Below, piece by piece: positions 1 through 61,910 of a stretch of DNA of 61,910 nucleotides. Origin of the DNA: Streptomyces roseochromogenus subsp. oscitans DS 12.976 (GTDB lineage: Bacteria > Actinomycetota > Actinomycetes > Streptomycetales > Streptomycetaceae); assembly GCF_000497445.1 (NCBI RefSeq), contig NZ_CM002285.1:7103546-7165455 (forward strand). Reading direction: 5' to 3'. The notes below the pieces were generated by a model. It made no database searches. It was not told the origin of the DNA and saw nothing but the letters and a program-made list of their open reading frames with translations. Every line of letters begins with the position of its first letter. Positions within the stretch are counted from its first letter, which is position 1. A program made the position numbers and the translations under genes.

Positions 1-75
1 CCGCGTCGGGCCTTTCAGGACTTGATCGGTGGGAAGCCCGATCCGCGCCCGGTCCGGTTGCTGGATCGTCGCTGA
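1..75 (+). CDS. 3' end of an unidentified protein (partial, runs off left edge)
   Basis: An open frame enters at base 1 and ends at TGA 73-75. The last residues read PRRAFQDLIGGKPDPRPVRL followed by LDRR. The same C-terminal peptide, with one L to S change, is encoded again in the same frame at 181-255, which supports this frame as real coding sequence rather than a chance shadow. In the second copy the preceding codons read RAYCRDRRWVK, probably what lies just left of the window here. I do not recognise the family. The gene would converge with the membrane protein at 195-959. Confidence 0.5.
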   Translation, partial: PRRAFQDLIGGKPDPRPVRLLDRR

Positions 76-120
76 CGGTGCCGTGTCGGTCGGCGGTATC
101 CGCGCCGCGTCCGGTGCCCG

Positions 121-255
121 CGGGCTGCTCGCGCCGAGGCGGCCTTGCGTGCGTACTGCCGCGACCGGCGCTGGGTCAAGCCGCGTCGGGCCTTTCAGGA
201 CTTGATCGGTGGCAAGCCCGATCCGCGCCCGGTCCGGTTGTCGGATCGTCGCTGA
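121..255 (+). pseudogene. Duplicated 3' fragment of the left-edge gene
   Basis: The plus frame through 136-255 reads AEAALRAYCRDRRWVKPRRA and continues with the same C-terminal peptide as the gene ending at 75, stopping at TGA 253-255. No ribosome site or start codon precedes it, and it lies downstream of the first copy's stop. It overlaps, antisense, the last ~20 codons of the membrane protein at 195-959. I read it as a non-functional remnant. If the first copy is the remnant instead, the intact gene would be longer. Confidence 0.5.
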
Positions 256-959
256 CGGTGCCGCGTCAGTCGGCCGTACCCGCGCCGCATCCGGAGCCGC
301 AGCGGGTGCCCGCGGCGGTGCCGCACGGCCACGATCAGGCACAGCAGCCCCACCGCCATCAGCGCGGCCAGATGTTCCTTGCCCGCCAGGTTCTCCTTGA
401 TCAGCACCTCGGCCACCATGGCCACGGTCACCGCGCCCGCCGTCATATAGGCGCCGTACCGCCAGGCCACGAACACGGCGAGCCCCACCACGGCCGCCGA
501 CGGGCCGGTGTCGACCACCTGCGCGTCCGTCCACGGCAGCCCGAACGGGGCGTGTGCGCCGAGCGAGATGCCGACGCGCGCGTACAGGGTGCCGGCGAGC
601 GTGGCGACGTAGGCGATGACCAGCGTCCGCCACCAGCCGATGGACACCTCGGCGATCCCGAACACCAGCAGGATCTGCACCAGCGCGCCCCACACCGGCA
701 GATCCAGCGCCGGCACGTACAGCGACAGGGGAGTGCGCAGCAGGGCCAGCCACAGCGGGTCCTCGGCCCGTACGGCGCCCACGTTCTGCACGAACTGATA
801 GCCCCACTCCCGGTTCTGCACATACTGCAGAAGGGACGTCAGGCACACCGCCCCGAGCGTCATCGGCAGCGCCCGCAGATGCCGCTTCAGCAGGGCTTCC
901 CGTACGGTGACGTACAGCAGCCCCCACTCCTCACGGGCCCAGCGGGCGAGCGTTCTCAT
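195..959 (-). CDS. Rhomboid-like multi-pass membrane protein
   Basis: 254 aa. ATG at 957-959, preceded on the minus strand by GAGGAA about seven bases upstream, and only 10 bp after the DUF2156 gene, so probably co-transcribed with it. After a short amphipathic N-terminus it has about six hydrophobic segments. A DTGPSAAVVGL stretch in the second half resembles the place where rhomboids carry GxSG, and a later KEHLAAL supplies a membrane histidine. Whether it is an active protease is unclear. The basic C-terminal tail is encoded inside the duplicated segment antisense to a neighbour's coding frame, so the tail may have been altered by that duplication. Confidence 0.7.
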   Translation of the reverse strand: MRTLARWAREEWGLLYVTVREALLKRHLRALPMTLGAVCLTSLLQYVQNREWGYQFVQNVGAVRAEDPLWLALLRTPLSLYVPALDLPVWGALVQILLVFGIAEVSIGWWRTLVIAYVATLAGTLYARVGISLGAHAPFGLPWTDAQVVDTGPSAAVVGLAVFVAWRYGAYMTAGAVTVAMVAEVLIKENLAGKEHLAALMAVGLLCLIVAVRHRRGHPLRLRMRRGYGRLTRHRQRRSDNRTGRGSGLPPIKS

Positions 960-969
960 CGGGCGTTCC

Positions 970-2832
<1,863 letters not shown>

Positions 2833-2968
2833 GGGTCAGGATCATATGGGCGCTGCCGTGACGAACCGCACTTTTCCGCCGGGAGGCGGCAACTGCCGAT
2901 CTTTTCCGGCGCAACGGCGATCAGCCGCCGCGGCGGAATCCAGGCGTGCCGAACCGGCCGAAACCCGA

Positions 2969-4066
2969 CTACTCGCTCTCCTTCTCCTCCGGCTCCTTCT
3001 CCTCCGGCTCCTGCTCGGCTTCCGGCTTCTCGGGAAGCTCGGCAGCCAGCGCGGCAGCGCTGCGCACCAGGGAAAGCGCCAGCAGGGCTCCCGTACCCTC
3101 GCCGACCTTCACCCCCTGCTCCAGCAGCGGCTCCAGGGCCATCCGGTCCAGCGCCTTCGCCTGCCCCGGCTCCCCGCTGTCGTGCCCGGCCAGCCACCAG
3201 TCCGGCGCCCGGAAGGCGATCCGCTGCCCGACCAGCGCGCACGCGGCGGCCACGACGCCGTCCAGGATCACCGGCAGCTTCCGTACCGCGCACTGCAGCA
3301 GGAACCCGGTCATCGCCGCGAGGTCGGCTCCGCCCACGGTCGCCAGCAGCTGCAACTGGTCCCCGAGCACCGGCCGTGCCCGCCTGAGCGCGTCCCGGAT
3401 CGCCGCGCACTTGCGCATCCACGCCAGGTCGTCGATCGCGAGCCCGCCCCGCCCGGTCACCACCGACGCGTCGGTCCCGCACAGCGCGGCGATCAGCACC
3501 GCCGCGGCCGTGGTCCCGCCCACGCTGACGTCCCCGAGCACCACCAGGTCCGTACCCGAGTCGGCCTCCTCGTCGGCGACCGCGATGCCCGCGCGCAGCG
3601 CCGCCTCGGCCTCGTCCAGGGTGAGCGCGTCCTCGATGTCGATACGGCCGCTGCCGCGCCGCACCCGGTGGCGCCCGACGTCCTGCGGGAAGACGTCCGG
3701 TGCGCAGTCCAGGGCCATGTCCACGATCCGTACGGGCACCTCCTGCCGCCGTGCGAGCACCGACACCGGGCTCGCACCCTCCAGCACCGCCCGCACCAGC
3801 TGCTCCGCGCCGCCCGCGGGCCGTGCCGAGACGCCCAGTTCGGCGATGCCGTGGTCACCGGCGAAGAGGATCACCCGCGGCCGCTCGATGGGCCGTACCG
3901 GTACGGCGCTCTGTGCGGCGGCCAGCCACTCGCCCAGCTCGTCGAGGCGGCCCAGCGCCCCGGCCGGCACGATCTGGCGCTCCCGCCGGGCCTCGGCGTC
4001 ACGGCGCACGCCCCCGTCCGGGCGCTCGATCAGATCGGTGAAGTCGTCCAGATTAAGCCTGCTCAT
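2969..4066 (-). CDS. cobT: Nicotinate-nucleotide--dimethylbenzimidazole phosphoribosyltransferase CobT
   Basis: 365 aa. It makes alpha-ribazole phosphate from nicotinate mononucleotide and DMB, building the lower ligand of cobalamin. Family signatures: FAGDHGIA near residue 75, LVVLGDVSVGGTTAAA, and KVGEGTGA, which carries the catalytic glutamate. ATG at 4064-4066 begins MSRLNLDDF; the frame extends 14 codons further but without family similarity. The C-terminus ends in an acidic tail rich in E, K and P after about residue 345, which is unusual. The gene is divergent from the methyltransferase at 4200; cobU lies on the other side of it. No cobS lies between them. Confidence 0.93.
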   Translation of the reverse strand: MSRLNLDDFTDLIERPDGGVRRDAEARRERQIVPAGALGRLDELGEWLAAAQSAVPVRPIERPRVILFAGDHGIAELGVSARPAGGAEQLVRAVLEGASPVSVLARRQEVPVRIVDMALDCAPDVFPQDVGRHRVRRGSGRIDIEDALTLDEAEAALRAGIAVADEEADSGTDLVVLGDVSVGGTTAAAVLIAALCGTDASVVTGRGGLAIDDLAWMRKCAAIRDALRRARPVLGDQLQLLATVGGADLAAMTGFLLQCAVRKLPVILDGVVAAACALVGQRIAFRAPDWWLAGHDSGEPGQAKALDRMALEPLLEQGVKVGEGTGALLALSLVRSAAALAAELPEKPEAEQEPEEKEPEEKESE

Positions 4067-4199
4067 TCGCCGAACAGTACCGCCAGAGAACGAACGCTTC
4101 CGCGCCACATGGCCACCACACCCCTACGACGTCATTGCACCCAAGATCGGGATCCCATACTTTCCGTTTTGTCATGGAATGTCGCACAGGGAGCAGCCC

Positions 4200-5201
4200 A
4201 TGCCGGCCTCGCCCGTCACCCCGAAGACCCTGCCCCGGAGGGGGGACCCGCAGCGGTCCTCCGACCCGTTCCTGGAGCCGCGGCGTGAGAACTGCCCCTG
4301 GTGCGGCTCCGCACGGCTGCGCACCCGGGTGCGCGCGAGCGACCCGCTGCGCCACCGGCCGGGCCGGTTCGTCCTCGACCAGTGCCGGGACTGCGCCCAC
4401 ACCTTCCAGAACCCCCGGCTCACCGCGGAGGGGCTCGCCTTCTACCACCGGGACTTCTATGTACGGCACTTGGAGGAGTTCACCGCCCGGGTGCTGTCCT
4501 CCCGCGCGGTCCGCCGCCGGCACCGAGCCACCGCCTACAAGCTGTCGGCGCTGGCCGAGGCGGAGAGCTGGCTGGACGTGGGCACGGGCCGCGCCGGCTT
4601 TCCCGAGGCGGCGAAGGAGTTCTTCCCGTACACGAGCTTCGACGGCCTGGACCCGACGGCCCGGGTGCAGCAGGCGCAGCTGGAGGAGCGGGTCGAGGAG
4701 GCCCACCGCGGCTACCTCACCACCCCCGGGACGGCGGCCGGGCTGCGCGGCCGCTACGACGTGGTCAGCATGTTCCGCCACCTGGAGCAGACCCCCGACC
4801 CACGTGCCGAACTCCGCGCGGCCCTGACGGTCCTGCGCCCCGGCGGCCACCTCGTCCTGGAAGTCGCCAATCCACGCTGCGCGTTCGCCGCCCTCCTCGG
4901 CAGATGGTGGCTCCCCCACGGCCAGCCCCGCCACCTCCACCTGATGCCCCTGCCCAACCTGCGCGCGGAACTGGAGGCGCTGGGCTGCACGATCCTCATC
5001 ACGGACCGCCGCGCCCCGCACATCCCCTACGACCTCTCAGGCGCCGTCGCCCTGGCCTCGGCCCCCCATGCCCTGCTGAGGTTTGCCGCAGCGCCCTTGC
5101 TGGACGTGGCGACGGCCCTCGACCACGTCCTGGCGCCGTTCGTCCGCCGCACTCCTTTTTCCAACGCGTACAGACTCGTGGCGCGCAAGGCCGCCCGCTG
5201 A
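4200..5201 (+). CDS. Class I SAM-dependent methyltransferase with N-terminal zinc ribbon
   Basis: 333 aa. ATG at 4200-4202 is chosen because AGGGAG lies seven bases upstream; a weaker in-frame ATG is at 4179. Residues ~32-65 carry CPWC and CRDC, a four-cysteine zinc-ribbon pair found before methyltransferase domains of sugar and natural-product enzymes. The SAM fold follows, with WLDVGTGRAGFP (motif I), YDVVSMFRHLEQTPDP and LRPGGHLVLEVANP. The substrate is unknown. It lies between cobT (divergent) and cobU (convergent), both on the opposite strand, so a cobalamin role cannot be inferred from an operon. Confidence 0.8.
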   Translation: MPASPVTPKTLPRRGDPQRSSDPFLEPRRENCPWCGSARLRTRVRASDPLRHRPGRFVLDQCRDCAHTFQNPRLTAEGLAFYHRDFYVRHLEEFTARVLSSRAVRRRHRATAYKLSALAEAESWLDVGTGRAGFPEAAKEFFPYTSFDGLDPTARVQQAQLEERVEEAHRGYLTTPGTAAGLRGRYDVVSMFRHLEQTPDPRAELRAALTVLRPGGHLVLEVANPRCAFAALLGRWWLPHGQPRHLHLMPLPNLRAELEALGCTILITDRRAPHIPYDLSGAVALASAPHALLRFAAAPLLDVATALDHVLAPFVRRTPFSNAYRLVARKAAR

Positions 5202-5219
5202 CGGCGCGTGTGTGGTCCC

Positions 5220-5248
5220 GCCGCTGCGGGCAGTCGTGCGGCAGCGGC
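5220..5248. terminator. Hairpin between convergent genes
   Basis: Eight-base perfect arms GCCGCTGC / GCAGCGGC with a 13-nt loop lie in the 59-bp gap between the methyltransferase and the cobU fusion. No U-tract follows, as is common in Streptomyces. Confidence 0.55.
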
Positions 5249-5260
5249 ACCCGGTGCCGC

Positions 5261-6463
5261 TCACCCCCGGAGCACCAACGCCTGACCGGCGACCACCAGC
5301 ACCACCTGCTCGCACTCCGCCCCGAACGCCGTGTTCAGCCGCCCCAGTTCGTCCCGGTACCGCCGCCCGGACGCGGTCGCCGGCACGATCCCCGACCCCA
5401 CCTCGTTCGACACGGCGACGACGGTCCGCCGAGTACCCCGCACGGCGGCCGCCAGCTCCCGCACCCGCTCCCGCAGCGCCTTCTCCCCACCGCCCGCCCA
5501 CTCCGCGTCGTCCCACGCCCCCACGGAGTCCATGACATCCGTCAGCCACAGCGACAGACAGTCGATCAGCAACGGCGGCCCGTCCTCCCGCAACAGCGGC
5601 ACCAGATCCGTCGTCTCCGCCGTACGCCACGACCCCGGCCGCCGCTCCCGGTGCACGGCCACCCGCTCCGCCCACTCGCTGTCCCCGCCCCGCGTCCCGC
5701 CGGTCGCCACGTACAGCACCTCAGGGAAGGACTCCAGCCGCCGCTCGGCCTCCACCGACTTGCCCGAGCGCGCCCCGCCCAGCACCAGCGTCCGGCGCGG
5801 CACGTCCGGCACGTCCTCGTACACGCCGACCGCCAGCGTCGTACCGTCCGGCACCGCCCGCGCCCCGGCCGCCGCCAGCCGGCGCCGCAACTCCGCGCCC
5901 GGGGGCACGTCATGGTCGAGGTGGACGGCGACCACATCCGTCGTCGGACCGACCGAACCCACCGCCCGCAACCGCGCCAGCGCGTCCGGGCGGCCCACGA
6001 CGTCCGCGAGGACGAGGTGGCACGACTCCGCCGTCGCCGCCTCCAGACCGGCCGGCGCGCCACTCGGCGGCAGATACAGCAGCCGCTGCCCGTCCGGACC
6101 GGTCACCGCGTACCCGGTGCCGCCCGCGTCCATCGCCACGGCCCGCACCCGATGCCCCGTCAGCAGCGCCAACTCCCGCCCGTCCGGCACCCGCCCGGGC
6201 TGCGGCAGCCCGGCCGGCACCTCCACCGCCGGTCCGTCGTGCGGATGCGACAGCAGCACCTGCCGTACCCCGCCCAGCGAATGCCCGGCCCGCGCCGCCG
6301 CGAACGCCACGCCCGGCGTCAGGTCGAGCAACAGCGTCCCGTCCACCAGCACGGCCGTCGCCGCCCGGGCATCCGGCCCCAGCGCGGTCGCGCACGCGGC
6401 GCAGGGGCAGTCGGGCCGGGGCAGTCCGGCGGGGGAACCGGTACCGAGCAGAGTCACTTCCAC
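5261..6463 (-). CDS. cobU: Degenerate metallo-beta-lactamase domain fused to CobU (adenosylcobinamide kinase/guanylyltransferase)
   Basis: 400 aa from GTG 6461-6463 (start uncertain; GTG 6455-6457 also fits). The C-terminal ~175 residues are CobU: Walker A GGARSGKS, the GGTRG and LLIDCLSLWLTD segments, and VVAVSNEVGSGIVP. CobU phosphorylates adenosylcobinamide and loads GMP during nucleotide-loop assembly. The N-terminal ~220 residues look like a PhnP-type metallo-beta-lactamase fold: LLGTGSPAGLP, then a CPCAAC cysteine cluster. However, the metal motif HxHxDH reads SHPHDGPA, so most metal ligands appear lost. The family fusion occurs in actinomycetes; the role of the front domain is unknown. 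Confidence 0.85.
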   Translation of the reverse strand: MEVTLLGTGSPAGLPRPDCPCAACATALGPDARAATAVLVDGTLLLDLTPGVAFAAARAGHSLGGVRQVLLSHPHDGPAVEVPAGLPQPGRVPDGRELALLTGHRVRAVAMDAGGTGYAVTGPDGQRLLYLPPSGAPAGLEAATAESCHLVLADVVGRPDALARLRAVGSVGPTTDVVAVHLDHDVPPGAELRRRLAAAGARAVPDGTTLAVGVYEDVPDVPRRTLVLGGARSGKSVEAERRLESFPEVLYVATGGTRGGDSEWAERVAVHRERRPGSWRTAETTDLVPLLREDGPPLLIDCLSLWLTDVMDSVGAWDDAEWAGGGEKALRERVRELAAAVRGTRRTVVAVSNEVGSGIVPATASGRRYRDELGRLNTAFGAECEQVVLVVAGQALVLRG

Positions 6464-6542
6464 GGGTCGATTTTCGCCTGTCCGATCAGGTCTTGCGCTT
6501 CCGGCTAGTCTTCCAGCAGGTGTTGGATCGAAGGAGGCCCAG

Positions 6543-6755
6543 ATGACGGCATGGACGTGGCGGTTCGAGAAGGCCGACGGGACGGAGGTCCAGCCCGCGG
6601 TGCAGCCCGAGGAATTCACCACGCAGGGGGATGCCGAGTCCTGGATCGGGGAGCACTGGAAGGCGCTGCTGGAGGGCGGGGCCGACCAGGTACGGCTGTT
6701 CGAGGAGAGCGCCGAGATCTACGGGCCGATGAGCCTGCACGCCGACGCTGCCTAG
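6543..6755 (+). CDS. Small conserved hypothetical protein
   Basis: 70 aa, starting MTAWTWRFEKADG. A near-consensus AAGGAGG lies eight bases before ATG 6543-6545, so translation is convincing. Acidic, soluble, no cysteines or membrane segment; tryptophans at residues ~4, 6, 36 and 41. Short proteins of this type are widespread in Streptomyces with no assigned role. It is divergent from the cobU fusion (79 bp between starts) and convergent with the HtrA-like gene. Confidence 0.8.
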   Translation: MTAWTWRFEKADGTEVQPAVQPEEFTTQGDAESWIGEHWKALLEGGADQVRLFEESAEIYGPMSLHADAA

Positions 6756-6763
6756 CCGCGCCG

Positions 6764-6790
6764 AGGGGTACGGCCCTGGGTCGTACCCCT
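6764..6790. terminator. Hairpin terminator between convergent genes
   Basis: Nine-base perfect arms AGGGGTACG / CGTACCCCT around a 9-nt loop, followed by a T-rich run (cccgtttcgtttc), lie between the 70-aa gene and the HtrA-like gene. Confidence 0.75.
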
Positions 6791-6804
6791 TCCCGTTTCG
6801 TTTC

Positions 6805-7881
6805 TCACTGCTCGCCCAGCGTCACCTTCGCCGACTTCTCGGCGCCGGTGCGCTGGTACGTCACCGTTGTCTTCTGGCCCGGCTTGTCCGCCGCCAGCGC
6901 CTCGGACAGCGAGGTGATGGTGGTGATCGGCTCGTCCCCGAGCCTGGTGATGATGTCGCCCGGTCTCAGGCCCGCCTGGTCGGCCGCGCCGCCGTTCTTG
7001 ACGCTGACCACCGCCACCCCGGCGGGCTGGTAGCGGTCGTCCACGACGGTCCGCGCGGTGATGCCGAGCGCGGCCCGCCCCGAGTCGACGACCTTGCCCT
7101 CCTTGACGATCTGCCCGGCGATCGTCTTCACCATCGACGCCGGGATGGCGAACCCGATGCCGGGCGCCGCGCTGCCCCCGAGGTCGGGGTCGGCGGCGGC
7201 GAGCGTCGGGATGCCGATGACCTGCCCGTCCAGGTTGACCAGGGCGCCGCCGCTGTTGCCGGGGTTGATGGCGGCCGAGGTCTGCACCATGTTCGCGATG
7301 GTCGCGCCCGTGCCCCCGCCCGCGGTCTCGCTGACGGTCCGCCCGGTCGCCGACACGATGCCCTGGGTCACGCTGGACGACAGTCCGAGCGGCGAACCCA
7401 TGGCCAGCACGATCTGGCCGACCTCCACTTTCTCGGAGTCGCCGAACGTCGCCGCCTTCAGCCCGGCCGGCACCTTGTCCAGCTTGATCACGGCCAGGTC
7501 CTGCTCGGGGTAGGAGTACACCAGGCGCGCGGTGAGCGGCTCCTCGTTGTTGGCCGTGGTCACCTTGAAGGTCTTCTCCGACCGGACCACGTGCGCGTTG
7601 GTGACGATGTGGCCCTTGTCGTCGTACACCACCCCGGAGCCCAGGGTTCGGCTCGCCTGGATCTGCACGACCGACGGCAGGACCTGCCTGATGACCTTCT
7701 GGTACTGGTTCTGCAGGTCGTTCGCGGCCATCGGTACGGCCGCCCGGTCGGTCGTCGCCCTGTCGGTGTCCTGTGCGGCCGGACCGGCGGTCGGTGAGCA
7801 GCCGGCGGCGAGGACGGCGCAGCACACCAGCGCGGCGGCGGACACGGCCTTGCCGAGGGCACGGGTACGGGAAGCGTCCAT
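6805..7881 (-). CDS. HtrA/DegP-like trypsin-type serine protease lipoprotein with PDZ domain
   Basis: 358 aa. ATG 7879-7881. The signal ends in the lipobox LAAGC with Cys28, so it is exported and lipid-anchored. The protease domain shows the catalytic triad: His in NAHVV, Asp in DLAVIKLD, Ser in PGNSGGAL. A PDZ domain follows at ~265-350 (GVAVVSVKNGGAADQAGLRP). HtrA proteases degrade or refold damaged exported proteins. It follows the methyltransferase and DUF3043 genes on the same strand and sits near psp and two-component genes, consistent with envelope quality control (inference). Confidence 0.92.
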   Translation of the reverse strand: MDASRTRALGKAVSAAALVCCAVLAAGCSPTAGPAAQDTDRATTDRAAVPMAANDLQNQYQKVIRQVLPSVVQIQASRTLGSGVVYDDKGHIVTNAHVVRSEKTFKVTTANNEEPLTARLVYSYPEQDLAVIKLDKVPAGLKAATFGDSEKVEVGQIVLAMGSPLGLSSSVTQGIVSATGRTVSETAGGGTGATIANMVQTSAAINPGNSGGALVNLDGQVIGIPTLAAADPDLGGSAAPGIGFAIPASMVKTIAGQIVKEGKVVDSGRAALGITARTVVDDRYQPAGVAVVSVKNGGAADQAGLRPGDIITRLGDEPITTITSLSEALAADKPGQKTTVTYQRTGAEKSAKVTLGEQ

Positions 7882-7937
7882 GCCCCGAGTCTCACCGCAC
7901 GGTGATCGACCGGCCCGTGGTGTTCCCCCGAACGGGC

Positions 7938-8726
7938 TCAGCCCCGTACACCGCACAGGTGGAGCAGCGCCGCCACCCCGCGGTAGGGATCGGTGCGGCC
8001 GGCCCGCTCCTCGGCGGCCAGCAGCGTCTCCAGGTCGTCCGGGATCGGCGTGTCGTCCATGGCCGTGTCCGTGAAGACCCGCACGCCGTACCAGGCGTGC
8101 AGCGGGGCGGCGATCCCGGCGAGCGTGGCGGTGAGGCCGGCCAGCCGGTCGGCCCGGACGTTGAGGCCGAGGCGGTTGCAATAGGCGGTGGTGTCGAAGG
8201 CGGCCAGGGTGCCCGCCCAGTCCCCGGACAGGCCCGGCCGCAGGGCGAGCGCGTCGCCGTTGCGGACCAGGAGGGACAGCAGCCCGCCGGGCGCCAGCAT
8301 CCGGGCCAGGCCCGCCAGCAGCGGGTCCGGCTCCTCCACGTACATCAGCACGCCGTGGCACAGCACCACGTCGAAGCCGCCCGGCAGGAAGTGCACACCG
8401 GTGTCGCGGCCGTCGCCCTGCACCAGCCGCACCCGCTCGCGGATGCCCTGCGGCTGCGCGGCCAGCGCCTCACGCGCGGCGGCGATCATCGTCGCGTCCT
8501 GCTCGACCCCGGTCACCTGATGGCCGAGCCGGGCCAGCCGCAGCGCCTGCGTGCCCTGGCCCATGCCCACGTCGAGCACCCGCAACCGCTGCCCGACCGG
8601 GAACCGCCCGGCTATCTGCTCGTCGAGCTGCCGGGCCACCAACTCCTGTCGTACGACATCACGCAGCCGGCCCAGCTTGTTCAGCCAGGCCTTTGCCGCA
8701 CCCCCGGTGAAGGCGTCTGCGCTCAG
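7938..8726 (-). CDS. SAM-dependent methyltransferase, apparent CTG start
   Basis: About 262 aa. Motif I VLDVGMGQGTQALRLA, then VTGVEQD, LVQGDGRD and LAPGGLLSLLVRNG place it among class I (UbiE/Methyltransf_11-type) enzymes; target unknown. No ATG, GTG or TTG lies in frame near the conserved N-terminus (SADAFTGGAAKAWLNKLGRL). A CTG at 8724-8726 overlaps the DUF3043 stop (CTGA), with GGAGA about seven bases upstream, and is the most economical start. The frame is open further upstream through the DUF3043 gene but reads as shadow. It is co-directional with DUF3043 and 56 bp ahead of the protease. Confidence 0.75.
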   Translation of the reverse strand: MSADAFTGGAAKAWLNKLGRLRDVVRQELVARQLDEQIAGRFPVGQRLRVLDVGMGQGTQALRLARLGHQVTGVEQDATMIAAAREALAAQPQGIRERVRLVQGDGRDTGVHFLPGGFDVVLCHGVLMYVEEPDPLLAGLARMLAPGGLLSLLVRNGDALALRPGLSGDWAGTLAAFDTTAYCNRLGLNVRADRLAGLTATLAGIAAPLHAWYGVRVFTDTAMDDTPIPDDLETLLAAEERAGRTDPYRGVAALLHLCGVRG

Positions 8727-9319
8727 GGCCGCTCTCCGCGCTTGACCTGCGGCTTCGGCAGCCGGAGCCGGCGCATCTGCAGCGACCGCATCAGGGCGTA
8801 CGGGACCGCGCCGCGGGTGTTCTGGCCGGGGAACTTCTCCTTGAGGCGCTTCTTCAGGCGGAAGCCGCTGAACGCCGCGTCCGCCACGATCAGCACGATC
8901 ACCACCAGCCACAGCAGCAGCGCGATCGACTGGATCGCCGGCACCCGCACCACGCTCAGCACGAGGATCACCACGGCGAGCGGCAGGAAGAACTCCGCCA
9001 CGTTGAACCGCGAGTCCACCCAGTCGCGGGCGAACTTGCGCACCGGGCCCTTGTCCCGGGCGGGCAGATAGCGCTCGTCACCGGTGGCCAGCGCCTGGCG
9101 CTGCCGATCCAGGGCCTGGCGCCGTTCCTCGCGCTGACGCTTGGCGGCCTCCTTGCGGTTGGTCGGCGTGTTGGCCACGCTGCGCCGCTGGGTCTGGGCC
9201 TCACTGCGCTTGGGCGTGGGCCTGCCCTTCGGGGCCTGCGGGTCACGGGGCTGCTTGGAGAGGGCTACCCGCGTCTTGTCAGCGGGAGCCTTCTCGTCCT
9301 TGGCACGGCTACGGAACAC
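8723..9319 (-). CDS. DUF3043 membrane protein
   Basis: 198 aa from GTG 9317-9319 (MFRSRAKDEKAPADK). A highly charged, coiled-coil-prone N-terminal ~95 residues (KRQREERRQALDRQ) precede two adjacent transmembrane helices (FFLPLAVVILVLSVV and IALLLWLVVIVLIVADAAF), then a basic tail. This matches the actinobacterial DUF3043 family, of unknown function. Its stop overlaps the start of the methyltransferase, implying translational coupling. Confidence 0.8.
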   Translation of the reverse strand: MFRSRAKDEKAPADKTRVALSKQPRDPQAPKGRPTPKRSEAQTQRRSVANTPTNRKEAAKRQREERRQALDRQRQALATGDERYLPARDKGPVRKFARDWVDSRFNVAEFFLPLAVVILVLSVVRVPAIQSIALLLWLVVIVLIVADAAFSGFRLKKRLKEKFPGQNTRGAVPYALMRSLQMRRLRLPKPQVKRGERP

Positions 9320-9638
9320 AAAACCCAAGGGTAAGGGCTGCACCGGCATGGACCCAGCCCGGCGGGGAACGATCCGGCAACACCGGACGTCTGTAGGGGG
9401 ACAGAGGGGACGTTGCAGGCGCTTCACCCGGCGGTCACCGAAGGGACCGCGGAGGGCCCGGAAAGGCTCACCCGGAGGACCACCTACTCCTCACGCCGGA
9501 GCGATACCGTCCGCAGTCGTCCTTGGGGATGAGCGTATCCGTCCCCGAACAGTGCGGTAATGGAGTCAGGGCCCGTACTGTGGGACCTGTCGCAGGATCT
9601 GTGAGCTGGAGTCCGTCAGAAGGGGGCGCGCGAAGCCC
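9320..9638. other. 319-bp divergent intergenic region (DUF3043 / pspA)
   Basis: Separates the minus-strand DUF3043-methyltransferase-protease unit from the plus-strand psp unit, so it must hold two promoters. I see no convincing ORF, RNA fold or inverted repeat. A GGAAC...CGTC pair near 9366-9392 has an ECF-sigma look, but I would not call it. Confidence 0.4.
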
Positions 9639-10430
9639 ATGAGCGGTGTCATGAAGCGTATGGGGATGATCTTCCGCGCGAAGGCGAACAAGGCCCTTGA
9701 CCGGGCCGAGGACCCGCGCGAGACCCTCGATTACTCGTATCAGAAGCAGCTGGAGCTGCTCCAGAAGGTGCGCCGCGGTGTCGCCGACGTGGCGACCAGC
9801 CGCAAGCGCCTGGAACTCCAGCTCAACCAGTTGCAGCAGCAGTCCACCAAGCTGGAGGACCAGGGCCGCAAGGCGCTCGCGCTCGGCCGCGAGGACCTGG
9901 CCCGCGAGGCGCTGTCCCGGCGCGCCGCCCTCCAGCAGCAGGTCACCGACCTCGAGACGCAGCACGCCACCCTCCAGGGAGAGGAGGAGAAGCTCACCCT
10001 GGCGGCCCAGCGCCTGCAGGCCAAGGTGGACGCGTTCCGTACGAAGAAGGAGACCATCAAGGCCACCTACACCGCCGCCCAGGCCCAGACCCGGATCGGT
10101 GAGGCGTTCTCCGGTATCTCCGAGGAGATGGGTGACGTCGGCCTCGCCATCCAGCGTGCCGAGGACAAGACCGCCCAGCTCCAGGCCCGGGCCGGCGCCA
10201 TCGACGAGCTGCTCGCCTCCGGCGCCCTGGACGACCCGACCGGCATGGCCAAGGACGACCTCACCGCCGAGCTGGACCGCATCTCCGGTGGTACGGATGT
10301 AGAGCTGGAGCTGCAGCGCATGAAGGCCGAGCTGGCCGGAGGCTCCCCGCAGCAGGCCATCGAGGGCGGCACCGGCCAGGGGCAGACCCAGCAGCAGCCG
10401 CAGGACACCCCGCGCTTCGACAAGCAGTAG
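9639..10430 (+). CDS. pspA: PspA/IM30-family phage-shock protein
   Basis: 263 aa. N-terminal KRMGMIFRAKANKALDRAEDPRE is the amphipathic membrane-binding helix region of PspA/Vipp1. Residues ~30-215 are one long heptad-rich coiled coil. A Q-rich, disordered C-tail follows. PspA oligomers coat and stabilise stressed membranes. ATG 9639 is preceded by GAAGGGGG; ATG 9651 is an alternative. The next gene, 34 bp on, is its partner PspAA. Confidence 0.92.
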   Translation: MSGVMKRMGMIFRAKANKALDRAEDPRETLDYSYQKQLELLQKVRRGVADVATSRKRLELQLNQLQQQSTKLEDQGRKALALGREDLAREALSRRAALQQQVTDLETQHATLQGEEEKLTLAAQRLQAKVDAFRTKKETIKATYTAAQAQTRIGEAFSGISEEMGDVGLAIQRAEDKTAQLQARAGAIDELLASGALDDPTGMAKDDLTAELDRISGGTDVELELQRMKAELAGGSPQQAIEGGTGQGQTQQQPQDTPRFDKQ

Positions 10431-10464
10431 TCCGGGCGCCGGGGGCCGAGCCGAGGAGGCCGAC

Positions 10465-10743
10465 GTGATCGTACGGATCATGGGGGAGGGCCAGTGGAAG
10501 CTGGCCGACGCCCACTTCGCCGAGCTGAACAAGCTCGACGACGAGCTGCTGGAGGAGATGGAGGCCGGCGACGAGGAGAGCTTCCGCCGCACGCTGGGCG
10601 CCCTCCTCGACGCCGTCCGCCGCCTCGGCGCGCCCCTGCCGGACGACGCCCTGGAGCCCTCGGAACTGATCCTTCCGGCGTCGGAAGCCTCGCTGGCGGA
10701 GGTCCGCGAGATGCTCAGCGACGACGGCCTGATCCCGGGCTGA
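10465..10743 (+). CDS. pspAA: PspA-associated protein PspAA
   Basis: 92 aa. GTG 10465-10467 follows GAGGAGG by five bases. MIVRIMGEGQWKLAD is the conserved opening of the PspAA domain; the rest is an acidic alpha/beta domain ending SDDGLIPG. PspAA is the usual small partner next to pspA in actinobacteria. The exact role is not settled. Confidence 0.85.
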   Translation: MIVRIMGEGQWKLADAHFAELNKLDDELLEEMEAGDEESFRRTLGALLDAVRRLGAPLPDDALEPSELILPASEASLAEVREMLSDDGLIPG

Positions 10744-10857
10744 GCCGGTCTCTGCGAGAGGTTCGGCGGCTGGACGCCTGATAGCTCCAGAGCCCGGCTC
10801 CCGCCCTGGCGCACGCCAGTACAGGGCACCGGCACGGCACCCGTACTGTTCATACTC

Positions 10858-12090
10858 GTGAGCACCCTCGACCGCGCCCGCTGCAGCCTCAAGGCCTACC
10901 CCTGGGCGCTGGACGCGGCCATCGCCGCAGGCGTGCTGGTGTGCATGGTCGCCGGATCCTTCGTGACCCCGCGCGGGAACAACGGCGTCACCTGGGGCGT
11001 CCGCACCCCGGACCCGCAAGGCCTGCTCCTCATGGTCCTCTCCGCGGCCGCCCTCGTCTTCCGCCGCCGTGCCCCGAAGACGGTCCTCGCCGCCACCGGC
11101 ACCCTCTCCGTCATCGAGTGCGTCACCGGCGACCCGCGCGCCCCGGTCGCGATGTCCGCCGTGATCGCCCTGTACACCGTCGCCTCGACCACCGACCGCA
11201 CCACCACCTGGCGCGTCGGTCTGCTCACCATGACCGTGCTGACGGCGGCCGCCATGCTCGGCGGACCGCTGCCCTGGTACGCGCAGGAGAACCTCGGTGT
11301 GCTCGCCTGGACCGGCATCGGCGCCACCGCCGGGGACGCCGTACGCAGCCGGCGCGCGGTCGTCCAGGCCATCCGGGAGCGGGCCGAGAGAGCCGAACGC
11401 ACCCGTGAGGAGGAGGCCCGCCGCCGGGTCGCCGAGGAGCGGCTGCGGATCGCGCGCGATCTGCACGATGTCGTCGCTCACCACATCGCCCTGGTGAATG
11501 TGCAGGCCGGGGTGGCCGCGCACGTCATGGACAAGCGGCCCGACCAGGCCAAGGAGGCTCTCGCGCACGTCCGCGAGGCCAGCCGCTCCGCGCTGGACGA
11601 GCTGCGCGCCACCGTCGGCCTGCTCCGCCAGTCCGGCGACCCCGAGGCCCCGACCGAGCCCGCCCCCGGCCTGAGCCGCCTGGAGGAGCTGGCCGCGACC
11701 TTCCGCAACGCGGGCCTGCCGGTGGCGGTCGCCCGCGCCGACCACGGCACCGAACTGCCCGCCGCCGTCGACCTGGCCGCGTACCGGATCGTCCAGGAAG
11801 CCCTGACGAACGCCCAGAAGCACGCGGGCTCCGAGGCCAAGGCCGAGGTCAGCGTCGTACGCGTCGGACCGAACATCGAGGTCACCGTCCTGGACGACGG
11901 CGCGGGCGCGGCCGGTGTCCCCGGGGCCGGCGGCGGGCACGGACTGCTCGGCATGCGTGAGCGGGTCACCGCCCTCGGCGGCACCCTCACCACTGGACCC
12001 CGCTACGGCGGCGGCTTCCGCGTCCATGCGATCCTGCCCCTCAAGACCCGAAGCGAGACCCGTACGACGGCCCCGGGGGAGCCCGCATGA
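10858..12090 (+). CDS. NarL-class sensor histidine kinase
   Basis: 410 aa from GTG 10858. Four or five membrane segments in residues 16-155, little extracytoplasmic sequence, so the signal is probably sensed in or at the membrane. HisKA_3 dimerisation helix carries IARDLHDVVAHH with phospho-acceptor His203. The HATPase_c domain has VQEALTNAQKHA, LDDGAG and GHGLLGMRERV. Its last four bases overlap the response-regulator start (ATGA), so the pair is one unit. Location between psp genes and an RND pump suggests envelope or drug stress, an inference. Confidence 0.92.
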   Translation: MSTLDRARCSLKAYPWALDAAIAAGVLVCMVAGSFVTPRGNNGVTWGVRTPDPQGLLLMVLSAAALVFRRRAPKTVLAATGTLSVIECVTGDPRAPVAMSAVIALYTVASTTDRTTTWRVGLLTMTVLTAAAMLGGPLPWYAQENLGVLAWTGIGATAGDAVRSRRAVVQAIRERAERAERTREEEARRRVAEERLRIARDLHDVVAHHIALVNVQAGVAAHVMDKRPDQAKEALAHVREASRSALDELRATVGLLRQSGDPEAPTEPAPGLSRLEELAATFRNAGLPVAVARADHGTELPAAVDLAAYRIVQEALTNAQKHAGSEAKAEVSVVRVGPNIEVTVLDDGAGAAGVPGAGGGHGLLGMRERVTALGGTLTTGPRYGGGFRVHAILPLKTRSETRTTAPGEPA

Positions 12091-12767
12091 CGATCCGTGT
12101 CCTGCTCGCCGACGACCAGGCACTGCTGCGCAGCGCATTCCGGGTGCTGGTCGACTCCGAGCCCGACATGGAGGTGGTCGGGGAGGCCTCCGACGGGGCC
12201 GAAGCGGTCCGGCTGGCGAAGGAGCACGGCCCCGACGTGGTCCTGATGGACATCCGGATGCCGGGGACGGACGGTCTCGCCGCGACCCGGCTGATCAGCG
12301 AGGATCCCTCCCTCACCCAGGTCCACGTGGTCATCCTGACCACCTTCGAGGTGGACGACTACGTCGTCCAGGCCCTGCGCGCGGGCGCCTCCGGCTTCCT
12401 CGGCAAGGGCAGCGAGCCGGAAGAGCTGCTGAACGCCATCCGGGTCGCGGCGGGCGGTGAGGCCCTGCTCTCGCCCGCCGCCACCAAGGGGCTGATCGCC
12501 CGCTTCCTCGCCCAGGGCGACGGTGACGACGGCCGTGACCCGGCCCGCTCGGAGCGGCTCGGCGCGCTCACCGGCCGCGAGCGCGAGGTGCTGGTCCAGG
12601 TCGCCGGCGGCCACTCCAACGACGAGATCGCCGAGCGGCTGGCGGTGAGCCCGCTGACGGTGAAGACGCACGTCAACCGGGCCATGGCCAAGCTGGGCGC
12701 GCGCGACCGGGCGCAGCTCGTGGTGATCGCGTACGAGTCGGGTCTGGTCCGGCCGCGCACGGACTGA
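12087..12767 (+). CDS. NarL/FixJ-family response regulator
   Basis: 226 aa. Receiver domain with D9, D10 and phospho-acceptor D55 (VVLMDIRMPG). It carries ILTTFEVDDYV and, at the usual Lys position, FLGKGSEPEEL. LuxR-type HTH at ~155-215 (LTGREREVLVQVAGGHSNDE, then LTVKTHVNRAMAKLGARDRA). Partner of the overlapping kinase. The RND transporter starts 175 bp downstream, behind a repeat-rich control region, and is the obvious candidate target. Confidence 0.93.
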   Translation: MTIRVLLADDQALLRSAFRVLVDSEPDMEVVGEASDGAEAVRLAKEHGPDVVLMDIRMPGTDGLAATRLISEDPSLTQVHVVILTTFEVDDYVVQALRAGASGFLGKGSEPEELLNAIRVAAGGEALLSPAATKGLIARFLAQGDGDDGRDPARSERLGALTGREREVLVQVAGGHSNDEIAERLAVSPLTVKTHVNRAMAKLGARDRAQLVVIAYESGLVRPRTD

Positions 12768-12805
12768 TCTCCACCCGGGTCTCCACCCGGGGCCCACCCA
12801 GGGCG

Positions 12806-12937
12806 TACTCCGGTCTCCACCCTGGCGTACTGCGGGCGGAGTAGGGCCCGGATAAGGAAATGGACCCAGGGCCGACGGATCGGCCGTCCGGGATGGCTCA
12901 GGGTGAGAGGGTCTGCCGCTCACAGAAACGAGACCCT
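12806..12937 (+). promoter_or_regulatory. Control region of the RND gene: two inverted repeats
   Basis: First repeat: TACTCCG (12806-12812) and CGGAGTA (12837-12843), perfect 7-bp arms 24 bp apart, flanked by two GGCGTACT direct repeats. Second: AGGGTCT (12908-12914) and AGACCCT (12931-12937), perfect 7-bp arms ending five bases before ATG 12943, where no Shine-Dalgarno sequence is visible. A CTCCACCC octamer also occurs three times upstream (12781-12821 region). The first could be an operator for the adjacent response regulator; the second could be an operator or a start-site hairpin. Confidence 0.5.
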
Positions 12938-12942
12938 GATCC

Positions 12943-15900
12943 ATGTCCTGGCTGTCGAGATTCAGCCTCCGGCAACGGGCCCTGACAGGCCTGATGTCGC
13001 TCGTCGCGCTCGTCTTCGGGCTGATCGCGATACCCCAGATCAAGCAGCAGCTGCTGCCCACCATCAACCTGCCCATGGTGTCGGTGATCGCGCCGTACCG
13101 GGGCGCCTCGCCCGATGTGGTCGAGAAGCAGGTCGTCGAGCCGATCGAGAACAACCTCCAGGGCGTCTCCGGTGTCAAGGGCGTCACCTCGACCGCCAGT
13201 GAGGGCAACGCCGTGATCATGGCGTCCTTCGACTACGGCAACGACACCAAGCAGATCGTCTCCGACGTGCAGCAGGCCGTGAACCGGGCCCGCAACCAGC
13301 TCCCGGACAACGTCGATCCGCAGGTCGTCTCCGGCTCCACCGACGACATGCCGACCGTGGTCCTCGCCGTCACCTCCGACAAGGACCAGCAGGCCCTCGC
13401 CGACCAGCTGGACAAGACCGTCGTACCGGCGCTGAAGGACATCTCCGGCGTCGGCCGCGTACAGGTCACGGGCGTGCGTGACGTCCAGGTCACGGTCACC
13501 CCGGACGACGCCGAGCTCGCCCGGGCGGGCCTCACCCCCGCCGCGCTCGGCCAGGCCCTGCAGGCCGGCGGCGCGACCGTCCCGGCCGGCTCCTTCGACG
13601 AGAACGGCGCCAACCGCACCGTCCAGGTCGGCGGCGGCTTCACCTCGCTGGGGCAGATCCAGGACCTGATGGTCACCGGCGAGGGCGGCGGCAAGCCCGT
13701 ACGCCTCGGTGATGTGGCCACCGTCAAGGAGCAGCCGGCCCCGGCCGACTCCATCACCCGCACCGACGGCCGGCCCAGCCTCGCCGTCAACGTGACCATG
13801 GACCACGACGGCAGCGCGGTCACCATCTCCAGCGCGGTCAAGGACAAGCTGCCCGACCTGCGCGAGCAGCTCGGCTCCGGCGCGCAGCTCACGGTCGTCA
13901 GCGACCAGGGCCCGGCCGTCTCGAAGTCCATCACGGGCCTGACCACGGAGGGCGCGCTCGGCCTGCTCTTCGCGGTCCTGGTCATCCTGGTCTTCCTCGC
14001 GTCGATCCGCTCGACGCTGGTGACGGCCGTGTCCATCCCGCTGTCCGTCGTCCTCGCCCTGATCGTGCTGTGGACGCGCGGCCTGTCGCTGAACATGCTC
14101 ACGCTCGGCGCGCTGACCATCGCCATCGGCCGCGTCGTCGACGACTCGATCGTGGTCCTGGAGAACATCAAGCGGCACCTCGGCTACGGCGAGGAGCGCA
14201 AGGACGCGATCCTGAACGCGGTGCGCGAGGTGGCCGGCGCGGTCACCTCCTCCACCCTCACCACGGTCGCCGTGTTCCTGCCGATCGGCCTGGTCGGCGG
14301 CATGGTGGGCGCCCTGTTCGGCTCGTTCAGCATCACGGTGACGGCGGCCCTGCTGGCCTCCCTGCTGGTGTCGCTGACGGTCGTCCCGGTTCTGTCGTAC
14401 TGGTTCCTGCGCGCCCCGAAGGGCACCCCCGAGGACGCGGCGGAGGCTCGTCGCCGGGCCGAGGAGAAGGAGGCGAACAGCCGCCTCCAGCGCGCCTACG
14501 TCCCCGTTCTGCGCTTCGCCACGCGCCGCCGCCTCACCAGCGTGCTGATCGCGATCGTCGTCCTGGTGGTCACCTTCGGCATGGGCGGCCTGTTGAAGAC
14601 CAACTTCTTCGACCAGGGCGAGCAGCAGGTCATCACCGTCAAGCAGGAGCTGAAGCCGGGCACGAGCCTCGCCGAGACCGACAGACAGGCGAAGCGGGTG
14701 GAGCAGCTGCTCGCCTCCACCGACGGCGTCAAGGACTACCAGGTCACCGTCGGCTCCTCCGGCTTCATGGCGGCCTTCGGCGGCGGCACCGACACCAACC
14801 AGGCGTCGTACCAGGTGATGCTGAAGGACTCGAAGTCGTACGACAAGGTGCAGAAGCACCTCGAGGACGGCCTGAAGAAGCTCCAGGGCATCGGCACGAC
14901 CACCGTGTCGGCCGGTGACGGCTTCGGCAACCAGAACCTGAGCGTGGTGGTCAAGGCGTCCGACCCGCAGGCGCTGAGCACGGCGGCGGAGCAGGTCCGC
15001 TCCACGGTCGCCGGCCTGGACGGCGTCACGGACGTCACCAGCGACCTCGCGACCAGCGTGCCGCGGATCTCGGTGAAGGCCAACGCCAAGGCGGCCGCAG
15101 CTGGGTTCGACGACCAGAAGCTGGGCGCCGCGGTCGCGCAGTCCGTGCGCGGTACGACGGCGGCGAAGGCGATCCTCGACGACACCGAGCGCGATGTCGT
15201 GGTCCGCTCGGCGAGGCCCGCGACCACGCTGGCCCAGCTGAAGGCGCTGCGCCTCGGCCCGGTGAAGCTCGGCGACATCGCCACGGTGCGGCTGGTGGAC
15301 GGCCCGGTGTCGCTGACCCGGATCGACGGCCGGCGGGCAGCGACCATCACGGCCAAGCCGACCGGTGACAACACGGGTGCGATCAGCACCGAGCTCCAGT
15401 CGAAGATCAAGGAGCTGAAGCTGCCGGCCGGCGCGAAGGCCGAGATCGGCGGCGTCACGTCGGACCAGAACGACGCGTTCAAGAACCTGGGCCTGGCCAT
15501 GCTGGCGGCGATCGCGATCGTCTTCATGCTGCTGGTCGCGACCTTCCGTTCGCTGGCCCAGCCGCTGATCCTGCTGGTCTCCATCCCGTTCGCGGCGACG
15601 GGCGCGATCGGCCTGCTGGTCGCCACCGGCACCCCCATGGGCGTCCCGGCGATGATCGGCATGCTGATGCTGATCGGCATCGTGGTGACCAACGCGATCG
15701 TGCTGATCGACCTGATCAACCAGTACCGAGGGCAGGGCTACGGCGTGGTCGAGGCCGTGATCGAGGGCGGCCGGCACCGGCTCCGGCCGATCCTCATGAC
15801 GGCCCTGGCGACGATCTTCGCCCTGCTCCCGATGGCGCTGGGCGTCACCGGCGAGGGCGGCTTCATCGCCCAGCCGCTCGCGGTGGTCGTCATCGGCGGC

Positions 15901-16044
15901 CTGATCACGTCGACCCTGCTGACCCTGCTCCTGGTCCCGACGCTCTACGCGATGCTGGAGCTCCGCAAGGAGCGCCGGGCGAAGAAGCGGGCGGCGAAGA
16001 AGGAGACGAAGGCGGAGAAGGTCCTGGAGCCGGCCGGAGTCTGA
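12943..16044 (+). CDS. RND-superfamily efflux transporter (AcrB/HAE1-like)
   Basis: 1033 aa, the full length of AcrB-type pumps. Topology is 1 TM, large porter loop, 6 TM, second loop, 5 TM. TM4 carries the proton-relay pair D400-D401 in GRVVDDSIVVLENI. Other hallmarks are GASPDVVEKQVVEPIE in the first loop, and PMGVPAMIGMLMLIGIVVTN and EGGRHRLRPILMTALATI in the second half. Gram-positive relatives (SwrC/YerP type) export surfactants or drugs and work without an outer-membrane channel. No membrane-fusion partner gene is adjacent. Directly downstream of a two-component pair. Confidence 0.92.
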   Translation: MSWLSRFSLRQRALTGLMSLVALVFGLIAIPQIKQQLLPTINLPMVSVIAPYRGASPDVVEKQVVEPIENNLQGVSGVKGVTSTASEGNAVIMASFDYGNDTKQIVSDVQQAVNRARNQLPDNVDPQVVSGSTDDMPTVVLAVTSDKDQQALADQLDKTVVPALKDISGVGRVQVTGVRDVQVTVTPDDAELARAGLTPAALGQALQAGGATVPAGSFDENGANRTVQVGGGFTSLGQIQDLMVTGEGGGKPVRLGDVATVKEQPAPADSITRTDGRPSLAVNVTMDHDGSAVTISSAVKDKLPDLREQLGSGAQLTVVSDQGPAVSKSITGLTTEGALGLLFAVLVILVFLASIRSTLVTAVSIPLSVVLALIVLWTRGLSLNMLTLGALTIAIGRVVDDSIVVLENIKRHLGYGEERKDAILNAVREVAGAVTSSTLTTVAVFLPIGLVGGMVGALFGSFSITVTAALLASLLVSLTVVPVLSYWFLRAPKGTPEDAAEARRRAEEKEANSRLQRAYVPVLRFATRRRLTSVLIAIVVLVVTFGMGGLLKTNFFDQGEQQVITVKQELKPGTSLAETDRQAKRVEQLLASTDGVKDYQVTVGSSGFMAAFGGGTDTNQASYQVMLKDSKSYDKVQKHLEDGLKKLQGIGTTTVSAGDGFGNQNLSVVVKASDPQALSTAAEQVRSTVAGLDGVTDVTSDLATSVPRISVKANAKAAAAGFDDQKLGAAVAQSVRGTTAAKAILDDTERDVVVRSARPATTLAQLKALRLGPVKLGDIATVRLVDGPVSLTRIDGRRAATITAKPTGDNTGAISTELQSKIKELKLPAGAKAEIGGVTSDQNDAFKNLGLAMLAAIAIVFMLLVATFRSLAQPLILLVSIPFAATGAIGLLVATGTPMGVPAMIGMLMLIGIVVTNAIVLIDLINQYRGQGYGVVEAVIEGGRHRLRPILMTALATIFALLPMALGVTGEGGFIAQPLAVVVIGGLITSTLLTLLLVPTLYAMLELRKERRAKKRAAKKETKAEKVLEPAGV

Positions 16045-16053
16045 CGGTCATGA

Positions 16054-16090
16054 CGAAGGGCCGGGTTCTCGACGAGAACCCGGCCCTTCG
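16054..16090. terminator. Strong bidirectional terminator
   Basis: A perfect 18-bp stem (arms CGAAGGGCCGGGTTCTCG and its complement) with almost no loop lies between the convergent RND and nadA genes. Confidence 0.9.
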
Positions 16091-16103
16091 TGCGTGCCGC
16101 TGA

Positions 16104-17288
16104 CTACGGAAGCGCGAGCATCCGCTCCAGCGCCAGCTTGGCGAACGCCTCCGTCTCCTTGTCGACCTCGATCCGGTTGACCAGGTTGCCCTCGGCCAGG
16201 GATTCCAGCGCCCAGACCAGATGGGGCAGGTCGATGCGGTTCATGGTCGAGCAGAAGCAGACCGTCTTGTCGAGGAAGACGATCTCCTTGCCCTCGGGCG
16301 CGAAACGGTTCGCCAGCCGGCGGACCAGGTTCAGCTCCGTGCCGATGGCCCACTTCGAGCCGGCCGGGGCGGCCTCCAGGGCCTTGATGATGTACTCGGT
16401 CGAGCCGACGTAGTCCGCCGCCGCCACGACCTCGTGCTTGCACTCCGGGTGGACCAGGACGTTCACCCCGGGGATGCGGGCGCGCACGTCGCTGACCGAG
16501 TCGAGGCTGAAGCGGCCGTGCACCGAGCAGTGACCCCGCCACAGGATCATCTTCGCGGCCCGCAGCTGCTCCACGGTGAGCCCGCCGTTCGGCTTGTGCG
16601 GGTTGTAGACCACGCAGTCGTCCAGGGACATGCCCATGTCGCGGACGGCGGTGTTGCGGCCCAGGTGCTGGTCGGGCAGGAACAGCACCTTTTCGCCCTG
16701 CTCGAAGGCCCAGTCCAGCGCCCGCTTGGCGTTGGACGAGGTGCAGATGGTGCCCCCGTGCTTGCCGGTGAACGCCTTGATGTCGGCGGAGGAGTTCATG
16801 TACGAGACGGGGACCACCTGCTCGGCTATCCCGGCCTCGGTCAGGACGTCCCAGCACTCCGCGACCTGCTCGGCCGTCGCCATGTCGGCCATCGAGCAGC
16901 CGGCGGCGAGGTCGGGCAGGACGACCTTCTGGCCGTCGGAGGTGAGGATGTCCGCCGACTCGGCCATGAAGTGCACACCGCAGAAGACGATGTACTCGGC
17001 CTCCGGGCGCGCGGCCGCGTCCCGGGCCAGCTTGAAGGAGTCGCCCGTGACGTCCGCGAACTGGATGACCTCGTCGCGCTGGTAGTGGTGGCCGAGCACG
17101 AACACCTTGTCGCCGAGCTTCTCCTTGGCCGCGCGGGCGCGTGCGACCAGGTCCGGGTCGGACGGCGAAGGCAGGTCGCCGGGGCACTCGACGCCCCGCT
17201 CGCTCTTCGGGTCGGCCTCACGGCCGAGCAGCAGCAGGGCGAGCGGAGTCGGCTGCACGTCGAGCTCCGGGGTCTGGGCGGTGGTCAC
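16104..17288 (-). CDS. nadA: Quinolinate synthase NadA
   Basis: 394 aa. Condenses iminoaspartate with dihydroxyacetone phosphate to quinolinate in de novo NAD synthesis, using a [4Fe-4S] cluster. Visible signatures: VLGHHYQRDEVIQFAD, IVFCGVHFMAES, LPDLAAGCSMADM, LVHPECKHEVV and TVCFCSTMNRIDLPHL, with the cluster cysteines. GTG 17286-17288 is preferred (AAAGGG eight bases upstream); GTG 17295-17297 also lies in frame. No nadB or nadC follows. Divergent from the Fe-S carrier at 17552 around a palindrome. Confidence 0.95.
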   Translation of the reverse strand: MTTAQTPELDVQPTPLALLLLGREADPKSERGVECPGDLPSPSDPDLVARARAAKEKLGDKVFVLGHHYQRDEVIQFADVTGDSFKLARDAAARPEAEYIVFCGVHFMAESADILTSDGQKVVLPDLAAGCSMADMATAEQVAECWDVLTEAGIAEQVVPVSYMNSSADIKAFTGKHGGTICTSSNAKRALDWAFEQGEKVLFLPDQHLGRNTAVRDMGMSLDDCVVYNPHKPNGGLTVEQLRAAKMILWRGHCSVHGRFSLDSVSDVRARIPGVNVLVHPECKHEVVAAADYVGSTEYIIKALEAAPAGSKWAIGTELNLVRRLANRFAPEGKEIVFLDKTVCFCSTMNRIDLPHLVWALESLAEGNLVNRIEVDKETEAFAKLALERMLALP

Positions 17289-17340
17289 GACACGCACCCT
17301 TTCTACTTTTCGTCTAACTGACGCTATCTATCATAACTGG

Positions 17341-17384
17341 TTCACGTCACTTTGACGATGGCCATAACGTCGATGTGACGTGAA
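17341..17384. promoter_or_regulatory. Nested palindrome between nadA and the Fe-S carrier gene
   Basis: Outer perfect arms TTCACGTCAC (17341-17350) and GTGACGTGAA (17375-17384). Inside, GACG-ATGGCCAT-A-ACGTC adds a second dyad centred on ATGGCCAT. On the minus strand a TATGAT -10-like box for nadA lies at about 17330-17335, immediately beside it, so a bound regulator would contact the nadA promoter. The regulator is unknown. Confidence 0.65.
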
Positions 17385-17551
17385 TCCCGCTCAGGTCCCT
17401 CCACAGGCCGCTGCCGACTCCGTAGGGCATGTGCGAGCATGAAAGCGGAAGCAAAACGCGACAACGCGACTGCCCGGCCCGGAATGAATCCGCGGAAGCG
17501 CCGGTTGCACTCGTCGGCAAGCAGTCTCCGTACAACCCGGGAGAGATGTAG

Positions 17552-17908
17552 ATGTCCGTATCGGACGAGACCACCACCGTCACCGACGGCATCATCCTGA
17601 CCGACGCCGCCGCGGCCAAGGTCAAGGCCCTGCTCGACCAGGAAGGCCGCGACGACCTCGCGCTGCGTGTCGCCGTCCAGCCCGGCGGCTGCTCCGGCCT
17701 GCGCTACCAGCTCTTCTTCGACGAGCGCTCGCTCGACGGCGACGTGGAGAAGGACTTCGGCGGGGTCAAGGTCGTCACGGACCGGATGAGCGCTCCGTAC
17801 CTGGGCGGCGCCACCGTCGACTTCGTGGACACCATCGAGAAGCAGGGCTTCACGATCGACAACCCGAACGCGACCGGCTCCTGCGCCTGCGGCGACTCCT
17901 TCAGCTGA
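17552..17908 (+). CDS. A-type Fe-S cluster carrier (HesB/IscA/ErpA family)
   Basis: 118 aa, starting MSVSDETTTVTDGIILTD. Cluster-ligand cysteines are C47 in GGCSG and C111/C113 in SCACGD near the C-terminus, the standard C-x(n)-C-x-C arrangement. These proteins deliver clusters to apo-enzymes. Start supported by GGGAGAG upstream. Sitting divergently from the [4Fe-4S] enzyme NadA suggests it serves NadA and perhaps the nearby Rieske and respiratory proteins (inference). Confidence 0.92.
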   Translation: MSVSDETTTVTDGIILTDAAAAKVKALLDQEGRDDLALRVAVQPGGCSGLRYQLFFDERSLDGDVEKDFGGVKVVTDRMSAPYLGGATVDFVDTIEKQGFTIDNPNATGSCACGDSFS

Positions 17909-17948
17909 GCCGAGGGACCGGTGGCCGCCGGCCACGGTCCAAAGGTCT

Positions 17949-17991
17949 GCCGAAGGCGGCGGCTCCCTGCACGGGGGCCGCCGCCTTCGGC
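17949..17991. terminator. Strong hairpin terminator
   Basis: Near-perfect ~16-bp arms beginning GCCGAAGGCGGCGGC with an ~11-nt loop, between the convergent Fe-S carrier gene and the membrane protein at 18023. Confidence 0.88.
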
Positions 17992-18022
17992 GTACGCCTG
18001 GAGGCCGTCGTACGCGGCGGGG

Positions 18023-19531
18023 TCAACGAGCCTGCGCCGACGCATCCGGCCGCAGCGAGCCCGGCTTGGCCTGGGGGATGCGGGCGCCGTCGTCGCCGAC
18101 CACGGTCCGTCCGCCGAGCGGCGCAGCCAGCCGTACGGTCTTCACGTACTCCTTGGCGATCAGTACGCACACCTTGTCCGGCCAGGGCCGCTCGGTGACG
18201 GTCACGGTCACCCGGTCGCGGCTCTCCTTCGCCGAGGCCTTGTAGTCGGCGCACACCCCGCCGTAGAAGCTCACCTTCAGCTCCCGGTCGTCGGCCGTGT
18301 AGCCGGTCACCCGCACGCTGTGCGGCTTCGGCGCCGTGCTCGTCCCGCCGGAGGGAGTCGTCGCCGAGGCCAGGTAGCGGGGATCGACCGCCGGATACGT
18401 CACCGTGGACGCGCCCTGGCCCGCAGGCTCCCGCACCTCGAACAGCCAGGACGGCACCAGCGTCTGCCGCCCGGCGACGGAGTGCGCGGCCAGCCCGAAC
18501 ACCGCCTTCGCCACGGTGACCCGGTCCGCCCCCTGCTCGGGCACCCCGGTGGAGCCGGTGCAGGGCTGCTCCAGCCGGTCCTTCAGCGGCATGCCACTGG
18601 TACAGCCGCCGATCCCCATCCGGTGGTCGTCCTTCGGCGCCGCGTTCATCAGCTTCAGCGTCTTCGCGGCGCTCAGCACGGGATACGTGTCGCCCTTCAC
18701 CGGCGCCCCGAGCAGCCCGTGCCCGCCGACCAGCTCGCCCTGCTTGTCCACGGTCAGGCCGGTCGTCCAGCCGTACGTCGGCAGCCCGCCGACCACCGGC
18801 TCGGCGTTGACCACCCGCTGGGCGCCCATGACCTGGCTCGCGTCGATCTTCGCGTCGTCCAGCCCGGCCGCCTTCAGCACCGAAGCGGCGGCCGCGGTCG
18901 CCTTCGCCACGCTCACCGGGGTGCCGGCGGGGGCCATCGGGTCGTGCGTGCAGAGGACACCCTTCTTGCAGTCGTCGGTGCCCGGCGCATACCGGCTGAA
19001 GGTCCAGCTTCCCGGCGCGTCCCGGTTCACCTGCAGACTCGGCCCGGAGCCGTCCTGGCCGCCGACCCGCCAGACCGACCCCTGGGCCACCGGCGTGCCG
19101 TCGACGCCGAGCGCCTTGGCCAGCCGGGCCACCGCGTCCTTGCCGACCTCGCCCTTGGGCGCGTACACCGGTGCGGAGCCGGGACCGGCCGGCAGCTCGC
19201 CGGCGGCCACATACGTCGCGCCGTACGGGTCCGGCTCGCCCGGAGCGATGCCGCCCGTGCCGCGGCCGAAGCCGTCCAGGGCGAGCGGCGGGGGAGTGGC
19301 ACCGCCGCCCGCCGTCCCGGGGCCGTCCGTACGACCGCCCGCGCCGCTGCCTGCCGCGAGGTAGGCACCCCCACCGCCGACCAGCAGCACGGCCGCGGCG
19401 ACGGAGAGGACGGCAAGCCTCGACCGGCGCCGTCCACCCGGCAGGTCCGCCGTACTCTCCCGGCTCGCGGCGCTCCCGGCATGCTCGGCGCCCTCGGGGT
19501 GCTCGCGGTTCTCAGGTCCCTCGGTGTTCAC
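18023..19531 (-). CDS. Conserved membrane-anchored hypothetical protein
   Basis: 502 aa from GTG 19529-19531, with GAGGAG eight bases upstream. A ~37-residue polar cytoplasmic N-terminus, one transmembrane helix (RLAVLSVAAAVLLVGGGGAYL, about 38-60), then a ~440-residue extracytoplasmic region. That region opens with a G/T/P-rich linker and holds three or more cysteines that could pair (DDCKKGVLC, GGCTSG, VCADYK, VCVLIAKEY). No catalytic motif recognised. The layout resembles membrane-tethered anti-sigma-like or sensor proteins, but there is no partner gene nearby to support this. Confidence 0.75.
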   Translation of the reverse strand: MNTEGPENREHPEGAEHAGSAASRESTADLPGGRRRSRLAVLSVAAAVLLVGGGGAYLAAGSGAGGRTDGPGTAGGGATPPPLALDGFGRGTGGIAPGEPDPYGATYVAAGELPAGPGSAPVYAPKGEVGKDAVARLAKALGVDGTPVAQGSVWRVGGQDGSGPSLQVNRDAPGSWTFSRYAPGTDDCKKGVLCTHDPMAPAGTPVSVAKATAAAASVLKAAGLDDAKIDASQVMGAQRVVNAEPVVGGLPTYGWTTGLTVDKQGELVGGHGLLGAPVKGDTYPVLSAAKTLKLMNAAPKDDHRMGIGGCTSGMPLKDRLEQPCTGSTGVPEQGADRVTVAKAVFGLAAHSVAGRQTLVPSWLFEVREPAGQGASTVTYPAVDPRYLASATTPSGGTSTAPKPHSVRVTGYTADDRELKVSFYGGVCADYKASAKESRDRVTVTVTERPWPDKVCVLIAKEYVKTVRLAAPLGGRTVVGDDGARIPQAKPGSLRPDASAQAR

Positions 19532-19632
19532 CGCATCGCTCCTCGCTGGTCGTATCCCGCATCCCCCGTGTGGAGGACGGCGATGGGACGCGGGAGGGGA
19601 GCGTGCGGTTCCCTGCGCAACGTGCTCGCGCG

Positions 19633-19842
19633 TCAGTCGCCGTAGTCGGACATCGCGTCCAGCAGCCGCGCGGACTTCGCCGGCACGGTCACCCCGTGGA
19701 TCAGTGACGGCGGCACCGGCCGGGACGCGGAGTGCTCGGGAACCCTCCAGTGCGGAGCCATCCGGGCGCAGTCACCGCGCAGCGCGGCGAGGTCGCCCTC
19801 GGACTCGGCCGGGTCGGCGGAGCGGAATCTGAGATTCGTCAT
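19633..19842 (-). CDS. Small hypothetical protein
   Basis: 69 aa, ATG 19840-19842, MTNLRFRSADPAESEGDL. No membrane segment, one cysteine, proline-rich middle. The ribosome site is weak. Accepted because it fills an otherwise empty 440-bp stretch, has ordinary high-GC third positions, and faces away from the kinase gene. Function unknown. Confidence 0.55.
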   Translation of the reverse strand: MTNLRFRSADPAESEGDLAALRGDCARMAPHWRVPEHSASRPVPPSLIHGVTVPAKSARLLDAMSDYGD

Positions 19843-19972
19843 GAACGCACCGTAAGCCTGCTCAAGGCCGCGAAGAAAGATCTACTATCGGGTATTTTCG
19901 CCACCTACAGCGCCGACGGCCGACCGGGTAGCGTGAACTGTCAATCCCGCCTCCCGCAGGAGATTTCCCGTC

Positions 19973-20947
19973 GTGCGCATCGCAGTCACCGGCTCCATCG
20001 CCACCGACCACCTCATGACCTTCCCCGGCCGTTTCGCCGACCAACTCGTCGCGGACCAGCTGCACACGGTTTCGCTCTCCTTCCTGGTCGACAATCTGGA
20101 CGTGCGCCGCGGTGGCGTCGCCGCGAACATCGCCTTCGGCATGGGCCAGCTCGGCACCCGGCCGATCCTGGTCGGTGCCGCCGGCGCCGACTTCGACGAG
20201 TACCGGTCCTGGCTCGACCGGCACGGTGTGGACACCGAGTCGGTCCGGATCTCCGAGACCCTGCACACCGCCCGCTTCGTGTGCACCACCGACGCCGACC
20301 ACAACCAGATCGGCTCGTTCTACACCGGCGCGATGAGCGAGGCCCGCCTCATCGAGCTGAAGACCGTCGCCGACCGCGTGGGCGGGCTCGACCTGGTCCT
20401 CATCGGAGCCGACGACCCGGAGGCGATGCTCCGCCACACGGAGGAGTGCCGCTCCCGCGCGATCCCCTTCGCCGCGGACTTCTCCCAGCAGATCGCCCGG
20501 ATGGACGGCGACGAGATCCGCGTCCTGCTGGACGGGGCGACGTACCTGTTCTCCAACGAGTACGAGAAGGGCCTCATCGAGACCAAGACCGGCTGGAGCG
20601 ACGCCGAGATCCTGGGCAAGGTCGGCCACCGCGTCACCACGCTCGGCTCGCGCGGTGTACGCGTCGAGCGGGCCGGCGAGGACCCGGTCGAGGTCGGCTG
20701 CGCCGAGGAGGAGCGCAAGGCCGACCCCACGGGTGTGGGCGACGCCTTCCGCGCCGGGTTCCTGTCGGGACTGGCGTGGGGTGTCTCGCTGGAGCGTGCC
20801 GCCCAGGTGGGCTGCATGCTCGCGACGCTGGTCATCGAGACCGTGGGGACGCAGGAGTACCAGTTGCGGCGGGCGCACTTCATGGAGCGGTTCACCAAGG
20901 CCTACGGCGATGACGCCGCCCGGGAGGTTCAGGCTCACCTGGGCTGA
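19973..20947 (+). CDS. PfkB-family carbohydrate/adenosine kinase
   Basis: 324 aa from GTG 19973, AGGAG nine bases upstream. Family signatures: GGVAANIAFGMGQLG near residue 47, the acidic FSNEYEKG segment, and DPTGVGDAFRAGFLSGL with the catalytic Asp of the GxGD motif. The GTQEYQLRR C-terminal segment is typical of the actinobacterial group annotated as adenosine kinase. Likely phosphorylates a nucleoside or sugar. Divergent from the 69-aa gene and convergent with the desulfurase fusion. Confidence 0.88.
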   Translation: MRIAVTGSIATDHLMTFPGRFADQLVADQLHTVSLSFLVDNLDVRRGGVAANIAFGMGQLGTRPILVGAAGADFDEYRSWLDRHGVDTESVRISETLHTARFVCTTDADHNQIGSFYTGAMSEARLIELKTVADRVGGLDLVLIGADDPEAMLRHTEECRSRAIPFAADFSQQIARMDGDEIRVLLDGATYLFSNEYEKGLIETKTGWSDAEILGKVGHRVTTLGSRGVRVERAGEDPVEVGCAEEERKADPTGVGDAFRAGFLSGLAWGVSLERAAQVGCMLATLVIETVGTQEYQLRRAHFMERFTKAYGDDAAREVQAHLG

Positions 20948-20949
20948 GC

Positions 20950-20965
20950 GCCCCTGAGGCCGGTC
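20950..20965 (-). repeat. 16-bp dispersed motif, copy 1
   Basis: The minus strand reads GACCGGCCTCAGGGGC. The same 16 bases occur exactly at 27151-27166 and 34955-34970, each directly after a stop codon. Confidence 0.85.
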
Positions 20966-22340
20966 ACCTCACCCGGCGGACCACGTATGCCGTTCCCTTG
21001 TCCGCCGGCTCCTCTCCGACGTACTCCTGTCCCCGCATCTCGCACCACGCCGGGATGTCCAGGCGGGCGGCCTCGTCGTCGGAGAGGACCCGGACCGTGC
21101 CGCCCACCGGTACGTCACCGAACGCCCTGGCCAGTTCGATGACCGGGATCGGGCAGCGCTTGCCGAGGGAGTCGACGACGAGTTCCCCGGCTTGTACGGC
21201 CGTCTCGGGGGCCGGTGTGCCCAGCTTCTCGCGGAGGCCCGCCACGGTCCCCGGGAGCACCTCCAGGAACCGCTCCACATCCTCCTCGGCGGCCCCCATC
21301 GGCAGGGACACCCGGACGTTGCCCTCGCTCAGCACGCCCATCGCCTTCAGGACATGGCTGGGCGTCAGCGTGCTGCTCGTGCACGAGGAGCCGGAGGAGA
21401 CCGAGAAGCCCTCGCGGTCCAGTTCGTGCAGCAGCGCCTCGCCGTCGACGTAGAGGCAGGAGAAGGTGACGATCCCGGGCAGCCGCCGCTCGGGGTCGCC
21501 GACGACCTCCACATCCGGCACCAGCCGCGGCACCCGCGCCCGGATCCGCTCCGTCAGCTCCCGCAGCCGTACCGCCTCCTGGGCCGCCTCGGCCCGCACC
21601 GCGCGCAGCGAGGCGACGGCCGCCACGACAGCCGGAATGTTCTCGAACCCGGGCGCCCGCCCCGACTCCCGCTCGTCCGCCGGGCCTTGGGCGGCGAACC
21701 GCACACCCTTGCGTACGACGAGCAGCCCGGCCCCGGACGGCCCGCCCCACTTGTGCGCGCTGGCCGTCAGCAGCGACCAGGCACCCTCGACCGGCCCCCA
21801 CCCCAGCGACTGCGCCGCGTCCACCAGCAGCGGCACGCCGGCGGCCCGGCACACCTCGGCCGCCTCGGCCACCGGCTGTACGGTCCCCACCTCGTGGTTG
21901 GCCGACTGCAGGACGGCCAGCGCGGTGTCCGGACGGAGGGCGTCCGCATAGCCGGACGGGTCCACGGCACCGGCCCGGTTCACCGGCACCCGGGTCACCG
22001 TTCCGCCGTCCGCCTCGAACACCTCCGCCGAATGGAGTACCGAGGAGTGTTCGACCGCCGACACGATGAGGTGGCGCCCCACCCGCCGCCTCCCGGCCAA
22101 CGCGCCCGCGATGCCCGTATGTACGGCCCGCGTTCCGGACGAGGTGAACACCACCTCGTCGGCCCGGCAGCCGACGGCTTCGGCAGCCGCCTCCCGGGCG
22201 GCGTCCAGCAGCATCCGGGCCTTGCGTCCCTCCCGGTAGAGTCGGGCAGGGTCCGCCCATCCCTCGTCCAAGGAGGCCGTCAGCGCCTGACGGGCGACGG
22301 GATGGAGGGGTGCGGCGGAGGCAGCGTCGAAGTAGGACAC
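20964..22340 (-). CDS. Cysteine desulfurase fused to TusA-type sulfur carrier domain
   Basis: 458 aa, GTG 22338-22340. Residues 1-~360 are an IscS/NifS fold-type I PLP enzyme: VEHSSVLHSAEVF, the PLP lysine in TASAHKWGGPSGAG, and the persulfide cysteine in SSGSSCTSSTLTPSHVLKAM. Residues ~385-458 are a TusA/SirA domain with the sulfur-accepting cysteine in LGKRCPIPVIELA. The fusion would pass persulfide sulfur within one chain, for tRNA thiolation, molybdopterin or another acceptor. It faces away from ctaC, 287 bp from its start. Confidence 0.9.
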   Translation of the reverse strand: MSYFDAASAAPLHPVARQALTASLDEGWADPARLYREGRKARMLLDAAREAAAEAVGCRADEVVFTSSGTRAVHTGIAGALAGRRRVGRHLIVSAVEHSSVLHSAEVFEADGGTVTRVPVNRAGAVDPSGYADALRPDTALAVLQSANHEVGTVQPVAEAAEVCRAAGVPLLVDAAQSLGWGPVEGAWSLLTASAHKWGGPSGAGLLVVRKGVRFAAQGPADERESGRAPGFENIPAVVAAVASLRAVRAEAAQEAVRLRELTERIRARVPRLVPDVEVVGDPERRLPGIVTFSCLYVDGEALLHELDREGFSVSSGSSCTSSTLTPSHVLKAMGVLSEGNVRVSLPMGAAEEDVERFLEVLPGTVAGLREKLGTPAPETAVQAGELVVDSLGKRCPIPVIELARAFGDVPVGGTVRVLSDDEAARLDIPAWCEMRGQEYVGEEPADKGTAYVVRRVR

Positions 22341-22519
22341 AGGGCAACGTTAAGACTTCCGGCAGGGGCAACACCCTGAGGGGCGCGGGGAACTGCGCGA
22401 GAACCTCCCACCCGACCGCAGTCGCAAACGCACCGAAACCACCCGGGCTCCTAGGCGCTTTCGAGTGACCCGTAGCGCGTATGCCCCCCTCCCCGCGAAC
22501 CCCCGGAGGGCGTCGGCTA

Positions 22520-22548
22520 GGGTTTGGTCCGCATAAACATCCAAACCC
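22520..22548. promoter_or_regulatory. Inverted repeat upstream of ctaC
   Basis: Perfect 8-bp arms GGGTTTGG (22520-22527) and CCAAACCC (22541-22548) with a 13-bp AT-richer centre, about 80 bp before the ctaC start. Candidate operator or leader hairpin of the oxidase operon. The rest of the 287-bp gap (22341-22627) also contains the common Streptomyces motif GGGGCGCGGGGAACTGCGCG near 22380 and nothing else I can name. Confidence 0.5.
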
Positions 22549-22627
22549 CTGCCCGCCGCAGGGCGGCGACCGACCAGCGAGAAGGCCGCAGCCGACCGCG
22601 CGGGCGAGACTCTCGGGAAGGCGCTAC

Positions 22628-23587
22628 GTGAGTCCCAACGGCTCCGACCGCTCGCCGCGGCGCCCGATGCGGCGGAAGCTGCTGCAGGCACTGACCGCGG
22701 GCCTGGTCCTGGCGACCGCTACCGGTTGCACATACAAGGACTTCCCCCGCCTTGGCATGCCCACCCCGACCACGGAAGAGGCTCCGCGGATCCTCTCCCT
22801 GTGGCAGGGCTCCTGGGCTGCCGCGCTGGCCACCGGCGTGCTGGTGTGGGGCCTGATCTTGTGGAGTGCTTTCTTCCACCGGCGCAGCCGCACCAAGGTC
22901 GAGGTTCCTCCGCAGACCCGGTACAACATGCCGATCGAGGCCCTGTACACGGTGGTCCCGATCATCATCATCTCGGTGCTGTTCTACTTCACGGCCCGGG
23001 ACGAGTCGAAGCTCCTGGACCTCTCCAAGAAGCCCGACGTCACGGTCAACGTGGTCGGCTACCAGTGGAGCTGGGGCTTCAACTACGTCGAGAACGTCCC
23101 CGGTGTCCCCGGCGACGCGAAGACCGACAAGAACCTGGACGCCATTCCGGACCGGTTCAAGAAGGACTTCCCGGCGAACGCCGGCGGTGTCTACGACGCC
23201 GGTACGCCCGCCACGAAGAACCCGCAGACGGGCAACCCCGGTCCGACGCTCTGGCTCCCCAAGGGCAAGACGGTCCGCTTCGTCCTCACCTCTCGTGACG
23301 TCATCCACTCCTTCTGGGTGGTGCCGTTCCTGATGAAGATGGACGTGATCCCGGGCCACACCAACTCGTTCCAGGTGACCCCCAACCATGAGGGCACCTT
23401 CCTCGGCAAGTGCGCCGAGCTCTGCGGCGTCGACCACTCCCGGATGCTGTTCAACGTGAAGGTCGTCTCCCCGGCGGCGTACGAGCAGCACCTCAAGGAC
23501 CTCGCCAAGAAGGGGCAGACCGGTTACATTCCCGCCGGCATCGCGCAGACGAGCCACGAGAAGAACCGGGAGACGAACAACCTGTGA
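22628..23587 (+). CDS. ctaC: Cytochrome c oxidase subunit II (CtaC)
   Basis: 319 aa from GTG 22628, with GGAAGG seven bases upstream. Signal ends ATATGC, a lipobox with Cys34. Two membrane helices follow at ~57-78 and ~100-122, then the periplasm-side cupredoxin domain. The CuA site is complete: the His in [24 protein letters not shown] with its two Cys, His and Met. It accepts electrons from cytochrome bcc and passes them to subunit I. First gene of ctaCDF; its stop overlaps ctaD. Confidence 0.97.
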
Positions 23588-25317
23588 GCATCCTCAACGA
23601 ACCCCAGGGTGCCGCGGCGGCTGAAGGCTCGTACGCGGACGAGCTGCCGGTCAGGCGCAAGCAGCCCGGCAATGTCGTGGTGAAGTGGCTGACGACCACC
23701 GACCACAAGACGATCGGGACGATGTATCTGGCGACGTCGTTCGCGTTCTTCCTGATCGGTGGCGTGATGGCGCTGCTCATGCGCGCCGAGCTGGCCCGGC
23801 CGGGCCTGCAGATCATGTCGAACGAGCAGTTCAACCAGGCGTTCACGATGCACGGCACGATCATGCTGCTGATGTTCGCGACGCCGCTGTTCGCCGGTTT
23901 CGCGAACTGGATCATGCCGCTGCAGATCGGCGCGCCCGACGTGGCCTTCCCGCGGCTGAACATGTTCGCCTACTGGCTGTACCTGTTCGGCTCGCTCATC
24001 GCGGTGGGCGGCTTCCTCACCCCCGAGGGTGCGGCCGACTTCGGCTGGTTCGCCTACTCGCCGCTGTCGGACGCGGTCCGCAGCCCGGGCGTCGGCGCCG
24101 ACATGTGGATCATGGGTCTGGCCATGTCCGGCTTCGGCACCATCCTCGGCTCGGTCAACTTCATCACCACGATCATCTGCATGCGCGCTCCGGGCATGAC
24201 CATGTTCCGCATGCCGATCTTCGTGTGGAACGTGCTGCTGACCGGTGTCCTGGTCCTGCTCGCCTTCCCGGTGCTGGCCGCCGCGCTGCTCGCGCTGGAG
24301 GCGGACCGCAAGTTCGGCGCCCATATCTTCGACGCGGCAAACGGCGGCGCCCTGCTGTGGCAACACCTCTTCTGGTTCTTCGGACACCCAGAGGTGTACA
24401 TCATCGCGCTGCCGTTCTTCGGCATCATTTCCGAAGTGATCCCGGTCTTCTCGCGTAAGCCGATGTTCGGCTACATGGGCCTGATCGCCGCGACCATCGC
24501 GATCGCCGGTCTGTCCGTGACGGTGTGGGCGCACCACATGTACGTCACCGGTGGTGTGCTGCTGCCGTTCTTCTCCTTCATGACCTTCCTGATCGCCGTC
24601 CCGACCGGTGTGAAGTTCTTCAACTGGATCGGCACGATGTGGAAGGGCTCGTTGTCCTTCGAAACGCCGATGCTCTGGGCGACCGGCTTCCTGATCACCT
24701 TCACGTTCGGTGGTCTGACCGGTGTCATCCTGGCTTCGCCCCCGATGGACTTCCACGTCTCCGACTCGTACTTCGTGGTGGCCCACTTCCACTACGTGGT
24801 CTTCGGTACGGTCGTCTTCGCGATGTTCTCCGGCTTCCACTTCTGGTGGCCGAAGATGACCGGCAAGATGCTGGACGAGCGTCTCGGCAAGATCACCTTC
24901 TGGACGCTGTTCATCGGCTTCCACGGCACCTTCCTGGTCCAGCACTGGCTGGGCGCCGAGGGCATGCCGCGTCGTTACGCCGACTATCTGGCGGCCGACG
25001 GCTTCACCGCCCTGAACACGGTCTCGACCATCAGCTCCTTCCTGCTCGGCCTGTCGATCCTGCCGTTCCTCTACAACGTGTGGAAGACGGCCAAGTACGG
25101 CAAGAAGGTCGAGGTCGACGACCCGTGGGGCTACGGCCGCTCGCTGGAGTGGGCGACCTCCTGCCCGCCCCCGCGCCACAACTTCACCACCCTGCCGCGG
25201 ATCCGCAGCGAATCCCCGGCGTTCGACCTGCACCACCCTGAGATCGCCGCGCTCGAGCAGCTCGAGTACGCCGGTCACGGCACCGCCATCGCGGGCAGCA
25301 AGGAGGCCGGCAAGTGA
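23584..25317 (+). CDS. ctaD: Cytochrome c oxidase subunit I (CtaD)
   Basis: 577 aa, GTG 23584 overlapping the ctaC stop (GTGA). Twelve-helix heme-copper oxidase core. Heme a and CuB ligands are seen in [20 protein letters not shown] (His-Tyr cross-link region), WAHHMY and [17 protein letters not shown]. Reduces O2 to water at heme a3-CuB while pumping protons. Translationally coupled to ctaC and ctaF. Confidence 0.98.
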
Positions 25318-25712
25318 AGATCCAGGGTCGGATGTTCATCTGGCTGAGCGTCTTCATCCTGATCATGGCCATCGTGTATGGCGTGTGGTCGAAGGAGCCG
25401 GCCGGTACCACCGCGCTCTTCCTGGCCTTCGGCCTGAGCGTCATGATCGGCTTCTACCTGGGCTTCACCGCCCGGCGGGTCGACGCGGGCGCCCAGGACG
25501 ACAAGGAGGCCGACGTCGCGGACGACGCGGGCGAGCTGGGCTTCTTCAGCCCGCACAGCTGGCAGCCGCTCATGCTGGGCTTCGGCGGTGCGATCGCCTT
25601 CCTCAGCATCGCGGTCGGCTGGTGGCTGATCTACTTCTCGGCCCCGTTCATCGTGGTCGGCCTGTTCGGCTGGGTGTTCGAGTACTACCACGGTGAGAAC
25701 CGCACCCAGTAA
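25314..25712 (+). CDS. ctaF: Actinobacterial cytochrome c oxidase subunit IV (CtaF)
   Basis: 132 aa, GTG 25314 overlapping the ctaD stop. Four hydrophobic segments: [39 protein letters not shown], and two after the acidic loop [24 protein letters not shown] is the family signature. A structural subunit of the actinobacterial aa3 oxidase. The operon ends here at a terminator. Confidence 0.93.
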
Positions 25713-25728
25713 CACACGAGCACATGCA

Positions 25729-25770
25729 CCGGAAGCCCGGACACTCCATCAGGGGGGTCCGGGCTTCCGG
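25729..25770 (+). terminator. Terminator of ctaCDF
   Basis: 14-bp perfect arms beginning CCGGAAGCCCGGAC with a 14-nt loop, followed by CCTTTCG. Confidence 0.88.
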
Positions 25771-25889
25771 CCTTTCGGGTGACCCACCTGCCGGGTCACC
25801 CGTCCGCTGTCGTCTCTCTGCCGTAGTGTCGATAACTCGAACGGATTACCTGTCGCGCCGGTGAGGTCTGTGCCTCATAGCGTGATCGT

Positions 25890-27152
25890 ATGAACCACAC
25901 ACCGCGGACCCGTACCGTCGTCGGCTGCACCCTGCTGGTGACCGCACTCGGCGCGGGCGTCACCGCCTGCGGCTCGGACGGCAACCCCCTGTCGGCCAAG
26001 CCGTACGACGCAGCGGGCCTGATCTCCTTCAACGGCCCCACCGAGGCGGGAAAGCGGGCTGACCCGGACAAGCCCCTGGAGATCACCGCCAACAGCGACG
26101 ACGACCGGATCACCGACGTCACCACCCAGGACGCCACAGGGCGCTATGTGGCGGGCGAACTCGCCGCCGACGGCAGCCGGTGGCACAGCACCGCCCCGCT
26201 GGCCGCCAACGCCCACTACACGGTCACGGTGAGCACCGAGGACGAGGACGGCGCACGCGGCCGCAAGGTCCTCACGTTCGACACCAGCGCGCCCACGAAC
26301 AGGAAGCGACTGACCGTCACCTTCGGGCCGGACGCGGGCGAGTACGGCGTCGGACAGCCCATCACCGCCCAACTCGACCAGGAGGTCAAGGACAAGGCGC
26401 AGCGCGCCCTCGTGGAGAACGCCCTCCGGGTGGAGTCCACGCCGGCCGTGCAGGGCGCCTGGTACTGGGTGAACGGCAAGGAACTCCACTTCCGGCCCAA
26501 GGACTACTGGCCGACCCACGCCACCATCACGGTGCACAGCAACCTGGACGGCCTCAAGATCGGTGACCGGCTGTGGGGCGGCAGGTCCCAGCCGCTCACG
26601 ATCACCACGGGGGACCGGGTCGAGGCCGTCACGGACGCCGCGGCGCACCAGCTGACGGTCTACAAGAACGGCGCGGCGATCAGAACGCTCCCCGTCACCA
26701 CCGGCAGGCCCGGCTGGGAGACCCGTAACGGCGTCAAGGTCATCCTGGCCAAGCAGTACTTCGTACGCATGCGTGGTACCACGGTCGGCATCGCCGCGGG
26801 CACCTCCGACTCCTACGACCTGATGGTGTACTGGGCCACCCGGGTGACCTGGTCCGGCGAGTTCGTCCACGCGGCGCCCTGGTCCGTGGGCTCGCAGGGC
26901 TCCGCGAACGTCAGCCACGGCTGCACCGGCATGAGCACGGCGAACGCCGAGTGGTTCTTCAAGGCCGTCCGTGAGGGCGACATCGTCAAGGTCGTCAACT
27001 CCAACGGCCGGCAGATGGAACCCTTCGGCAACGGCTTCGGCGACTGGAACCTCGACTGGAAGAAATGGCGCACGGGCAGCGCCCTGACCGCCGCCTCGTC
27101 GGCCACTTCCGCAGAGGCGAACACGGTACGCCTGCGGCCGGCAGCGCTCTGA
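25890..27152 (+). CDS. L,D-transpeptidase (YkuD) lipoprotein with Ig-like domain
   Basis: 420 aa. ATG 25890. Lipoprotein signal ending GVTACG with Cys27. An Ig-like domain precedes the catalytic YkuD domain (~245-370), whose nucleophile lies in VSHGCTGMS with the upstream catalytic His in FVHAAPWSV. Such enzymes make 3-3 peptidoglycan crosslinks on the outer membrane face. WYWVNGKELHFRPKDYWP is typical of actinobacterial Ldts. It stands alone between the two respiratory operons. Confidence 0.95.
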   Translation: MNHTPRTRTVVGCTLLVTALGAGVTACGSDGNPLSAKPYDAAGLISFNGPTEAGKRADPDKPLEITANSDDDRITDVTTQDATGRYVAGELAADGSRWHSTAPLAANAHYTVTVSTEDEDGARGRKVLTFDTSAPTNRKRLTVTFGPDAGEYGVGQPITAQLDQEVKDKAQRALVENALRVESTPAVQGAWYWVNGKELHFRPKDYWPTHATITVHSNLDGLKIGDRLWGGRSQPLTITTGDRVEAVTDAAAHQLTVYKNGAAIRTLPVTTGRPGWETRNGVKVILAKQYFVRMRGTTVGIAAGTSDSYDLMVYWATRVTWSGEFVHAAPWSVGSQGSANVSHGCTGMSTANAEWFFKAVREGDIVKVVNSNGRQMEPFGNGFGDWNLDWKKWRTGSALTAASSATSAEANTVRLRPAAL

Positions 27153-27206
27153 CCGGCCTCAGGGGCGCGGGGCTGTACCGCCGTGCGGCTCCGCCGCGCG
27201 GGAGCG
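27151..27206 (+). repeat. 16-bp dispersed motif (copy 2) followed by a GGGGCGCGGGGC-type intergenic repeat
   Basis: GACCGGCCTCAGGGGC at 27151-27166 starts inside the Ldt stop codon. It runs into GGGGCGCGGGGCTGTA and a GCGGCTCCGCCGC hairpin core. This second part resembles the left half of the composite repeats at 44568 and 54797. Confidence 0.7.
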
Positions 27207-27254
27207 AGAACCCCTCACCGGCCCGCACCCGCGCACGAAGCCCCACGCCCCGGG

Positions 27255-27659
27255 CTACCAGGCGCTCAGCAACCTCTTCTGACGGAGCAGAGAAGCGAGG
27301 GCCGAGGCGAACTCCACGGGATCCACCGGCAACGTCACAGCCGCGTCGGCCCGGCTCCACGTGGCCAGCCACGCATCCTGCGGCCGCCCCATCAGCAGCA
27401 GCACCGGCGGACAGTTGAACACCTCGTCCTTGATCTGCCGGCACACCCCCATACCCCCCATCGGCACGGCCTCGCCGTCGAGTACGCACACATCGATACC
27501 CCCCCGGTCCAGCTCACGCAGAACCGCCTCGGGCGTCGCGCACTCCACAAACTCGACAAAGGGAACATCGGAAGCCGGCTTACGGCCGGTGGCCAGCCGT
27601 ACTTGCTCGCGGGTGTTGGAATCGTCGCTGTAGACCAGCACCGTGGCGGTCGGCTGCAT
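27255..27659 (-). CDS. Orphan receiver-like protein, probable pseudo-receiver
   Basis: 134 aa, ATG 27657-27659 with GGAGG six bases upstream. Secondary-structure pattern and motifs follow a CheY-type receiver: VLVYSDDSN with an acidic pair, then VCVLDGEAVPMGGMGVCRQI at the phospho-acceptor position. VLLLMG stands where a Thr/Ser is expected and TLPVDPVEF where the invariant KP motif belongs, so the switch lysine is missing. No output domain. It may act through protein contacts without normal phosphorylation. It lies just before ctaE on the opposite strand. Confidence 0.8.
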   Translation of the reverse strand: MQPTATVLVYSDDSNTREQVRLATGRKPASDVPFVEFVECATPEAVLRELDRGGIDVCVLDGEAVPMGGMGVCRQIKDEVFNCPPVLLLMGRPQDAWLATWSRADAAVTLPVDPVEFASALASLLRQKRLLSAW

Positions 27660-27776
27660 GGTTCCTCCGGGACGTCAGCGTCGTACGGACGGGAAGGACA
27701 GGGCCGTTCGGGGCGGATGTTACTCCCGTCGAAGTCCCCCTGAACACCACGTCAACACCGGTTCGGCGGGCAGCAA

Positions 27777-27802
27777 CACTCCGAACGGCACCCCCCGGAG
27801 TG
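27777..27802. promoter_or_regulatory. Inverted repeat upstream of ctaE
   Basis: Perfect 7-bp arms CACTCCG (27777-27783) and CGGAGTG (27796-27802), 25 bp before the ctaE start, followed by GCGGGATAAGC. Its half-site is close to that of the repeat before the RND gene (TACTCCG/CGGAGTA). Candidate operator for the ctaE-qcrCAB unit. Confidence 0.45.
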
Positions 27803-27826
27803 AGGGCGGGATAAGCGACCGACATA

Positions 27827-28447
27827 ATGTCGGTCGTGGCGACAGCAACGACAGTAGAAACCGGGCACGCGCACCCGTCGGTCAACCGGCCGAACCTCAC
27901 CAGCGTCGGAACCATCATCTGGCTGAGTTCCGAGCTGATGTTCTTCGCGGCCCTCTTCGCGATGTACTTCACCCTGCGATCGGTGACGGGTCCGGCGCAC
28001 TGGAAGCACATGGCCGAGGCGCTCAATGTGCCCTTCTCCGCGACGAACACCACGATCCTGGTGCTCTCCTCGCTCACCTGCCAGCTCGGCGTGTTCGCGG
28101 CCGAGCGCGGTGACGTGAAGAAGCTCCGTGGGTGGTTCATCCTCACCTTCATCATGGGTGCGATCTTCATCGGCGGTCAGATCTACGAGTACACGAGCCT
28201 GGTGAAGGACGAGGGCATCTCGCTCTCCTCCGACCCGTACGGCTCGGTGTTCTACCTGACCACCGGCTTCCACGGCCTGCACGTGACGGGCGGTCTCATC
28301 GCCTTCCTGCTGGTCCTCGGCCGCACCTACATGGCCAAGAGGTTCACTCACGAGCAGGCGACCGCCGCCATCGTCGTGTCCTACTACTGGCACTTCGTCG
28401 ATGTGGTCTGGATCGGCCTTTTCGCCACGATCTACCTGATCAAGTAG
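27827..28447 (+). CDS. ctaE: Cytochrome c oxidase subunit III (CtaE)
   Basis: 206 aa, five membrane helices, the short actinobacterial form of subunit III. Signatures: [20 protein letters not shown] near the N-terminus, [24 protein letters not shown] and [18 protein letters not shown] 27827, or GTG 27836. Stabilises the oxidase core. It heads the qcrCAB genes 63 bp downstream instead of joining ctaCDF, the arrangement usual in actinobacteria that build a bcc-aa3 supercomplex. Confidence 0.97.
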
Positions 28448-28510
28448 CCGGGACCGGCTCCCGCACATCCAGAAGCACCGACGCAGAAGATCCTGACACC
28501 GGGGTAATCC

Positions 28511-29323
28511 GTGAAAAAGCTCTCCGCACGACGACGCCATCCGCTGGCGGCGGTCGTCGTCCTACTCCTCGCGCTGGCGGCCACTGGGGGGCTGTACGCC
28601 GCGTTCGCGCCCGCGAGCAAGGCGCAGGCCGATGATTCCGCCCAGTCCCTGACCATCAAGGAGGGCAAGAAGCTCTACGAGGTCGGCTGCGCCAGCTGCC
28701 ACGGCACCGGTGGCCAGGGCTCCTCCGACGGGCCCAGCCTGGTCGGCGTGGGTGCCGCGGCCGTTGACTTCCAGGTCGGCACCGGCCGTATGCCCGCGGC
28801 CACCTCGCAGGGCGCCCAGGTCCCGCGCAAGAAGGTCGTCTACAACCAGACGCAGATCGACCAGCTCGCCGCCTACATCGCCTCGCTGGGCGCCGGCCCG
28901 AGCGTGCCCACCAAGGACCAGTACGGCCCCGACGGCGCGGACATCGCCAAGGGCGGCGAGCTGTTCCGCACCAACTGCGCGCAGTGCCACAACTTCGTCG
29001 GCAAGGGCGGCGCCCTGACCAAGGGCAAGTACGCGCCGGACCTGTCGGGGGTCGCCCCGAAGCACATCTACGAGGCCATGCAGACGGGCCCGCAGAACAT
29101 GCCGTCCTTCCCCGACACCACGCTGTCTTCGAAGAACAAGAAGGACATCATCGCGTACCTGAACGCGGTCAACGGCGACAAGACGGAGAACCCGGGCGGT
29201 CTGTCGCTGGGCGGCCTCGGGCCGGTCAGTGAGGGTCTGTTCGGCTGGATCTTCGGCCTGGGCGCGCTGATCGCGGTCGCCGTCTGGGTCGCCGCTCGGA
29301 CCGCAAAGGCCAAGAAGTCATGA
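28511..29323 (+). CDS. qcrC: Diheme cytochrome c subunit of the bcc complex (QcrC)
   Basis: 270 aa, GTG 28511. N-terminal membrane anchor ~11-33, then two cytochrome c domains with heme motifs CASCH (60-64) and CAQCH (156-160). MPAATSQG and MPSFPDTTLS supply the axial methionines. A C-terminal helix (~243-262) holds it to the membrane. Replaces soluble cytochrome c by wiring bcc directly to CtaC. Stop overlaps qcrA (ATGA). Confidence 0.97.
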   Translation: MKKLSARRRHPLAAVVVLLLALAATGGLYAAFAPASKAQADDSAQSLTIKEGKKLYEVGCASCHGTGGQGSSDGPSLVGVGAAAVDFQVGTGRMPAATSQGAQVPRKKVVYNQTQIDQLAAYIASLGAGPSVPTKDQYGPDGADIAKGGELFRTNCAQCHNFVGKGGALTKGKYAPDLSGVAPKHIYEAMQTGPQNMPSFPDTTLSSKNKKDIIAYLNAVNGDKTENPGGLSLGGLGPVSEGLFGWIFGLGALIAVAVWVAARTAKAKKS

Positions 29324-30378
29324 GTAGCCAAGACATTCCAGAAGAGAACCTGCCCGCTGAGCAGGCCGAAGAGCACCGCGCGGTAGCGGTCGCGGACGAG
29401 CAGAACCCGTTCGCCGACCCGGGGCTGCCGCCCCACGAGCACCGGATCCAGGACACCGACGAGCGGGCCGCCAAGCGGTCCGAGCGCATGGTCGCCCTGC
29501 TGTTCACGGTGTCGATGCTGGCCACCATCGCCTTCATCGTCGCGTACCTGGTGATCCCGAACGACAAGTCGATCTTTGTCTTCCCGATCGGCCACATCAG
29601 CGCGATGAACTTCACGCTGGGTCTGACCCTCGGCGTGGCGCTGTTCTGCATCGGCGCGGGCGCGGTCCACTGGGCCCGCACCCTGATGTCCGACGTGGAG
29701 GTCGCCGACGACCGGCACGCCATCGCGGCCTCGCCCGAGGTCCGCGCGAAGGTCCACGAGGACTTCCGCCAGGGTGCCAAGGAGTCGGCGTTCGGCCGCC
29801 GCAAGCTGATCCGCACCACGATGTTCGGCGCGCTGGCGCTGGTGCCGCTCTCCGGCGTCATGCTGCTCGGCGGCCTCGGCCCGGCGCCCGGGACCAAGCT
29901 CCGCCACACCCTGTGGGCCAAGGGCAAGCGCCTGGTCAACATGAACACCAACCAGCCGCTGCGTCCCGAGGACGTCATGGTCGGCTCGCTCACCTTCGCC
30001 AAGCCCGACGGGCTGGAGGAGACGGACGAGGAGTTCCAGAACGACATCGCCAAGGCCGCACTGATGATCGTCCGGCTGCAGCCGGACAACATCAAGGACA
30101 AGCGCGAGCTCGACTGGTCGCACGAAGGCATCGTGGCCTTCTCCAAGATCTGCACCCACGTCGGCTGCCCGATCTCGCTGTACGAGCAGCAGACACACCA
30201 CGTGCTGTGCCCGTGCCACCAGTCCACCTTCGACCTCTCCGACGGCGCCCGAGTGATCTTCGGCCCCGCCGGCCACGCCCTGCCGCAGCTGCGCATCGGT
30301 GTGGACAGTGAGGGTTACCTCCAGGCGCTCGGCGACTTCGAGGAGCCCGTCGGTCCTGCATTCTGGGAGCGCGGATGA
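29320..30378 (+). CDS. qcrA: Rieske iron-sulfur subunit (QcrA)
   Basis: 352 aa. Long polar N-terminus, three membrane helices between ~57 and ~190 (the actinobacterial type), then the Rieske domain. Cluster ligands: C278-T-H280 in KICTHVGCP and C297-P-C299-H300 in LCPCHQSTFDL, followed by GPAGHALPQL. Takes an electron from menaquinol and passes it to QcrC. Overlaps both neighbours by four bases. Confidence 0.97.
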   Translation: MSSQDIPEENLPAEQAEEHRAVAVADEQNPFADPGLPPHEHRIQDTDERAAKRSERMVALLFTVSMLATIAFIVAYLVIPNDKSIFVFPIGHISAMNFTLGLTLGVALFCIGAGAVHWARTLMSDVEVADDRHAIAASPEVRAKVHEDFRQGAKESAFGRRKLIRTTMFGALALVPLSGVMLLGGLGPAPGTKLRHTLWAKGKRLVNMNTNQPLRPEDVMVGSLTFAKPDGLEETDEEFQNDIAKAALMIVRLQPDNIKDKRELDWSHEGIVAFSKICTHVGCPISLYEQQTHHVLCPCHQSTFDLSDGARVIFGPAGHALPQLRIGVDSEGYLQALGDFEEPVGPAFWERG

Positions 30379-32012
30379 GTACTGCAGCGAACGAGACGCC
30401 CCGCTCTCGCGGGAAGGCACCGGCCGGCGAGCGCATCGCCGACTGGGCCGACGGCCGGCTCGGGATCTACTCCCTGGCCAAGGCCAACATGCGCAAGATC
30501 TTCCCCGACCACTGGTCGTTCATGTTGGGCGAAGTGTGCCTGTACAGCTTCATCATCATCATCCTGACGGGTGTCTATCTGACGCTGTTCTTCCACCCGT
30601 CGATGAACGAGGTGGAGTACCACGGCAGCTATGTCCCGCTCCAGGGACAGCTGATGTCCGAGGCGTTCAACTCGACCCTGCACATCTCCTTCGACGTGCG
30701 CGGTGGTCTGCTGGTCCGGCAGATCCACCACTGGGCCGCGCTGATCTTCCTCGCCGGCATGTTCGTGCACATGATGCGCGTGTTCTTCACCGGCGCGTTC
30801 CGCAAGCCGCGTGAGATCAACTGGCTGTTCGGCTTCCTGCTGTTCGTCCTGGGCATGTTCACCGGCTTCACCGGTTACTCGCTCCCGGACGACCTGCTCT
30901 CCGGCACCGGTGTGCGCTTCACCGAGGGCGCGATCCTGTCCATGCCGATCGTCGGCACGTACATCTCGATGTTCCTCTTCGGCGGCGAGTTCCCCGGTCA
31001 CGACTTCGTCGCCCGGTTCTACTCGATCCACATCCTGCTGCTGCCGGGCATCATGCTCGGCCTGATGGTGGCGCACCTGATCCTGGTCTTCTACCACAAG
31101 CACACGCAGTTCGCGGGTCCCGGAAAGACCGAGAAGAACGTCGTCGGCATGCCGCTGCTGCCGGTCTACATGGCCAAGGCCGGAGGCTTCTTCTTCCTGG
31201 TCTTCGGTGTCATCGCGGCCATCGCGGCGGTCGCCCAGATCAACCCGATCTGGGCCATGGGCCCCTACCGTCCGGACCAGGTGTCCACCGGCGCCCAGCC
31301 CGACTGGTACATGGGCTTCGCCGAGGGTCTGATCCGCTACATGCCGGGCTGGGAGATCAACTTCTGGGGTCACACGCTCGTCCTGGGCGTGTTCATCCCG
31401 CTGGTGCTCTTCGGCCTCGTCCTGGTGGCGATCGCGGTCTACCCGTTCATCGAGTCCTGGGTCACCGGCGACAAGAGCGAGCACCACATCCTGGACCGCC
31501 CGCGCAACGCCCCGACCCGTACCGGATTCGGTGTCGCCTGGGTGACGGTCTACATGATCGGCCTGGTCGGCGGTGGCAACGACCTGTGGGCCACCCACTT
31601 CCACCTGTCGATCAACGCCGTCACCTGGTTCGTCCGGATCGGCTTCTTCGTCGGACCGGTCGTCGCGTTCATCATCACCAAGCGGATCTGCCTCGGCCTG
31701 CAGCGCCGCGACAAGGACAAGGTGCTGCACGGTCGCGAGACCGGCATCATCAAGCGCCTGCCGCACGGTGAGTTCATCGAGGTGCACGAGCCGCTCAGCC
31801 AGGAGCAGCTGCACACCCTCACGGCTCACCACCAGTACGAGCCGGCCGAGATCGGCCCGACGGTCGACGAGAACGGTGTCGAGCGCAAGGTGCCGGCCAC
31901 CGAGAAGCTCCGGGTGAAGCTGTCCAACGCCTACTACGGCGAGGACAGCCAGATCCCGAAGCCGACCGTCGAGGAGTACAAGGAGATCACGAGCGGCCAC
32001 GGCCACCACTGA
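30375..32012 (+). CDS. qcrB: Cytochrome b subunit (QcrB)
   Basis: 545 aa. The N-terminal half holds the four-helix heme b bundle with paired histidines (RQIHHWAALIF, YSIHILLLPG), the GTGVRFTEGA loop and PDWYMGFAEGLIRYMPGWE of the quinol site. A polar C-terminal extension of ~120 residues after the last helix ends GHGHH and is characteristic of actinobacterial QcrB. Oxidises menaquinol. Last gene of the unit, followed by a terminator. Confidence 0.97.
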   Translation: MSTAANETPRSRGKAPAGERIADWADGRLGIYSLAKANMRKIFPDHWSFMLGEVCLYSFIIIILTGVYLTLFFHPSMNEVEYHGSYVPLQGQLMSEAFNSTLHISFDVRGGLLVRQIHHWAALIFLAGMFVHMMRVFFTGAFRKPREINWLFGFLLFVLGMFTGFTGYSLPDDLLSGTGVRFTEGAILSMPIVGTYISMFLFGGEFPGHDFVARFYSIHILLLPGIMLGLMVAHLILVFYHKHTQFAGPGKTEKNVVGMPLLPVYMAKAGGFFFLVFGVIAAIAAVAQINPIWAMGPYRPDQVSTGAQPDWYMGFAEGLIRYMPGWEINFWGHTLVLGVFIPLVLFGLVLVAIAVYPFIESWVTGDKSEHHILDRPRNAPTRTGFGVAWVTVYMIGLVGGGNDLWATHFHLSINAVTWFVRIGFFVGPVVAFIITKRICLGLQRRDKDKVLHGRETGIIKRLPHGEFIEVHEPLSQEQLHTLTAHHQYEPAEIGPTVDENGVERKVPATEKLRVKLSNAYYGEDSQIPKPTVEEYKEITSGHGHH

Positions 32013-32035
32013 TCCCCGCGTCGCCACGCCACGCT

Positions 32036-32070
32036 GAAGGGCCCCGTCCGACTCCCGGACGGGGCCCTTC
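32036..32070 (+). terminator. Terminator of ctaE-qcrCAB
   Basis: Perfect 15-bp stem with arms GAAGGGCCCCGTCCG and complement around a 5-nt loop, 24 bp after the qcrB stop. Confidence 0.9.
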
Positions 32071-32139
32071 GCTGTGCCGGGCGGCCGATAGGGTGGGATC
32101 CACCACCTGATTTCGCAGGTACGACACCCAGGAGCGGCT

Positions 32140-33204
32140 ATGAGCGCTGTGACCCCCGCTGGAGGCGACACCACGGCGGGCCGCTCCTGGCCCGCCCTGC
32201 TGAACGGCCTGCTGAACGGCCAGGACCTGTCCGCCGACGACACCGCGTGGGCGATGGACCGGATCATGCGCGGCGAGGCGACCGACGCGCAGATCGCCGG
32301 GTTCGCGGTGGCACTGCGGGCCAAGGGGCAGACGGTGCGGGAGATCACCGGTCTGGTCCGCACGATGTACGAGCACGCGAACGTGATCGAGGTGCCCGGC
32401 CGGACCGTCGACATCGTCGGCACGGGCGGCGACGGCGCGAAGACCGTGAACATCTCCACGATGTCGTCGCTCGTCGTCGCCGGTACGGGCGCGAAGGTCG
32501 TGAAGCACGGCAACCGCGCCGCGTCCTCCGCCTCCGGGTCCTCCGACGTCCTGGAGAAGCTGGGCGTCAACCTCGACCTGCCGCCCCGGCGGGTGGCCGA
32601 GGTCGCGGAGGAAGCCGGCATCACCTTCTGCTTCGCGGTGAAGTTCCACCCCGCGCTGCGCCATGTGGGCGCCGCACGCGGTCAGTTGGGCATCCGGACG
32701 GTGTTCAACCTGCTCGGTCCGCTGACCAACCCGGCCAAGGTGCGGGCCCAGGCGGTCGGCGTGGCCGTCGCCGAGGAGGCGCCGATCGTCGCGGGCGTGC
32801 TCGCCGAGCGCGGCAACTCCTCGCTGGTCTTCCGCGGCGACGACGGCCTGGACGAGCTGACGACGACGTCCACGTCGCATGTCTGGGTCGTCCGGGACGG
32901 CAAGGTCACCGAGGAGCGCTTCGACCCGCGGGAGGTCGGCATCGAGCTGGTCCCCGTGGAGGCGCTGCGCGGCGGCGACCCGTCCCACAACGCCGAGGTC
33001 GCCCGCCGTCTGCTGGACGGCGAGCAGGGCCCGGTTCGGGACGCGGTCCTGCTGAACTCGGCGGCGGCCCTGGTGGCCCTCCAGCCGACGGACGCCTCGC
33101 TCGCCGACCAGCTCCGGGCAGGCATGGCCAGAGCCGCAGAGTCGGTCGACTCGGGTGCGGCGAAGCGGACGCTGGAGCGGTGGGTGGCAGCCACCAACCG
33201 CTGA
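32140..33204 (+). CDS. trpD: Anthranilate phosphoribosyltransferase TrpD
   Basis: 354 aa, ATG 32140 with CAGGAG six bases upstream. Joins PRPP and anthranilate in tryptophan synthesis. Signatures: [20 protein letters not shown] (PRPP loop), [33 protein letters not shown] and [11 protein letters not shown]. It stands alone, without other trp genes here; a fused anthranilate synthase lies ~29 kb away at the right edge. Confidence 0.97.
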
Positions 33205-33288
33205 CACCGGCGGGGTGTGACGCGAGGCGCAGTCCAGATGGCGGACTGCGCCTTGCGCGTCGAAGATCGTATGGCAGGATACGAGCCA

Positions 33289-33404
33289 GGTCATGAGCGA
33301 CAGTCATTCGGCCCCGGCCGGCTGTCCGGCAACCCTCCGTCCGTGGCGGGGTGCCCCGGGTGAAGACCAGGTCGTAGGCAGCGAGGTCTACGGCAAGCGC
33401 GGAC
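33289..33404 (+). ncRNA. SAM-IV riboswitch aptamer
   Basis: The sequence follows the SAM-IV consensus closely. P1 pairs GGTC (33289-33292) with GACC (33365-33368). The core runs GGCCGGCTGTCCGGCAACCC. A P3 arm follows (ACCCTCC...GGGGTGCCCCGGGTGA). A CGTAG/CTACG hairpin is at 33373-33392. CGGCAAGCGCGGAC closes the aptamer. The pseudoknot is present: GTCCGTG (33339-33345) with CGCGGAC (33398-33404), one G-U pair. SAM-IV occurs mainly in actinobacteria and turns sulfur-amino-acid genes off when SAM is high. Confidence 0.93.
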
Positions 33405-33456
33405 CCCTCGCGCGCTGCTGATGGAGCGCGGGACCAGGGGTCCTGGTCGTCGAGGG
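33401..33456 (+). promoter_or_regulatory. SAM-IV expression platform with exclusive pairings
   Basis: Structure A is a closed three-way junction: CCCTCG (33405-33410) with CGAGGG (33451-33456), enclosing CGCGCT/AGCGCG (33411-33416/33425-33430) and GACCAGG/CCTGGTC (33432-33438/33442-33448). It masks the leader ORF's ribosome site. Structure B pairs GGACCCCT (33401-33408) with AGGGGTCC (33436-33443); it breaks A and overlaps the pseudoknot strand. CCTGGTC can also pair with the P1 strand GACCAGG (33365-33371). This suits translational control: SAM keeps the pseudoknot and A (off), no SAM allows B (on). Confidence 0.55.
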
Positions 33457-33464
33457 AGCCTTCC

Positions 33465-33485
33465 GTGAGCAAGCGAATGCGATAG
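33465..33485 (+). CDS. Leader peptide ORF MSKRMR
   Basis: GTG 33465-33467 to TAG 33483-33485, six codons. Preceded by CGAGGGAG with a six-base gap, the best ribosome site in the leader, and this site is the one masked in structure A of the riboswitch platform. It ends 103 bases before the enzyme start. It contains one internal Met codon and no Cys. Too short for homology; judged from position and ribosome site only. Confidence 0.45.
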   Translation: MSKRMR

Positions 33486-33588
33486 GGCCGCAGAGCCCCG
33501 CCTCCGCATACCCCTTTTCTCTTCATCCCCGTGCTTGAGCCATGCCCGCTCGCACGGCGATTCCGCCTTGCCCTACGGGAGTTCACCC

Positions 33589-34950
33589 ATGTCCGTCTTC
33601 ACCGCTGCCGCCGACCAGTCCGTTTGCGCCCCGCTGCCCGTTCTGGGCCGGGATGTCACCGTCCCGCTCGTCACCGGCGGCGAGGTCACCTACGCGGCCC
33701 TCGACTACGCGGCCAGCGCCCCCGCCCTGCAGCGCGTCTGGGACGACGTGGCCGCCTACGCGCCGTACTACGGCAGCGTCCACCGCGGCGCCGGCTACCT
33801 CTCGCAGCTCTCCACCGACCTGTTCGAGAACGCCCGCAAGGCGGTCGCCGAGTTCCTCGGCTGCCGCGCCGACGACCAGGTGATCTTCACCCGCTCGACC
33901 ACGGACTCCCTGAACCTGCTGGCCCGCACGCTCCCCGTCGACTGCCAGGTCTTCGTCTTCGAGACCGAGCACCACGCCTCCCTGCTGCCCTGGCAGGACG
34001 CGCACGTCACCTACCTCAACGCCCCCCGCACCCCACGGCAGGCCGTGGCGACCCTGGAGCGGGCCCTCGCCGACCGGAACCCCCACGGCCCGGCCCTGGT
34101 CTGCGTCACCGGCGCCTCCAACGTCACCGGCGAGCTGTGGCCGGTGCGCGAACTGGCCGCCGCGGCGCACGCGCACGGCGCCCGGATCGTCCTCGACGCC
34201 GCCCAGCTCGCCCCGCACCACCCGCTCGACATCCGCGATCTGGACGTCGACTGGGTCGCCTTCTCGGGCCACAAGCTGTACGCCCCCTTCGGCGCCGGCG
34301 TCCTGGCCGGCCGTGCCGACTGGCTGCGCACGGCCGAGCCGTACCTCGCGGGCGGCGGCGCCAGCCGCAAGGTGACCCGGCGTCAGGACGGCGGCGTGGA
34401 CGTGGAGTGGCACGAGAGTGCCGCGCGGCATGAAGCGGGGTCGCCCAATGTGATCGGCGCCTACTCCATCGCGTCGGCCTGCAAGGCGCTCACCGAGGCC
34501 GGCTGGGACACCCTGGTCGCCCGCGAGCAGCACCTGATCACCAAGGTCCGTGCGGGCCTGGCCGCCGTCCCCCAGGTGAAGGTGCTGTCCCTCTTCGGGG
34601 ACGACGCCCCGCGCGTGGGCGTGATCTCCTTCGTCGTGGACGGCTGGAACAGCTCCCACTTCGCCGCCGCGCTCTCCGCCGAGTACGGCATCGGCGTCCG
34701 TGACGGCCTCTTCTGCGCCCATCCCCTGGTCCGCACCCTGCTCGGCAGCGACCCCCAGGCCCAGGGCGAGTGCGGCGCCCCCGAGGCGGCCCCCGGCGAG
34801 AAGTCCCTCAACGCCATCCGCGTGAGCTTCGGCGCGGGCACCCCCGACGAGCACGTGGAACGCTTCGTCAACGCCGTGAAGGAACTGGTGACCGAGGGCG
34901 CGAAGTGGACGTACAGGACGGAGGACGGCCGCTGCGTCCCGGCGGTGTGA
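33589..34950 (+). CDS. Cysteine-desulfurase-like PLP enzyme (class V aminotransferase fold)
   Basis: 453 aa. ATG 33589-33591 has CGGGAG upstream and starts MSVFTAAADQSVCAPLP; an upstream in-frame TTG at 33535 has no ribosome site. SufS/CsdA-like features: RSTTDSLNLLA, FETEHHASLLPWQ, VTGASNVTGELWPV, DAAQLAPHHPLD, the PLP lysine in AFSGHKLYAPFGAG, and GIGVRDGLFCAHPLVR, where SufS carries its active-site Cys loop. Probably a sulfur- or amino-acid-handling lyase/transferase. The SAM-IV riboswitch upstream links it to sulfur amino-acid supply. Confidence 0.85.
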   Translation: MSVFTAAADQSVCAPLPVLGRDVTVPLVTGGEVTYAALDYAASAPALQRVWDDVAAYAPYYGSVHRGAGYLSQLSTDLFENARKAVAEFLGCRADDQVIFTRSTTDSLNLLARTLPVDCQVFVFETEHHASLLPWQDAHVTYLNAPRTPRQAVATLERALADRNPHGPALVCVTGASNVTGELWPVRELAAAAHAHGARIVLDAAQLAPHHPLDIRDLDVDWVAFSGHKLYAPFGAGVLAGRADWLRTAEPYLAGGGASRKVTRRQDGGVDVEWHESAARHEAGSPNVIGAYSIASACKALTEAGWDTLVAREQHLITKVRAGLAAVPQVKVLSLFGDDAPRVGVISFVVDGWNSSHFAAALSAEYGIGVRDGLFCAHPLVRTLLGSDPQAQGECGAPEAAPGEKSLNAIRVSFGAGTPDEHVERFVNAVKELVTEGAKWTYRTEDGRCVPAV

Positions 34951-34954
34951 TCCA

Positions 34955-34970
34955 GACCGGCCTCAGGGGC
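34955..34970 (+). repeat. 16-bp dispersed motif, copy 3
   Basis: GACCGGCCTCAGGGGC, four bases after the stop codon of the riboswitch-controlled enzyme, followed by a short GGGGCAGCGCCCC hairpin. Confidence 0.85.
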
Positions 34971-34993
34971 AGCGCCCCGCAGACGTAGAGGCT

Positions 34994-35275
34994 CTACGAC
35001 TCCAGCCCGATGGAGAACGCCGCCTCCAGGTCATGCTGGGAGTACGTACGGAACGCGACGTGCGTGTCCGTCCCCTCCACCCCGGGAATCTTGCTGATCC
35101 GCCCGGGGATGACATCGGCGAGATCATCGTGCTGCCGCACCCTGACCATCGCGATCAAGTCATACGTACCCGTGACGGAGAAAACCTCGCTCACCGATTC
35201 CAGCGAAGCGATCTGCTCCGCGATCTCGGGGATCCGGTCCACGCTGGTCTTGATGAGGACGATCGCGGTGATCAC
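34994..35275 (-). CDS. Stand-alone Lrp/AsnC effector (RAM) domain protein
   Basis: 93 aa from GTG 35273-35275, with GAGGGAGAG nine bases upstream; the start overlaps the rhomboid stop (GTGA). The chain is one alpha/beta RAM domain (VITAIVLIKTSVDRIPEIAE, VSVTGTYDLIAMVRV, GVEGTDTHVAFRTYS). There is no helix-turn-helix, so it cannot bind DNA itself. Stand-alone RAM proteins sense amino acids and can bind full-length Lrp proteins. Lies convergent to the riboswitch-controlled enzyme. Confidence 0.9.
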   Translation of the reverse strand: MITAIVLIKTSVDRIPEIAEQIASLESVSEVFSVTGTYDLIAMVRVRQHDDLADVIPGRISKIPGVEGTDTHVAFRTYSQHDLEAAFSIGLES

Positions 35276-36021
35276 GGCTGGTTCTCTCCCTCGGGTGCCG
35301 GAGCTGGGGCGCACTTCACTCTAGCCGCACGGCCGTAGCGCACCCACGCGTAGCCGAAGCCCAGCCCGAAGCCGACCAGGTGGGCCAGATACGCCACCCC
35401 GGGGCCGTCGGAGGTCTGCTCGGCCGCCGCCCACTGCAGGGCCGCCCAGAACGGCAGCACGACCCACGCGGGGAACCTGAGAGGCAGGAAGAACAGGAAC
35501 GGCAGAAGACTGGTGACGCGGGCGCGGGGGAACAGGTAGAGGAACGCTCCGAGGACCGCCGAGATCGCCCCGGAGGCGCCGACCAGCGACTGCTCGGAGG
35601 TGGCATTGGCGGCCGCGTAGCCCAGCAGGGCCAGATATCCGCAGCCGACGTAGAAGAGGGTGAACTCGACCCGGCCCATCCGTTCCTCGGTCATCGCGCC
35701 GAAGACGAAGAGGAAGAGCATGTTGCCGAGCAGATGCACCCAGCTGCCGTGCAAGAACAGGGCCGTGGCGGGGGTCAGGGCCTCGCGCACCGGCCGGGCG
35801 AACAGCTCGGCCGGGACCACGCCCCAGCGCCGGAAGTACGCCCGCTGCGCGGCGAGCAGGGCGTCCCCGGTGCCGTATCCGGGTGTGAGACCCGAGGCCG
35901 GGCCCAGGACGAAGAGCACGCAGCACAGGGCGATGAGGCCGTATGTCAGGGGTGCCGATGTGCTCCGGATCGCTCTGAGGGCCCTGCCGGTCGCCGTGCT
36001 CCACGCGCTGATCATGAACAC
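35272..36021 (-). CDS. Rhomboid-family intramembrane serine protease
   Basis: 249 aa, GTG 36019-36021 (ATG 36013-36015 also possible; no clear ribosome site for either). Six membrane helices. Signatures: FLHGSWVHLLGNMLFLFVFG (the HxxxHxxN helix), catalytic Ser in VGASGAISAVLG and catalytic His in AYLAHLVGFGLGF. Cleaves membrane proteins within the bilayer; substrate unknown. Upstream partner of the RAM protein, overlapping by four bases. Confidence 0.95.
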   Translation of the reverse strand: MFMISAWSTATGRALRAIRSTSAPLTYGLIALCCVLFVLGPASGLTPGYGTGDALLAAQRAYFRRWGVVPAELFARPVREALTPATALFLHGSWVHLLGNMLFLFVFGAMTEERMGRVEFTLFYVGCGYLALLGYAAANATSEQSLVGASGAISAVLGAFLYLFPRARVTSLLPFLFFLPLRFPAWVVLPFWAALQWAAAEQTSDGPGVAYLAHLVGFGLGFGYAWVRYGRAARVKCAPAPAPEGENQP

Positions 36022-36068
36022 AGAGCATGACGTAACGGGACGCAGGCTGACAGACCGCCTCGCCGCCG

Positions 36069-36285
36069 GGGCCTGTCCGGCGGATCAGGTCGCAGGGTCG
36101 TGCGCCGCCTTGTCGGTGCAGGTGAGCGGGTATGGTGCGGGCAGCCGCAGGGCGGGGGAGTGAAGGCGAGCGTGGGGGACTCGGCGAGTGAGGACAACGC
36201 CGCCGGGGGTGCCCCCACGCCCTTGACGCAGTGGGGGAGTACGCGCCATACCCCGCGTCGGCGACAGGATCCGCCGGACAGGCCC
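36069..36285. repeat. 217-bp MITE-like inverted-repeat element A
   Basis: Perfect 18-bp arms GGGCCTGTCCGGCGGATC (36069-36086) and complement (36268-36285). Inside, GGGTATGG and CCATACCC form a further pair, and the centre (36205-36239) is a GGGGGT...GTGGGGGAG hairpin. No ORF of note. The hairpin recurs at 40703, 44613 and 54811. It occupies most of the 407-bp gap 36022-36428 between rhomboid and zinc-ribbon genes. Confidence 0.7.
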
Positions 36286-36363
36286 TGCGGACGGACCAGC
36301 GGCGAGTCCCCGCCAGGCCGTAGGGTTACGGCCACACGCGTCGGCCGGCGGCGCGGATACGAG

Positions 36364-36407
36364 CACGAGCGACACCGATCGACACCGAGCCACACCGAGC
36401 GACAACG
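36364..36407 (+). repeat. Four ~10-bp tandem repeats (CACCGAGCGA-like)
   Basis: Four imperfect CACCGAGCGA units in tandem, ending ~25 bp before ATG 36429, in what should be the 5' untranslated leader. They are not complementary to each other, so spacing or protein binding rather than a hairpin would be affected. Confidence 0.75.
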
Positions 36408-36428
36408 ACAAGGAAGCGGACAGCCACG

Positions 36429-36668
36429 ATGACGGTTCCCCTGCCGACCGCGACGACCCGATGGCGCTGCACCCTGTGCGGCAACCTCACCCGGTTCGAC
36501 GTGACCCGTTCTTCGAAGGTCGTCGAGTACGTCCATCTCGATCTTGCCGGAGAGCCGAAGGTGGAGGAGCGCGAGGTGGTCAGTGAGACCATCGAGTCGG
36601 TGCGCTGCCGCTGGTGCAACGCGGTGGACCAGGTGGAACTCGTGGACAGGCCGGGTGCCGACTCCTGA
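36429..36668 (+). CDS. Small zinc-ribbon-like protein
   Basis: 79 aa, MTVPLPTATTRWRCTLCGNL. Two cysteine pairs, CTLC near residue 14 and CRWC near residue 60, look like a zinc-ribbon knuckle pair. Acidic middle. No enzymatic motif. It is followed 41 bp later by the NYN protein in the same direction, so the two probably form a unit and may share an RNA-related job (inference). Confidence 0.8.
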   Translation: MTVPLPTATTRWRCTLCGNLTRFDVTRSSKVVEYVHLDLAGEPKVEEREVVSETIESVRCRWCNAVDQVELVDRPGADS

Positions 36669-36709
36669 GCGGAGCGGCCCCGAAGAAGTGACGTAGTGGG
36701 GTGTGACGG

Positions 36710-38053
36710 ATGGTGGAGACCGCAGGCGGGGGGCCGGGCGACGGTACCGCTGAGGTGCTTGACCGTCCGCTGCCCGACGGCGTGCGCCGACGGGTCGTGC
36801 AGATCGTCTCGGACGGCTTCGGCGGCCTGACCGTGACGGAACTGCCCGCACAGCTGCGGCAGTACGCCCGGTTCGCCCCCAATCGCCGGGCGAAGTTCGC
36901 CGGTAATGCGATGGCGGCGGCGCTGGAGACCGATCCGCTGTTCCGGCAGCGGATCGGGGAGAAGCTCAGAGAGGCCCAGCCGGAACTCACCGGCGCCCTC
37001 GACTCCGGCTCCCCGCCCCCGGCCGCGGACCCGCTCGACGTGGCGGCCGCGGCCTACGTACTGCGCCCGGCGGGCTGGGTGAAGCTGGTCACCGCGGCCG
37101 GCGAGGAGGCCCAGCGCGCGGACGCCGAGCGCGCCGACGAGGAGAGCCGGGCCGAGCTGGAGCGGCTCCGCGCCGAGCTGGCCCAGGCCCGCGACCAGAC
37201 CCGCGCCGAGACCGAACGGCTGCGCGCGGAGCTGGAGTCGGCGAAGAAGGAAGCGGAATCGCTTCACCGTAAGCTGCGTGCGGCCCTCAGTGACGTAAAG
37301 CGGGGCGAGGCCGCACTGCGCAAGGCGCACGGCGAGATCGACGCCGTACGGGCCGAGGCGCAGACCCAGGTGTCGGCCGCCGAGAGCGAGTCCCGGCGGC
37401 TCAAGGCACGCCTGAGCGAAGCCGAGGGGGCCCTTGAGGCCGCCCGCCGGGCGGCGCGCGAGGGCCGCAGCGTGGAGGACATGCGGGTACGGCTGCTGCT
37501 GGACACCCTGCTGGACGCGACCCAGGGGCTGCGGCGCGAACTCGCCCTGCCGCCCGTGTCCGTGCGCCCCGCCGAGACCGTGGACGCGGTCGAACCGGGA
37601 CGAATGACACCGAAGGACATCGCTGCCCGCGCCCTGTCCGAAAACGATCCGGCCATCCTCGACCAGTTGCTCGCGCTGCCGCAGGCGCACCTGGTGGTCG
37701 ACGGCTACAACGTCACCAAGACCGGCTATCCGCAGATGCCGCTGGAGAAGCAGCGCCTGAGGCTGCTCGGCCAGCTCTCGGCGCTCGCCGCGCAGACCGG
37801 CGCCGAGGTGACGTGTGTCTTCGACGGCGCCGAACTGGCCGCGCCGGTGCTGCTCGCGCCCCCGCGCGGGGTGCGGGTGCTGTTCTCCAAGCCGGGTGTC
37901 ACGGCGGACGAGCTGATCCGCCAGCTCGTGCGCGCGGAGCCGCCGGGCCGTCCGGTCATCGTCGCCTCCACCGACCGAGAGGTGGCCGACGGGGTCGCCA
38001 AGGCGGGCGCCCGTCCGGTCGCGTCTGCGGTGCTTCTCAAGCGACTGTCCTGA
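36710..38053 (+). CDS. NYN-domain (YacP/Rae1-like) RNase-related protein with coiled coil
   Basis: 447 aa, ATG 36710. Residues ~20-120 form an N-terminal helical domain. Residues ~125-250 form a strongly charged coiled coil (ERADEESRAELERLRAELAQ). The C-terminal ~170 residues are a YacP-like NYN domain of the PIN-like fold: HLVVDGYNVTKTGYP, TCVFDGAEL, GVTADELIRQLV and VIVASTDREVADGV, with the conserved acidic residues. B. subtilis Rae1 cleaves mRNA in the ribosome A site; this larger actinobacterial form is untested as far as I know. Confidence 0.87.
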   Translation: MVETAGGGPGDGTAEVLDRPLPDGVRRRVVQIVSDGFGGLTVTELPAQLRQYARFAPNRRAKFAGNAMAAALETDPLFRQRIGEKLREAQPELTGALDSGSPPPAADPLDVAAAAYVLRPAGWVKLVTAAGEEAQRADAERADEESRAELERLRAELAQARDQTRAETERLRAELESAKKEAESLHRKLRAALSDVKRGEAALRKAHGEIDAVRAEAQTQVSAAESESRRLKARLSEAEGALEAARRAAREGRSVEDMRVRLLLDTLLDATQGLRRELALPPVSVRPAETVDAVEPGRMTPKDIAARALSENDPAILDQLLALPQAHLVVDGYNVTKTGYPQMPLEKQRLRLLGQLSALAAQTGAEVTCVFDGAELAAPVLLAPPRGVRVLFSKPGVTADELIRQLVRAEPPGRPVIVASTDREVADGVAKAGARPVASAVLLKRLS

Positions 38054-38182
38054 AGGTCCAACGGGCATGGGCAATGCCCGAATTAGCCGGATCGTCACGC
38101 AACGTAGCGTCAACCGCGCGTCACCGCATGTGGGTTGTGTGCAAAGAATGCTTTGTGTGATGGGATTTTTTAGTGTGAGGAT

Positions 38183-38212
38183 TTGAACTGATCACAGTCG
38201 GGTCACTAGGGT
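38183..38212 (+). promoter_or_regulatory. Candidate housekeeping promoter for the first NlpC/P60 gene
   Basis: TTGAAC (38183-38188), an 18-bp spacer, and TAGGGT (38207-38212), ~60 bp before the start. The surrounding 219-bp gap is notably AT-richer than its neighbours. I searched by eye for a ydaO-type c-di-AMP riboswitch here and did not find one. Confidence 0.5.
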
Positions 38213-38272
38213 CTGGCTCGAACCTCCGAACGGGTGATTGCTCACTCACTCACAAGAAGGAGTTCGTCCTCC

Positions 38273-39307
38273 GTGGCGTCCCACCGTCGACCCAAGCAGC
38301 AGAGTCGCGCCCGCGTGACCGTGCTGACCACCGCAGCAGCCGCGGCTGTCGTGCTGAGCGCGAACGCCGCCAACGCCGCGCCGAGCCAGAAGCTCAGCAA
38401 GGACCAGGTCAAGGCCAAGGTCGACGATCTCTACCAGCAGGCGGAGCAGGCCACCGAGAAGTATGACGGGGCCCAGGCGAAGCAGCAGAAGCTGCAGAAG
38501 GAAATATCCACCATCCAGGACAACGTCGCGCGAGGTCAGCAGGACCTCAACAAGCTGCGCGACGGCCTGGGTTCGCTGGCCACCTCGCAGTACCGCTCCG
38601 GTGGCATCGACCCCTCGGTCCAGCTCTTCCTGTCCTCCAACCCGGACGACTTCCTCGACAAGGCGTCCACGCTCGACCAGCTGAGCGCGCAGCAGGTCGA
38701 CGCGCTGAAGAAGATTCAGGACAAACAGCGCGAACTCGCCCAGGAGCGCGCCGAGGCCACCGAGAAGCTCAAGGACCTCTCCGCCACTCGCGCCCAGCTG
38801 GAGCAGAACAAGAAGGACATTCAGGGCAAGCTCGCCGATGCGCAGAAGCTGCTCAACTCCCTGACGGCCAAGGAGAAGCAGCAGCTGGCCGACGAGCAGC
38901 AGCGCGCCAACCGCTCCGCCAGCGCACGGGTCGACCTCGGCAACACGCCGCCCGCCTCCGGCCGTGCCGCGGCCGCCTTCTCGGCCGCCCAGTCGCAGAT
39001 CGGCAAGCCGTATGTCTACGGCGCCACCGGCACCGCCTCCTACGACTGCTCGGGCCTGACCTCCTGGGCCTACGCCCAGGCCGGCATCTCCATCCCGCGC
39101 ACCTCCCAGGAGCAGGCGACCATAGGGACCCGGATCGACTCGGTGAACGACCTGCAGGTCGGCGACCTGGTGTTCTTCTACGGCGACATCCACCACGTCG
39201 GTCTGTACGCCGGCAACGGTCAGGTGCTGCACGCCCCGCACACCGGTGCCGTGGTCCGCTACGAGGCGATGTCCGACATGCCGTTCCAGTTCGGCGTCCG
39301 GGTCTGA
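38273..39307 (+). CDS. Secreted NlpC/P60 cell-wall endopeptidase
   Basis: 344 aa from GTG 38273 (MASHRRPKQQSRARV), AAGGAG 11 bases upstream. Sec signal ending ANAANAAPS near residue 35. An N-terminal coiled coil (~40-220) is followed by the NlpC/P60 domain (~230-344). The catalytic Cys is in YDCSGLTSWAYAQAG and the His in IHHVGLYAGNGQ. RipA-like enzymes cut D-Glu-DAP bonds of peptidoglycan. The next gene is a paralogue with the same layout. Confidence 0.95.
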   Translation: MASHRRPKQQSRARVTVLTTAAAAAVVLSANAANAAPSQKLSKDQVKAKVDDLYQQAEQATEKYDGAQAKQQKLQKEISTIQDNVARGQQDLNKLRDGLGSLATSQYRSGGIDPSVQLFLSSNPDDFLDKASTLDQLSAQQVDALKKIQDKQRELAQERAEATEKLKDLSATRAQLEQNKKDIQGKLADAQKLLNSLTAKEKQQLADEQQRANRSASARVDLGNTPPASGRAAAAFSAAQSQIGKPYVYGATGTASYDCSGLTSWAYAQAGISIPRTSQEQATIGTRIDSVNDLQVGDLVFFYGDIHHVGLYAGNGQVLHAPHTGAVVRYEAMSDMPFQFGVRV

Positions 39308-39440
39308 CGCCCCCCGCGCAGCCCGGTCCCCGGTCCCCGGCACCCTCGCGAAACCCGCTCTGATACCCCCGCGGCTCCGTGAGAAACACTGCAACGGGGG
39401 CGCCCGAACGGGCGAATCCCGTGGACCGGAACTGACCCCA

Positions 39441-39474
39441 CGCCCCGCCAGTTACCTGCGTAACCGGCGGGGCG
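39441..39474 (+). terminator. Hairpin between the NlpC/P60 paralogues
   Basis: Arms CGCCCCGCC-A-GTTAC and GTAAC-C-GGCGGGGCG with one internal mismatch and a CTGC loop. It lies in the 304-bp gap 39308-39611, which otherwise shows only GC-rich imperfect repeats (CCCCGGCGCCGGGG around 39541). Confidence 0.75.
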
Positions 39475-39611
39475 TCACTGTGTGTTGCCACCGCGGTCTT
39501 TGGCCGCGGCCCTTCCGCCCGGCTACTGTCTGCCGCGTTTCCCCGGCGCCGGGGCCTCCCCGTCCCCAGGCGCCGGGGGAGCGGTCCGTGTCCGCCAGCA
39601 GAAGGACTGCC

Positions 39612-40640
39612 GTGGGGTCTCATCGCCGCCTTGCCTCGTCCGGGTTCGACCGGGGAGCCGCCGCCCTGTGCATGCTGTCGGCCGCGGCCGCCGCGCTCGG
39701 CGCCGTACCCGCGCACGCGGCCCCGCACAGCGACACCCGTGCCGAGGTGGACCGGCTCTACCAGGAGGCCGAGCAGGCGACCCAGGCCTTCGACAAGGCC
39801 CAGGAGCGGGCGGATGCGCTGCGCCACGAGGTGCAGGGCGCCCAGGACCTCATCGCCCGGCAGCAGCAGCACATCAACACCCTGCGTGAGCAACTCGGTT
39901 CGCTGGCCGGCGCCCAGTACCGCTCGGGCGCCATCGACCCGACCGTCGCGCTGCTCTTCTCCGCGGACCCCGCCGGCTATCTCGACAAGGCGACCACCCT
40001 CGACCGCATCAGCGTCCAGCAGGCGGGCCAGCTGCGGGAGTTGCAGTCGGCGCTGCGGGAGCTGGCCCAGCAGCGCGCGGAGACGGCCGGGAAGCTCGCC
40101 GCGCTGGACAAGAGCCGCAAGGCAGTGGCCGCGCACAAGCGGACCGTGGAGAAGAAGCTGGCCAAGGCCCGGCAACTGCTCAACGCGATGCCGGCCCACG
40201 ATCGCGCCGCATTCGACCGGGCCTCGCGCGACGACGGCTCCGGCCGCGTCGACCTGCCCGACCTGACCGGCGTCTTCGGCTCCGAAGCCCCCGACGCCCG
40301 CGCCGCCGCCGCGGTGGCCGCCGCCCGCTCCGCCCTCGGCCGCCCGTACGTGTGGGGCGCCAGCGGCCCCGCCGGCTTCGACTGCTCGGGCCTGATGCAG
40401 TGGTCGTACGCGCACGCCGGGATGGAGCTGCCGCGCACCTCGCAGGAGCAGCGCTTCGCCGGCCGGCAGATCCCGCTCTCCGCGGCCCGCCCCGGCGACC
40501 TGGTGGTCTACCGCTCCGACGCCAGCCATGTGGGGATGTACGTGGGCAACGGCCAGGTCATCCACGCGCCCTATCCGGGAGCGGCGGTGCGCTACGACCC
40601 GGTCGGGATGATGCCGATCTCGTCGGTCACCCGGCCCTGA
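39612..40640 (+). CDS. Secreted NlpC/P60 cell-wall endopeptidase, paralogue of the preceding gene
   Basis: 342 aa. GTG 39612 is chosen: AGAAGGA lies six bases upstream and MGSHRRLASSGF matches the paralogue's MASHRRPKQQ; GTG 39588 is possible. Signal ends VPAHAAPHS. Coiled coil ~35-215, then NlpC/P60: FDCSGLMQWSYAHAG (Cys) and ASHVGMYVGNGQ (His). The two paralogues share length, the EAEQAT and LREQLGSLAGAQYRSGAIDP blocks, and C-terminal pattern, pointing to tandem gene duplication. Confidence 0.95.
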   Translation: MGSHRRLASSGFDRGAAALCMLSAAAAALGAVPAHAAPHSDTRAEVDRLYQEAEQATQAFDKAQERADALRHEVQGAQDLIARQQQHINTLREQLGSLAGAQYRSGAIDPTVALLFSADPAGYLDKATTLDRISVQQAGQLRELQSALRELAQQRAETAGKLAALDKSRKAVAAHKRTVEKKLAKARQLLNAMPAHDRAAFDRASRDDGSGRVDLPDLTGVFGSEAPDARAAAAVAAARSALGRPYVWGASGPAGFDCSGLMQWSYAHAGMELPRTSQEQRFAGRQIPLSAARPGDLVVYRSDASHVGMYVGNGQVIHAPYPGAAVRYDPVGMMPISSVTRP

Positions 40641-40660
40641 TCGCGCCGCTCGCCGTCAGG

Positions 40661-40755
40661 ACCTGTGTGACAATGCCCGTCGTCCGCCCGGAGGGCGGGG
40701 CTGGGGGTACCTCCCACGCCCTTGAGGCAGTGGGGGAGGGAATTGTCACACAGGT
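40661..40755. repeat. 95-bp MITE-like inverted-repeat element B
   Basis: Perfect 14-bp arms ACCTGTGTGACAAT (40661-40674) and ATTGTCACACAGGT (40742-40755). Between them is the GGGGGT...GTGGGGGAG hairpin (40703-40738) seen in element A. The right arm ends 10 bases before the preferred start of the metallopeptidase gene, so it forms that gene's leader. Confidence 0.75.
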
Positions 40756-40765
40756 GGATCGGGAA

Positions 40766-41950
40766 GTGGCTGGTCGCAGACGGGCGTGGAGTATCGGAGC
40801 CGTGGGGCTCGGGCTGCTGCTGCCCCTGGCCGGGTGCGGCGGCGCGCCGGCCGACTCCGCCCGCACCGAGGTGCAGCACCTGCTCGACCGGCGCTCCGCC
40901 GCCCTCCTGGACCACGACGAGACGGCGTACGGGGTGACGGGCACCCGTACCGAGTACACCCGGCTGCGCGCCCTCCCGCTGGCCTCCTGGACCTACCGCG
41001 TCACCGACGTACGCACCAGCTCCTCCGGCGCCACCGCCGACGCCGACCTGAGCTACCGCGTCGCCGGGTACGACCGGGCCCCGGTCGACGCCCGCCGCAC
41101 CCTCACCCTCGGCCGCACCGCCGACGGGGGGTGGTACGTGAGTTCCGACAAGCCCGCCGAGCAGGCCGGGCAGCAGCTGTGGGACCAGGGCCCGGTGACC
41201 GCCGTCGAGGGCGCGCACAGCCTGGTGCTGGGCACCGGCCGGACCGCCGCCGGGCTGCGCCGGTACGCCACACTGGCCGACCATGCCGTCCCGGCCGTCT
41301 CCCGGGCCTGGGGGACCCACTGGAGCCGCCATGTCGTCGTCCTTGTCCCGCGCTCCCTGGCGGACATGGCGCGACTGCTCGGCTCGTCCGCCGCGAACTA
41401 CCGCGGTATCGCCGCCGTCACCACCGGTGAGGTGGGCGGATCCGGCCAGGCGCCCGCGGACCGGGTGGTCGTCAACCCGGAGGCGTACGCCGTCCTGGGC
41501 GACCTCGGCAAGCAGGTGGTGCTGACCCACGAGACCACCCATGTGGCCACCCGCGCGGACACCACCGCCGCGACCCCGCTGTGGCTCTCCGAGGGCTACG
41601 CGGACTGGGTCGGCTACCTCGACACCGGCCGCACCCCCACCGAGGCCGCGCCGGAGCTGACCCGCGCCGTCCGGGACGGCCACACCCCGACCGCGCTCCC
41701 CACCGACAAGGACTTCGGCTTCACCAGCGACCCCACCGAGCTGGCCCAGGCCTACGAAGGCGGCTGGCTGGCCTGCCGGATGATCGCCGACCACTGGGGC
41801 ACGGCCCGGCTCGACGCCTTCTACCGCGCAGTCGGCGCCCACGAGCAGCGGGCGGGCGCGGTCGAGGACGCGCTGAAGAAGGTCCTCGGCACCACGGCGG
41901 GGGCGTTCACCGAGCGCTGGCGGGAGTACGTCAGGACGCAGCTCGCCTGA
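40766..41950 (+). CDS. Lipoprotein with HExxH metallopeptidase-like domain
   Basis: 394 aa from GTG 40766 (GTG 40754 is in frame but inside the repeat arm). Lipoprotein signal ending LAGC near residue 24. An NTF2-like segment of ~130 residues (ARTEVQHLLDRRSAALLDHD) precedes a peptidase-like domain with HETTH at about 255 and WLSEGYADWVGYL ~27 residues on, giving a HExxH...E gluzincin pattern. Probable extracytoplasmic zinc peptidase; substrate unknown. Convergent with the GT87 gene, gap 25 bp, no terminator seen. Confidence 0.8.
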   Translation: MAGRRRAWSIGAVGLGLLLPLAGCGGAPADSARTEVQHLLDRRSAALLDHDETAYGVTGTRTEYTRLRALPLASWTYRVTDVRTSSSGATADADLSYRVAGYDRAPVDARRTLTLGRTADGGWYVSSDKPAEQAGQQLWDQGPVTAVEGAHSLVLGTGRTAAGLRRYATLADHAVPAVSRAWGTHWSRHVVVLVPRSLADMARLLGSSAANYRGIAAVTTGEVGGSGQAPADRVVVNPEAYAVLGDLGKQVVLTHETTHVATRADTTAATPLWLSEGYADWVGYLDTGRTPTEAAPELTRAVRDGHTPTALPTDKDFGFTSDPTELAQAYEGGWLACRMIADHWGTARLDAFYRAVGAHEQRAGAVEDALKKVLGTTAGAFTERWREYVRTQLA

Positions 41951-41975
41951 ACGCCGGGGGCGGATCACGGGAAGA

Positions 41976-43208
41976 TCAGGGGGAGACCGGGGCCTTGCGG
42001 CGCCGGGACGGCTGCGGCAGCGGCGCGGCGGGAGCCGGGGGCACGGTCGAGCGCCACAGCCGGCGGGCCGCCGTCAGCGAGGCCGCGACCAGCAGGCCGT
42101 TGCGCACCGCCAGCAGCAGAACGCCGTACCGGTCGCTCGTCACCACGTGCGCGAAGCCGAACGGGAACTCCAGGACTGTCGCGAAGGCCGCGGCCACCAC
42201 CATCAGCGCGGGCGCCCCCATCCGGCTGGCCCGGTACGACACACAGACCGCGGCCAGTCCGACCAGCCACACCAGGTACTGCGGGCTGATCACCCGGCTG
42301 GTGACCGTGAACATCAGGACGGCGGTGAAGGCCGCCTCCGCGAGCGTGTGCGGCGCCCTGCGGGCAGCGCGCAGCCGCCACAGCAGCAGCCAGCCGAACG
42401 CGGCTCCGGTCAGCGCCAGCGCCGCCGTACTGACCAGGTTCACATGCGGGCCCAGGAACTCGACCGATCCGTAGTTCAGCAGCACTTGTCCCTGCCAGCC
42501 GAAGTGCCGGGCCACATGGAAGACCAGGGCGCCCAGCGACTCCACCTCGGTGCCCCGGTCCCGCTGGAAGGTCAGAAAGGCGAAGGCACCCGGCATGGAC
42601 ACCGCGAACAGCGCCGCGATCCCGGACGCCGTCACCGCCGCCGACACCCACGCCCGCCGCCGGAAGCAGCCCACCAGCAGCAGCGCCGGCCACACCTTCA
42701 GCAGCGCCCCCAGCGCGGTCAGCGCTCCCATCACCCGCGGATGCCGGACCCCGGCGACCAGCGCCGCCACGGCCACCGCGGTCACCATCACGTCGTAGCG
42801 GGCGTACACCGTCGGGCCGAGCAGCGGCACGCCCGCCACCCACACCCAGGCGCCGCGCAGGGACCGGTCGGGGCGCCGGCCCGGATACACCAGCAGTGCC
42901 ATGACGGCCACGTCCGCGAGGAACGCCAGCAGGAAGAAGGCGTGTGCGTACGACAGGAAGGGCAGGGCGGCGGGGGAGAGGATCGCGAGGGCGGCGGCCG
43001 GCGGGTACTGCCAGGTCACGTCGTCCAGCGGAAACGTTCCCTGGCGCAGCACCTCGTACCAGCCCCGGTAGATCACCGACACATCGGACGTGACGTCCAG
43101 GTCCGAGAAGGCGTACACCCCGAAGACGAACAGCAGCAGCACCGCACGGGTGACGACCCAGGTCGCGAGCAGCCATGCCAGGGACCGCCCGGCGCCTTTG
43201 GTCTCCAC
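41976..43208 (-). CDS. Polyprenol-phosphate-mannose-dependent mannosyltransferase-like (GT87/DUF2029)
   Basis: 410 aa from GTG 43206-43208, AAGGGG five bases upstream. About ten membrane helices. An acidic/aromatic first loop (DLDVTSDVSVIYRGWYEVLR, then TFPLDDVTWQYPPAA) and YARYDVMVTA match the GT-C mannosyltransferases of the DUF2029 family. These use lipid-linked mannose to extend glycolipids or lipoarabinomannan outside the membrane. It is divergent from a PimB-like gene, so both may act in phosphatidylinositol-mannoside metabolism. Confidence 0.85.
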   Translation of the reverse strand: METKGAGRSLAWLLATWVVTRAVLLLFVFGVYAFSDLDVTSDVSVIYRGWYEVLRQGTFPLDDVTWQYPPAAALAILSPAALPFLSYAHAFFLLAFLADVAVMALLVYPGRRPDRSLRGAWVWVAGVPLLGPTVYARYDVMVTAVAVAALVAGVRHPRVMGALTALGALLKVWPALLLVGCFRRRAWVSAAVTASGIAALFAVSMPGAFAFLTFQRDRGTEVESLGALVFHVARHFGWQGQVLLNYGSVEFLGPHVNLVSTAALALTGAAFGWLLLWRLRAARRAPHTLAEAAFTAVLMFTVTSRVISPQYLVWLVGLAAVCVSYRASRMGAPALMVVAAAFATVLEFPFGFAHVVTSDRYGVLLLAVRNGLLVAASLTAARRLWRSTVPPAPAAPLPQPSRRRKAPVSP

Positions 43209-43235
43209 GTGATCCCCTTGCCGTTCGATGCCCGC

Positions 43236-43271
43236 TTCGGTGTTCGCTTCGCTGTTCGCTTCGGTGTCCGT
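43236..43271. repeat. Short tandem repeat in front of the GT87 gene
   Basis: Three tandem ~12-bp units resembling TGTTCGCTTCGG, 28 bp upstream of the GT87 start and inside the 205-bp divergent region to pimB. Read in the GT87 frame they would give repeated E-A-N tripeptides, but no start codon precedes them. Confidence 0.7.
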
Positions 43272-43413
43272 TTTCGCGTGACCATGATGTCCTGACCGGC
43301 TGTGCCCCTGCCACAGACCCGGCCGCGCCCGGTCACGGACGCCCCATTCGGTCCGGCCGGCCGGAGCCCGCCCCACCCGGTCGACGAGAGCCCGTTAGGT
43401 AGGGTCGGCGGCG

Positions 43414-44556
43414 ATGCACAAGACCCTGATCGTGACCAACGACTTCCCGCCCCGGCCGGGCGGTATCCAGGCGTTCCTGCACAACATGGCGCTCCGCCTG
43501 GACCCCGGCCGGCTGGTCGTCTACGCCTCCACCTGGAAGCGCGGCCGGGAGGGCACCGAGGCCACGGCCGCCTTCGACGCCGAGCAGCCCTTCACCGTCG
43601 TACGCGATCGTACGACCATGCTGCTGCCCACCCCGCAGGTGACCCGGCGGGCGGTCGGGCTGCTGCGCGAGCACGGGTGCACCTCCGTGTGGTTCGGCGC
43701 GGCGGCCCCGCTCGGCCTCATGGCCCCGGCCCTGCGCAAGGCCGGCGCCGAGCGGCTGGTGGCCACCACCCACGGCCACGAGGCCGGCTGGGCCCAGCTG
43801 CCCGCAGCCCGGCAGCTGCTGCGCCGGATCGGTGAATCGACGGACACGATCACCTATCTGGGTGAGTACACCCGCTCCCGTATCGCCACCGCGCTCACCC
43901 CGGCGGCGGCCGCGCGCATGGTCCAGCTGCCGCCCGGCGTCGACGAGAAGACCTTCCACCCCGGTTCCGGCGGCGACGAGGTCCGCGCCCGCCTCGGCCT
44001 CACCGACCGCCCGGTCGTGGTCTGTGTCTCCCGGCTGGTCCCGCGCAAGGGCCAGGACACCCTGATCCAGGCCATGCCCCGCATCCTCGCGGCCGAGCCC
44101 GACACCGTCCTGCTCATCGTCGGCGGCGGCCCCTACGAGCGGGACCTGCGGCGTATGGCCACGGAGACCGGTGTGGGCGATTCCGTCCGCTTCACCGGCG
44201 CCGTCCCCTGGTCCGAGCTGCCGGCCCACTACGGCGCGGGCGACGTCTTCGCGATGCCCTGCCGGACGCGGCGAGGCGGTCTGGACGTGGAGGGCCTGGG
44301 CATCGTCTACCTGGAGGCGTCGGCCACCGGGCTCCCGGTCATTGCCGGCGACTCCGGCGGCGCCCCCGACGCCGTCCTGGACGGCGAGACCGGCTGGGTG
44401 GTCAGGGGAGGCGACCCGGCCGAGGCCGCCGCCCGCATCGTCCCCTTGCTGGCCGCCCCCGAGCTGCGCCGGAGGATGGGCGAGCGGGGCCGCCAGTGGG
44501 TGGAAGAGACATGGCGCTGGGACCTGCTCGCCGAGAAACTGAAAGACTTGCTGTAG
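43414..44556 (+). CDS. PimB-like GT4 mannosyltransferase
   Basis: 380 aa, ATG 43414. GT-B fold: NDFPPRPGGIQAFLHNMALR at the N-terminus, THGHEAGWAQLPAARQ, the donor-site VSRLVPRKGQDTLIQAMP, and EGLGIVYLEASATGLPVIAG with the EX7E motif. Closest to actinobacterial PimB, which adds the second mannose to phosphatidylinositol mannoside with GDP-mannose. Relatives with other glycolipid acceptors exist. Confidence 0.88.
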   Translation: MHKTLIVTNDFPPRPGGIQAFLHNMALRLDPGRLVVYASTWKRGREGTEATAAFDAEQPFTVVRDRTTMLLPTPQVTRRAVGLLREHGCTSVWFGAAAPLGLMAPALRKAGAERLVATTHGHEAGWAQLPAARQLLRRIGESTDTITYLGEYTRSRIATALTPAAAARMVQLPPGVDEKTFHPGSGGDEVRARLGLTDRPVVVCVSRLVPRKGQDTLIQAMPRILAAEPDTVLLIVGGGPYERDLRRMATETGVGDSVRFTGAVPWSELPAHYGAGDVFAMPCRTRRGGLDVEGLGIVYLEASATGLPVIAGDSGGAPDAVLDGETGWVVRGGDPAEAAARIVPLLAAPELRRRMGERGRQWVEETWRWDLLAEKLKDLL

Positions 44557-44567
44557 GGCAAACGCCG

Positions 44568-44664
44568 CCAAGGGGCGCGGGGCCGTGTCTGATATGCGGC
44601 TACCGCCGCGATGGGGGTCCCCCCGCTCGAGCGCAGTCGAGAGTGGGGGAGCGACAAGCCACAT
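44568..44664 (+). repeat. Composite intergenic repeat, forward copy
   Basis: Runs CCAAGGGGCGCGGGGC, then a GCGGCTACCGCCGC core, then GGGGGTCCCCC and a CTCGAGCGCAGTCGAG hairpin, then GTGGGGGAGCGAC and AGCCAC. The same block order occurs in reverse at 54797-54895. Lies between pimB-like and cholesterol oxidase genes. Confidence 0.8.
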
Positions 44665-44748
44665 CGGACCCGCACTCGCCGTCGAAGCGCACCTGGCACC
44701 CCAGAAGGCGCCCTTGCTCCCGGCGGACCTCTTGGCGGAACCCCGTAA

Positions 44749-46404
<1,656 letters not shown>

Positions 46405-46426
46405 GCCAACTGCCGTACGTGGCCCG

Positions 46427-48223
46427 CTACTTCTGGTAGATGGCCTCGATCTCGGCCGCGTAGTCCTTTGCCACCACGCCCCGCTTGAGCTTCAGCGACG
46501 GGGTGAGATGGCCCGACTCCTCCGTGAACTGGGAGGGCAGAATGCGGAACTTCCGCACCGATTCCGCCTTCGACACCGCGGCGTTGCCGTCGTCGACCGC
46601 CGCCTGGATCGCCTCGATCAGATCCGGGTCGTCCTTCAGCGACGCCGCGGTGGAACCCGCCGGCTTGCCGTGCTCCTCGGCCCAACGGCCCAGGAACTCC
46701 TCGTCGACGGTGACCAGCGCGCCCACGAACGGCCGCCCGTCGCCCACCACCATGCACTCCGCGACCAGCGCGTGCGCCCGGATCCGGTCCTCGATCACCG
46801 CCGGCGCCACGTTCTTGCCGCCCGCCGTGACGATGATCTCCTTCTTCCGGCCGGTGATCCTGAGGTAGCCGTCCTCGTCCAGGGTGCCGATGTCGCCCGT
46901 GTGGAACCAGCCGTCGGCCAGCGCCTCCGCCGTCGCGCCCGGGTTGTTCCAGTACTCCTTGAACAGGTGCTCGCCGTGCAGCAGCACCTCGCCGTCGTCC
47001 GCTATCCGGATCACCGAGCCGGGCAGCGGCTGGCCGACCGTGCCGATCTTCTGCCGGTCCCAGGGGTTGAACGCGGTCGCCGCGCAGGACTCGGTCAGGC
47101 CGTAGCCCTCCAGCACCGTGAAGCCGATGCCCCGGAAGAAGTGGCCGAGCCGCTCGCCCAGCGGGGCGCCGCCGGAGATGGCGTACTCGCCCCGGCCGCC
47201 GAGGACCGCGCGCAGCTTGCTGTAGACCAGCCTGTCGAAGACCTTGTGCTTGACCTTCAGACCGAACGACGGCCCGGAGGCGCTGTCCAGCGCCTTGCTG
47301 TAGGCGATCGCGGTGTCCGCGGCCTTGTCGAAGATCGCGCCCTTGCCGTCCGCCTGCGCCTTGGCGCGCGCCGAGTTGTAGACCTTCTCGAAGACCCGCG
47401 GGACACCGAGGACCAGCGTCGGCCGGAAGGCGGCCAGCTCGTCGGTGAGGTGCTTGATGTCCGGGACACAGCCCAGCTTGATCGGCGCCATCATCGGCGC
47501 GATCTGCACGAGCCGCCCGAAGACGTGCGCGAGCGGCAGGAAGAGCAGCACCGAGCACTCGCCGGTACGGAACAGCGGGCGCAGCCGCTCCACGATGTTG
47601 CCGCACTCGGCGAAGAAGCTGCGGTGGGTGAGCACGCAGCCCTTGGGGCGGCCGGTCGTCCCGCTCGTGTAGACGATGGTCGCCGGGTCGTCGGCGCAGG
47701 CGAGCGAGCTGCGTTCCTCGACCGTCTCGTCCGACACGTCCTGCCCGAGCCGCGCCAGCTCCTCCAGGCCGCCGGCCTCGATCTGCCAGACGTGCTTGAG
47801 GGCGGGCAGCGACTCGCGCACCGACTCCACGGCGGCCGCGTGGCCCGGAAGTTCCACGACGCACGCCGTGGCGCCCGAGTCGGACAGGATCCACTGCACC
47901 TGCTCCGGCGAGCTGGTCTCGTACACCGGCACGGTGACCGCGCCCGCGCACCAGATCGCGAAGTCGATGAGCGTCCACTCATAACGGGTGCGGGACATCA
48001 GGCCCACCCGGTCGCCCGGCTGCACCCCGGCGGCGATGAGGCCCTTGGCGGCGGTGTGCACCTCGGCCAGGAACTCCCGGGCGCTCACGTCCTGCCAGCT
48101 GCCTCCGGCCTTGCGGGCGATGACGGCGACGTCGGGATGCTGCGCGGCGTTTCTGCGGACGATGTCGGTCAGATTGCCGTCCGCAGGGACCTCGTACAAA
48201 GCCGGAAGGCTGAACTCGCGCAA
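46427..48223 (-). CDS. Long-chain acyl-CoA ligase (AMP-forming)
   Basis: 598 aa, TTG 48221-48223 with GAGGAG nine bases upstream. ANL-superfamily motifs: IVYTSGTTGRPKGCVLTHR (P-loop), GYGLTESCAATAFNPW, GWFHTGDIGTLDEDGYLRIT and GRKKEIIVTAGGKNVAPAV with the hinge and a C-terminal catalytic lysine region. Activates fatty acids for beta-oxidation or lipid assembly; it could also act in sterol side-chain use given the neighbour, but that is only proximity. Confidence 0.93.
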   Translation of the reverse strand: MREFSLPALYEVPADGNLTDIVRRNAAQHPDVAVIARKAGGSWQDVSAREFLAEVHTAAKGLIAAGVQPGDRVGLMSRTRYEWTLIDFAIWCAGAVTVPVYETSSPEQVQWILSDSGATACVVELPGHAAAVESVRESLPALKHVWQIEAGGLEELARLGQDVSDETVEERSSLACADDPATIVYTSGTTGRPKGCVLTHRSFFAECGNIVERLRPLFRTGECSVLLFLPLAHVFGRLVQIAPMMAPIKLGCVPDIKHLTDELAAFRPTLVLGVPRVFEKVYNSARAKAQADGKGAIFDKAADTAIAYSKALDSASGPSFGLKVKHKVFDRLVYSKLRAVLGGRGEYAISGGAPLGERLGHFFRGIGFTVLEGYGLTESCAATAFNPWDRQKIGTVGQPLPGSVIRIADDGEVLLHGEHLFKEYWNNPGATAEALADGWFHTGDIGTLDEDGYLRITGRKKEIIVTAGGKNVAPAVIEDRIRAHALVAECMVVGDGRPFVGALVTVDEEFLGRWAEEHGKPAGSTAASLKDDPDLIEAIQAAVDDGNAAVSKAESVRKFRILPSQFTEESGHLTPSLKLKRGVVAKDYAAEIEAIYQK

Positions 48224-48519
48224 GACTGCTGCTCCTCATAGGGCGCCGGCGCCACGACACTGTGTGATGCGACGGTGCGGTCCAAGGCTCGGGCTGGTGC
48301 TCGGGTCTTCGGTGGTTGAAATCCAGAGCACGACTGGACTGCCCGGACGTTACCCGTCGGTATGGCGTTCCCGACAGGGGGTCCGAGCCAGATGTTCGCT
48401 GCGTCACACACGTTGGCGTTCCTTCGCGCACAGTAGTCCACGGCTGAACCGACCGGCGAGTAACCGCAGGCGGGGCCGACACTGTTCACGCACACCGCAC
48501 ACGCCTACCCTTGATCGTC

Positions 48520-49317
48520 ATGGCATCCACACCCTCCGGTAACCACAGGACGCGCGTCCACGTGGTCAGTGACGTGCATGGCAATGCCCGGGACCTGGCC
48601 CGGGCCGGAGAGGGTGCCGACGCCCTGATCTGCCTCGGCGACCTCGTGCTCTTCCTCGACTACGCCGACCACTCGCGCGGCATCTTCCCGGACCTGTTCG
48701 GCAAGGAGAACGCCGACCGCATCGTCGAGCTGCGCACCGCCCGCCGCTTCGAGGAGGCCCGGGAGTTCGGCGCCCGGCTGTGGGGCGGCATAGGCACGGA
48801 CCGGGCCGGGGCCATCGAGAAGGCGGTGCGCAAGCAGTACGCCGAGATGTTCGCCGCGTTCCCCACCCCGACGTACGCCACCTACGGAAATGTCGACATG
48901 CCGCCACTGTGGAGCGAGTACGCCCGCCCCGGCACCACGGTCCTCGACGGCCAACGGATCGAGATCGGCGGCTGGACCTTCGGGTTCGTCGGCGGTGGCC
49001 TGAAAACGCCCATGCGCACGCCGTACGAGATCGGCGACGAGGAGTACGCGGCGAAGATCGAGGCGGTCGGCGAGGTCGACGTGCTGTGCACGCACATCCC
49101 GCCGGACGTCCCCGAGCTCGTCTACGACACCGTCGCCCGCCGCTTCGAACGCGGCAGCCGCGCGCTGCTGGACGCCATCCGCCGTACGAAACCCCGCTAT
49201 TCGCTCTTCGGGCATGTGCACCAGCCGCTCGCCCGCCGCATGCGGATCGGCGCGACCGAGTGCGTCAACGTGGGCCACTTCGCGGGCACGGGCCGCCCCT
49301 GGGCGCTCGAATGGTGA
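48520..49317 (+). CDS. Calcineurin-like metallophosphoesterase
   Basis: 265 aa from ATG 48520 (a TTG 48511 is in frame; no good ribosome site). Dimetal motifs are complete: VVSDVHGN, CLGDLV, YGNVDMP, CTHIPP and LFGHVHQP. The 296-bp gap upstream must carry promoters for this gene and the acyl-CoA ligase; I see no clear elements there. Substrate unknown. Followed by the SRPBCC gene in the same direction. Confidence 0.92.
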   Translation: MASTPSGNHRTRVHVVSDVHGNARDLARAGEGADALICLGDLVLFLDYADHSRGIFPDLFGKENADRIVELRTARRFEEAREFGARLWGGIGTDRAGAIEKAVRKQYAEMFAAFPTPTYATYGNVDMPPLWSEYARPGTTVLDGQRIEIGGWTFGFVGGGLKTPMRTPYEIGDEEYAAKIEAVGEVDVLCTHIPPDVPELVYDTVARRFERGSRALLDAIRRTKPRYSLFGHVHQPLARRMRIGATECVNVGHFAGTGRPWALEW

Positions 49318-49439
49318 CCGGTCGACGGCCGGTGGGACATGGGGTGAAGGCGGCAGGTCGGCGGCGCGGTAGCCTTCACGCTGCACACACGTGCGCACGA
49401 CGACCTCAGTACCGGCCCGCATCTGGAGGAGCCACGGCG

Positions 49440-49883
49440 ATGGCGGAACACACCAGCTCGAGCATCACGATCGAGGCGGCACCGGCCGACGTCATGGGGG
49501 TGATCGCCGACTTCGCCCGCTACCCGGACTGGACGGGCGAGGTGAAGGAGGCGGAGGTCCTCAAGACCGACGACCACGGCCGCGCCGAGCAGGTCCGCCT
49601 CGTCATGGACGCCGGGGCGATCAAGGACGACCAGACGCTGGCCTACACCTGGACCGGCGACAACGAGGTCTCCTGGACCCTGGTCAAGTCCCAGATGCTC
49701 CGCTCCCTGGACGGCTCGTACGTCCTGAAGCCCACCGGCCCCGGCGCCACCGAGGTCACCTACCTCCTCACGGTCGACGTCAAGATCCCCATGCTCGGCA
49801 TGATCAAGCGCAAGGCGGAGAAGGTCATCATCGACCGGGCCCTGGCGGGCCTGAAGAAGAGGGTGGAGTCGGGGGAGAACTGA
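49440..49883 (+). CDS. SRPBCC (START-like) family protein
   Basis: 147 aa, ATG 49440-49442 with GGAGGAG upstream. Begins MAEHTSSSITIEAAPADVMG; VIADFARYPDWTGEVKEAEV is the standard polyketide-cyclase/coenzyme-Q-binding COQ10 type opening, with a C-terminal amphipathic helix (RALAGLKKRVE). Binds a hydrophobic ligand; none can be named. 44 bp before the ArsA-like gene, likely one unit. Confidence 0.88.
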   Translation: MAEHTSSSITIEAAPADVMGVIADFARYPDWTGEVKEAEVLKTDDHGRAEQVRLVMDAGAIKDDQTLAYTWTGDNEVSWTLVKSQMLRSLDGSYVLKPTGPGATEVTYLLTVDVKIPMLGMIKRKAEKVIIDRALAGLKKRVESGEN

Positions 49884-49927
49884 TCACCCCGGTTCACCGC
49901 TCGCGCACGACGATACCGTTCACCCTC

Positions 49928-51103
49928 ATGCGCACCATCCTGATCACGGGCCCCGGCGGCAGCGGTCGTACCACGATCGCCGCCGCGACCGCGCTCGACG
50001 CCGCCCGCGAGGGCACCCGCACTCTCCTCCTCAGCGCCGACCGCACCGACACCCTCGGCGCCGCGCTGGGCTCCGCGACAGGACCGGTCCCCGAGGAAGC
50101 CGCCGCGAACCTCACCACCTGGCGTCCCGACGCGGCCGCCCGGTTCCGCGAGGACCTCACCGCCTTCCAGGCCCGCGCCGCGAACGTCCTCGACCTCCTC
50201 GGCGCCGCCCGCCTGGACGCCGAGGAGGTCACCCCGCTCCCCGGCGCCGAGGAACTGTCCTTCCTGCGCGCGCTCAGGGACGCCGCCCTCTGCGAGCGCT
50301 ACGACCTCCTCGTCGTCGACCTCCCACCCCTCCCGCAGGCCCTCGCCCTGCTCGCACTCGCCGAGGAGCTGCGCCGCTATCTGCGCCGCCTGCTCCCGCC
50401 CGAGCGGCAGGCGGCCCGCGCCCTGCGCCCGGTCCTCGGCCGGCTGGCCGGCGTGCCCATGCCCGCCGACTGGCTGTACGAGACGGCGGCCCGCTGGGAC
50501 GTCGAACTGGCCGCCGTCGAGGCCGTCCTCACCGACCGGAACACCGCCGTACGCCTGGTCGCCGAACCCGGCCCGGCCGGCGCCGACGCCGTATCCGCCG
50601 CCCGCCTGGGCCTCGCCCTGCGCGGCCTGCGCACCGAGGCCCTGATCGCCAACCGCACCCTGCCCGAGGCCACCCCCGACAGCTGGTTCTCCTCCCTCCT
50701 CGCCCAGCAGCGCAAGACGCTCGCCGACTGGCGGGAGCAGCCGTACGACGTCCACCCCGTCCCGCACCTCGGCCGCGACCCACGCGGCGGCGACGACCTC
50801 GCCGCCCTGGCCGTGCCCGCCGTCAATCCGGCGCCCGCCCCCGTCGAGTGGCCCGTGGCCGACCGGATCGCCGAGGACGGCGTGCTGGTCTGGCACATCC
50901 CGCTGCCCGGCGCGATACGGGACGAGGTGGACCTGATCCGGCGCGGCGACGAACTCGTCATCACCGTGGGACCCTTCCGGCGGATCGTCGCGCTGCCCTC
51001 CGCCCTGCGCCGCTGCACCGTCGCGGGGGCCGGTCTGCGCGAGGGCGAGCTGCGCGTCCGGTTCGCCCCGGACCCCGACCTGTGGCCGGTCGGCGGACGA
51101 TGA
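49928..51103 (+). CDS. ArsA/Get3-like protein with altered P-loop
   Basis: 391 aa, ATG 49928. It aligns with anion-transporting ATPase-like proteins: a deviant Walker A (TGPGGSGRTTIAAA), LLLSADRTDTLGAALG as switch I, and YDLLVVDLPPLPQALALL. The C-terminal ~75 residues are an HSP20-like beta domain (VLVWHIPLPGAIRDEVDLIR), as in actinobacterial ArsA-like proteins. The canonical GKGGVGKTT has both lysines replaced (P and R), so nucleotide hydrolysis is doubtful. The adjacent SRPBCC and glk-linked genes are co-directional. Confidence 0.85.
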   Translation: MRTILITGPGGSGRTTIAAATALDAAREGTRTLLLSADRTDTLGAALGSATGPVPEEAAANLTTWRPDAAARFREDLTAFQARAANVLDLLGAARLDAEEVTPLPGAEELSFLRALRDAALCERYDLLVVDLPPLPQALALLALAEELRRYLRRLLPPERQAARALRPVLGRLAGVPMPADWLYETAARWDVELAAVEAVLTDRNTAVRLVAEPGPAGADAVSAARLGLALRGLRTEALIANRTLPEATPDSWFSSLLAQQRKTLADWREQPYDVHPVPHLGRDPRGGDDLAALAVPAVNPAPAPVEWPVADRIAEDGVLVWHIPLPGAIRDEVDLIRRGDELVITVGPFRRIVALPSALRRCTVAGAGLREGELRVRFAPDPDLWPVGGR

Positions 51104-51160
51104 ACCGGGTACGCCCGTTCGGGTAACGTCGTAAGGGCGAACCGTAGTCAGGAGTCCGCC

Positions 51161-51661
51161 ATGAGCGAAGAGCGCCCCGCAACCGACTCGTCCGAGGAGT
51201 CGTCCGAGGAGCAGGGCCGGGCGGCCGACGCCGACGCCTGGGCCACGGCCTGCGCCGAGGACCTCGCCGCCGAGAAGGCCCGCCACCGTGCCGAGCACGG
51301 CCCGCAGCCCGGCTCGGCCGCCGAGGAACTGAAGAAGCTCGTGGACACGGTGGCCGAGAAGCTGTCCGGCCTCCCGTCACCGCTCCTCGGCGGCCTCGCC
51401 GGACCCGCCGCCCAGCAGGTGGTGCGCCAGGTCGTCCAGCAGGCCAAGGCCGCCGTCGAGCCCGTCATGGAGCGCAACCCCGACGTCTTCGACCACCTCG
51501 CCGCGGCCGGCGGCGAGCTGCTCGCCGCCTACCGTTCCGCCGTCCAGGCCCAGGAGCACCGCTGGACCGCCCGCTCGGCCGACCTGGCCGACGAGTGGCG
51601 CGACGACCGGCGCGACCGGGGTGAGGGCAGCGGCCCGGGAGAGCGCATCGACCTGGACTGA
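51161..51661 (+). CDS. Conserved acidic protein upstream of glucokinase (DUF5304-like)
   Basis: 166 aa, ATG 51161 after CAGGAG. Ser/Glu-rich disordered N-terminus, then DADAWATACAEDLAAEKARH and a predicted helical region with a hydrophobic stretch (LLGGLAGPAAQQVVRQVVQQ), ending in an acidic/arginine tail. Position and character match the S. coelicolor gene preceding glkA (SCO2127), reported to affect glucose uptake and carbon catabolite repression; that equivalence is from gene order, not alignment. Confidence 0.8.
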   Translation: MSEERPATDSSEESSEEQGRAADADAWATACAEDLAAEKARHRAEHGPQPGSAAEELKKLVDTVAEKLSGLPSPLLGGLAGPAAQQVVRQVVQQAKAAVEPVMERNPDVFDHLAAAGGELLAAYRSAVQAQEHRWTARSADLADEWRDDRRDRGEGSGPGERIDLD

Positions 51662-51728
51662 AGCCGTCCCCCGGCAGGGCCTCGGGTACGGTTGGCCGTA
51701 GCGGGGCTCGACCGAAACTGAGGGATTC

Positions 51729-52682
51729 ATGGGACTCACCATCGGCGTCGACATCGGCGGCACCAAGATCGCGGCCGGCGTGGTCGACGAGGAAGGCAAC
51801 ATCCTCTCGACCCACCAGGTGCCGACCCCGGGCACGCCCGAGGGCATCGTGGACGCCATCGCCGCCGCCGTCGAGGGCGCACGCGTCGGTCACGACATCG
51901 TCGGCGTGGGCATCGGTGCGGCCGGCTATGTGAACCGGCAGCGCTCGACGGTGTACTTCGCGCCGAACATCGACTGGCGCCAGGAGCCGCTGAAGGAGAA
52001 GGTCGAGGCCCGCGTGGGCCTCCCGGTCGTGGTCGAGAACGACGCCAACGCCGCCGCCTGGGGCGAGTACAAGTTCGGCGCCGGCAAGGGCCACCGCAAC
52101 GTCATCTGCATCACCCTCGGCACCGGCCTCGGCGGCGGCATCATCATCGGCAACAAGCTGCGCCGCGGGCACTTCGGCGTGGCCGCCGAGTTCGGTCACA
52201 TCCGGATGGTCCCGGACGGCCTGCTGTGCGGCTGCGGCTCGCAGGGCTGCTGGGAGCAGTACGCGTCGGGGCGGGCGCTGGTGAGGTACGCCAAGCAGCG
52301 CGCCAACGCCACCCCCGAGCATGCAGAGCTGCTGCTCTCGCTCGGCGACGGCACCCCCGAGGGCATCGAGGGCAAGCACATCTCCATGGCCGCCCGCCAG
52401 GGCGACCCGGTCGCCGTCGACTCCTACCGCGAGCTGGCCCGCTGGGCGGGCGCGGGCCTGGCCGACCTGGCCTCCCTCTTCGACCCGTCCGCATTCATCG
52501 TCGGCGGCGGCCTCTCCGACGAGGGCGAACTGGTCCTCGACCCGATCCGCAAGTCCTACAAGCGCTGGCTGGTCGGCGGCAACTGGCGCCCGGTGGCCGA
52601 CGTGATCGCGGCCCAGCTGGGCAACAAGGCGGGCATGGTGGGCGCAGCGGACCTGGCCCGGGAGCCCGACCCGATCATGTAG
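51729..52682 (+). CDS. glkA: ROK-family glucokinase
   Basis: 317 aa, ATG 51729, GAGGG five bases upstream. N-terminal ATP-binding GVDIGGTKIAAGVVDEEG, catalytic NDANAAAWGEYKFGAGKGHR, the ROK signature with zinc-binding LLCGCGSQGCWEQYASG, and IVGGGLSDEGEL. Phosphorylates glucose with ATP and in Streptomyces also mediates glucose repression. Follows the DUF5304-like gene by 67 bp. Confidence 0.96.
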   Translation: MGLTIGVDIGGTKIAAGVVDEEGNILSTHQVPTPGTPEGIVDAIAAAVEGARVGHDIVGVGIGAAGYVNRQRSTVYFAPNIDWRQEPLKEKVEARVGLPVVVENDANAAAWGEYKFGAGKGHRNVICITLGTGLGGGIIIGNKLRRGHFGVAAEFGHIRMVPDGLLCGCGSQGCWEQYASGRALVRYAKQRANATPEHAELLLSLGDGTPEGIEGKHISMAARQGDPVAVDSYRELARWAGAGLADLASLFDPSAFIVGGGLSDEGELVLDPIRKSYKRWLVGGNWRPVADVIAAQLGNKAGMVGAADLAREPDPIM

Positions 52683-52739
52683 CGAGGTCGTACGACAGTG
52701 CCCGCCGCGTCCGGTCCCGGGACGGGCGGGCATCGTCGT

Positions 52740-53507
52740 ATGTTGATCGGCATGGCGACCAGCACGCTGCTTCCCAACTCCCGTACCGAATCCGACGGTT
52801 CCTCGGTCATCCGCGTTCTCAGCTACAACATCCGCTCGATGCGCGACGACACGGATGCCCTGGCCAGAATCATCTCCGCTTGCGCTCCCGACCTGGTCCT
52901 CGTGCAAGAAGCCCCCCGCTTCTTCCGCTGGCGCAAAAAGCTCGCCCGCCTGGCCGCGGCCTCCGGCCAGGTGATCCTCACCGGCGGAGCCACGGCAGCG
53001 GGCCCGGCGATCCTCTGCTCACTCCGCGCCACCGTCGAACGCACGGAAGACGTCCTCCTCCCGCTCACCCCCGGCCAGCACCGCCGCGGCTTCGCCACGG
53101 CAGTGGTCCGTTTCGGCGGCGCCCGCGTCGGCGTACTCAGCTGCCACCTGAGCCTGCGGAAGGACGAACGCCGCGAGCAGGCCGGGATGCTCCTCGACCG
53201 CCTCGCCGGCATGGGGGTGGAGCACGCCATCGCCGGTGGCGACCTCAACGAGGGCCCCGACGGTCCCGCCTTCCGGCTGCTCTCCGGCGCCCTCCAGGAC
53301 TGCCGGGCCGTAGCCCCCTGGGGCGGCGAGGAGACCTGGAGATACAGCGAGCCCCACCGCCGTATCGACGCCGTCTTCGCCACGAAGGGCATCGAGGTGC
53401 TGGGCTGCGGGGTGCCGCTGGAGCAGCCGGGAGTCACCCCGGCCGACCTGATCGCGGCCACGGATCACCTCCCGGTGCTGGCCGCCCTTCGCGTGCCGGT
53501 GGCGTAG
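52740..53507 (+). CDS. Endonuclease/exonuclease/phosphatase-family hydrolase
   Basis: 255 aa from ATG 52740 (ATG 52752 also possible). EEP-fold motifs: VLSYNIRSM, LVLVQEAPRF with the metal Glu, CHLSLRKDERR, AGGDLNEGPDG and ATDHLPVLAALRV with the catalytic Asp-His. No signal peptide, so cytoplasmic. Substrate (DNA, sugar phosphate or lipid head group) cannot be told. Follows glkA in the same direction. Confidence 0.9.
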   Translation: MLIGMATSTLLPNSRTESDGSSVIRVLSYNIRSMRDDTDALARIISACAPDLVLVQEAPRFFRWRKKLARLAAASGQVILTGGATAAGPAILCSLRATVERTEDVLLPLTPGQHRRGFATAVVRFGGARVGVLSCHLSLRKDERREQAGMLLDRLAGMGVEHAIAGGDLNEGPDGPAFRLLSGALQDCRAVAPWGGEETWRYSEPHRRIDAVFATKGIEVLGCGVPLEQPGVTPADLIAATDHLPVLAALRVPVA

Positions 53508-53546
53508 CTTCCACAGCTTTCACTTGAACTAAGTACAGGAAATTTC

Positions 53547-54772
53547 TTGCAGCCACTCTCGGGGGCGGCTGTCGCCGTGCTGACGGGTGGTGAGGAGGTC
53601 CATGTCACGCCCGGCGTGACGAACGTGGACCACCCCCTGCCGGTCGACGAGCACACGCTCTTCCAGTCCCCGCGCTGCGCCTCGCCGACGAGGACACCGC
53701 CGCCCGGATCACCGTGCTGAACCTGCTCAACCACACGGCGGGCCTGGACTGGAATCTGATCGACGCCGACGACACCGACGGTTCGCTCGCCGCGTTCGTC
53801 GCCCAACTGGACCGCTTGCCGCTGATCGCCCCGCCCGGCGCTCGCGCCTCCTACAGCCAGGCCGGGTACAGCCTGGCCGGGCTGGTGGTGGAGAACGTCA
53901 CCGGGATGCCGTTCGAGAAGGCGGTGGCCGAGCTGGTCCTGGAGCCGCTGGGCCTGTCCGACACCGTCTACGACCTGGACGAGGTCGTGGTCCGGCGCTT
54001 CGCCGTCGGTCACCACCGCGCCGAGGACGGCACCGTGACCCTCGCCCGCCCCTGGAAGTCCTGGCGGGCCGGCACCCGGGGCAACAACCCCGGCGGCGGC
54101 ATCGTCTCCTCGGCGAGCGACCTGCTGCGCTGGGCCCGCTTCCAACTGGGCGACGGCGAGGGCCTGTTGCCGGCACAGGCGCTGGCCCGCATGAAGCAGC
54201 CCACGGTCGGACTGCGCGGCAGCGCGCTCGGCGACGCCCTCGGTATCTGCTGGTTCCTGCGGGACGTGGAGGGCGTCCGCACGGTCGGCCACGGAGGTTC
54301 GGGCAACGGGCAGTTCGCCGAGCTGCTCCTGGTGCCGGAGCGGGACTTCGCCGTCGTCTCGCTGGCCAACATCGGCCCGGACGGCTATCAGTTCAACCAG
54401 GCGGTACTGAAGCGGGCGCCGGAGCTGTACCTCGGTGTCGTCGAGCGGGAACCGGAACCGCTCCCGTACGACGAGGAGCAGGCGCGGGAGGTCGCCGGGC
54501 GGTACGAGACCGACGCGATGAACCTCGACATCGCGGCCGACGCCGGCCGCCTCACGCTGGCGGTCGGCATCAAGCCGCAGATCCGCGCGGCCTCCGACGT
54601 GCAGATGCCGCCGGACTACCCGGCCGCGGAGATCGGCTTCCTGCCGGGGGAGGGCGAGGAGTACGTGATCGCCGAGGGCGGCTTGAAGGGCCAGCGAGGC
54701 TTCTTCTCACGCGGGGCCGATGGCACGGTGACGGGCGTCGACTTGGCCGGGCGCCTCTTCAGCAGGGTCTGA
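53547..54772 (+). pseudogene. Class C beta-lactamase-type serine hydrolase with internal deletion
   Basis: TTG 53547, with AGGA upstream, opens a frame reading AAVAVLTGGEEVHVTPGVTN and VDHPLPVDEHTLFQ up to 53666. The family continues with an SxxK active-site segment, but the DNA jumps to LRLADEDTAARITVLNLLNH in another frame (from 53675). About 35 codons with the catalytic Ser-Lys are missing, and the frame shifts. The remainder is intact: SYSQAGYSL (YxN-like), HGGSGNG, then a C-terminal domain to 54772. A 352-aa chain could start at 53714 but would lack the nucleophile. Confidence 0.8.
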
Positions 54773-54796
54773 CTCGCCGTACGCGGCTGCGGGTGC

Positions 54797-54895
54797 GGGG
54801 TGGCTGGTCGCTCCCCCAAGTTCTCGGCTTCGCTCGAACCTGGGGACCCCCGTCGCGGCGGAGCCGCAGATCGATACAGCCCCGCGCCCCTTGGG
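54797..54895 (-). repeat. Composite intergenic repeat, reverse copy
   Basis: On the minus strand: CCAAGGGGCGCGGGGC, a GCGGCTCCGCCGC core, GGGGGTCCCC, a TTCGAGCGAAGCCGAGAA hairpin, then GGGGGAGCGACCAGCCAC. Same block order as 44568-44664 with ~80% identity by eye. It fills much of the 261-bp gap between the pseudogene and the TetR gene. Confidence 0.8.
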
Positions 54896-55033
54896 GAACT
54901 GCAGCCGCCGCCCCCGACAGCGCACCGCCGCTGCGGGCAGCCTCATACCGCCCTGGCTGCCGGCGGTCGTGCCGCTCGGGCGGTGCCCGTCCCACAGAAA
55001 GCGCACCTCCCGGAGAGCAGCGTCTGCCGATCC

Positions 55034-55726
55034 TCAGGCAGCACCGGCACCGCTGTCCGCGCCGCCCGCCCGCAGCCCGTCCAGCAGAGCCCGCAGTCCC
55101 ACCCGGTAGGTGCCGTCAGGAGCGTCCGCGTACCCCGTGGCCGCCGCCGTGTCCAACCGCGCCCGCAACCGCGGAAACGGCTCCGCAACCTCCGCCGCCT
55201 TGGCCATCGTCTCCTCGAACCGCCCCCCGGGATCCTCGCCGGCCCGCCGCAGCTTGCGCGACAGAGAGGCCATCGTGGCAGCGCCGAGCGCGTTGCCGAG
55301 GACATACGTCATCACCGCACCGGCGGCGCGGTCCGCTTCCTCCGGCGCGAATCCCGCCGTCTCGAAGACCCCGAGGAGATGGTCGTCGTAACGGGCCTTC
55401 CCGGTGCTGTAGAGCAGATGGGAGCCGATCGCCTGCACCAGCCACGGATGCCGGACGAGCATCGCGTGCAGCCGGTCGGCCATCGCCGCGGCGGTGCCCC
55501 GCCAGTCGGCCGCGTCGAGCTGTGGCAGCTCCACCTCGTGCCACACCCGGTCCGCGGCCAGCAGCACGAGGTCGTCCTTGTTCTTCACATGCCAGTAGAC
55601 GGCGGTCGCCGCGGCCCCCAGCCGCTTGCCCAGGCTGCGCATGTTCAGGCCTTCGAGGCCCTCGTCGTCCAGCAGTTCCACGGCGGTCCGGACGATCTGC
55701 TCCGGGGTGAGGGTGTCGCGCGGCAC
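55034..55726 (-). CDS. TetR-family transcriptional regulator
   Basis: 230 aa from GTG 55724-55726; the frame extends to GTG 55748-55750, but that would run through the palindrome at 55728. Helix-turn-helix at ~10-55 (TPEQIVRTAVELLDDEGLEG, then SLGKRLGAAATAVYWHVKNK). The C-terminal all-helical ligand domain is of the TetR_C type seen in tetracycline-repressor relatives. The palindrome at its start suggests autorepression. Ligand unknown. Confidence 0.88.
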   Translation of the reverse strand: MPRDTLTPEQIVRTAVELLDDEGLEGLNMRSLGKRLGAAATAVYWHVKNKDDLVLLAADRVWHEVELPQLDAADWRGTAAAMADRLHAMLVRHPWLVQAIGSHLLYSTGKARYDDHLLGVFETAGFAPEEADRAAGAVMTYVLGNALGAATMASLSRKLRRAGEDPGGRFEETMAKAAEVAEPFPRLRARLDTAAATGYADAPDGTYRVGLRALLDGLRAGGADSGAGAA

Positions 55727-55727
55727 G

Positions 55728-55746
55728 GGCTCACGATAGGTGAGCC
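55728..55746. promoter_or_regulatory. Candidate operator of the TetR gene
   Basis: Perfect 7-bp inverted repeat GGCTCAC-GATAG-GTGAGCC, 19 bp, directly abutting the preferred start codon. Size and symmetry suit a TetR dimer. Confidence 0.6.
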
Positions 55747-55766
55747 ACACAGAACTCGTACAAAGT

Positions 55767-56324
55767 TCAGACCACCGCGCCCCGCCCCGGATCGTCGCCG
55801 TCCTCCTCGTCGTCCGTGCGCATCCGCATCACCAGCGCGGCGAAGCCGCCCAGGAAGCCGCCGATGCCGAGGGTCGTCAGCCACCAGGTCATCTCCCAGC
55901 CGAGCAGCACCGCCAGGAGAAGGAGAACCGGCCCGCCCAGGACGCCCAGCCAGGCGAACTTCGCGGTGGTGTCGGCGGTCGGCAGCGGCGGCGGCTCCGG
56001 TGGGACGAAGTGGCCCTCGTCGTCCTCGTCGAAGTCGTCCTCGGCCGGCTCCGGGGCCGTGTAGTCGCGTGGGCCGACGCCGGGCGCGAACGAGACCGAG
56101 CTGCCCAGCGGCCGCACCGGCGCCTTGTCGGTGTCGCTCCCGGCGTCCTTCTCCGGCTCCGGCAGCGCCAGGTCCTCGACCGGCTTGAAGGGCCTGGCGC
56201 CCGGCGGATCCGGCGGCTCCTCGCCGAACCCGGCGACGATGGCGCGCCAGGCGGCGTCCTCGTCGAAGGACGCGCCCTGCTCGTCCGGCTCGCGGTCCTC
56301 GCGGTCGGACTCGTGCTCAGCCAC
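55767..56324 (-). CDS. Conserved acidic membrane protein
   Basis: 185 aa from GTG 56322-56324, AAGGGA ~9 bases upstream, overlapping the esterase stop. Acidic N-terminal ~110 residues (FDEDAAWRAIVAGFGEEPPD) with a Pro/Asp/Glu-rich linker, then two transmembrane helices (~130-175) and an acidic tail. Frequent in Streptomyces, function unknown. Probably translated with the esterase. Confidence 0.8.
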   Translation of the reverse strand: MAEHESDREDREPDEQGASFDEDAAWRAIVAGFGEEPPDPPGARPFKPVEDLALPEPEKDAGSDTDKAPVRPLGSSVSFAPGVGPRDYTAPEPAEDDFDEDDEGHFVPPEPPPLPTADTTAKFAWLGVLGGPVLLLLAVLLGWEMTWWLTTLGIGGFLGGFAALVMRMRTDDEEDGDDPGRGAVV

Positions 56325-57096
56325 CTGTGGCCGTCCCTTCCTTACCGAGACTGGGTGCGAGCCGGCCGACGAAGGCGAGGCTCTCCTCGAAGACCCGGTC
56401 CGCATCCTCGTCCAACGTCGCCACGTGGTAGCTGTGTTCCAGCACGATCTCCGTCACGTCCGTGGACGACACCCGGCTCAGCACACGGGCCGAGTCGACC
56501 GCCGGGACGACATGGTCCTGGGCGCTGCGCAGCAGCAGCAACGGCTGGGTGACCTGGGGCAGCTCGCCGTCCAGCCGGCGCAGGAACTGGCGCAGCGAGT
56601 GTGCCGCGTGCAGCGGCACCCGGTCGTACCCCAGCTCGGCCGCGCCCTCCTTCGCGATGTCGCTGGCGATGCCCTTCGTCGTCCGCACGAGATGGCGGGC
56701 CACCGGAAGGGCGTACGCCGACAGGCCGTGCACCTTGTTCGCCGGGTTGACGACCACCGCGCCCGCGACCCGCTCGCCGTGCCGGGCCGCGAGCCGGAGC
56801 GCCAGGGCGCCGCCCATGGACAGGCCCGCGACGAACACCCGGGAACAGCGCTCGGAGAGTTCGGCCAGCTCGCGGTCCACCTCCGCATACCAGTCCTGCC
56901 AGCCTGTGACCTGCATGTCCTCCCAGCGGGTGCCATGGCCGGGCAGCAGCGGCAGCGACACGGTCAGGCCGTGCGCCGCATGGTGCTCCGCCCAGGGGCG
57001 CAGCGACTGGGGCGAGCCGGTGAAGCCGTGGCAGAGGAGGACCCCCACTTCCCCGCCCTCGTGGCGGTACGGCTCGGCTCCGGGGAGGACCGGCAC
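56317..57096 (-). CDS. Alpha/beta-hydrolase carboxylesterase (Est30-like)
   Basis: 259 aa. GTG 57094-57096 is chosen: CAGGAG lies seven bases upstream and MPVLPGAEPYRHEGG is the usual family start; the frame is open further left. VLLCHGFTGSPQSLRPW (oxyanion loop), nucleophile in VAGLSMGGALALRLA, Asp in AQDHVVPAVDS and His in EHSYHVATLDEDAD. Related enzymes hydrolyse short-chain esters or monoglycerides. Divergent from plsC. Confidence 0.92.
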   Translation of the reverse strand: MPVLPGAEPYRHEGGEVGVLLCHGFTGSPQSLRPWAEHHAAHGLTVSLPLLPGHGTRWEDMQVTGWQDWYAEVDRELAELSERCSRVFVAGLSMGGALALRLAARHGERVAGAVVVNPANKVHGLSAYALPVARHLVRTTKGIASDIAKEGAAELGYDRVPLHAAHSLRQFLRRLDGELPQVTQPLLLLRSAQDHVVPAVDSARVLSRVSSTDVTEIVLEHSYHVATLDEDADRVFEESLAFVGRLAPSLGKEGTATGG

Positions 57097-57267
57097 CTTC
57101 GAGCTCCTGTTCCTGAAAAGGGCCCCACCGGTGGCCGGCGGAGGCGAGGGGAAAAATGCGCGGATGTGCTTCACCGTACGCGACCGCACTGACACCGACC
57201 AGGGTCGTCGGGCTCATTGACGGTCCTCCGGGTTAAGGTCTGTTCGACGGAAACAGGAGGCACACGG

Positions 57268-58014
57268 GTGTTGTACGGCACGATGAAGGTCGCCATCGGA
57301 GGGCCGCTGAAGGTCGCCTTCAGGCCCTGGGTGGAAGGCCTGGAGAACGTACCGGACGAGGGCGCCGCCATCCTGGCGAGCAATCACCTGTCCTTCTCGG
57401 ACTCGTTCTTCCTGCCGGCCGTCCTGGACCGCAAGGTCACCTTCATCGCGAAGGCGGAGTACTTCACCACTCCGGGCGTGAAGGGCCGGCTCACCGCGGC
57501 CTTCTTCAAGGGCGTCGGACAGCTCCCGGTGGACCGGTCCGGGGCGCGCGGCGCCGGCGAGGCCGCGATCAAGAGCGGCATAGAGGTGCTGGAGCGCGGC
57601 GAGTTGTTCGGCATCTACCCCGAGGGCACCCGCTCGCCCGACGGGCGGCTCTACCGGGGCAAGCCCGGCGGCCTCGCGCGCGTGGCGCTGGCCACCGGCG
57701 CGCCGGTCATTCCGGTGGCGATGATCGACACCGAGAAGATCCAGCCGCCCGGCAAGGTGATGCCGAAGCTGATGCGGCCCGGCATCCGTATCGGCAAGCC
57801 GCTGGACTTCAGCCGCTACGCCGGCATGGAGCACGACCGCTTCGTCCTGCGCGCCCTGACCGACGAGGTCATGTACGAGATCATGAAGCTCTCCGGCCAG
57901 GAGTACGTCGACATGTACGCGACCGCCGCCAAGCGGCAGATCGCGGAGGCGGCGAAGGCGGCCAAGGAAGCCGAGAAGGCCGAGAAGACAGCGGAGAAGA
58001 AGGCGGAGGCCTGA
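57268..58014 (+). CDS. plsC: 1-acyl-sn-glycerol-3-phosphate acyltransferase (PlsC)
   Basis: 248 aa from GTG 57268, CAGGAGG seven bases upstream. Acyltransferase motifs: SNHLSFSDSFFLP (NHx4D), FKGVGQLPVDRSG, IYPEGTRSPDGRLYRG and VPVAMID-type block GAPVIPVAMID. The Ala/Lys/Glu-rich C-terminal helix (~225-248) is typical of actinobacterial members. Makes phosphatidic acid on the inner membrane face. Precedes macS by 32 bp. Confidence 0.93.
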   Translation: MLYGTMKVAIGGPLKVAFRPWVEGLENVPDEGAAILASNHLSFSDSFFLPAVLDRKVTFIAKAEYFTTPGVKGRLTAAFFKGVGQLPVDRSGARGAGEAAIKSGIEVLERGELFGIYPEGTRSPDGRLYRGKPGGLARVALATGAPVIPVAMIDTEKIQPPGKVMPKLMRPGIRIGKPLDFSRYAGMEHDRFVLRALTDEVMYEIMKLSGQEYVDMYATAAKRQIAEAAKAAKEAEKAEKTAEKKAEA

Positions 58015-58046
58015 CGGAGGGGCCGGGGGAGCAGGGGGGCGGGGAC

Positions 58047-59267
58047 ATGCCCAAGCGCGAGCGCGTCATGCGGATGTCGGTCGAGCTGCCGCTGTGGCGC
58101 GCGCTCGCCGGCTACCGCGTGCTGACCATGCTGTACGCCATCGCCCTGTGCGTCACCAGGTACGACCTCTATGTGCGCCCCTGGATCGCCGTCGGCTACT
58201 TCGCCGTCCTGCTCGTCTGGACCCTCGCCACTCTGCCGAGGGTGCGGAACGCGGCGAGCTGCCCCAAGCGCTTCCTGATGGCCGATCTGACCATCGCGCT
58301 CGCCGGCATCCTGCTCACCCCGCTCGCCGACAGCCATCAGCCGGTCGACGGCGGCCCCACGCTGCCGACGATATGGACCGGCGGCGCGGTACTGGCCTTC
58401 GCGATCAAGGGCGGCTGGCGCTGGGCCGCCGTCGCCTCTACGGCGGTTGCCGCCGCCAACCTGATCGAGCGCGGCCATCCCGCCCGGGACACCGTGCACA
58501 GCCTGATCCTGGTCTGGGTGGCCTCGATCGCCGTCGGCTACGTCGTGGAGGTCGCCCGCGCCTCCGAGCGCACCCTCGCCCGCGCCCTGGAGATCGAGGC
58601 GGCGACCCGGGAGCGGGAGCGGCTGGCCCGGGACATCCACGACGGCGTGCTGCAGGTGCTGGCGATGGTGCAGCGGCGCGGCGCGGTCATCGGCGGCGAG
58701 GCTGCGGAGCTGGGACGGCTCGCGGGGGAGCAGGAGGCGGCGCTGCGCACGCTGGTCTCGGGCGGTCTGGTGCCGGTCTCCCGGGTGTCGGAGGACGCCT
58801 GCGCCGGAGCGGTCGTACGAGCGGTGGACGAGCCCGATGACGAGGGCCCCGTCGATCTGCGGGCGCTGCTGGCGTCCTGGGTGGGGGCCCGGGTGAGCCT
58901 GGCCGAGCCCGGGGCGCCGGTCGAGCTGCCCCGGCCGGCCGCGCGGGAGCTGGCCGCGGCGGTCGGCGCCGCCCTGGACAACGTACGCAAGCACGCGGGC
59001 GGCGAGGCCCGGGCCTGGATCCTGGTCGAGGACGAGCCGGACGAGATCGTCGTGACCGTCCGGGACGACGGCCCCGGCATCCCCGCGGGCCGGCTCGCCC
59101 AGGCAGAGGGCGAGGGCCGGCTCGGCGTGGCCCAGTCGATCCGGGGGCGGCTGCGCGACCTGGGCGGCAGCGCCGAGCTGATCTCCGTCCCCGGACAGGG
59201 CACGGAAGTCGAACTGAAGGTACCGAGGACGAAGGTGCCGAAGAACGCGAAGGCGGAGCGTCGATGA
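58047..59267 (+). CDS. macS: Sensor histidine kinase MacS
   Basis: 406 aa, ATG 58047. Membrane segments between ~18 and ~170 (five or six), no large sensor domain. The HisKA_3-like segment reads ERLARDIHDGVLQVLAMVQR with the phospho-His, and HATPase_c reads GAALDNVRKHAGGEA, VRDDGPGIPAGRL and GRLGVAQSIRGRL. The assignment to MacS (morphogenesis and actinorhodin regulator system of S. coelicolor) rests on its neighbourhood beside pfkA and plsC. Overlaps macR by four bases. Confidence 0.85.
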   Translation: MPKRERVMRMSVELPLWRALAGYRVLTMLYAIALCVTRYDLYVRPWIAVGYFAVLLVWTLATLPRVRNAASCPKRFLMADLTIALAGILLTPLADSHQPVDGGPTLPTIWTGGAVLAFAIKGGWRWAAVASTAVAAANLIERGHPARDTVHSLILVWVASIAVGYVVEVARASERTLARALEIEAATRERERLARDIHDGVLQVLAMVQRRGAVIGGEAAELGRLAGEQEAALRTLVSGGLVPVSRVSEDACAGAVVRAVDEPDDEGPVDLRALLASWVGARVSLAEPGAPVELPRPAARELAAAVGAALDNVRKHAGGEARAWILVEDEPDEIVVTVRDDGPGIPAGRLAQAEGEGRLGVAQSIRGRLRDLGGSAELISVPGQGTEVELKVPRTKVPKNAKAERR

Positions 59268-59953
59268 GCGATCAAGCGATCGATCAGCAGGACCCGGTCA
59301 AGGTCATGGTGGTGGACGACCACCCCATGTGGCGCGACGCGGTCGCCCGGGACCTGGCCGAGTCCGGCTTCGAAGTGGTCGCGACGGCCGGCGACGGCGA
59401 GCAGGCGGTCCGCCGCGCCAGGGCCGCCGCCCCCGACGTCCTCGTGCTGGACCTCAACCTGCCCGCCAAGCCCGGTGTTCAGGTGTGCAAGGAACTGGTC
59501 GGCCACAACCCGGCGTTGCGCGTCCTGGTCCTCTCCGCGAGCGGTGAGCACGCCGACGTGCTGGAGGCCGTGAAGTCCGGCGCGACCGGCTATCTGCTGA
59601 AGTCGGCCTCCACCGAGGAGTTGCTGGACGCCGTGCGCCGTACCGCTGTTGGCGACCCGGTGTTCACGCCGGGCCTCGCCGGACTGGTCCTCGGCGAGTA
59701 CCGCCGCCTGGCCTCCGAGCCCGCGCCCGCCCCCGACACCGACGAGCCCGGCGCGCCCCGGCTGACGGACCGCGAGACGGAGGTGCTGCGGCTGGTCGCC
59801 AAGGGCCTGAGCTACAAGCAGATCGCCGAACGCCTCGTCATCTCCCACCGCACGGTCCAGAACCACGTGCAGAACACCCTCGGCAAGCTCCAACTGCACA
59901 ACAGGGTCGAGCTGGTGCGGTACGCCATAGAGCGCGGCCTCGACGAGGAGTAG
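59264..59953 (+). CDS. macR: NarL-family response regulator MacR
   Basis: 229 aa, ATG 59264 overlapping macS (ATGA). Receiver: MVVDDHPMWRDAVARDLAES, phospho-acceptor in VLVLDLNLPAKPG, LVLSASGEH, and LLKSASTEELLDAV with the switch Lys. LuxR HTH at the end (LTDRETEVLRLVAKGLSYKQ, SHRTVQNHVQNTLGKLQLHN). MacR is reported in S. coelicolor to affect development and actinorhodin through membrane-protein targets. Confidence 0.87.
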   Translation: MSDQAIDQQDPVKVMVVDDHPMWRDAVARDLAESGFEVVATAGDGEQAVRRARAAAPDVLVLDLNLPAKPGVQVCKELVGHNPALRVLVLSASGEHADVLEAVKSGATGYLLKSASTEELLDAVRRTAVGDPVFTPGLAGLVLGEYRRLASEPAPAPDTDEPGAPRLTDRETEVLRLVAKGLSYKQIAERLVISHRTVQNHVQNTLGKLQLHNRVELVRYAIERGLDEE

Positions 59954-59957
59954 CACA

Positions 59958-59975
59958 GCCGGAGCGCTCTCCGGC
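59958..59975 (+). terminator. Small hairpin after macR
   Basis: Perfect 7-bp arms GCCGGAG / CTCCGGC with a 4-nt loop, five bases after the macR stop. Weak as a terminator by itself. Confidence 0.45.
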
Positions 59976-60071
59976 AATGCGCCGAAATCACCCGTCCCGC
60001 CCCTCCCGGTGTGACCTGAGTCACCATTAGCGTGACCGGGTGTCAGGGAACCGCGGTGAAGGGACATTTCC

Positions 60072-61100
60072 ATGCGCGTCGGAGTACTGACCGGAGGCGG
60101 CGACTGCCCCGGGCTCAACGCCGTCATCCGGGCCATCGTCCGTAAGGGCGTGCAGGAATACGGCTATGACTTCGTCGGCTTCCGGGACGGCTGGCGCGGT
60201 CCTCTCGAAGGCGACACCGTCCGTCTCGACATCCCCGCGGTGCGCGGCACCCTGCCCCGCGGCGGCACCATTCTCGGCTCCTCCCGCACCAATCCCCTCA
60301 AGGCGGAGAACGGCATCCGCCGGATCAAGGACAACCTGGTCAAGCTGGACGTCCAGGCCCTCATCGCGATCGGCGGCGAGGACACCCTGGGCGTCGCCGC
60401 GCGGCTGTCCGACGAGTACGCGGTGCCCTGCGTCGGGGTGCCCAAGACGATCGACAACGACCTGTCGGCCACCGACTACACCTTCGGCTTCGACACCGCC
60501 GTCAACATCGCCACCGAGGCCATCGACCGGCTGCACACCACCGCCGAGTCCCATATGCGGGTCCTGGTCGTGGAGGTGATGGGCCGGCACGCCGGCTGGA
60601 TCGCCATCCACTCGGGGCTGGCCGGCGGCGCCAACGTCATCCTCATCCCCGAGCAGCGCTTCGACGTCGAGCAGGTCTGCGCCTGGGTGACCTCCCGCTT
60701 CCGGGCGTCGTACGCGCCGATCGTGGTCGTCGCCGAGGGTGCCATGCCCAAGGACGGCGACGTGGTGCTCAAGGACGGCTCGCTGGACTCCTTCGGGCAC
60801 GTCCGGCTCTCCGGGGTCGGCGAGTGGCTGGCCAAGGAGATCGAGAGCCGCACCGGAAAGGAGGCGCGGACCACGGTCCTCGGCCATGTCCAGCGCGGCG
60901 GCACGCCCAGCGCCTTCGACCGCTGGCTCGCCACCCGCTTCGGCCTGCACGCCATCGAGTGCGTCCACGACGGCGACTTCGGCAAGATGGTCGCCCTGCG
61001 CGCCACCGACATCGTCCGCGTTCCGCTGGCCGAGGCCACGGCCAAGCTGAAGACGGTGGACCCGAAGCTGTATCAGGAAGTCGGCGTGTTCTTCGGCTGA
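60072..61100 (+). CDS. pfkA: 6-phosphofructokinase (group III)
   Basis: 342 aa, ATG 60072, GAAGGGA nine bases upstream. Phosphorylates fructose 6-phosphate. MRVGVLTGGGDCPGLNAVIR at the N-terminus; PKTIDNDLSATDYTFGFDTA with catalytic Asp128; EVMGRHAGWIA; GHVQRGGTPSAFDRWLATR. At the phosphoryl-donor site the motif is GGEDT with Asp104, and Lys125 precedes TIDND, residues usually linked to pyrophosphate use. S. coelicolor enzymes of this group are nevertheless reported as ATP-dependent. Confidence 0.95.
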   Translation: MRVGVLTGGGDCPGLNAVIRAIVRKGVQEYGYDFVGFRDGWRGPLEGDTVRLDIPAVRGTLPRGGTILGSSRTNPLKAENGIRRIKDNLVKLDVQALIAIGGEDTLGVAARLSDEYAVPCVGVPKTIDNDLSATDYTFGFDTAVNIATEAIDRLHTTAESHMRVLVVEVMGRHAGWIAIHSGLAGGANVILIPEQRFDVEQVCAWVTSRFRASYAPIVVVAEGAMPKDGDVVLKDGSLDSFGHVRLSGVGEWLAKEIESRTGKEARTTVLGHVQRGGTPSAFDRWLATRFGLHAIECVHDGDFGKMVALRATDIVRVPLAEATAKLKTVDPKLYQEVGVFFG

Positions 61101-61106
61101 CAGTCC

Positions 61107-61146
61107 GGTCGGGGCCCGGGGAGCGAGTGGTCCCCGGGCCCCGACC
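61107..61146. terminator. Bidirectional terminator between pfkA and trpEG
   Basis: Perfect 16-bp arms GGTCGGGGCCCGGGGA and complement with an 8-nt loop. Confidence 0.9.
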
Positions 61147-61148
61147 GC

Positions 61149-61910
61149 TCACCTCGCCCTGCTCGCCCCGCGCAGCTGACCGACCAGCTCCCGTACGACT
61201 GCGGCCCCGTTCAGGGTCAGGATCGACTCCGGGTGGAACTGCACCCCGGCGAACCCAGGGCCCCGTACCGCATGCACCTCTCCGTTCGCCGCCTGGCTCA
61301 CCTCGATGCCGTGCGCGGCCAGTTCCCGGGCCGCCTCCTCGTCGCAGCGGGCGACGAAGCTGTTGTAGAAGCCGACGGTCTCGGCCCGCCCGAACAGGTC
61401 GATCGTGGTCTGCGCCCCCTGGTACGGCACTTCCTTGCGGACGATGTCCAGCCCCAGCTCGGCCGCGATCAGCTCATGGCCCAGGCAGACGCCCAGCACC
61501 CCGTGCCGGTGCTCCCGGAGCACGGTGGTGGTCAGCTCGCGCAGGAACCGCATCCTGGGGTCGGCGAGATCCGCCGGGTCGCCCGGGCCGGGGCCGAGCA
61601 CCACCGGGCCCTCGTGCGCGAGCACGGCCGCCCGCAGCCCCGGCTCGTCGTACCGCCGTACCGTCACCTCCAGGCCGCCCGAGCGCAGCACATGCGCCAG
61701 CATCGCGGTGAAGGTGTCCTCGCCGTCGACGACGAGGGCATGGCCGGTCAGCTCCTCGGCCGGCTCCTGCATCCGCAGCCAGAAGGGCGCGAGCGCCGCC
61801 CTTCGGCCGTCCAGCGCCGCCCGCACCCGCGGGTCGTCGGCCAGCCGGGGCCGCTCCCGGTCCGCGCGCGGCCGGGACGGCCGTACCCCGAGGGCCGCGA
61901 GCACGCCCGC
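61149..61910 (-). CDS. Fused anthranilate synthase, glutaminase (TrpG) part, cut by the right edge
   Basis: About 254 codons are visible, open through the window end. The C-terminal ~185 residues are a class I glutamine amidotransferase: VVLGPGPGDPADL, the nucleophile Cys in GVLGVCLGHELIAAEL, and GVQFHPESILT with catalytic His-Glu. The preceding RAALAPFWLRMQEPAEELTG looks like the linker after a TrpE domain, as in the TrpE-TrpG (PhzE-like) fusions of Streptomyces. Supplies anthranilate for trpD or secondary metabolism. The apparent GTG at 61904 is internal, not a start. Confidence 0.85.
   Translation of the reverse strand, partial: AGVLAALGVRPSRPRADRERPRLADDPRVRAALDGRRAALAPFWLRMQEPAEELTGHALVVDGEDTFTAMLAHVLRSGGLEVTVRRYDEPGLRAAVLAHEGPVVLGPGPGDPADLADPRMRFLRELTTTVLREHRHGVLGVCLGHELIAAELGLDIVRKEVPYQGAQTTIDLFGRAETVGFYNSFVARCDEEAARELAAHGIEVSQAANGEVHAVRGPGFAGVQFHPESILTLNGAAVVRELVGQLRGASRAR

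Follow-up and report, generated by a model that had tools for sequence, protein, structure and literature searches.

A SAM-IV riboswitch of Streptomyces probably acts on a conserved six-codon leader ORF ahead of a cysteine desulfurase-like gene

Introduction

Does the SAM-IV riboswitch in front of a class V aminotransferase gene of Streptomyces act on the start of that gene, or on a short reading frame lying between the two? The question is raised by a locus in a window of 61,910 nucleotides (the whole stretch of DNA analyzed here) from Streptomyces roseochromogenus subsp. oscitans DS 12.976, for which a first-pass annotation had proposed control at a six-codon leader open reading frame (ORF). 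RNA-seq of S. lividans has confirmed that a cysteine desulfurase gene is preceded by a SAM-IV leader, and the sections of that study drawn on here name eight leader peptides, none of them at this gene (PMC8079986). Here, we argue from comparison across the family that the SAM-IV aptamer is coupled to a translational platform, that the six-codon leader ORF is probably its direct target, and that leader RNA left untranslated would be ended early, probably by Rho.

Results

The aptamer is the sole Rfam match at gathering level in the window. Its score of 109.5 bits (gathering score 38, E 2.6e-19) bears out the earlier description of it as clear. In 3' order it is followed by alternative stems, the leader ORF, a hairpin on the leader stop codon, a C-rich stretch and the enzyme gene; trpD (TIGR01245) lies upstream of the SAM-IV locus. 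The principal features are as follows.

33289-33405, plus strand: SAM-IV aptamer (RF00634; cmscan, full model 1-116)
33341-33345, plus strand: CCGTG, P3-loop strand of the presumed pseudoknot (sequence reading and known SAM-IV architecture)
33365-33371, plus strand: GACCAGG on the P1 side (located by script)
33398-33402, plus strand: CGCGG, pseudoknot strand (sequence reading; overlaps the 5' arm of the alternative stem at 33401-33408)
33465-33485, plus strand: leader ORF GTG AGC AAG CGA ATG CGA TAG, MSKRMR* (sequence)
33577-33581, plus strand: GGGAG, the enzyme's own Shine-Dalgarno (SD) sequence (sequence)
33589-34950, plus strand: class V aminotransferase / SufS-like cysteine desulfurase, 453 aa (PF00266, 256 bits; TIGR01979, 253.5 bits)

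By the known SAM-IV architecture, CCGTG and CGCGG would form the second pseudoknot, which joins the P3 loop to the 3' tail; their pairing can be read in the letters, and the structure line of the RF00634 alignment carries no pseudoknot. The enzyme, which starts with ATG at 33589, is an Aminotran_5 protein closest to the SufS cysteine desulfurases and stays below the NCBIfam cut-offs (475.1 for TIGR01979). Convergent with it, 34994-35314 on the minus strand encodes an Lrp/AsnC ligand-binding domain alone (PF01037), and no DNA-binding domain was matched in this protein.

Of 199 genomes of the genus, 194 have SAM-IV, as do 118 of the 121 in the family sample. For the comparison, 211 of 220 fetched loci were oriented by a pattern; nine were unmatched (L033, L154, L162, L185, L189, L206, L207, L215 and L216), with L033 inspected manually. 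Those loci that are named represent the best 80 of 568, hence close relatives, and may overlap the genomes of the genus and family surveys. All counts are loci and not independent species, with the window (L031) as one of the 160 leader loci, among which 33 distinct ORFs remain.

A start codon, one or two codons, CGA, ATG, one further codon and a stop follow the aptamer in 160 of the 211 oriented loci, the window included, so that a conserved upstream ORF (uORF) stands between switch and gene as in the Mbox/pe20 type of system. A recount without the start-codon requirement again gave 160 leader loci. The start is in frame in every one of them (GTG 130, ATG 21, TTG 9), lies three codons before CGA in 159 and two in the remaining one, and always has upstream of it a purine-rich, SD-like pattern ending at a distance of 4-9 nt. 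The distinct ORF sequences are spread over ten genus groups. Codon 2 is AGC in 137/159 and codon 3 AAG in 140/159 of the leader loci, codon 6 varies more (CGA 109, CGC 25, CGT 19, CGG 1, others 5, none in one locus), and the stop is TAG in 159/160. One leader (L145) has lost a single codon in frame, and another (L123) ends one codon early, with TGA directly after ATG.

CGA and ATG are invariant across these 160 loci, a set that was itself found by CGAATG, and the 51 loci without CGAATG, read individually, include none with the same leader and another Arg codon. Codon 4 seems to be held at the nucleotide level. Among 46 likely genes of the window, CGA is also rare (48 of 1,411 Arg codons). The R-M-R of the leader may match the +X+ motif of macrolide-type stalling. 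The core motif MAGCGAATGCGHTAG was found 38 times in 37 of 81 genomes (the reversed pattern twice), and 37 of the 38 matches adjoin a SAM-IV site when compared by eye; a single copy, CAGCGAATGCGATAG at G250:C1:2548946, lies away from any listed SAM-IV and is perhaps there by chance. Neither MSKRMR nor VSKRMR is mentioned in the open-licence literature that was searched. Other leader forms also occur behind SAM-IV, namely GTG-ATG-GCG-TGA in group g5 (L200, L210, L211, L214) and MQMMR* in g15 (L164), and in two loci read further (L252, L251) the same enzyme lies 3' of other leader forms.

An invariant CGA beside a codon 6 free to change would also be expected if CGAAUG and the hairpin behind it were an RNA element that binds a protein or another RNA, with the ORF incidental. 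This is distinctly unlikely: a start in frame in every leader locus, achieved with three different start codons and an SD pattern at the proper spacing, speaks for a reading frame, as do the codon-sized deletion in L145, the early TGA in L123 and the TGA or TAA stops of leaders in other families.

What a riboswitch acts on can be read from the relatives that lack the leader before the enzyme, in which the enzyme start mostly occupies the leader's place. The leader arrangement is not universal: the ORF is absent and the enzyme start lies directly at the switch in all 27 loci of g14, in g2 (3/3), in g10 (1/1), in 6 of the 27 g7 loci and in S. flaveus (L107). Conversely, the leader ORF is retained in 29 loci without long switching stems. 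Because relatives have the enzyme start where the leader would be and the ORF is kept even where the long stems are missing, the position behind the switch appears to be its output, which in the lineage of the window would be the leader ORF. The comparison (median 102 nt, 155/160 loci) thus supports the proposal that control is exerted at the leader, about 100 nt before the enzyme. As enzyme and leader interchange at the switch, the comparison further argues that both are under the same sign of control, so that translation of the leader would favor the enzyme. Mapping leader (in any form) against direct arrangement onto a tree built from 67 enzyme proteins requires five changes; the tree is rooted at its midpoint and two long branches meet there (L128, L251), so its ancestral state is provisional.

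This bears on the opposite possibility, that translation of the leader represses the enzyme, through a ribosome halted at CGA-AUG or at the stop, and that SAM would switch the enzyme on. A repressive uORF is described at the mycobacterial metE B12 riboswitch, in the part of the work used here (PMC11260477), and the rare CGA codon would suit a pausing ribosome. However, in relatives that share aptamer and enzyme, the enzyme itself lies at the switch, so repression by the leader would require the sign of control to be reversed with every one of the tree's five changes, and we regard it as quite improbable.

How the switch could reach the leader is suggested by two sets of pairings between aptamer and ORF. 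A script locates both the six-codon ORF and the pairing strands where the first-pass annotation had placed them.

33401-33408, plus strand: GGACCCCT, 5' arm of the alternative (SD-open) stem
33405-33410, plus strand: CCCTCG, anti-SD strand of the SD-masked state
33432-33438, plus strand: GACCAGG, 5' arm of the inner hairpin of the masked state
33436-33443, plus strand: AGGGGTCC, 3' arm of the alternative stem
33442-33448, plus strand: CCTGGTC, 3' arm of the inner hairpin, also complementary to the P1-side GACCAGG at 33365-33371
33451-33456, plus strand: CGAGGG, masking partner of CCCTCG, overlapping the leader SD GGGAG at 33454-33458

The platform could be sorted in 158 of the 160 leader loci (129 long, 29 short); stem statistics cover 128 long-platform loci and the accessibility model 141 leader loci. 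A stem that starts at the GG of the pseudoknot strand scores at least 7 in 126 of the 128, compared with 1.4% of shuffles, and the SD-masking stem at least 5 in 110 of the 128, compared with 31.9%. The platform is thus able to mask the SD of the leader ORF, as in riboswitch-controlled uORFs of the Mbox/pe20 type. Compensating changes accompany both stems. The alternative stem is GGACCCCT/AGGGGTCC in most loci and GGATCCCT/AGGGATCC in 13 (C-G to T-A); the masking arms are CCCTCG/CGAGGG in 37 Streptomyces loci and vary with pairing kept, as in g16 (CTCGCGA/TCGCGGG) and g17 (CTCGCGT/ACGCGGG). Both pairings of the annotation, the masking of the ORF's ribosome site and the 8-bp alternative that would compete with it, are therefore above chance, and covariation of the platform stems among relatives is mostly in their favor. 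In the direct form of g14, the SD is masked by GCACTCC/GGAGTGC or TGCACTCC/GGAGTGCA in 12 of the 27 loci, and in most g14 loci the first stem is short, with 4-6 contiguous pairs.

Computed folding gave less. The free optimum in the window is the masked junction (-38.6 kcal/mol), and the fold with the alternative stem reaches -35.9 kcal/mol, 2.7 above the free optimum, itself masked; the masked junction also remains the optimum, at -33.5 kcal/mol, when the pseudoknot strand is blocked. The 141-nt stretch 33400-33540 is not more stable than its shuffles (z 0.87). Across the locus set, the thermodynamic accessibility model showed almost no switching and no clear opening of the SD. Blocking the pseudoknot strand moved mean SD accessibility from 0.16 to 0.13 in the 129 long-platform leader loci (lower in 95), with a drop of more than 0.3 in one of them (1.6% of shuffles), from 0.33 to 0.30 in 25 direct loci, and upward, from 0.23 to 0.35, in 12 short-platform loci. 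The short platform, found in 31 loci (29 with a leader), has the SD close behind the pseudoknot strand, and the computed accessibility model leaves masking in these loci unexplained.

Three further pairings were set aside. The match of CCTGGTC to the P1 strand GACCAGG, pointed out earlier, is indeed present, with 7 nt in 95 of the 160 leader loci and 5-7 nt in 127, and is absent in 33. As a competitor for P1 it is weak and was rejected, being confounded because CCTGGTC also pairs locally in the inner hairpin. Pairing of the conserved CTCCGCA tail with TGCG of the ORF, seen by eye in many Streptomyces, is absent in other genera and hence cannot explain the conservation of CGAATG. A role of CCTCC as an anti-SD toward the enzyme's SD, also seen by eye, involves 4 bp.

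If the leader ORF is the output, its effect has to be carried over the sequence that separates it from the enzyme. Two features occupy this region.

33485-33498, plus strand: hairpin GGGC/GCCC, beginning on the last base of the leader stop codon
33498-33557, plus strand: C-rich, G-poor stretch, candidate Rho loading region (composition)

In 155 of the 160 leader loci (21% of shuffles), the stem of the stop-codon hairpin scores 4 or higher, and its pairing is kept despite sequence change, with arms GGGC/GCCC, GGGCC/GGCCC, GAGGCC/GGCCTC, GGCGC/GCGCC and GGGGCC/GGCCCC. The five loci without a scoring hairpin include four with large inserts there (L029, L030, L041, L079). Large or palindromic inserts at this hairpin were seen in seven Streptomycetaceae loci (these four and L024, L121 and L203), and look as if small mobile elements target it. 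The following 60 nt of the window contain 28 C and 11 G, a composition at the 99th percentile when all 60-nt windows of both strands are ranked. The bias is shared by the 160 leader loci, C making up 55% and G 12% of nucleotides 15-30 past the leader stop, and 42% and 16% of nucleotides 30-45.

One way across would be reinitiation, with ribosomes that finish the leader restarting at the enzyme, as happens at uPPE2-PPE2, which follows a B12 riboswitch (PMC11260477, in part). Reinitiation of this type would call for overlapping stop and start codons and no SD of the gene's own. In the leader loci, however, the distance from stop to start has a median of 102 nt (5-95% range 64-192), the enzyme start has its own SD pattern in 155/160, and a hairpin stands between the two, which makes reinitiation very improbable.

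Control of transcription is the other way. An intrinsic attenuator would show a GC hairpin followed by a T run, and no terminator-like site was found in 33150-33700; termination would hence rest on Rho or on an unusual hairpin. The latter is attractive insofar as the stop-codon hairpin is so widely kept, T runs follow it in some loci (for example L012), and U-poor stem-loop transcript ends are reported for S. clavuligerus in the portion of that study used here (PMC8269248). Yet its stem score averages 4.5, and together with the missing terminator-like site this makes it unlikely that the hairpin is itself the terminator. The same portion reports, from Term-seq, a premature transcription unit before CRV15_21540, a class V aminotransferase with SAM-IV, among the most extreme ratios in S. 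clavuligerus; CRV15_21540 appears to be the orthologue of the enzyme gene in the window. In an S. griseus study with premature units, a term search of the text available found SAM-IV unmentioned (PMC8914203).

Leader ORFs behind SAM-IV are not confined to this gene. The source genome has three SAM-IV copies, each followed by a leader ORF. Those at L032 (C1:1278245-1278356; NF042934 19.3 bits, below the cut-off of 27) and L033 (C1:6939303-6939416; HIDLKRSTSCLC, 29.3 bits against 27) are of the Cys type, with Cys codons and an HVDL/HIDL-like motif, and the genes behind them read as transporters. In the class sample, SAM-IV was found in 81 of 148 genomes. Beyond the family, 81 loci (L280-L361 except L299; L361 incomplete; L283, L291, L310, L317, L336, L340 and L355 not counted) mostly have the gene directly at the switch, by reading; five carry a CGAATG leader (L280, L282, L300, L304, L342) and five another short leader (L298, L322, L344, L352, L354).

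In family f29, SAM-IV was present in six of eight genomes searched, with a CGA-ATG leader behind the best copy in all six: MCRCRMTGVAGA, MCCCRMTGVAGA, MCCNRMFQVARA, MCCCRMQQVTGA, MNTTQRMRAVVGA and one containing MQRMLSAVRAATCACVRTP, with Cys codons before CGA in four. One genome each of f23, f6 and f30 gave the leaders MCIRRMCCR, MSCQRMPRR and MNHHRMRR. The long ORF behind the leader in these nine loci is one that we take to be a metY-like enzyme (WSFET..IHAGQ). These four other actinobacterial families account for the CGA-ATG leaders of L362-L367, L280, L282 and L300, several of them Cys-rich (MCCCRM..). As read from these loci, the CGA-AUG core accompanies the SAM-IV aptamer before different genes. 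We tentatively suggest, as a possibility rather than an expectation, that SAM-IV in several families of Actinomycetia gates a leader with an invariant CGA-AUG, that a Cys-rich form adds a cysteine input, and that Streptomyces lost the Cys codons and kept the core. If true, two inputs would be read in turn, with SAM setting whether the leader is read and the cysteine supply where the ribosome stops, and CGA-AUG would be a ribosome-programming core through which a translational riboswitch comes to act as a gate on transcription.

Discussion

The locus is probably one in which SAM-IV controls the leader ORF and, through it, the enzyme gene. The polarity of SAM, the translation of the ORF, its coupling to termination and the part of Rho, as we infer them, would combine as follows. 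With SAM bound, the pseudoknot would hold CGCGG, GGACCCCT would be unable to pair with AGGGGTCC, and CCCTCG would pair with CGAGGG and hide the leader ribosome site; the untranslated leader would then bring transcription to an early end, most likely by Rho. Without SAM, the alternative stem would form and the leader would be translated. A ribosome at the leader stop would open the hairpin and cover the start of the C-rich region, and RNA polymerase would continue into the enzyme gene.

On this account, SAM-IV gains a defined output in most Streptomyces examined, and the premature transcript at such a gene may be explained by the leader ORF. The CGA-AUG pair, kept while its neighbors change, is a sharp clue to how the six-codon ORF acts.

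Short leader ORFs before sulfur genes are shared with the Cys-type leader peptides, which include NF042934 (cis_reg_atten) and the mycobacterial polycysteine attenuators reportedly described by Canestrari in 2020. In contrast to a Cys-responsive leader peptide, MSKRMR has no Cys codon, and it is only six codons long. The aptamer and the class of regulated gene (sulfur metabolism) are shared with SAM-IV as described (RF00634, PMC6890682); in the portion of that cryo-EM account considered here, a leader ORF output is absent and the term 'expression platform' occurs 0 times. The first-pass annotation knew of no description of such an output for SAM-IV. As a kind it is known, from the Mbox (PMC12810186) and B12 riboswitches (PMC11260477) in the parts of those papers used here; for SAM-IV itself, no account of a leader ORF was found among the matches listed in the open-licence literature.

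The B12 riboswitches with uORFs known in mycobacteria offer one comparison (PMC11260477, in part). At metE/ppe2 of M. tuberculosis, a riboswitch is likewise combined with a uORF, translated there and predicted to be so here. The ppe2 gene needs translation of its uORF, with stop/start overlap and reinitiation, whereas about 100 nt and a separate SD lie between leader and enzyme in the window.

The mycobacterial Mbox is closer, and the system in the window seems, by analogy, to work like Mbox-pe20. There, a riboswitch controls a uORF together with Rho-dependent termination, as set out in the sections of PMC12810186 used here, and the likeness suggests that relays from riboswitch to leader ORF are not a mycobacterial oddity. 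Mbox/pe20 of M. tuberculosis, with the uORF rv1805A, shares a translational riboswitch platform before a conserved uORF, and it has premature termination in the leader, as is proposed for the window (PMC12810186). Its authors place the main transcript end upstream of the uORF, so termination there need not depend on the uORF. Mbox/pe20 alone has a Mg aptamer, two uORFs and a uORF product for which the genome encodes a homologue at another site; the window, by comparison, has a SAM-IV aptamer and one six-codon ORF with a hairpin on its stop, an arrangement found in ten genus groups and in whose relatives the gene itself is repeatedly placed at the leader's site.
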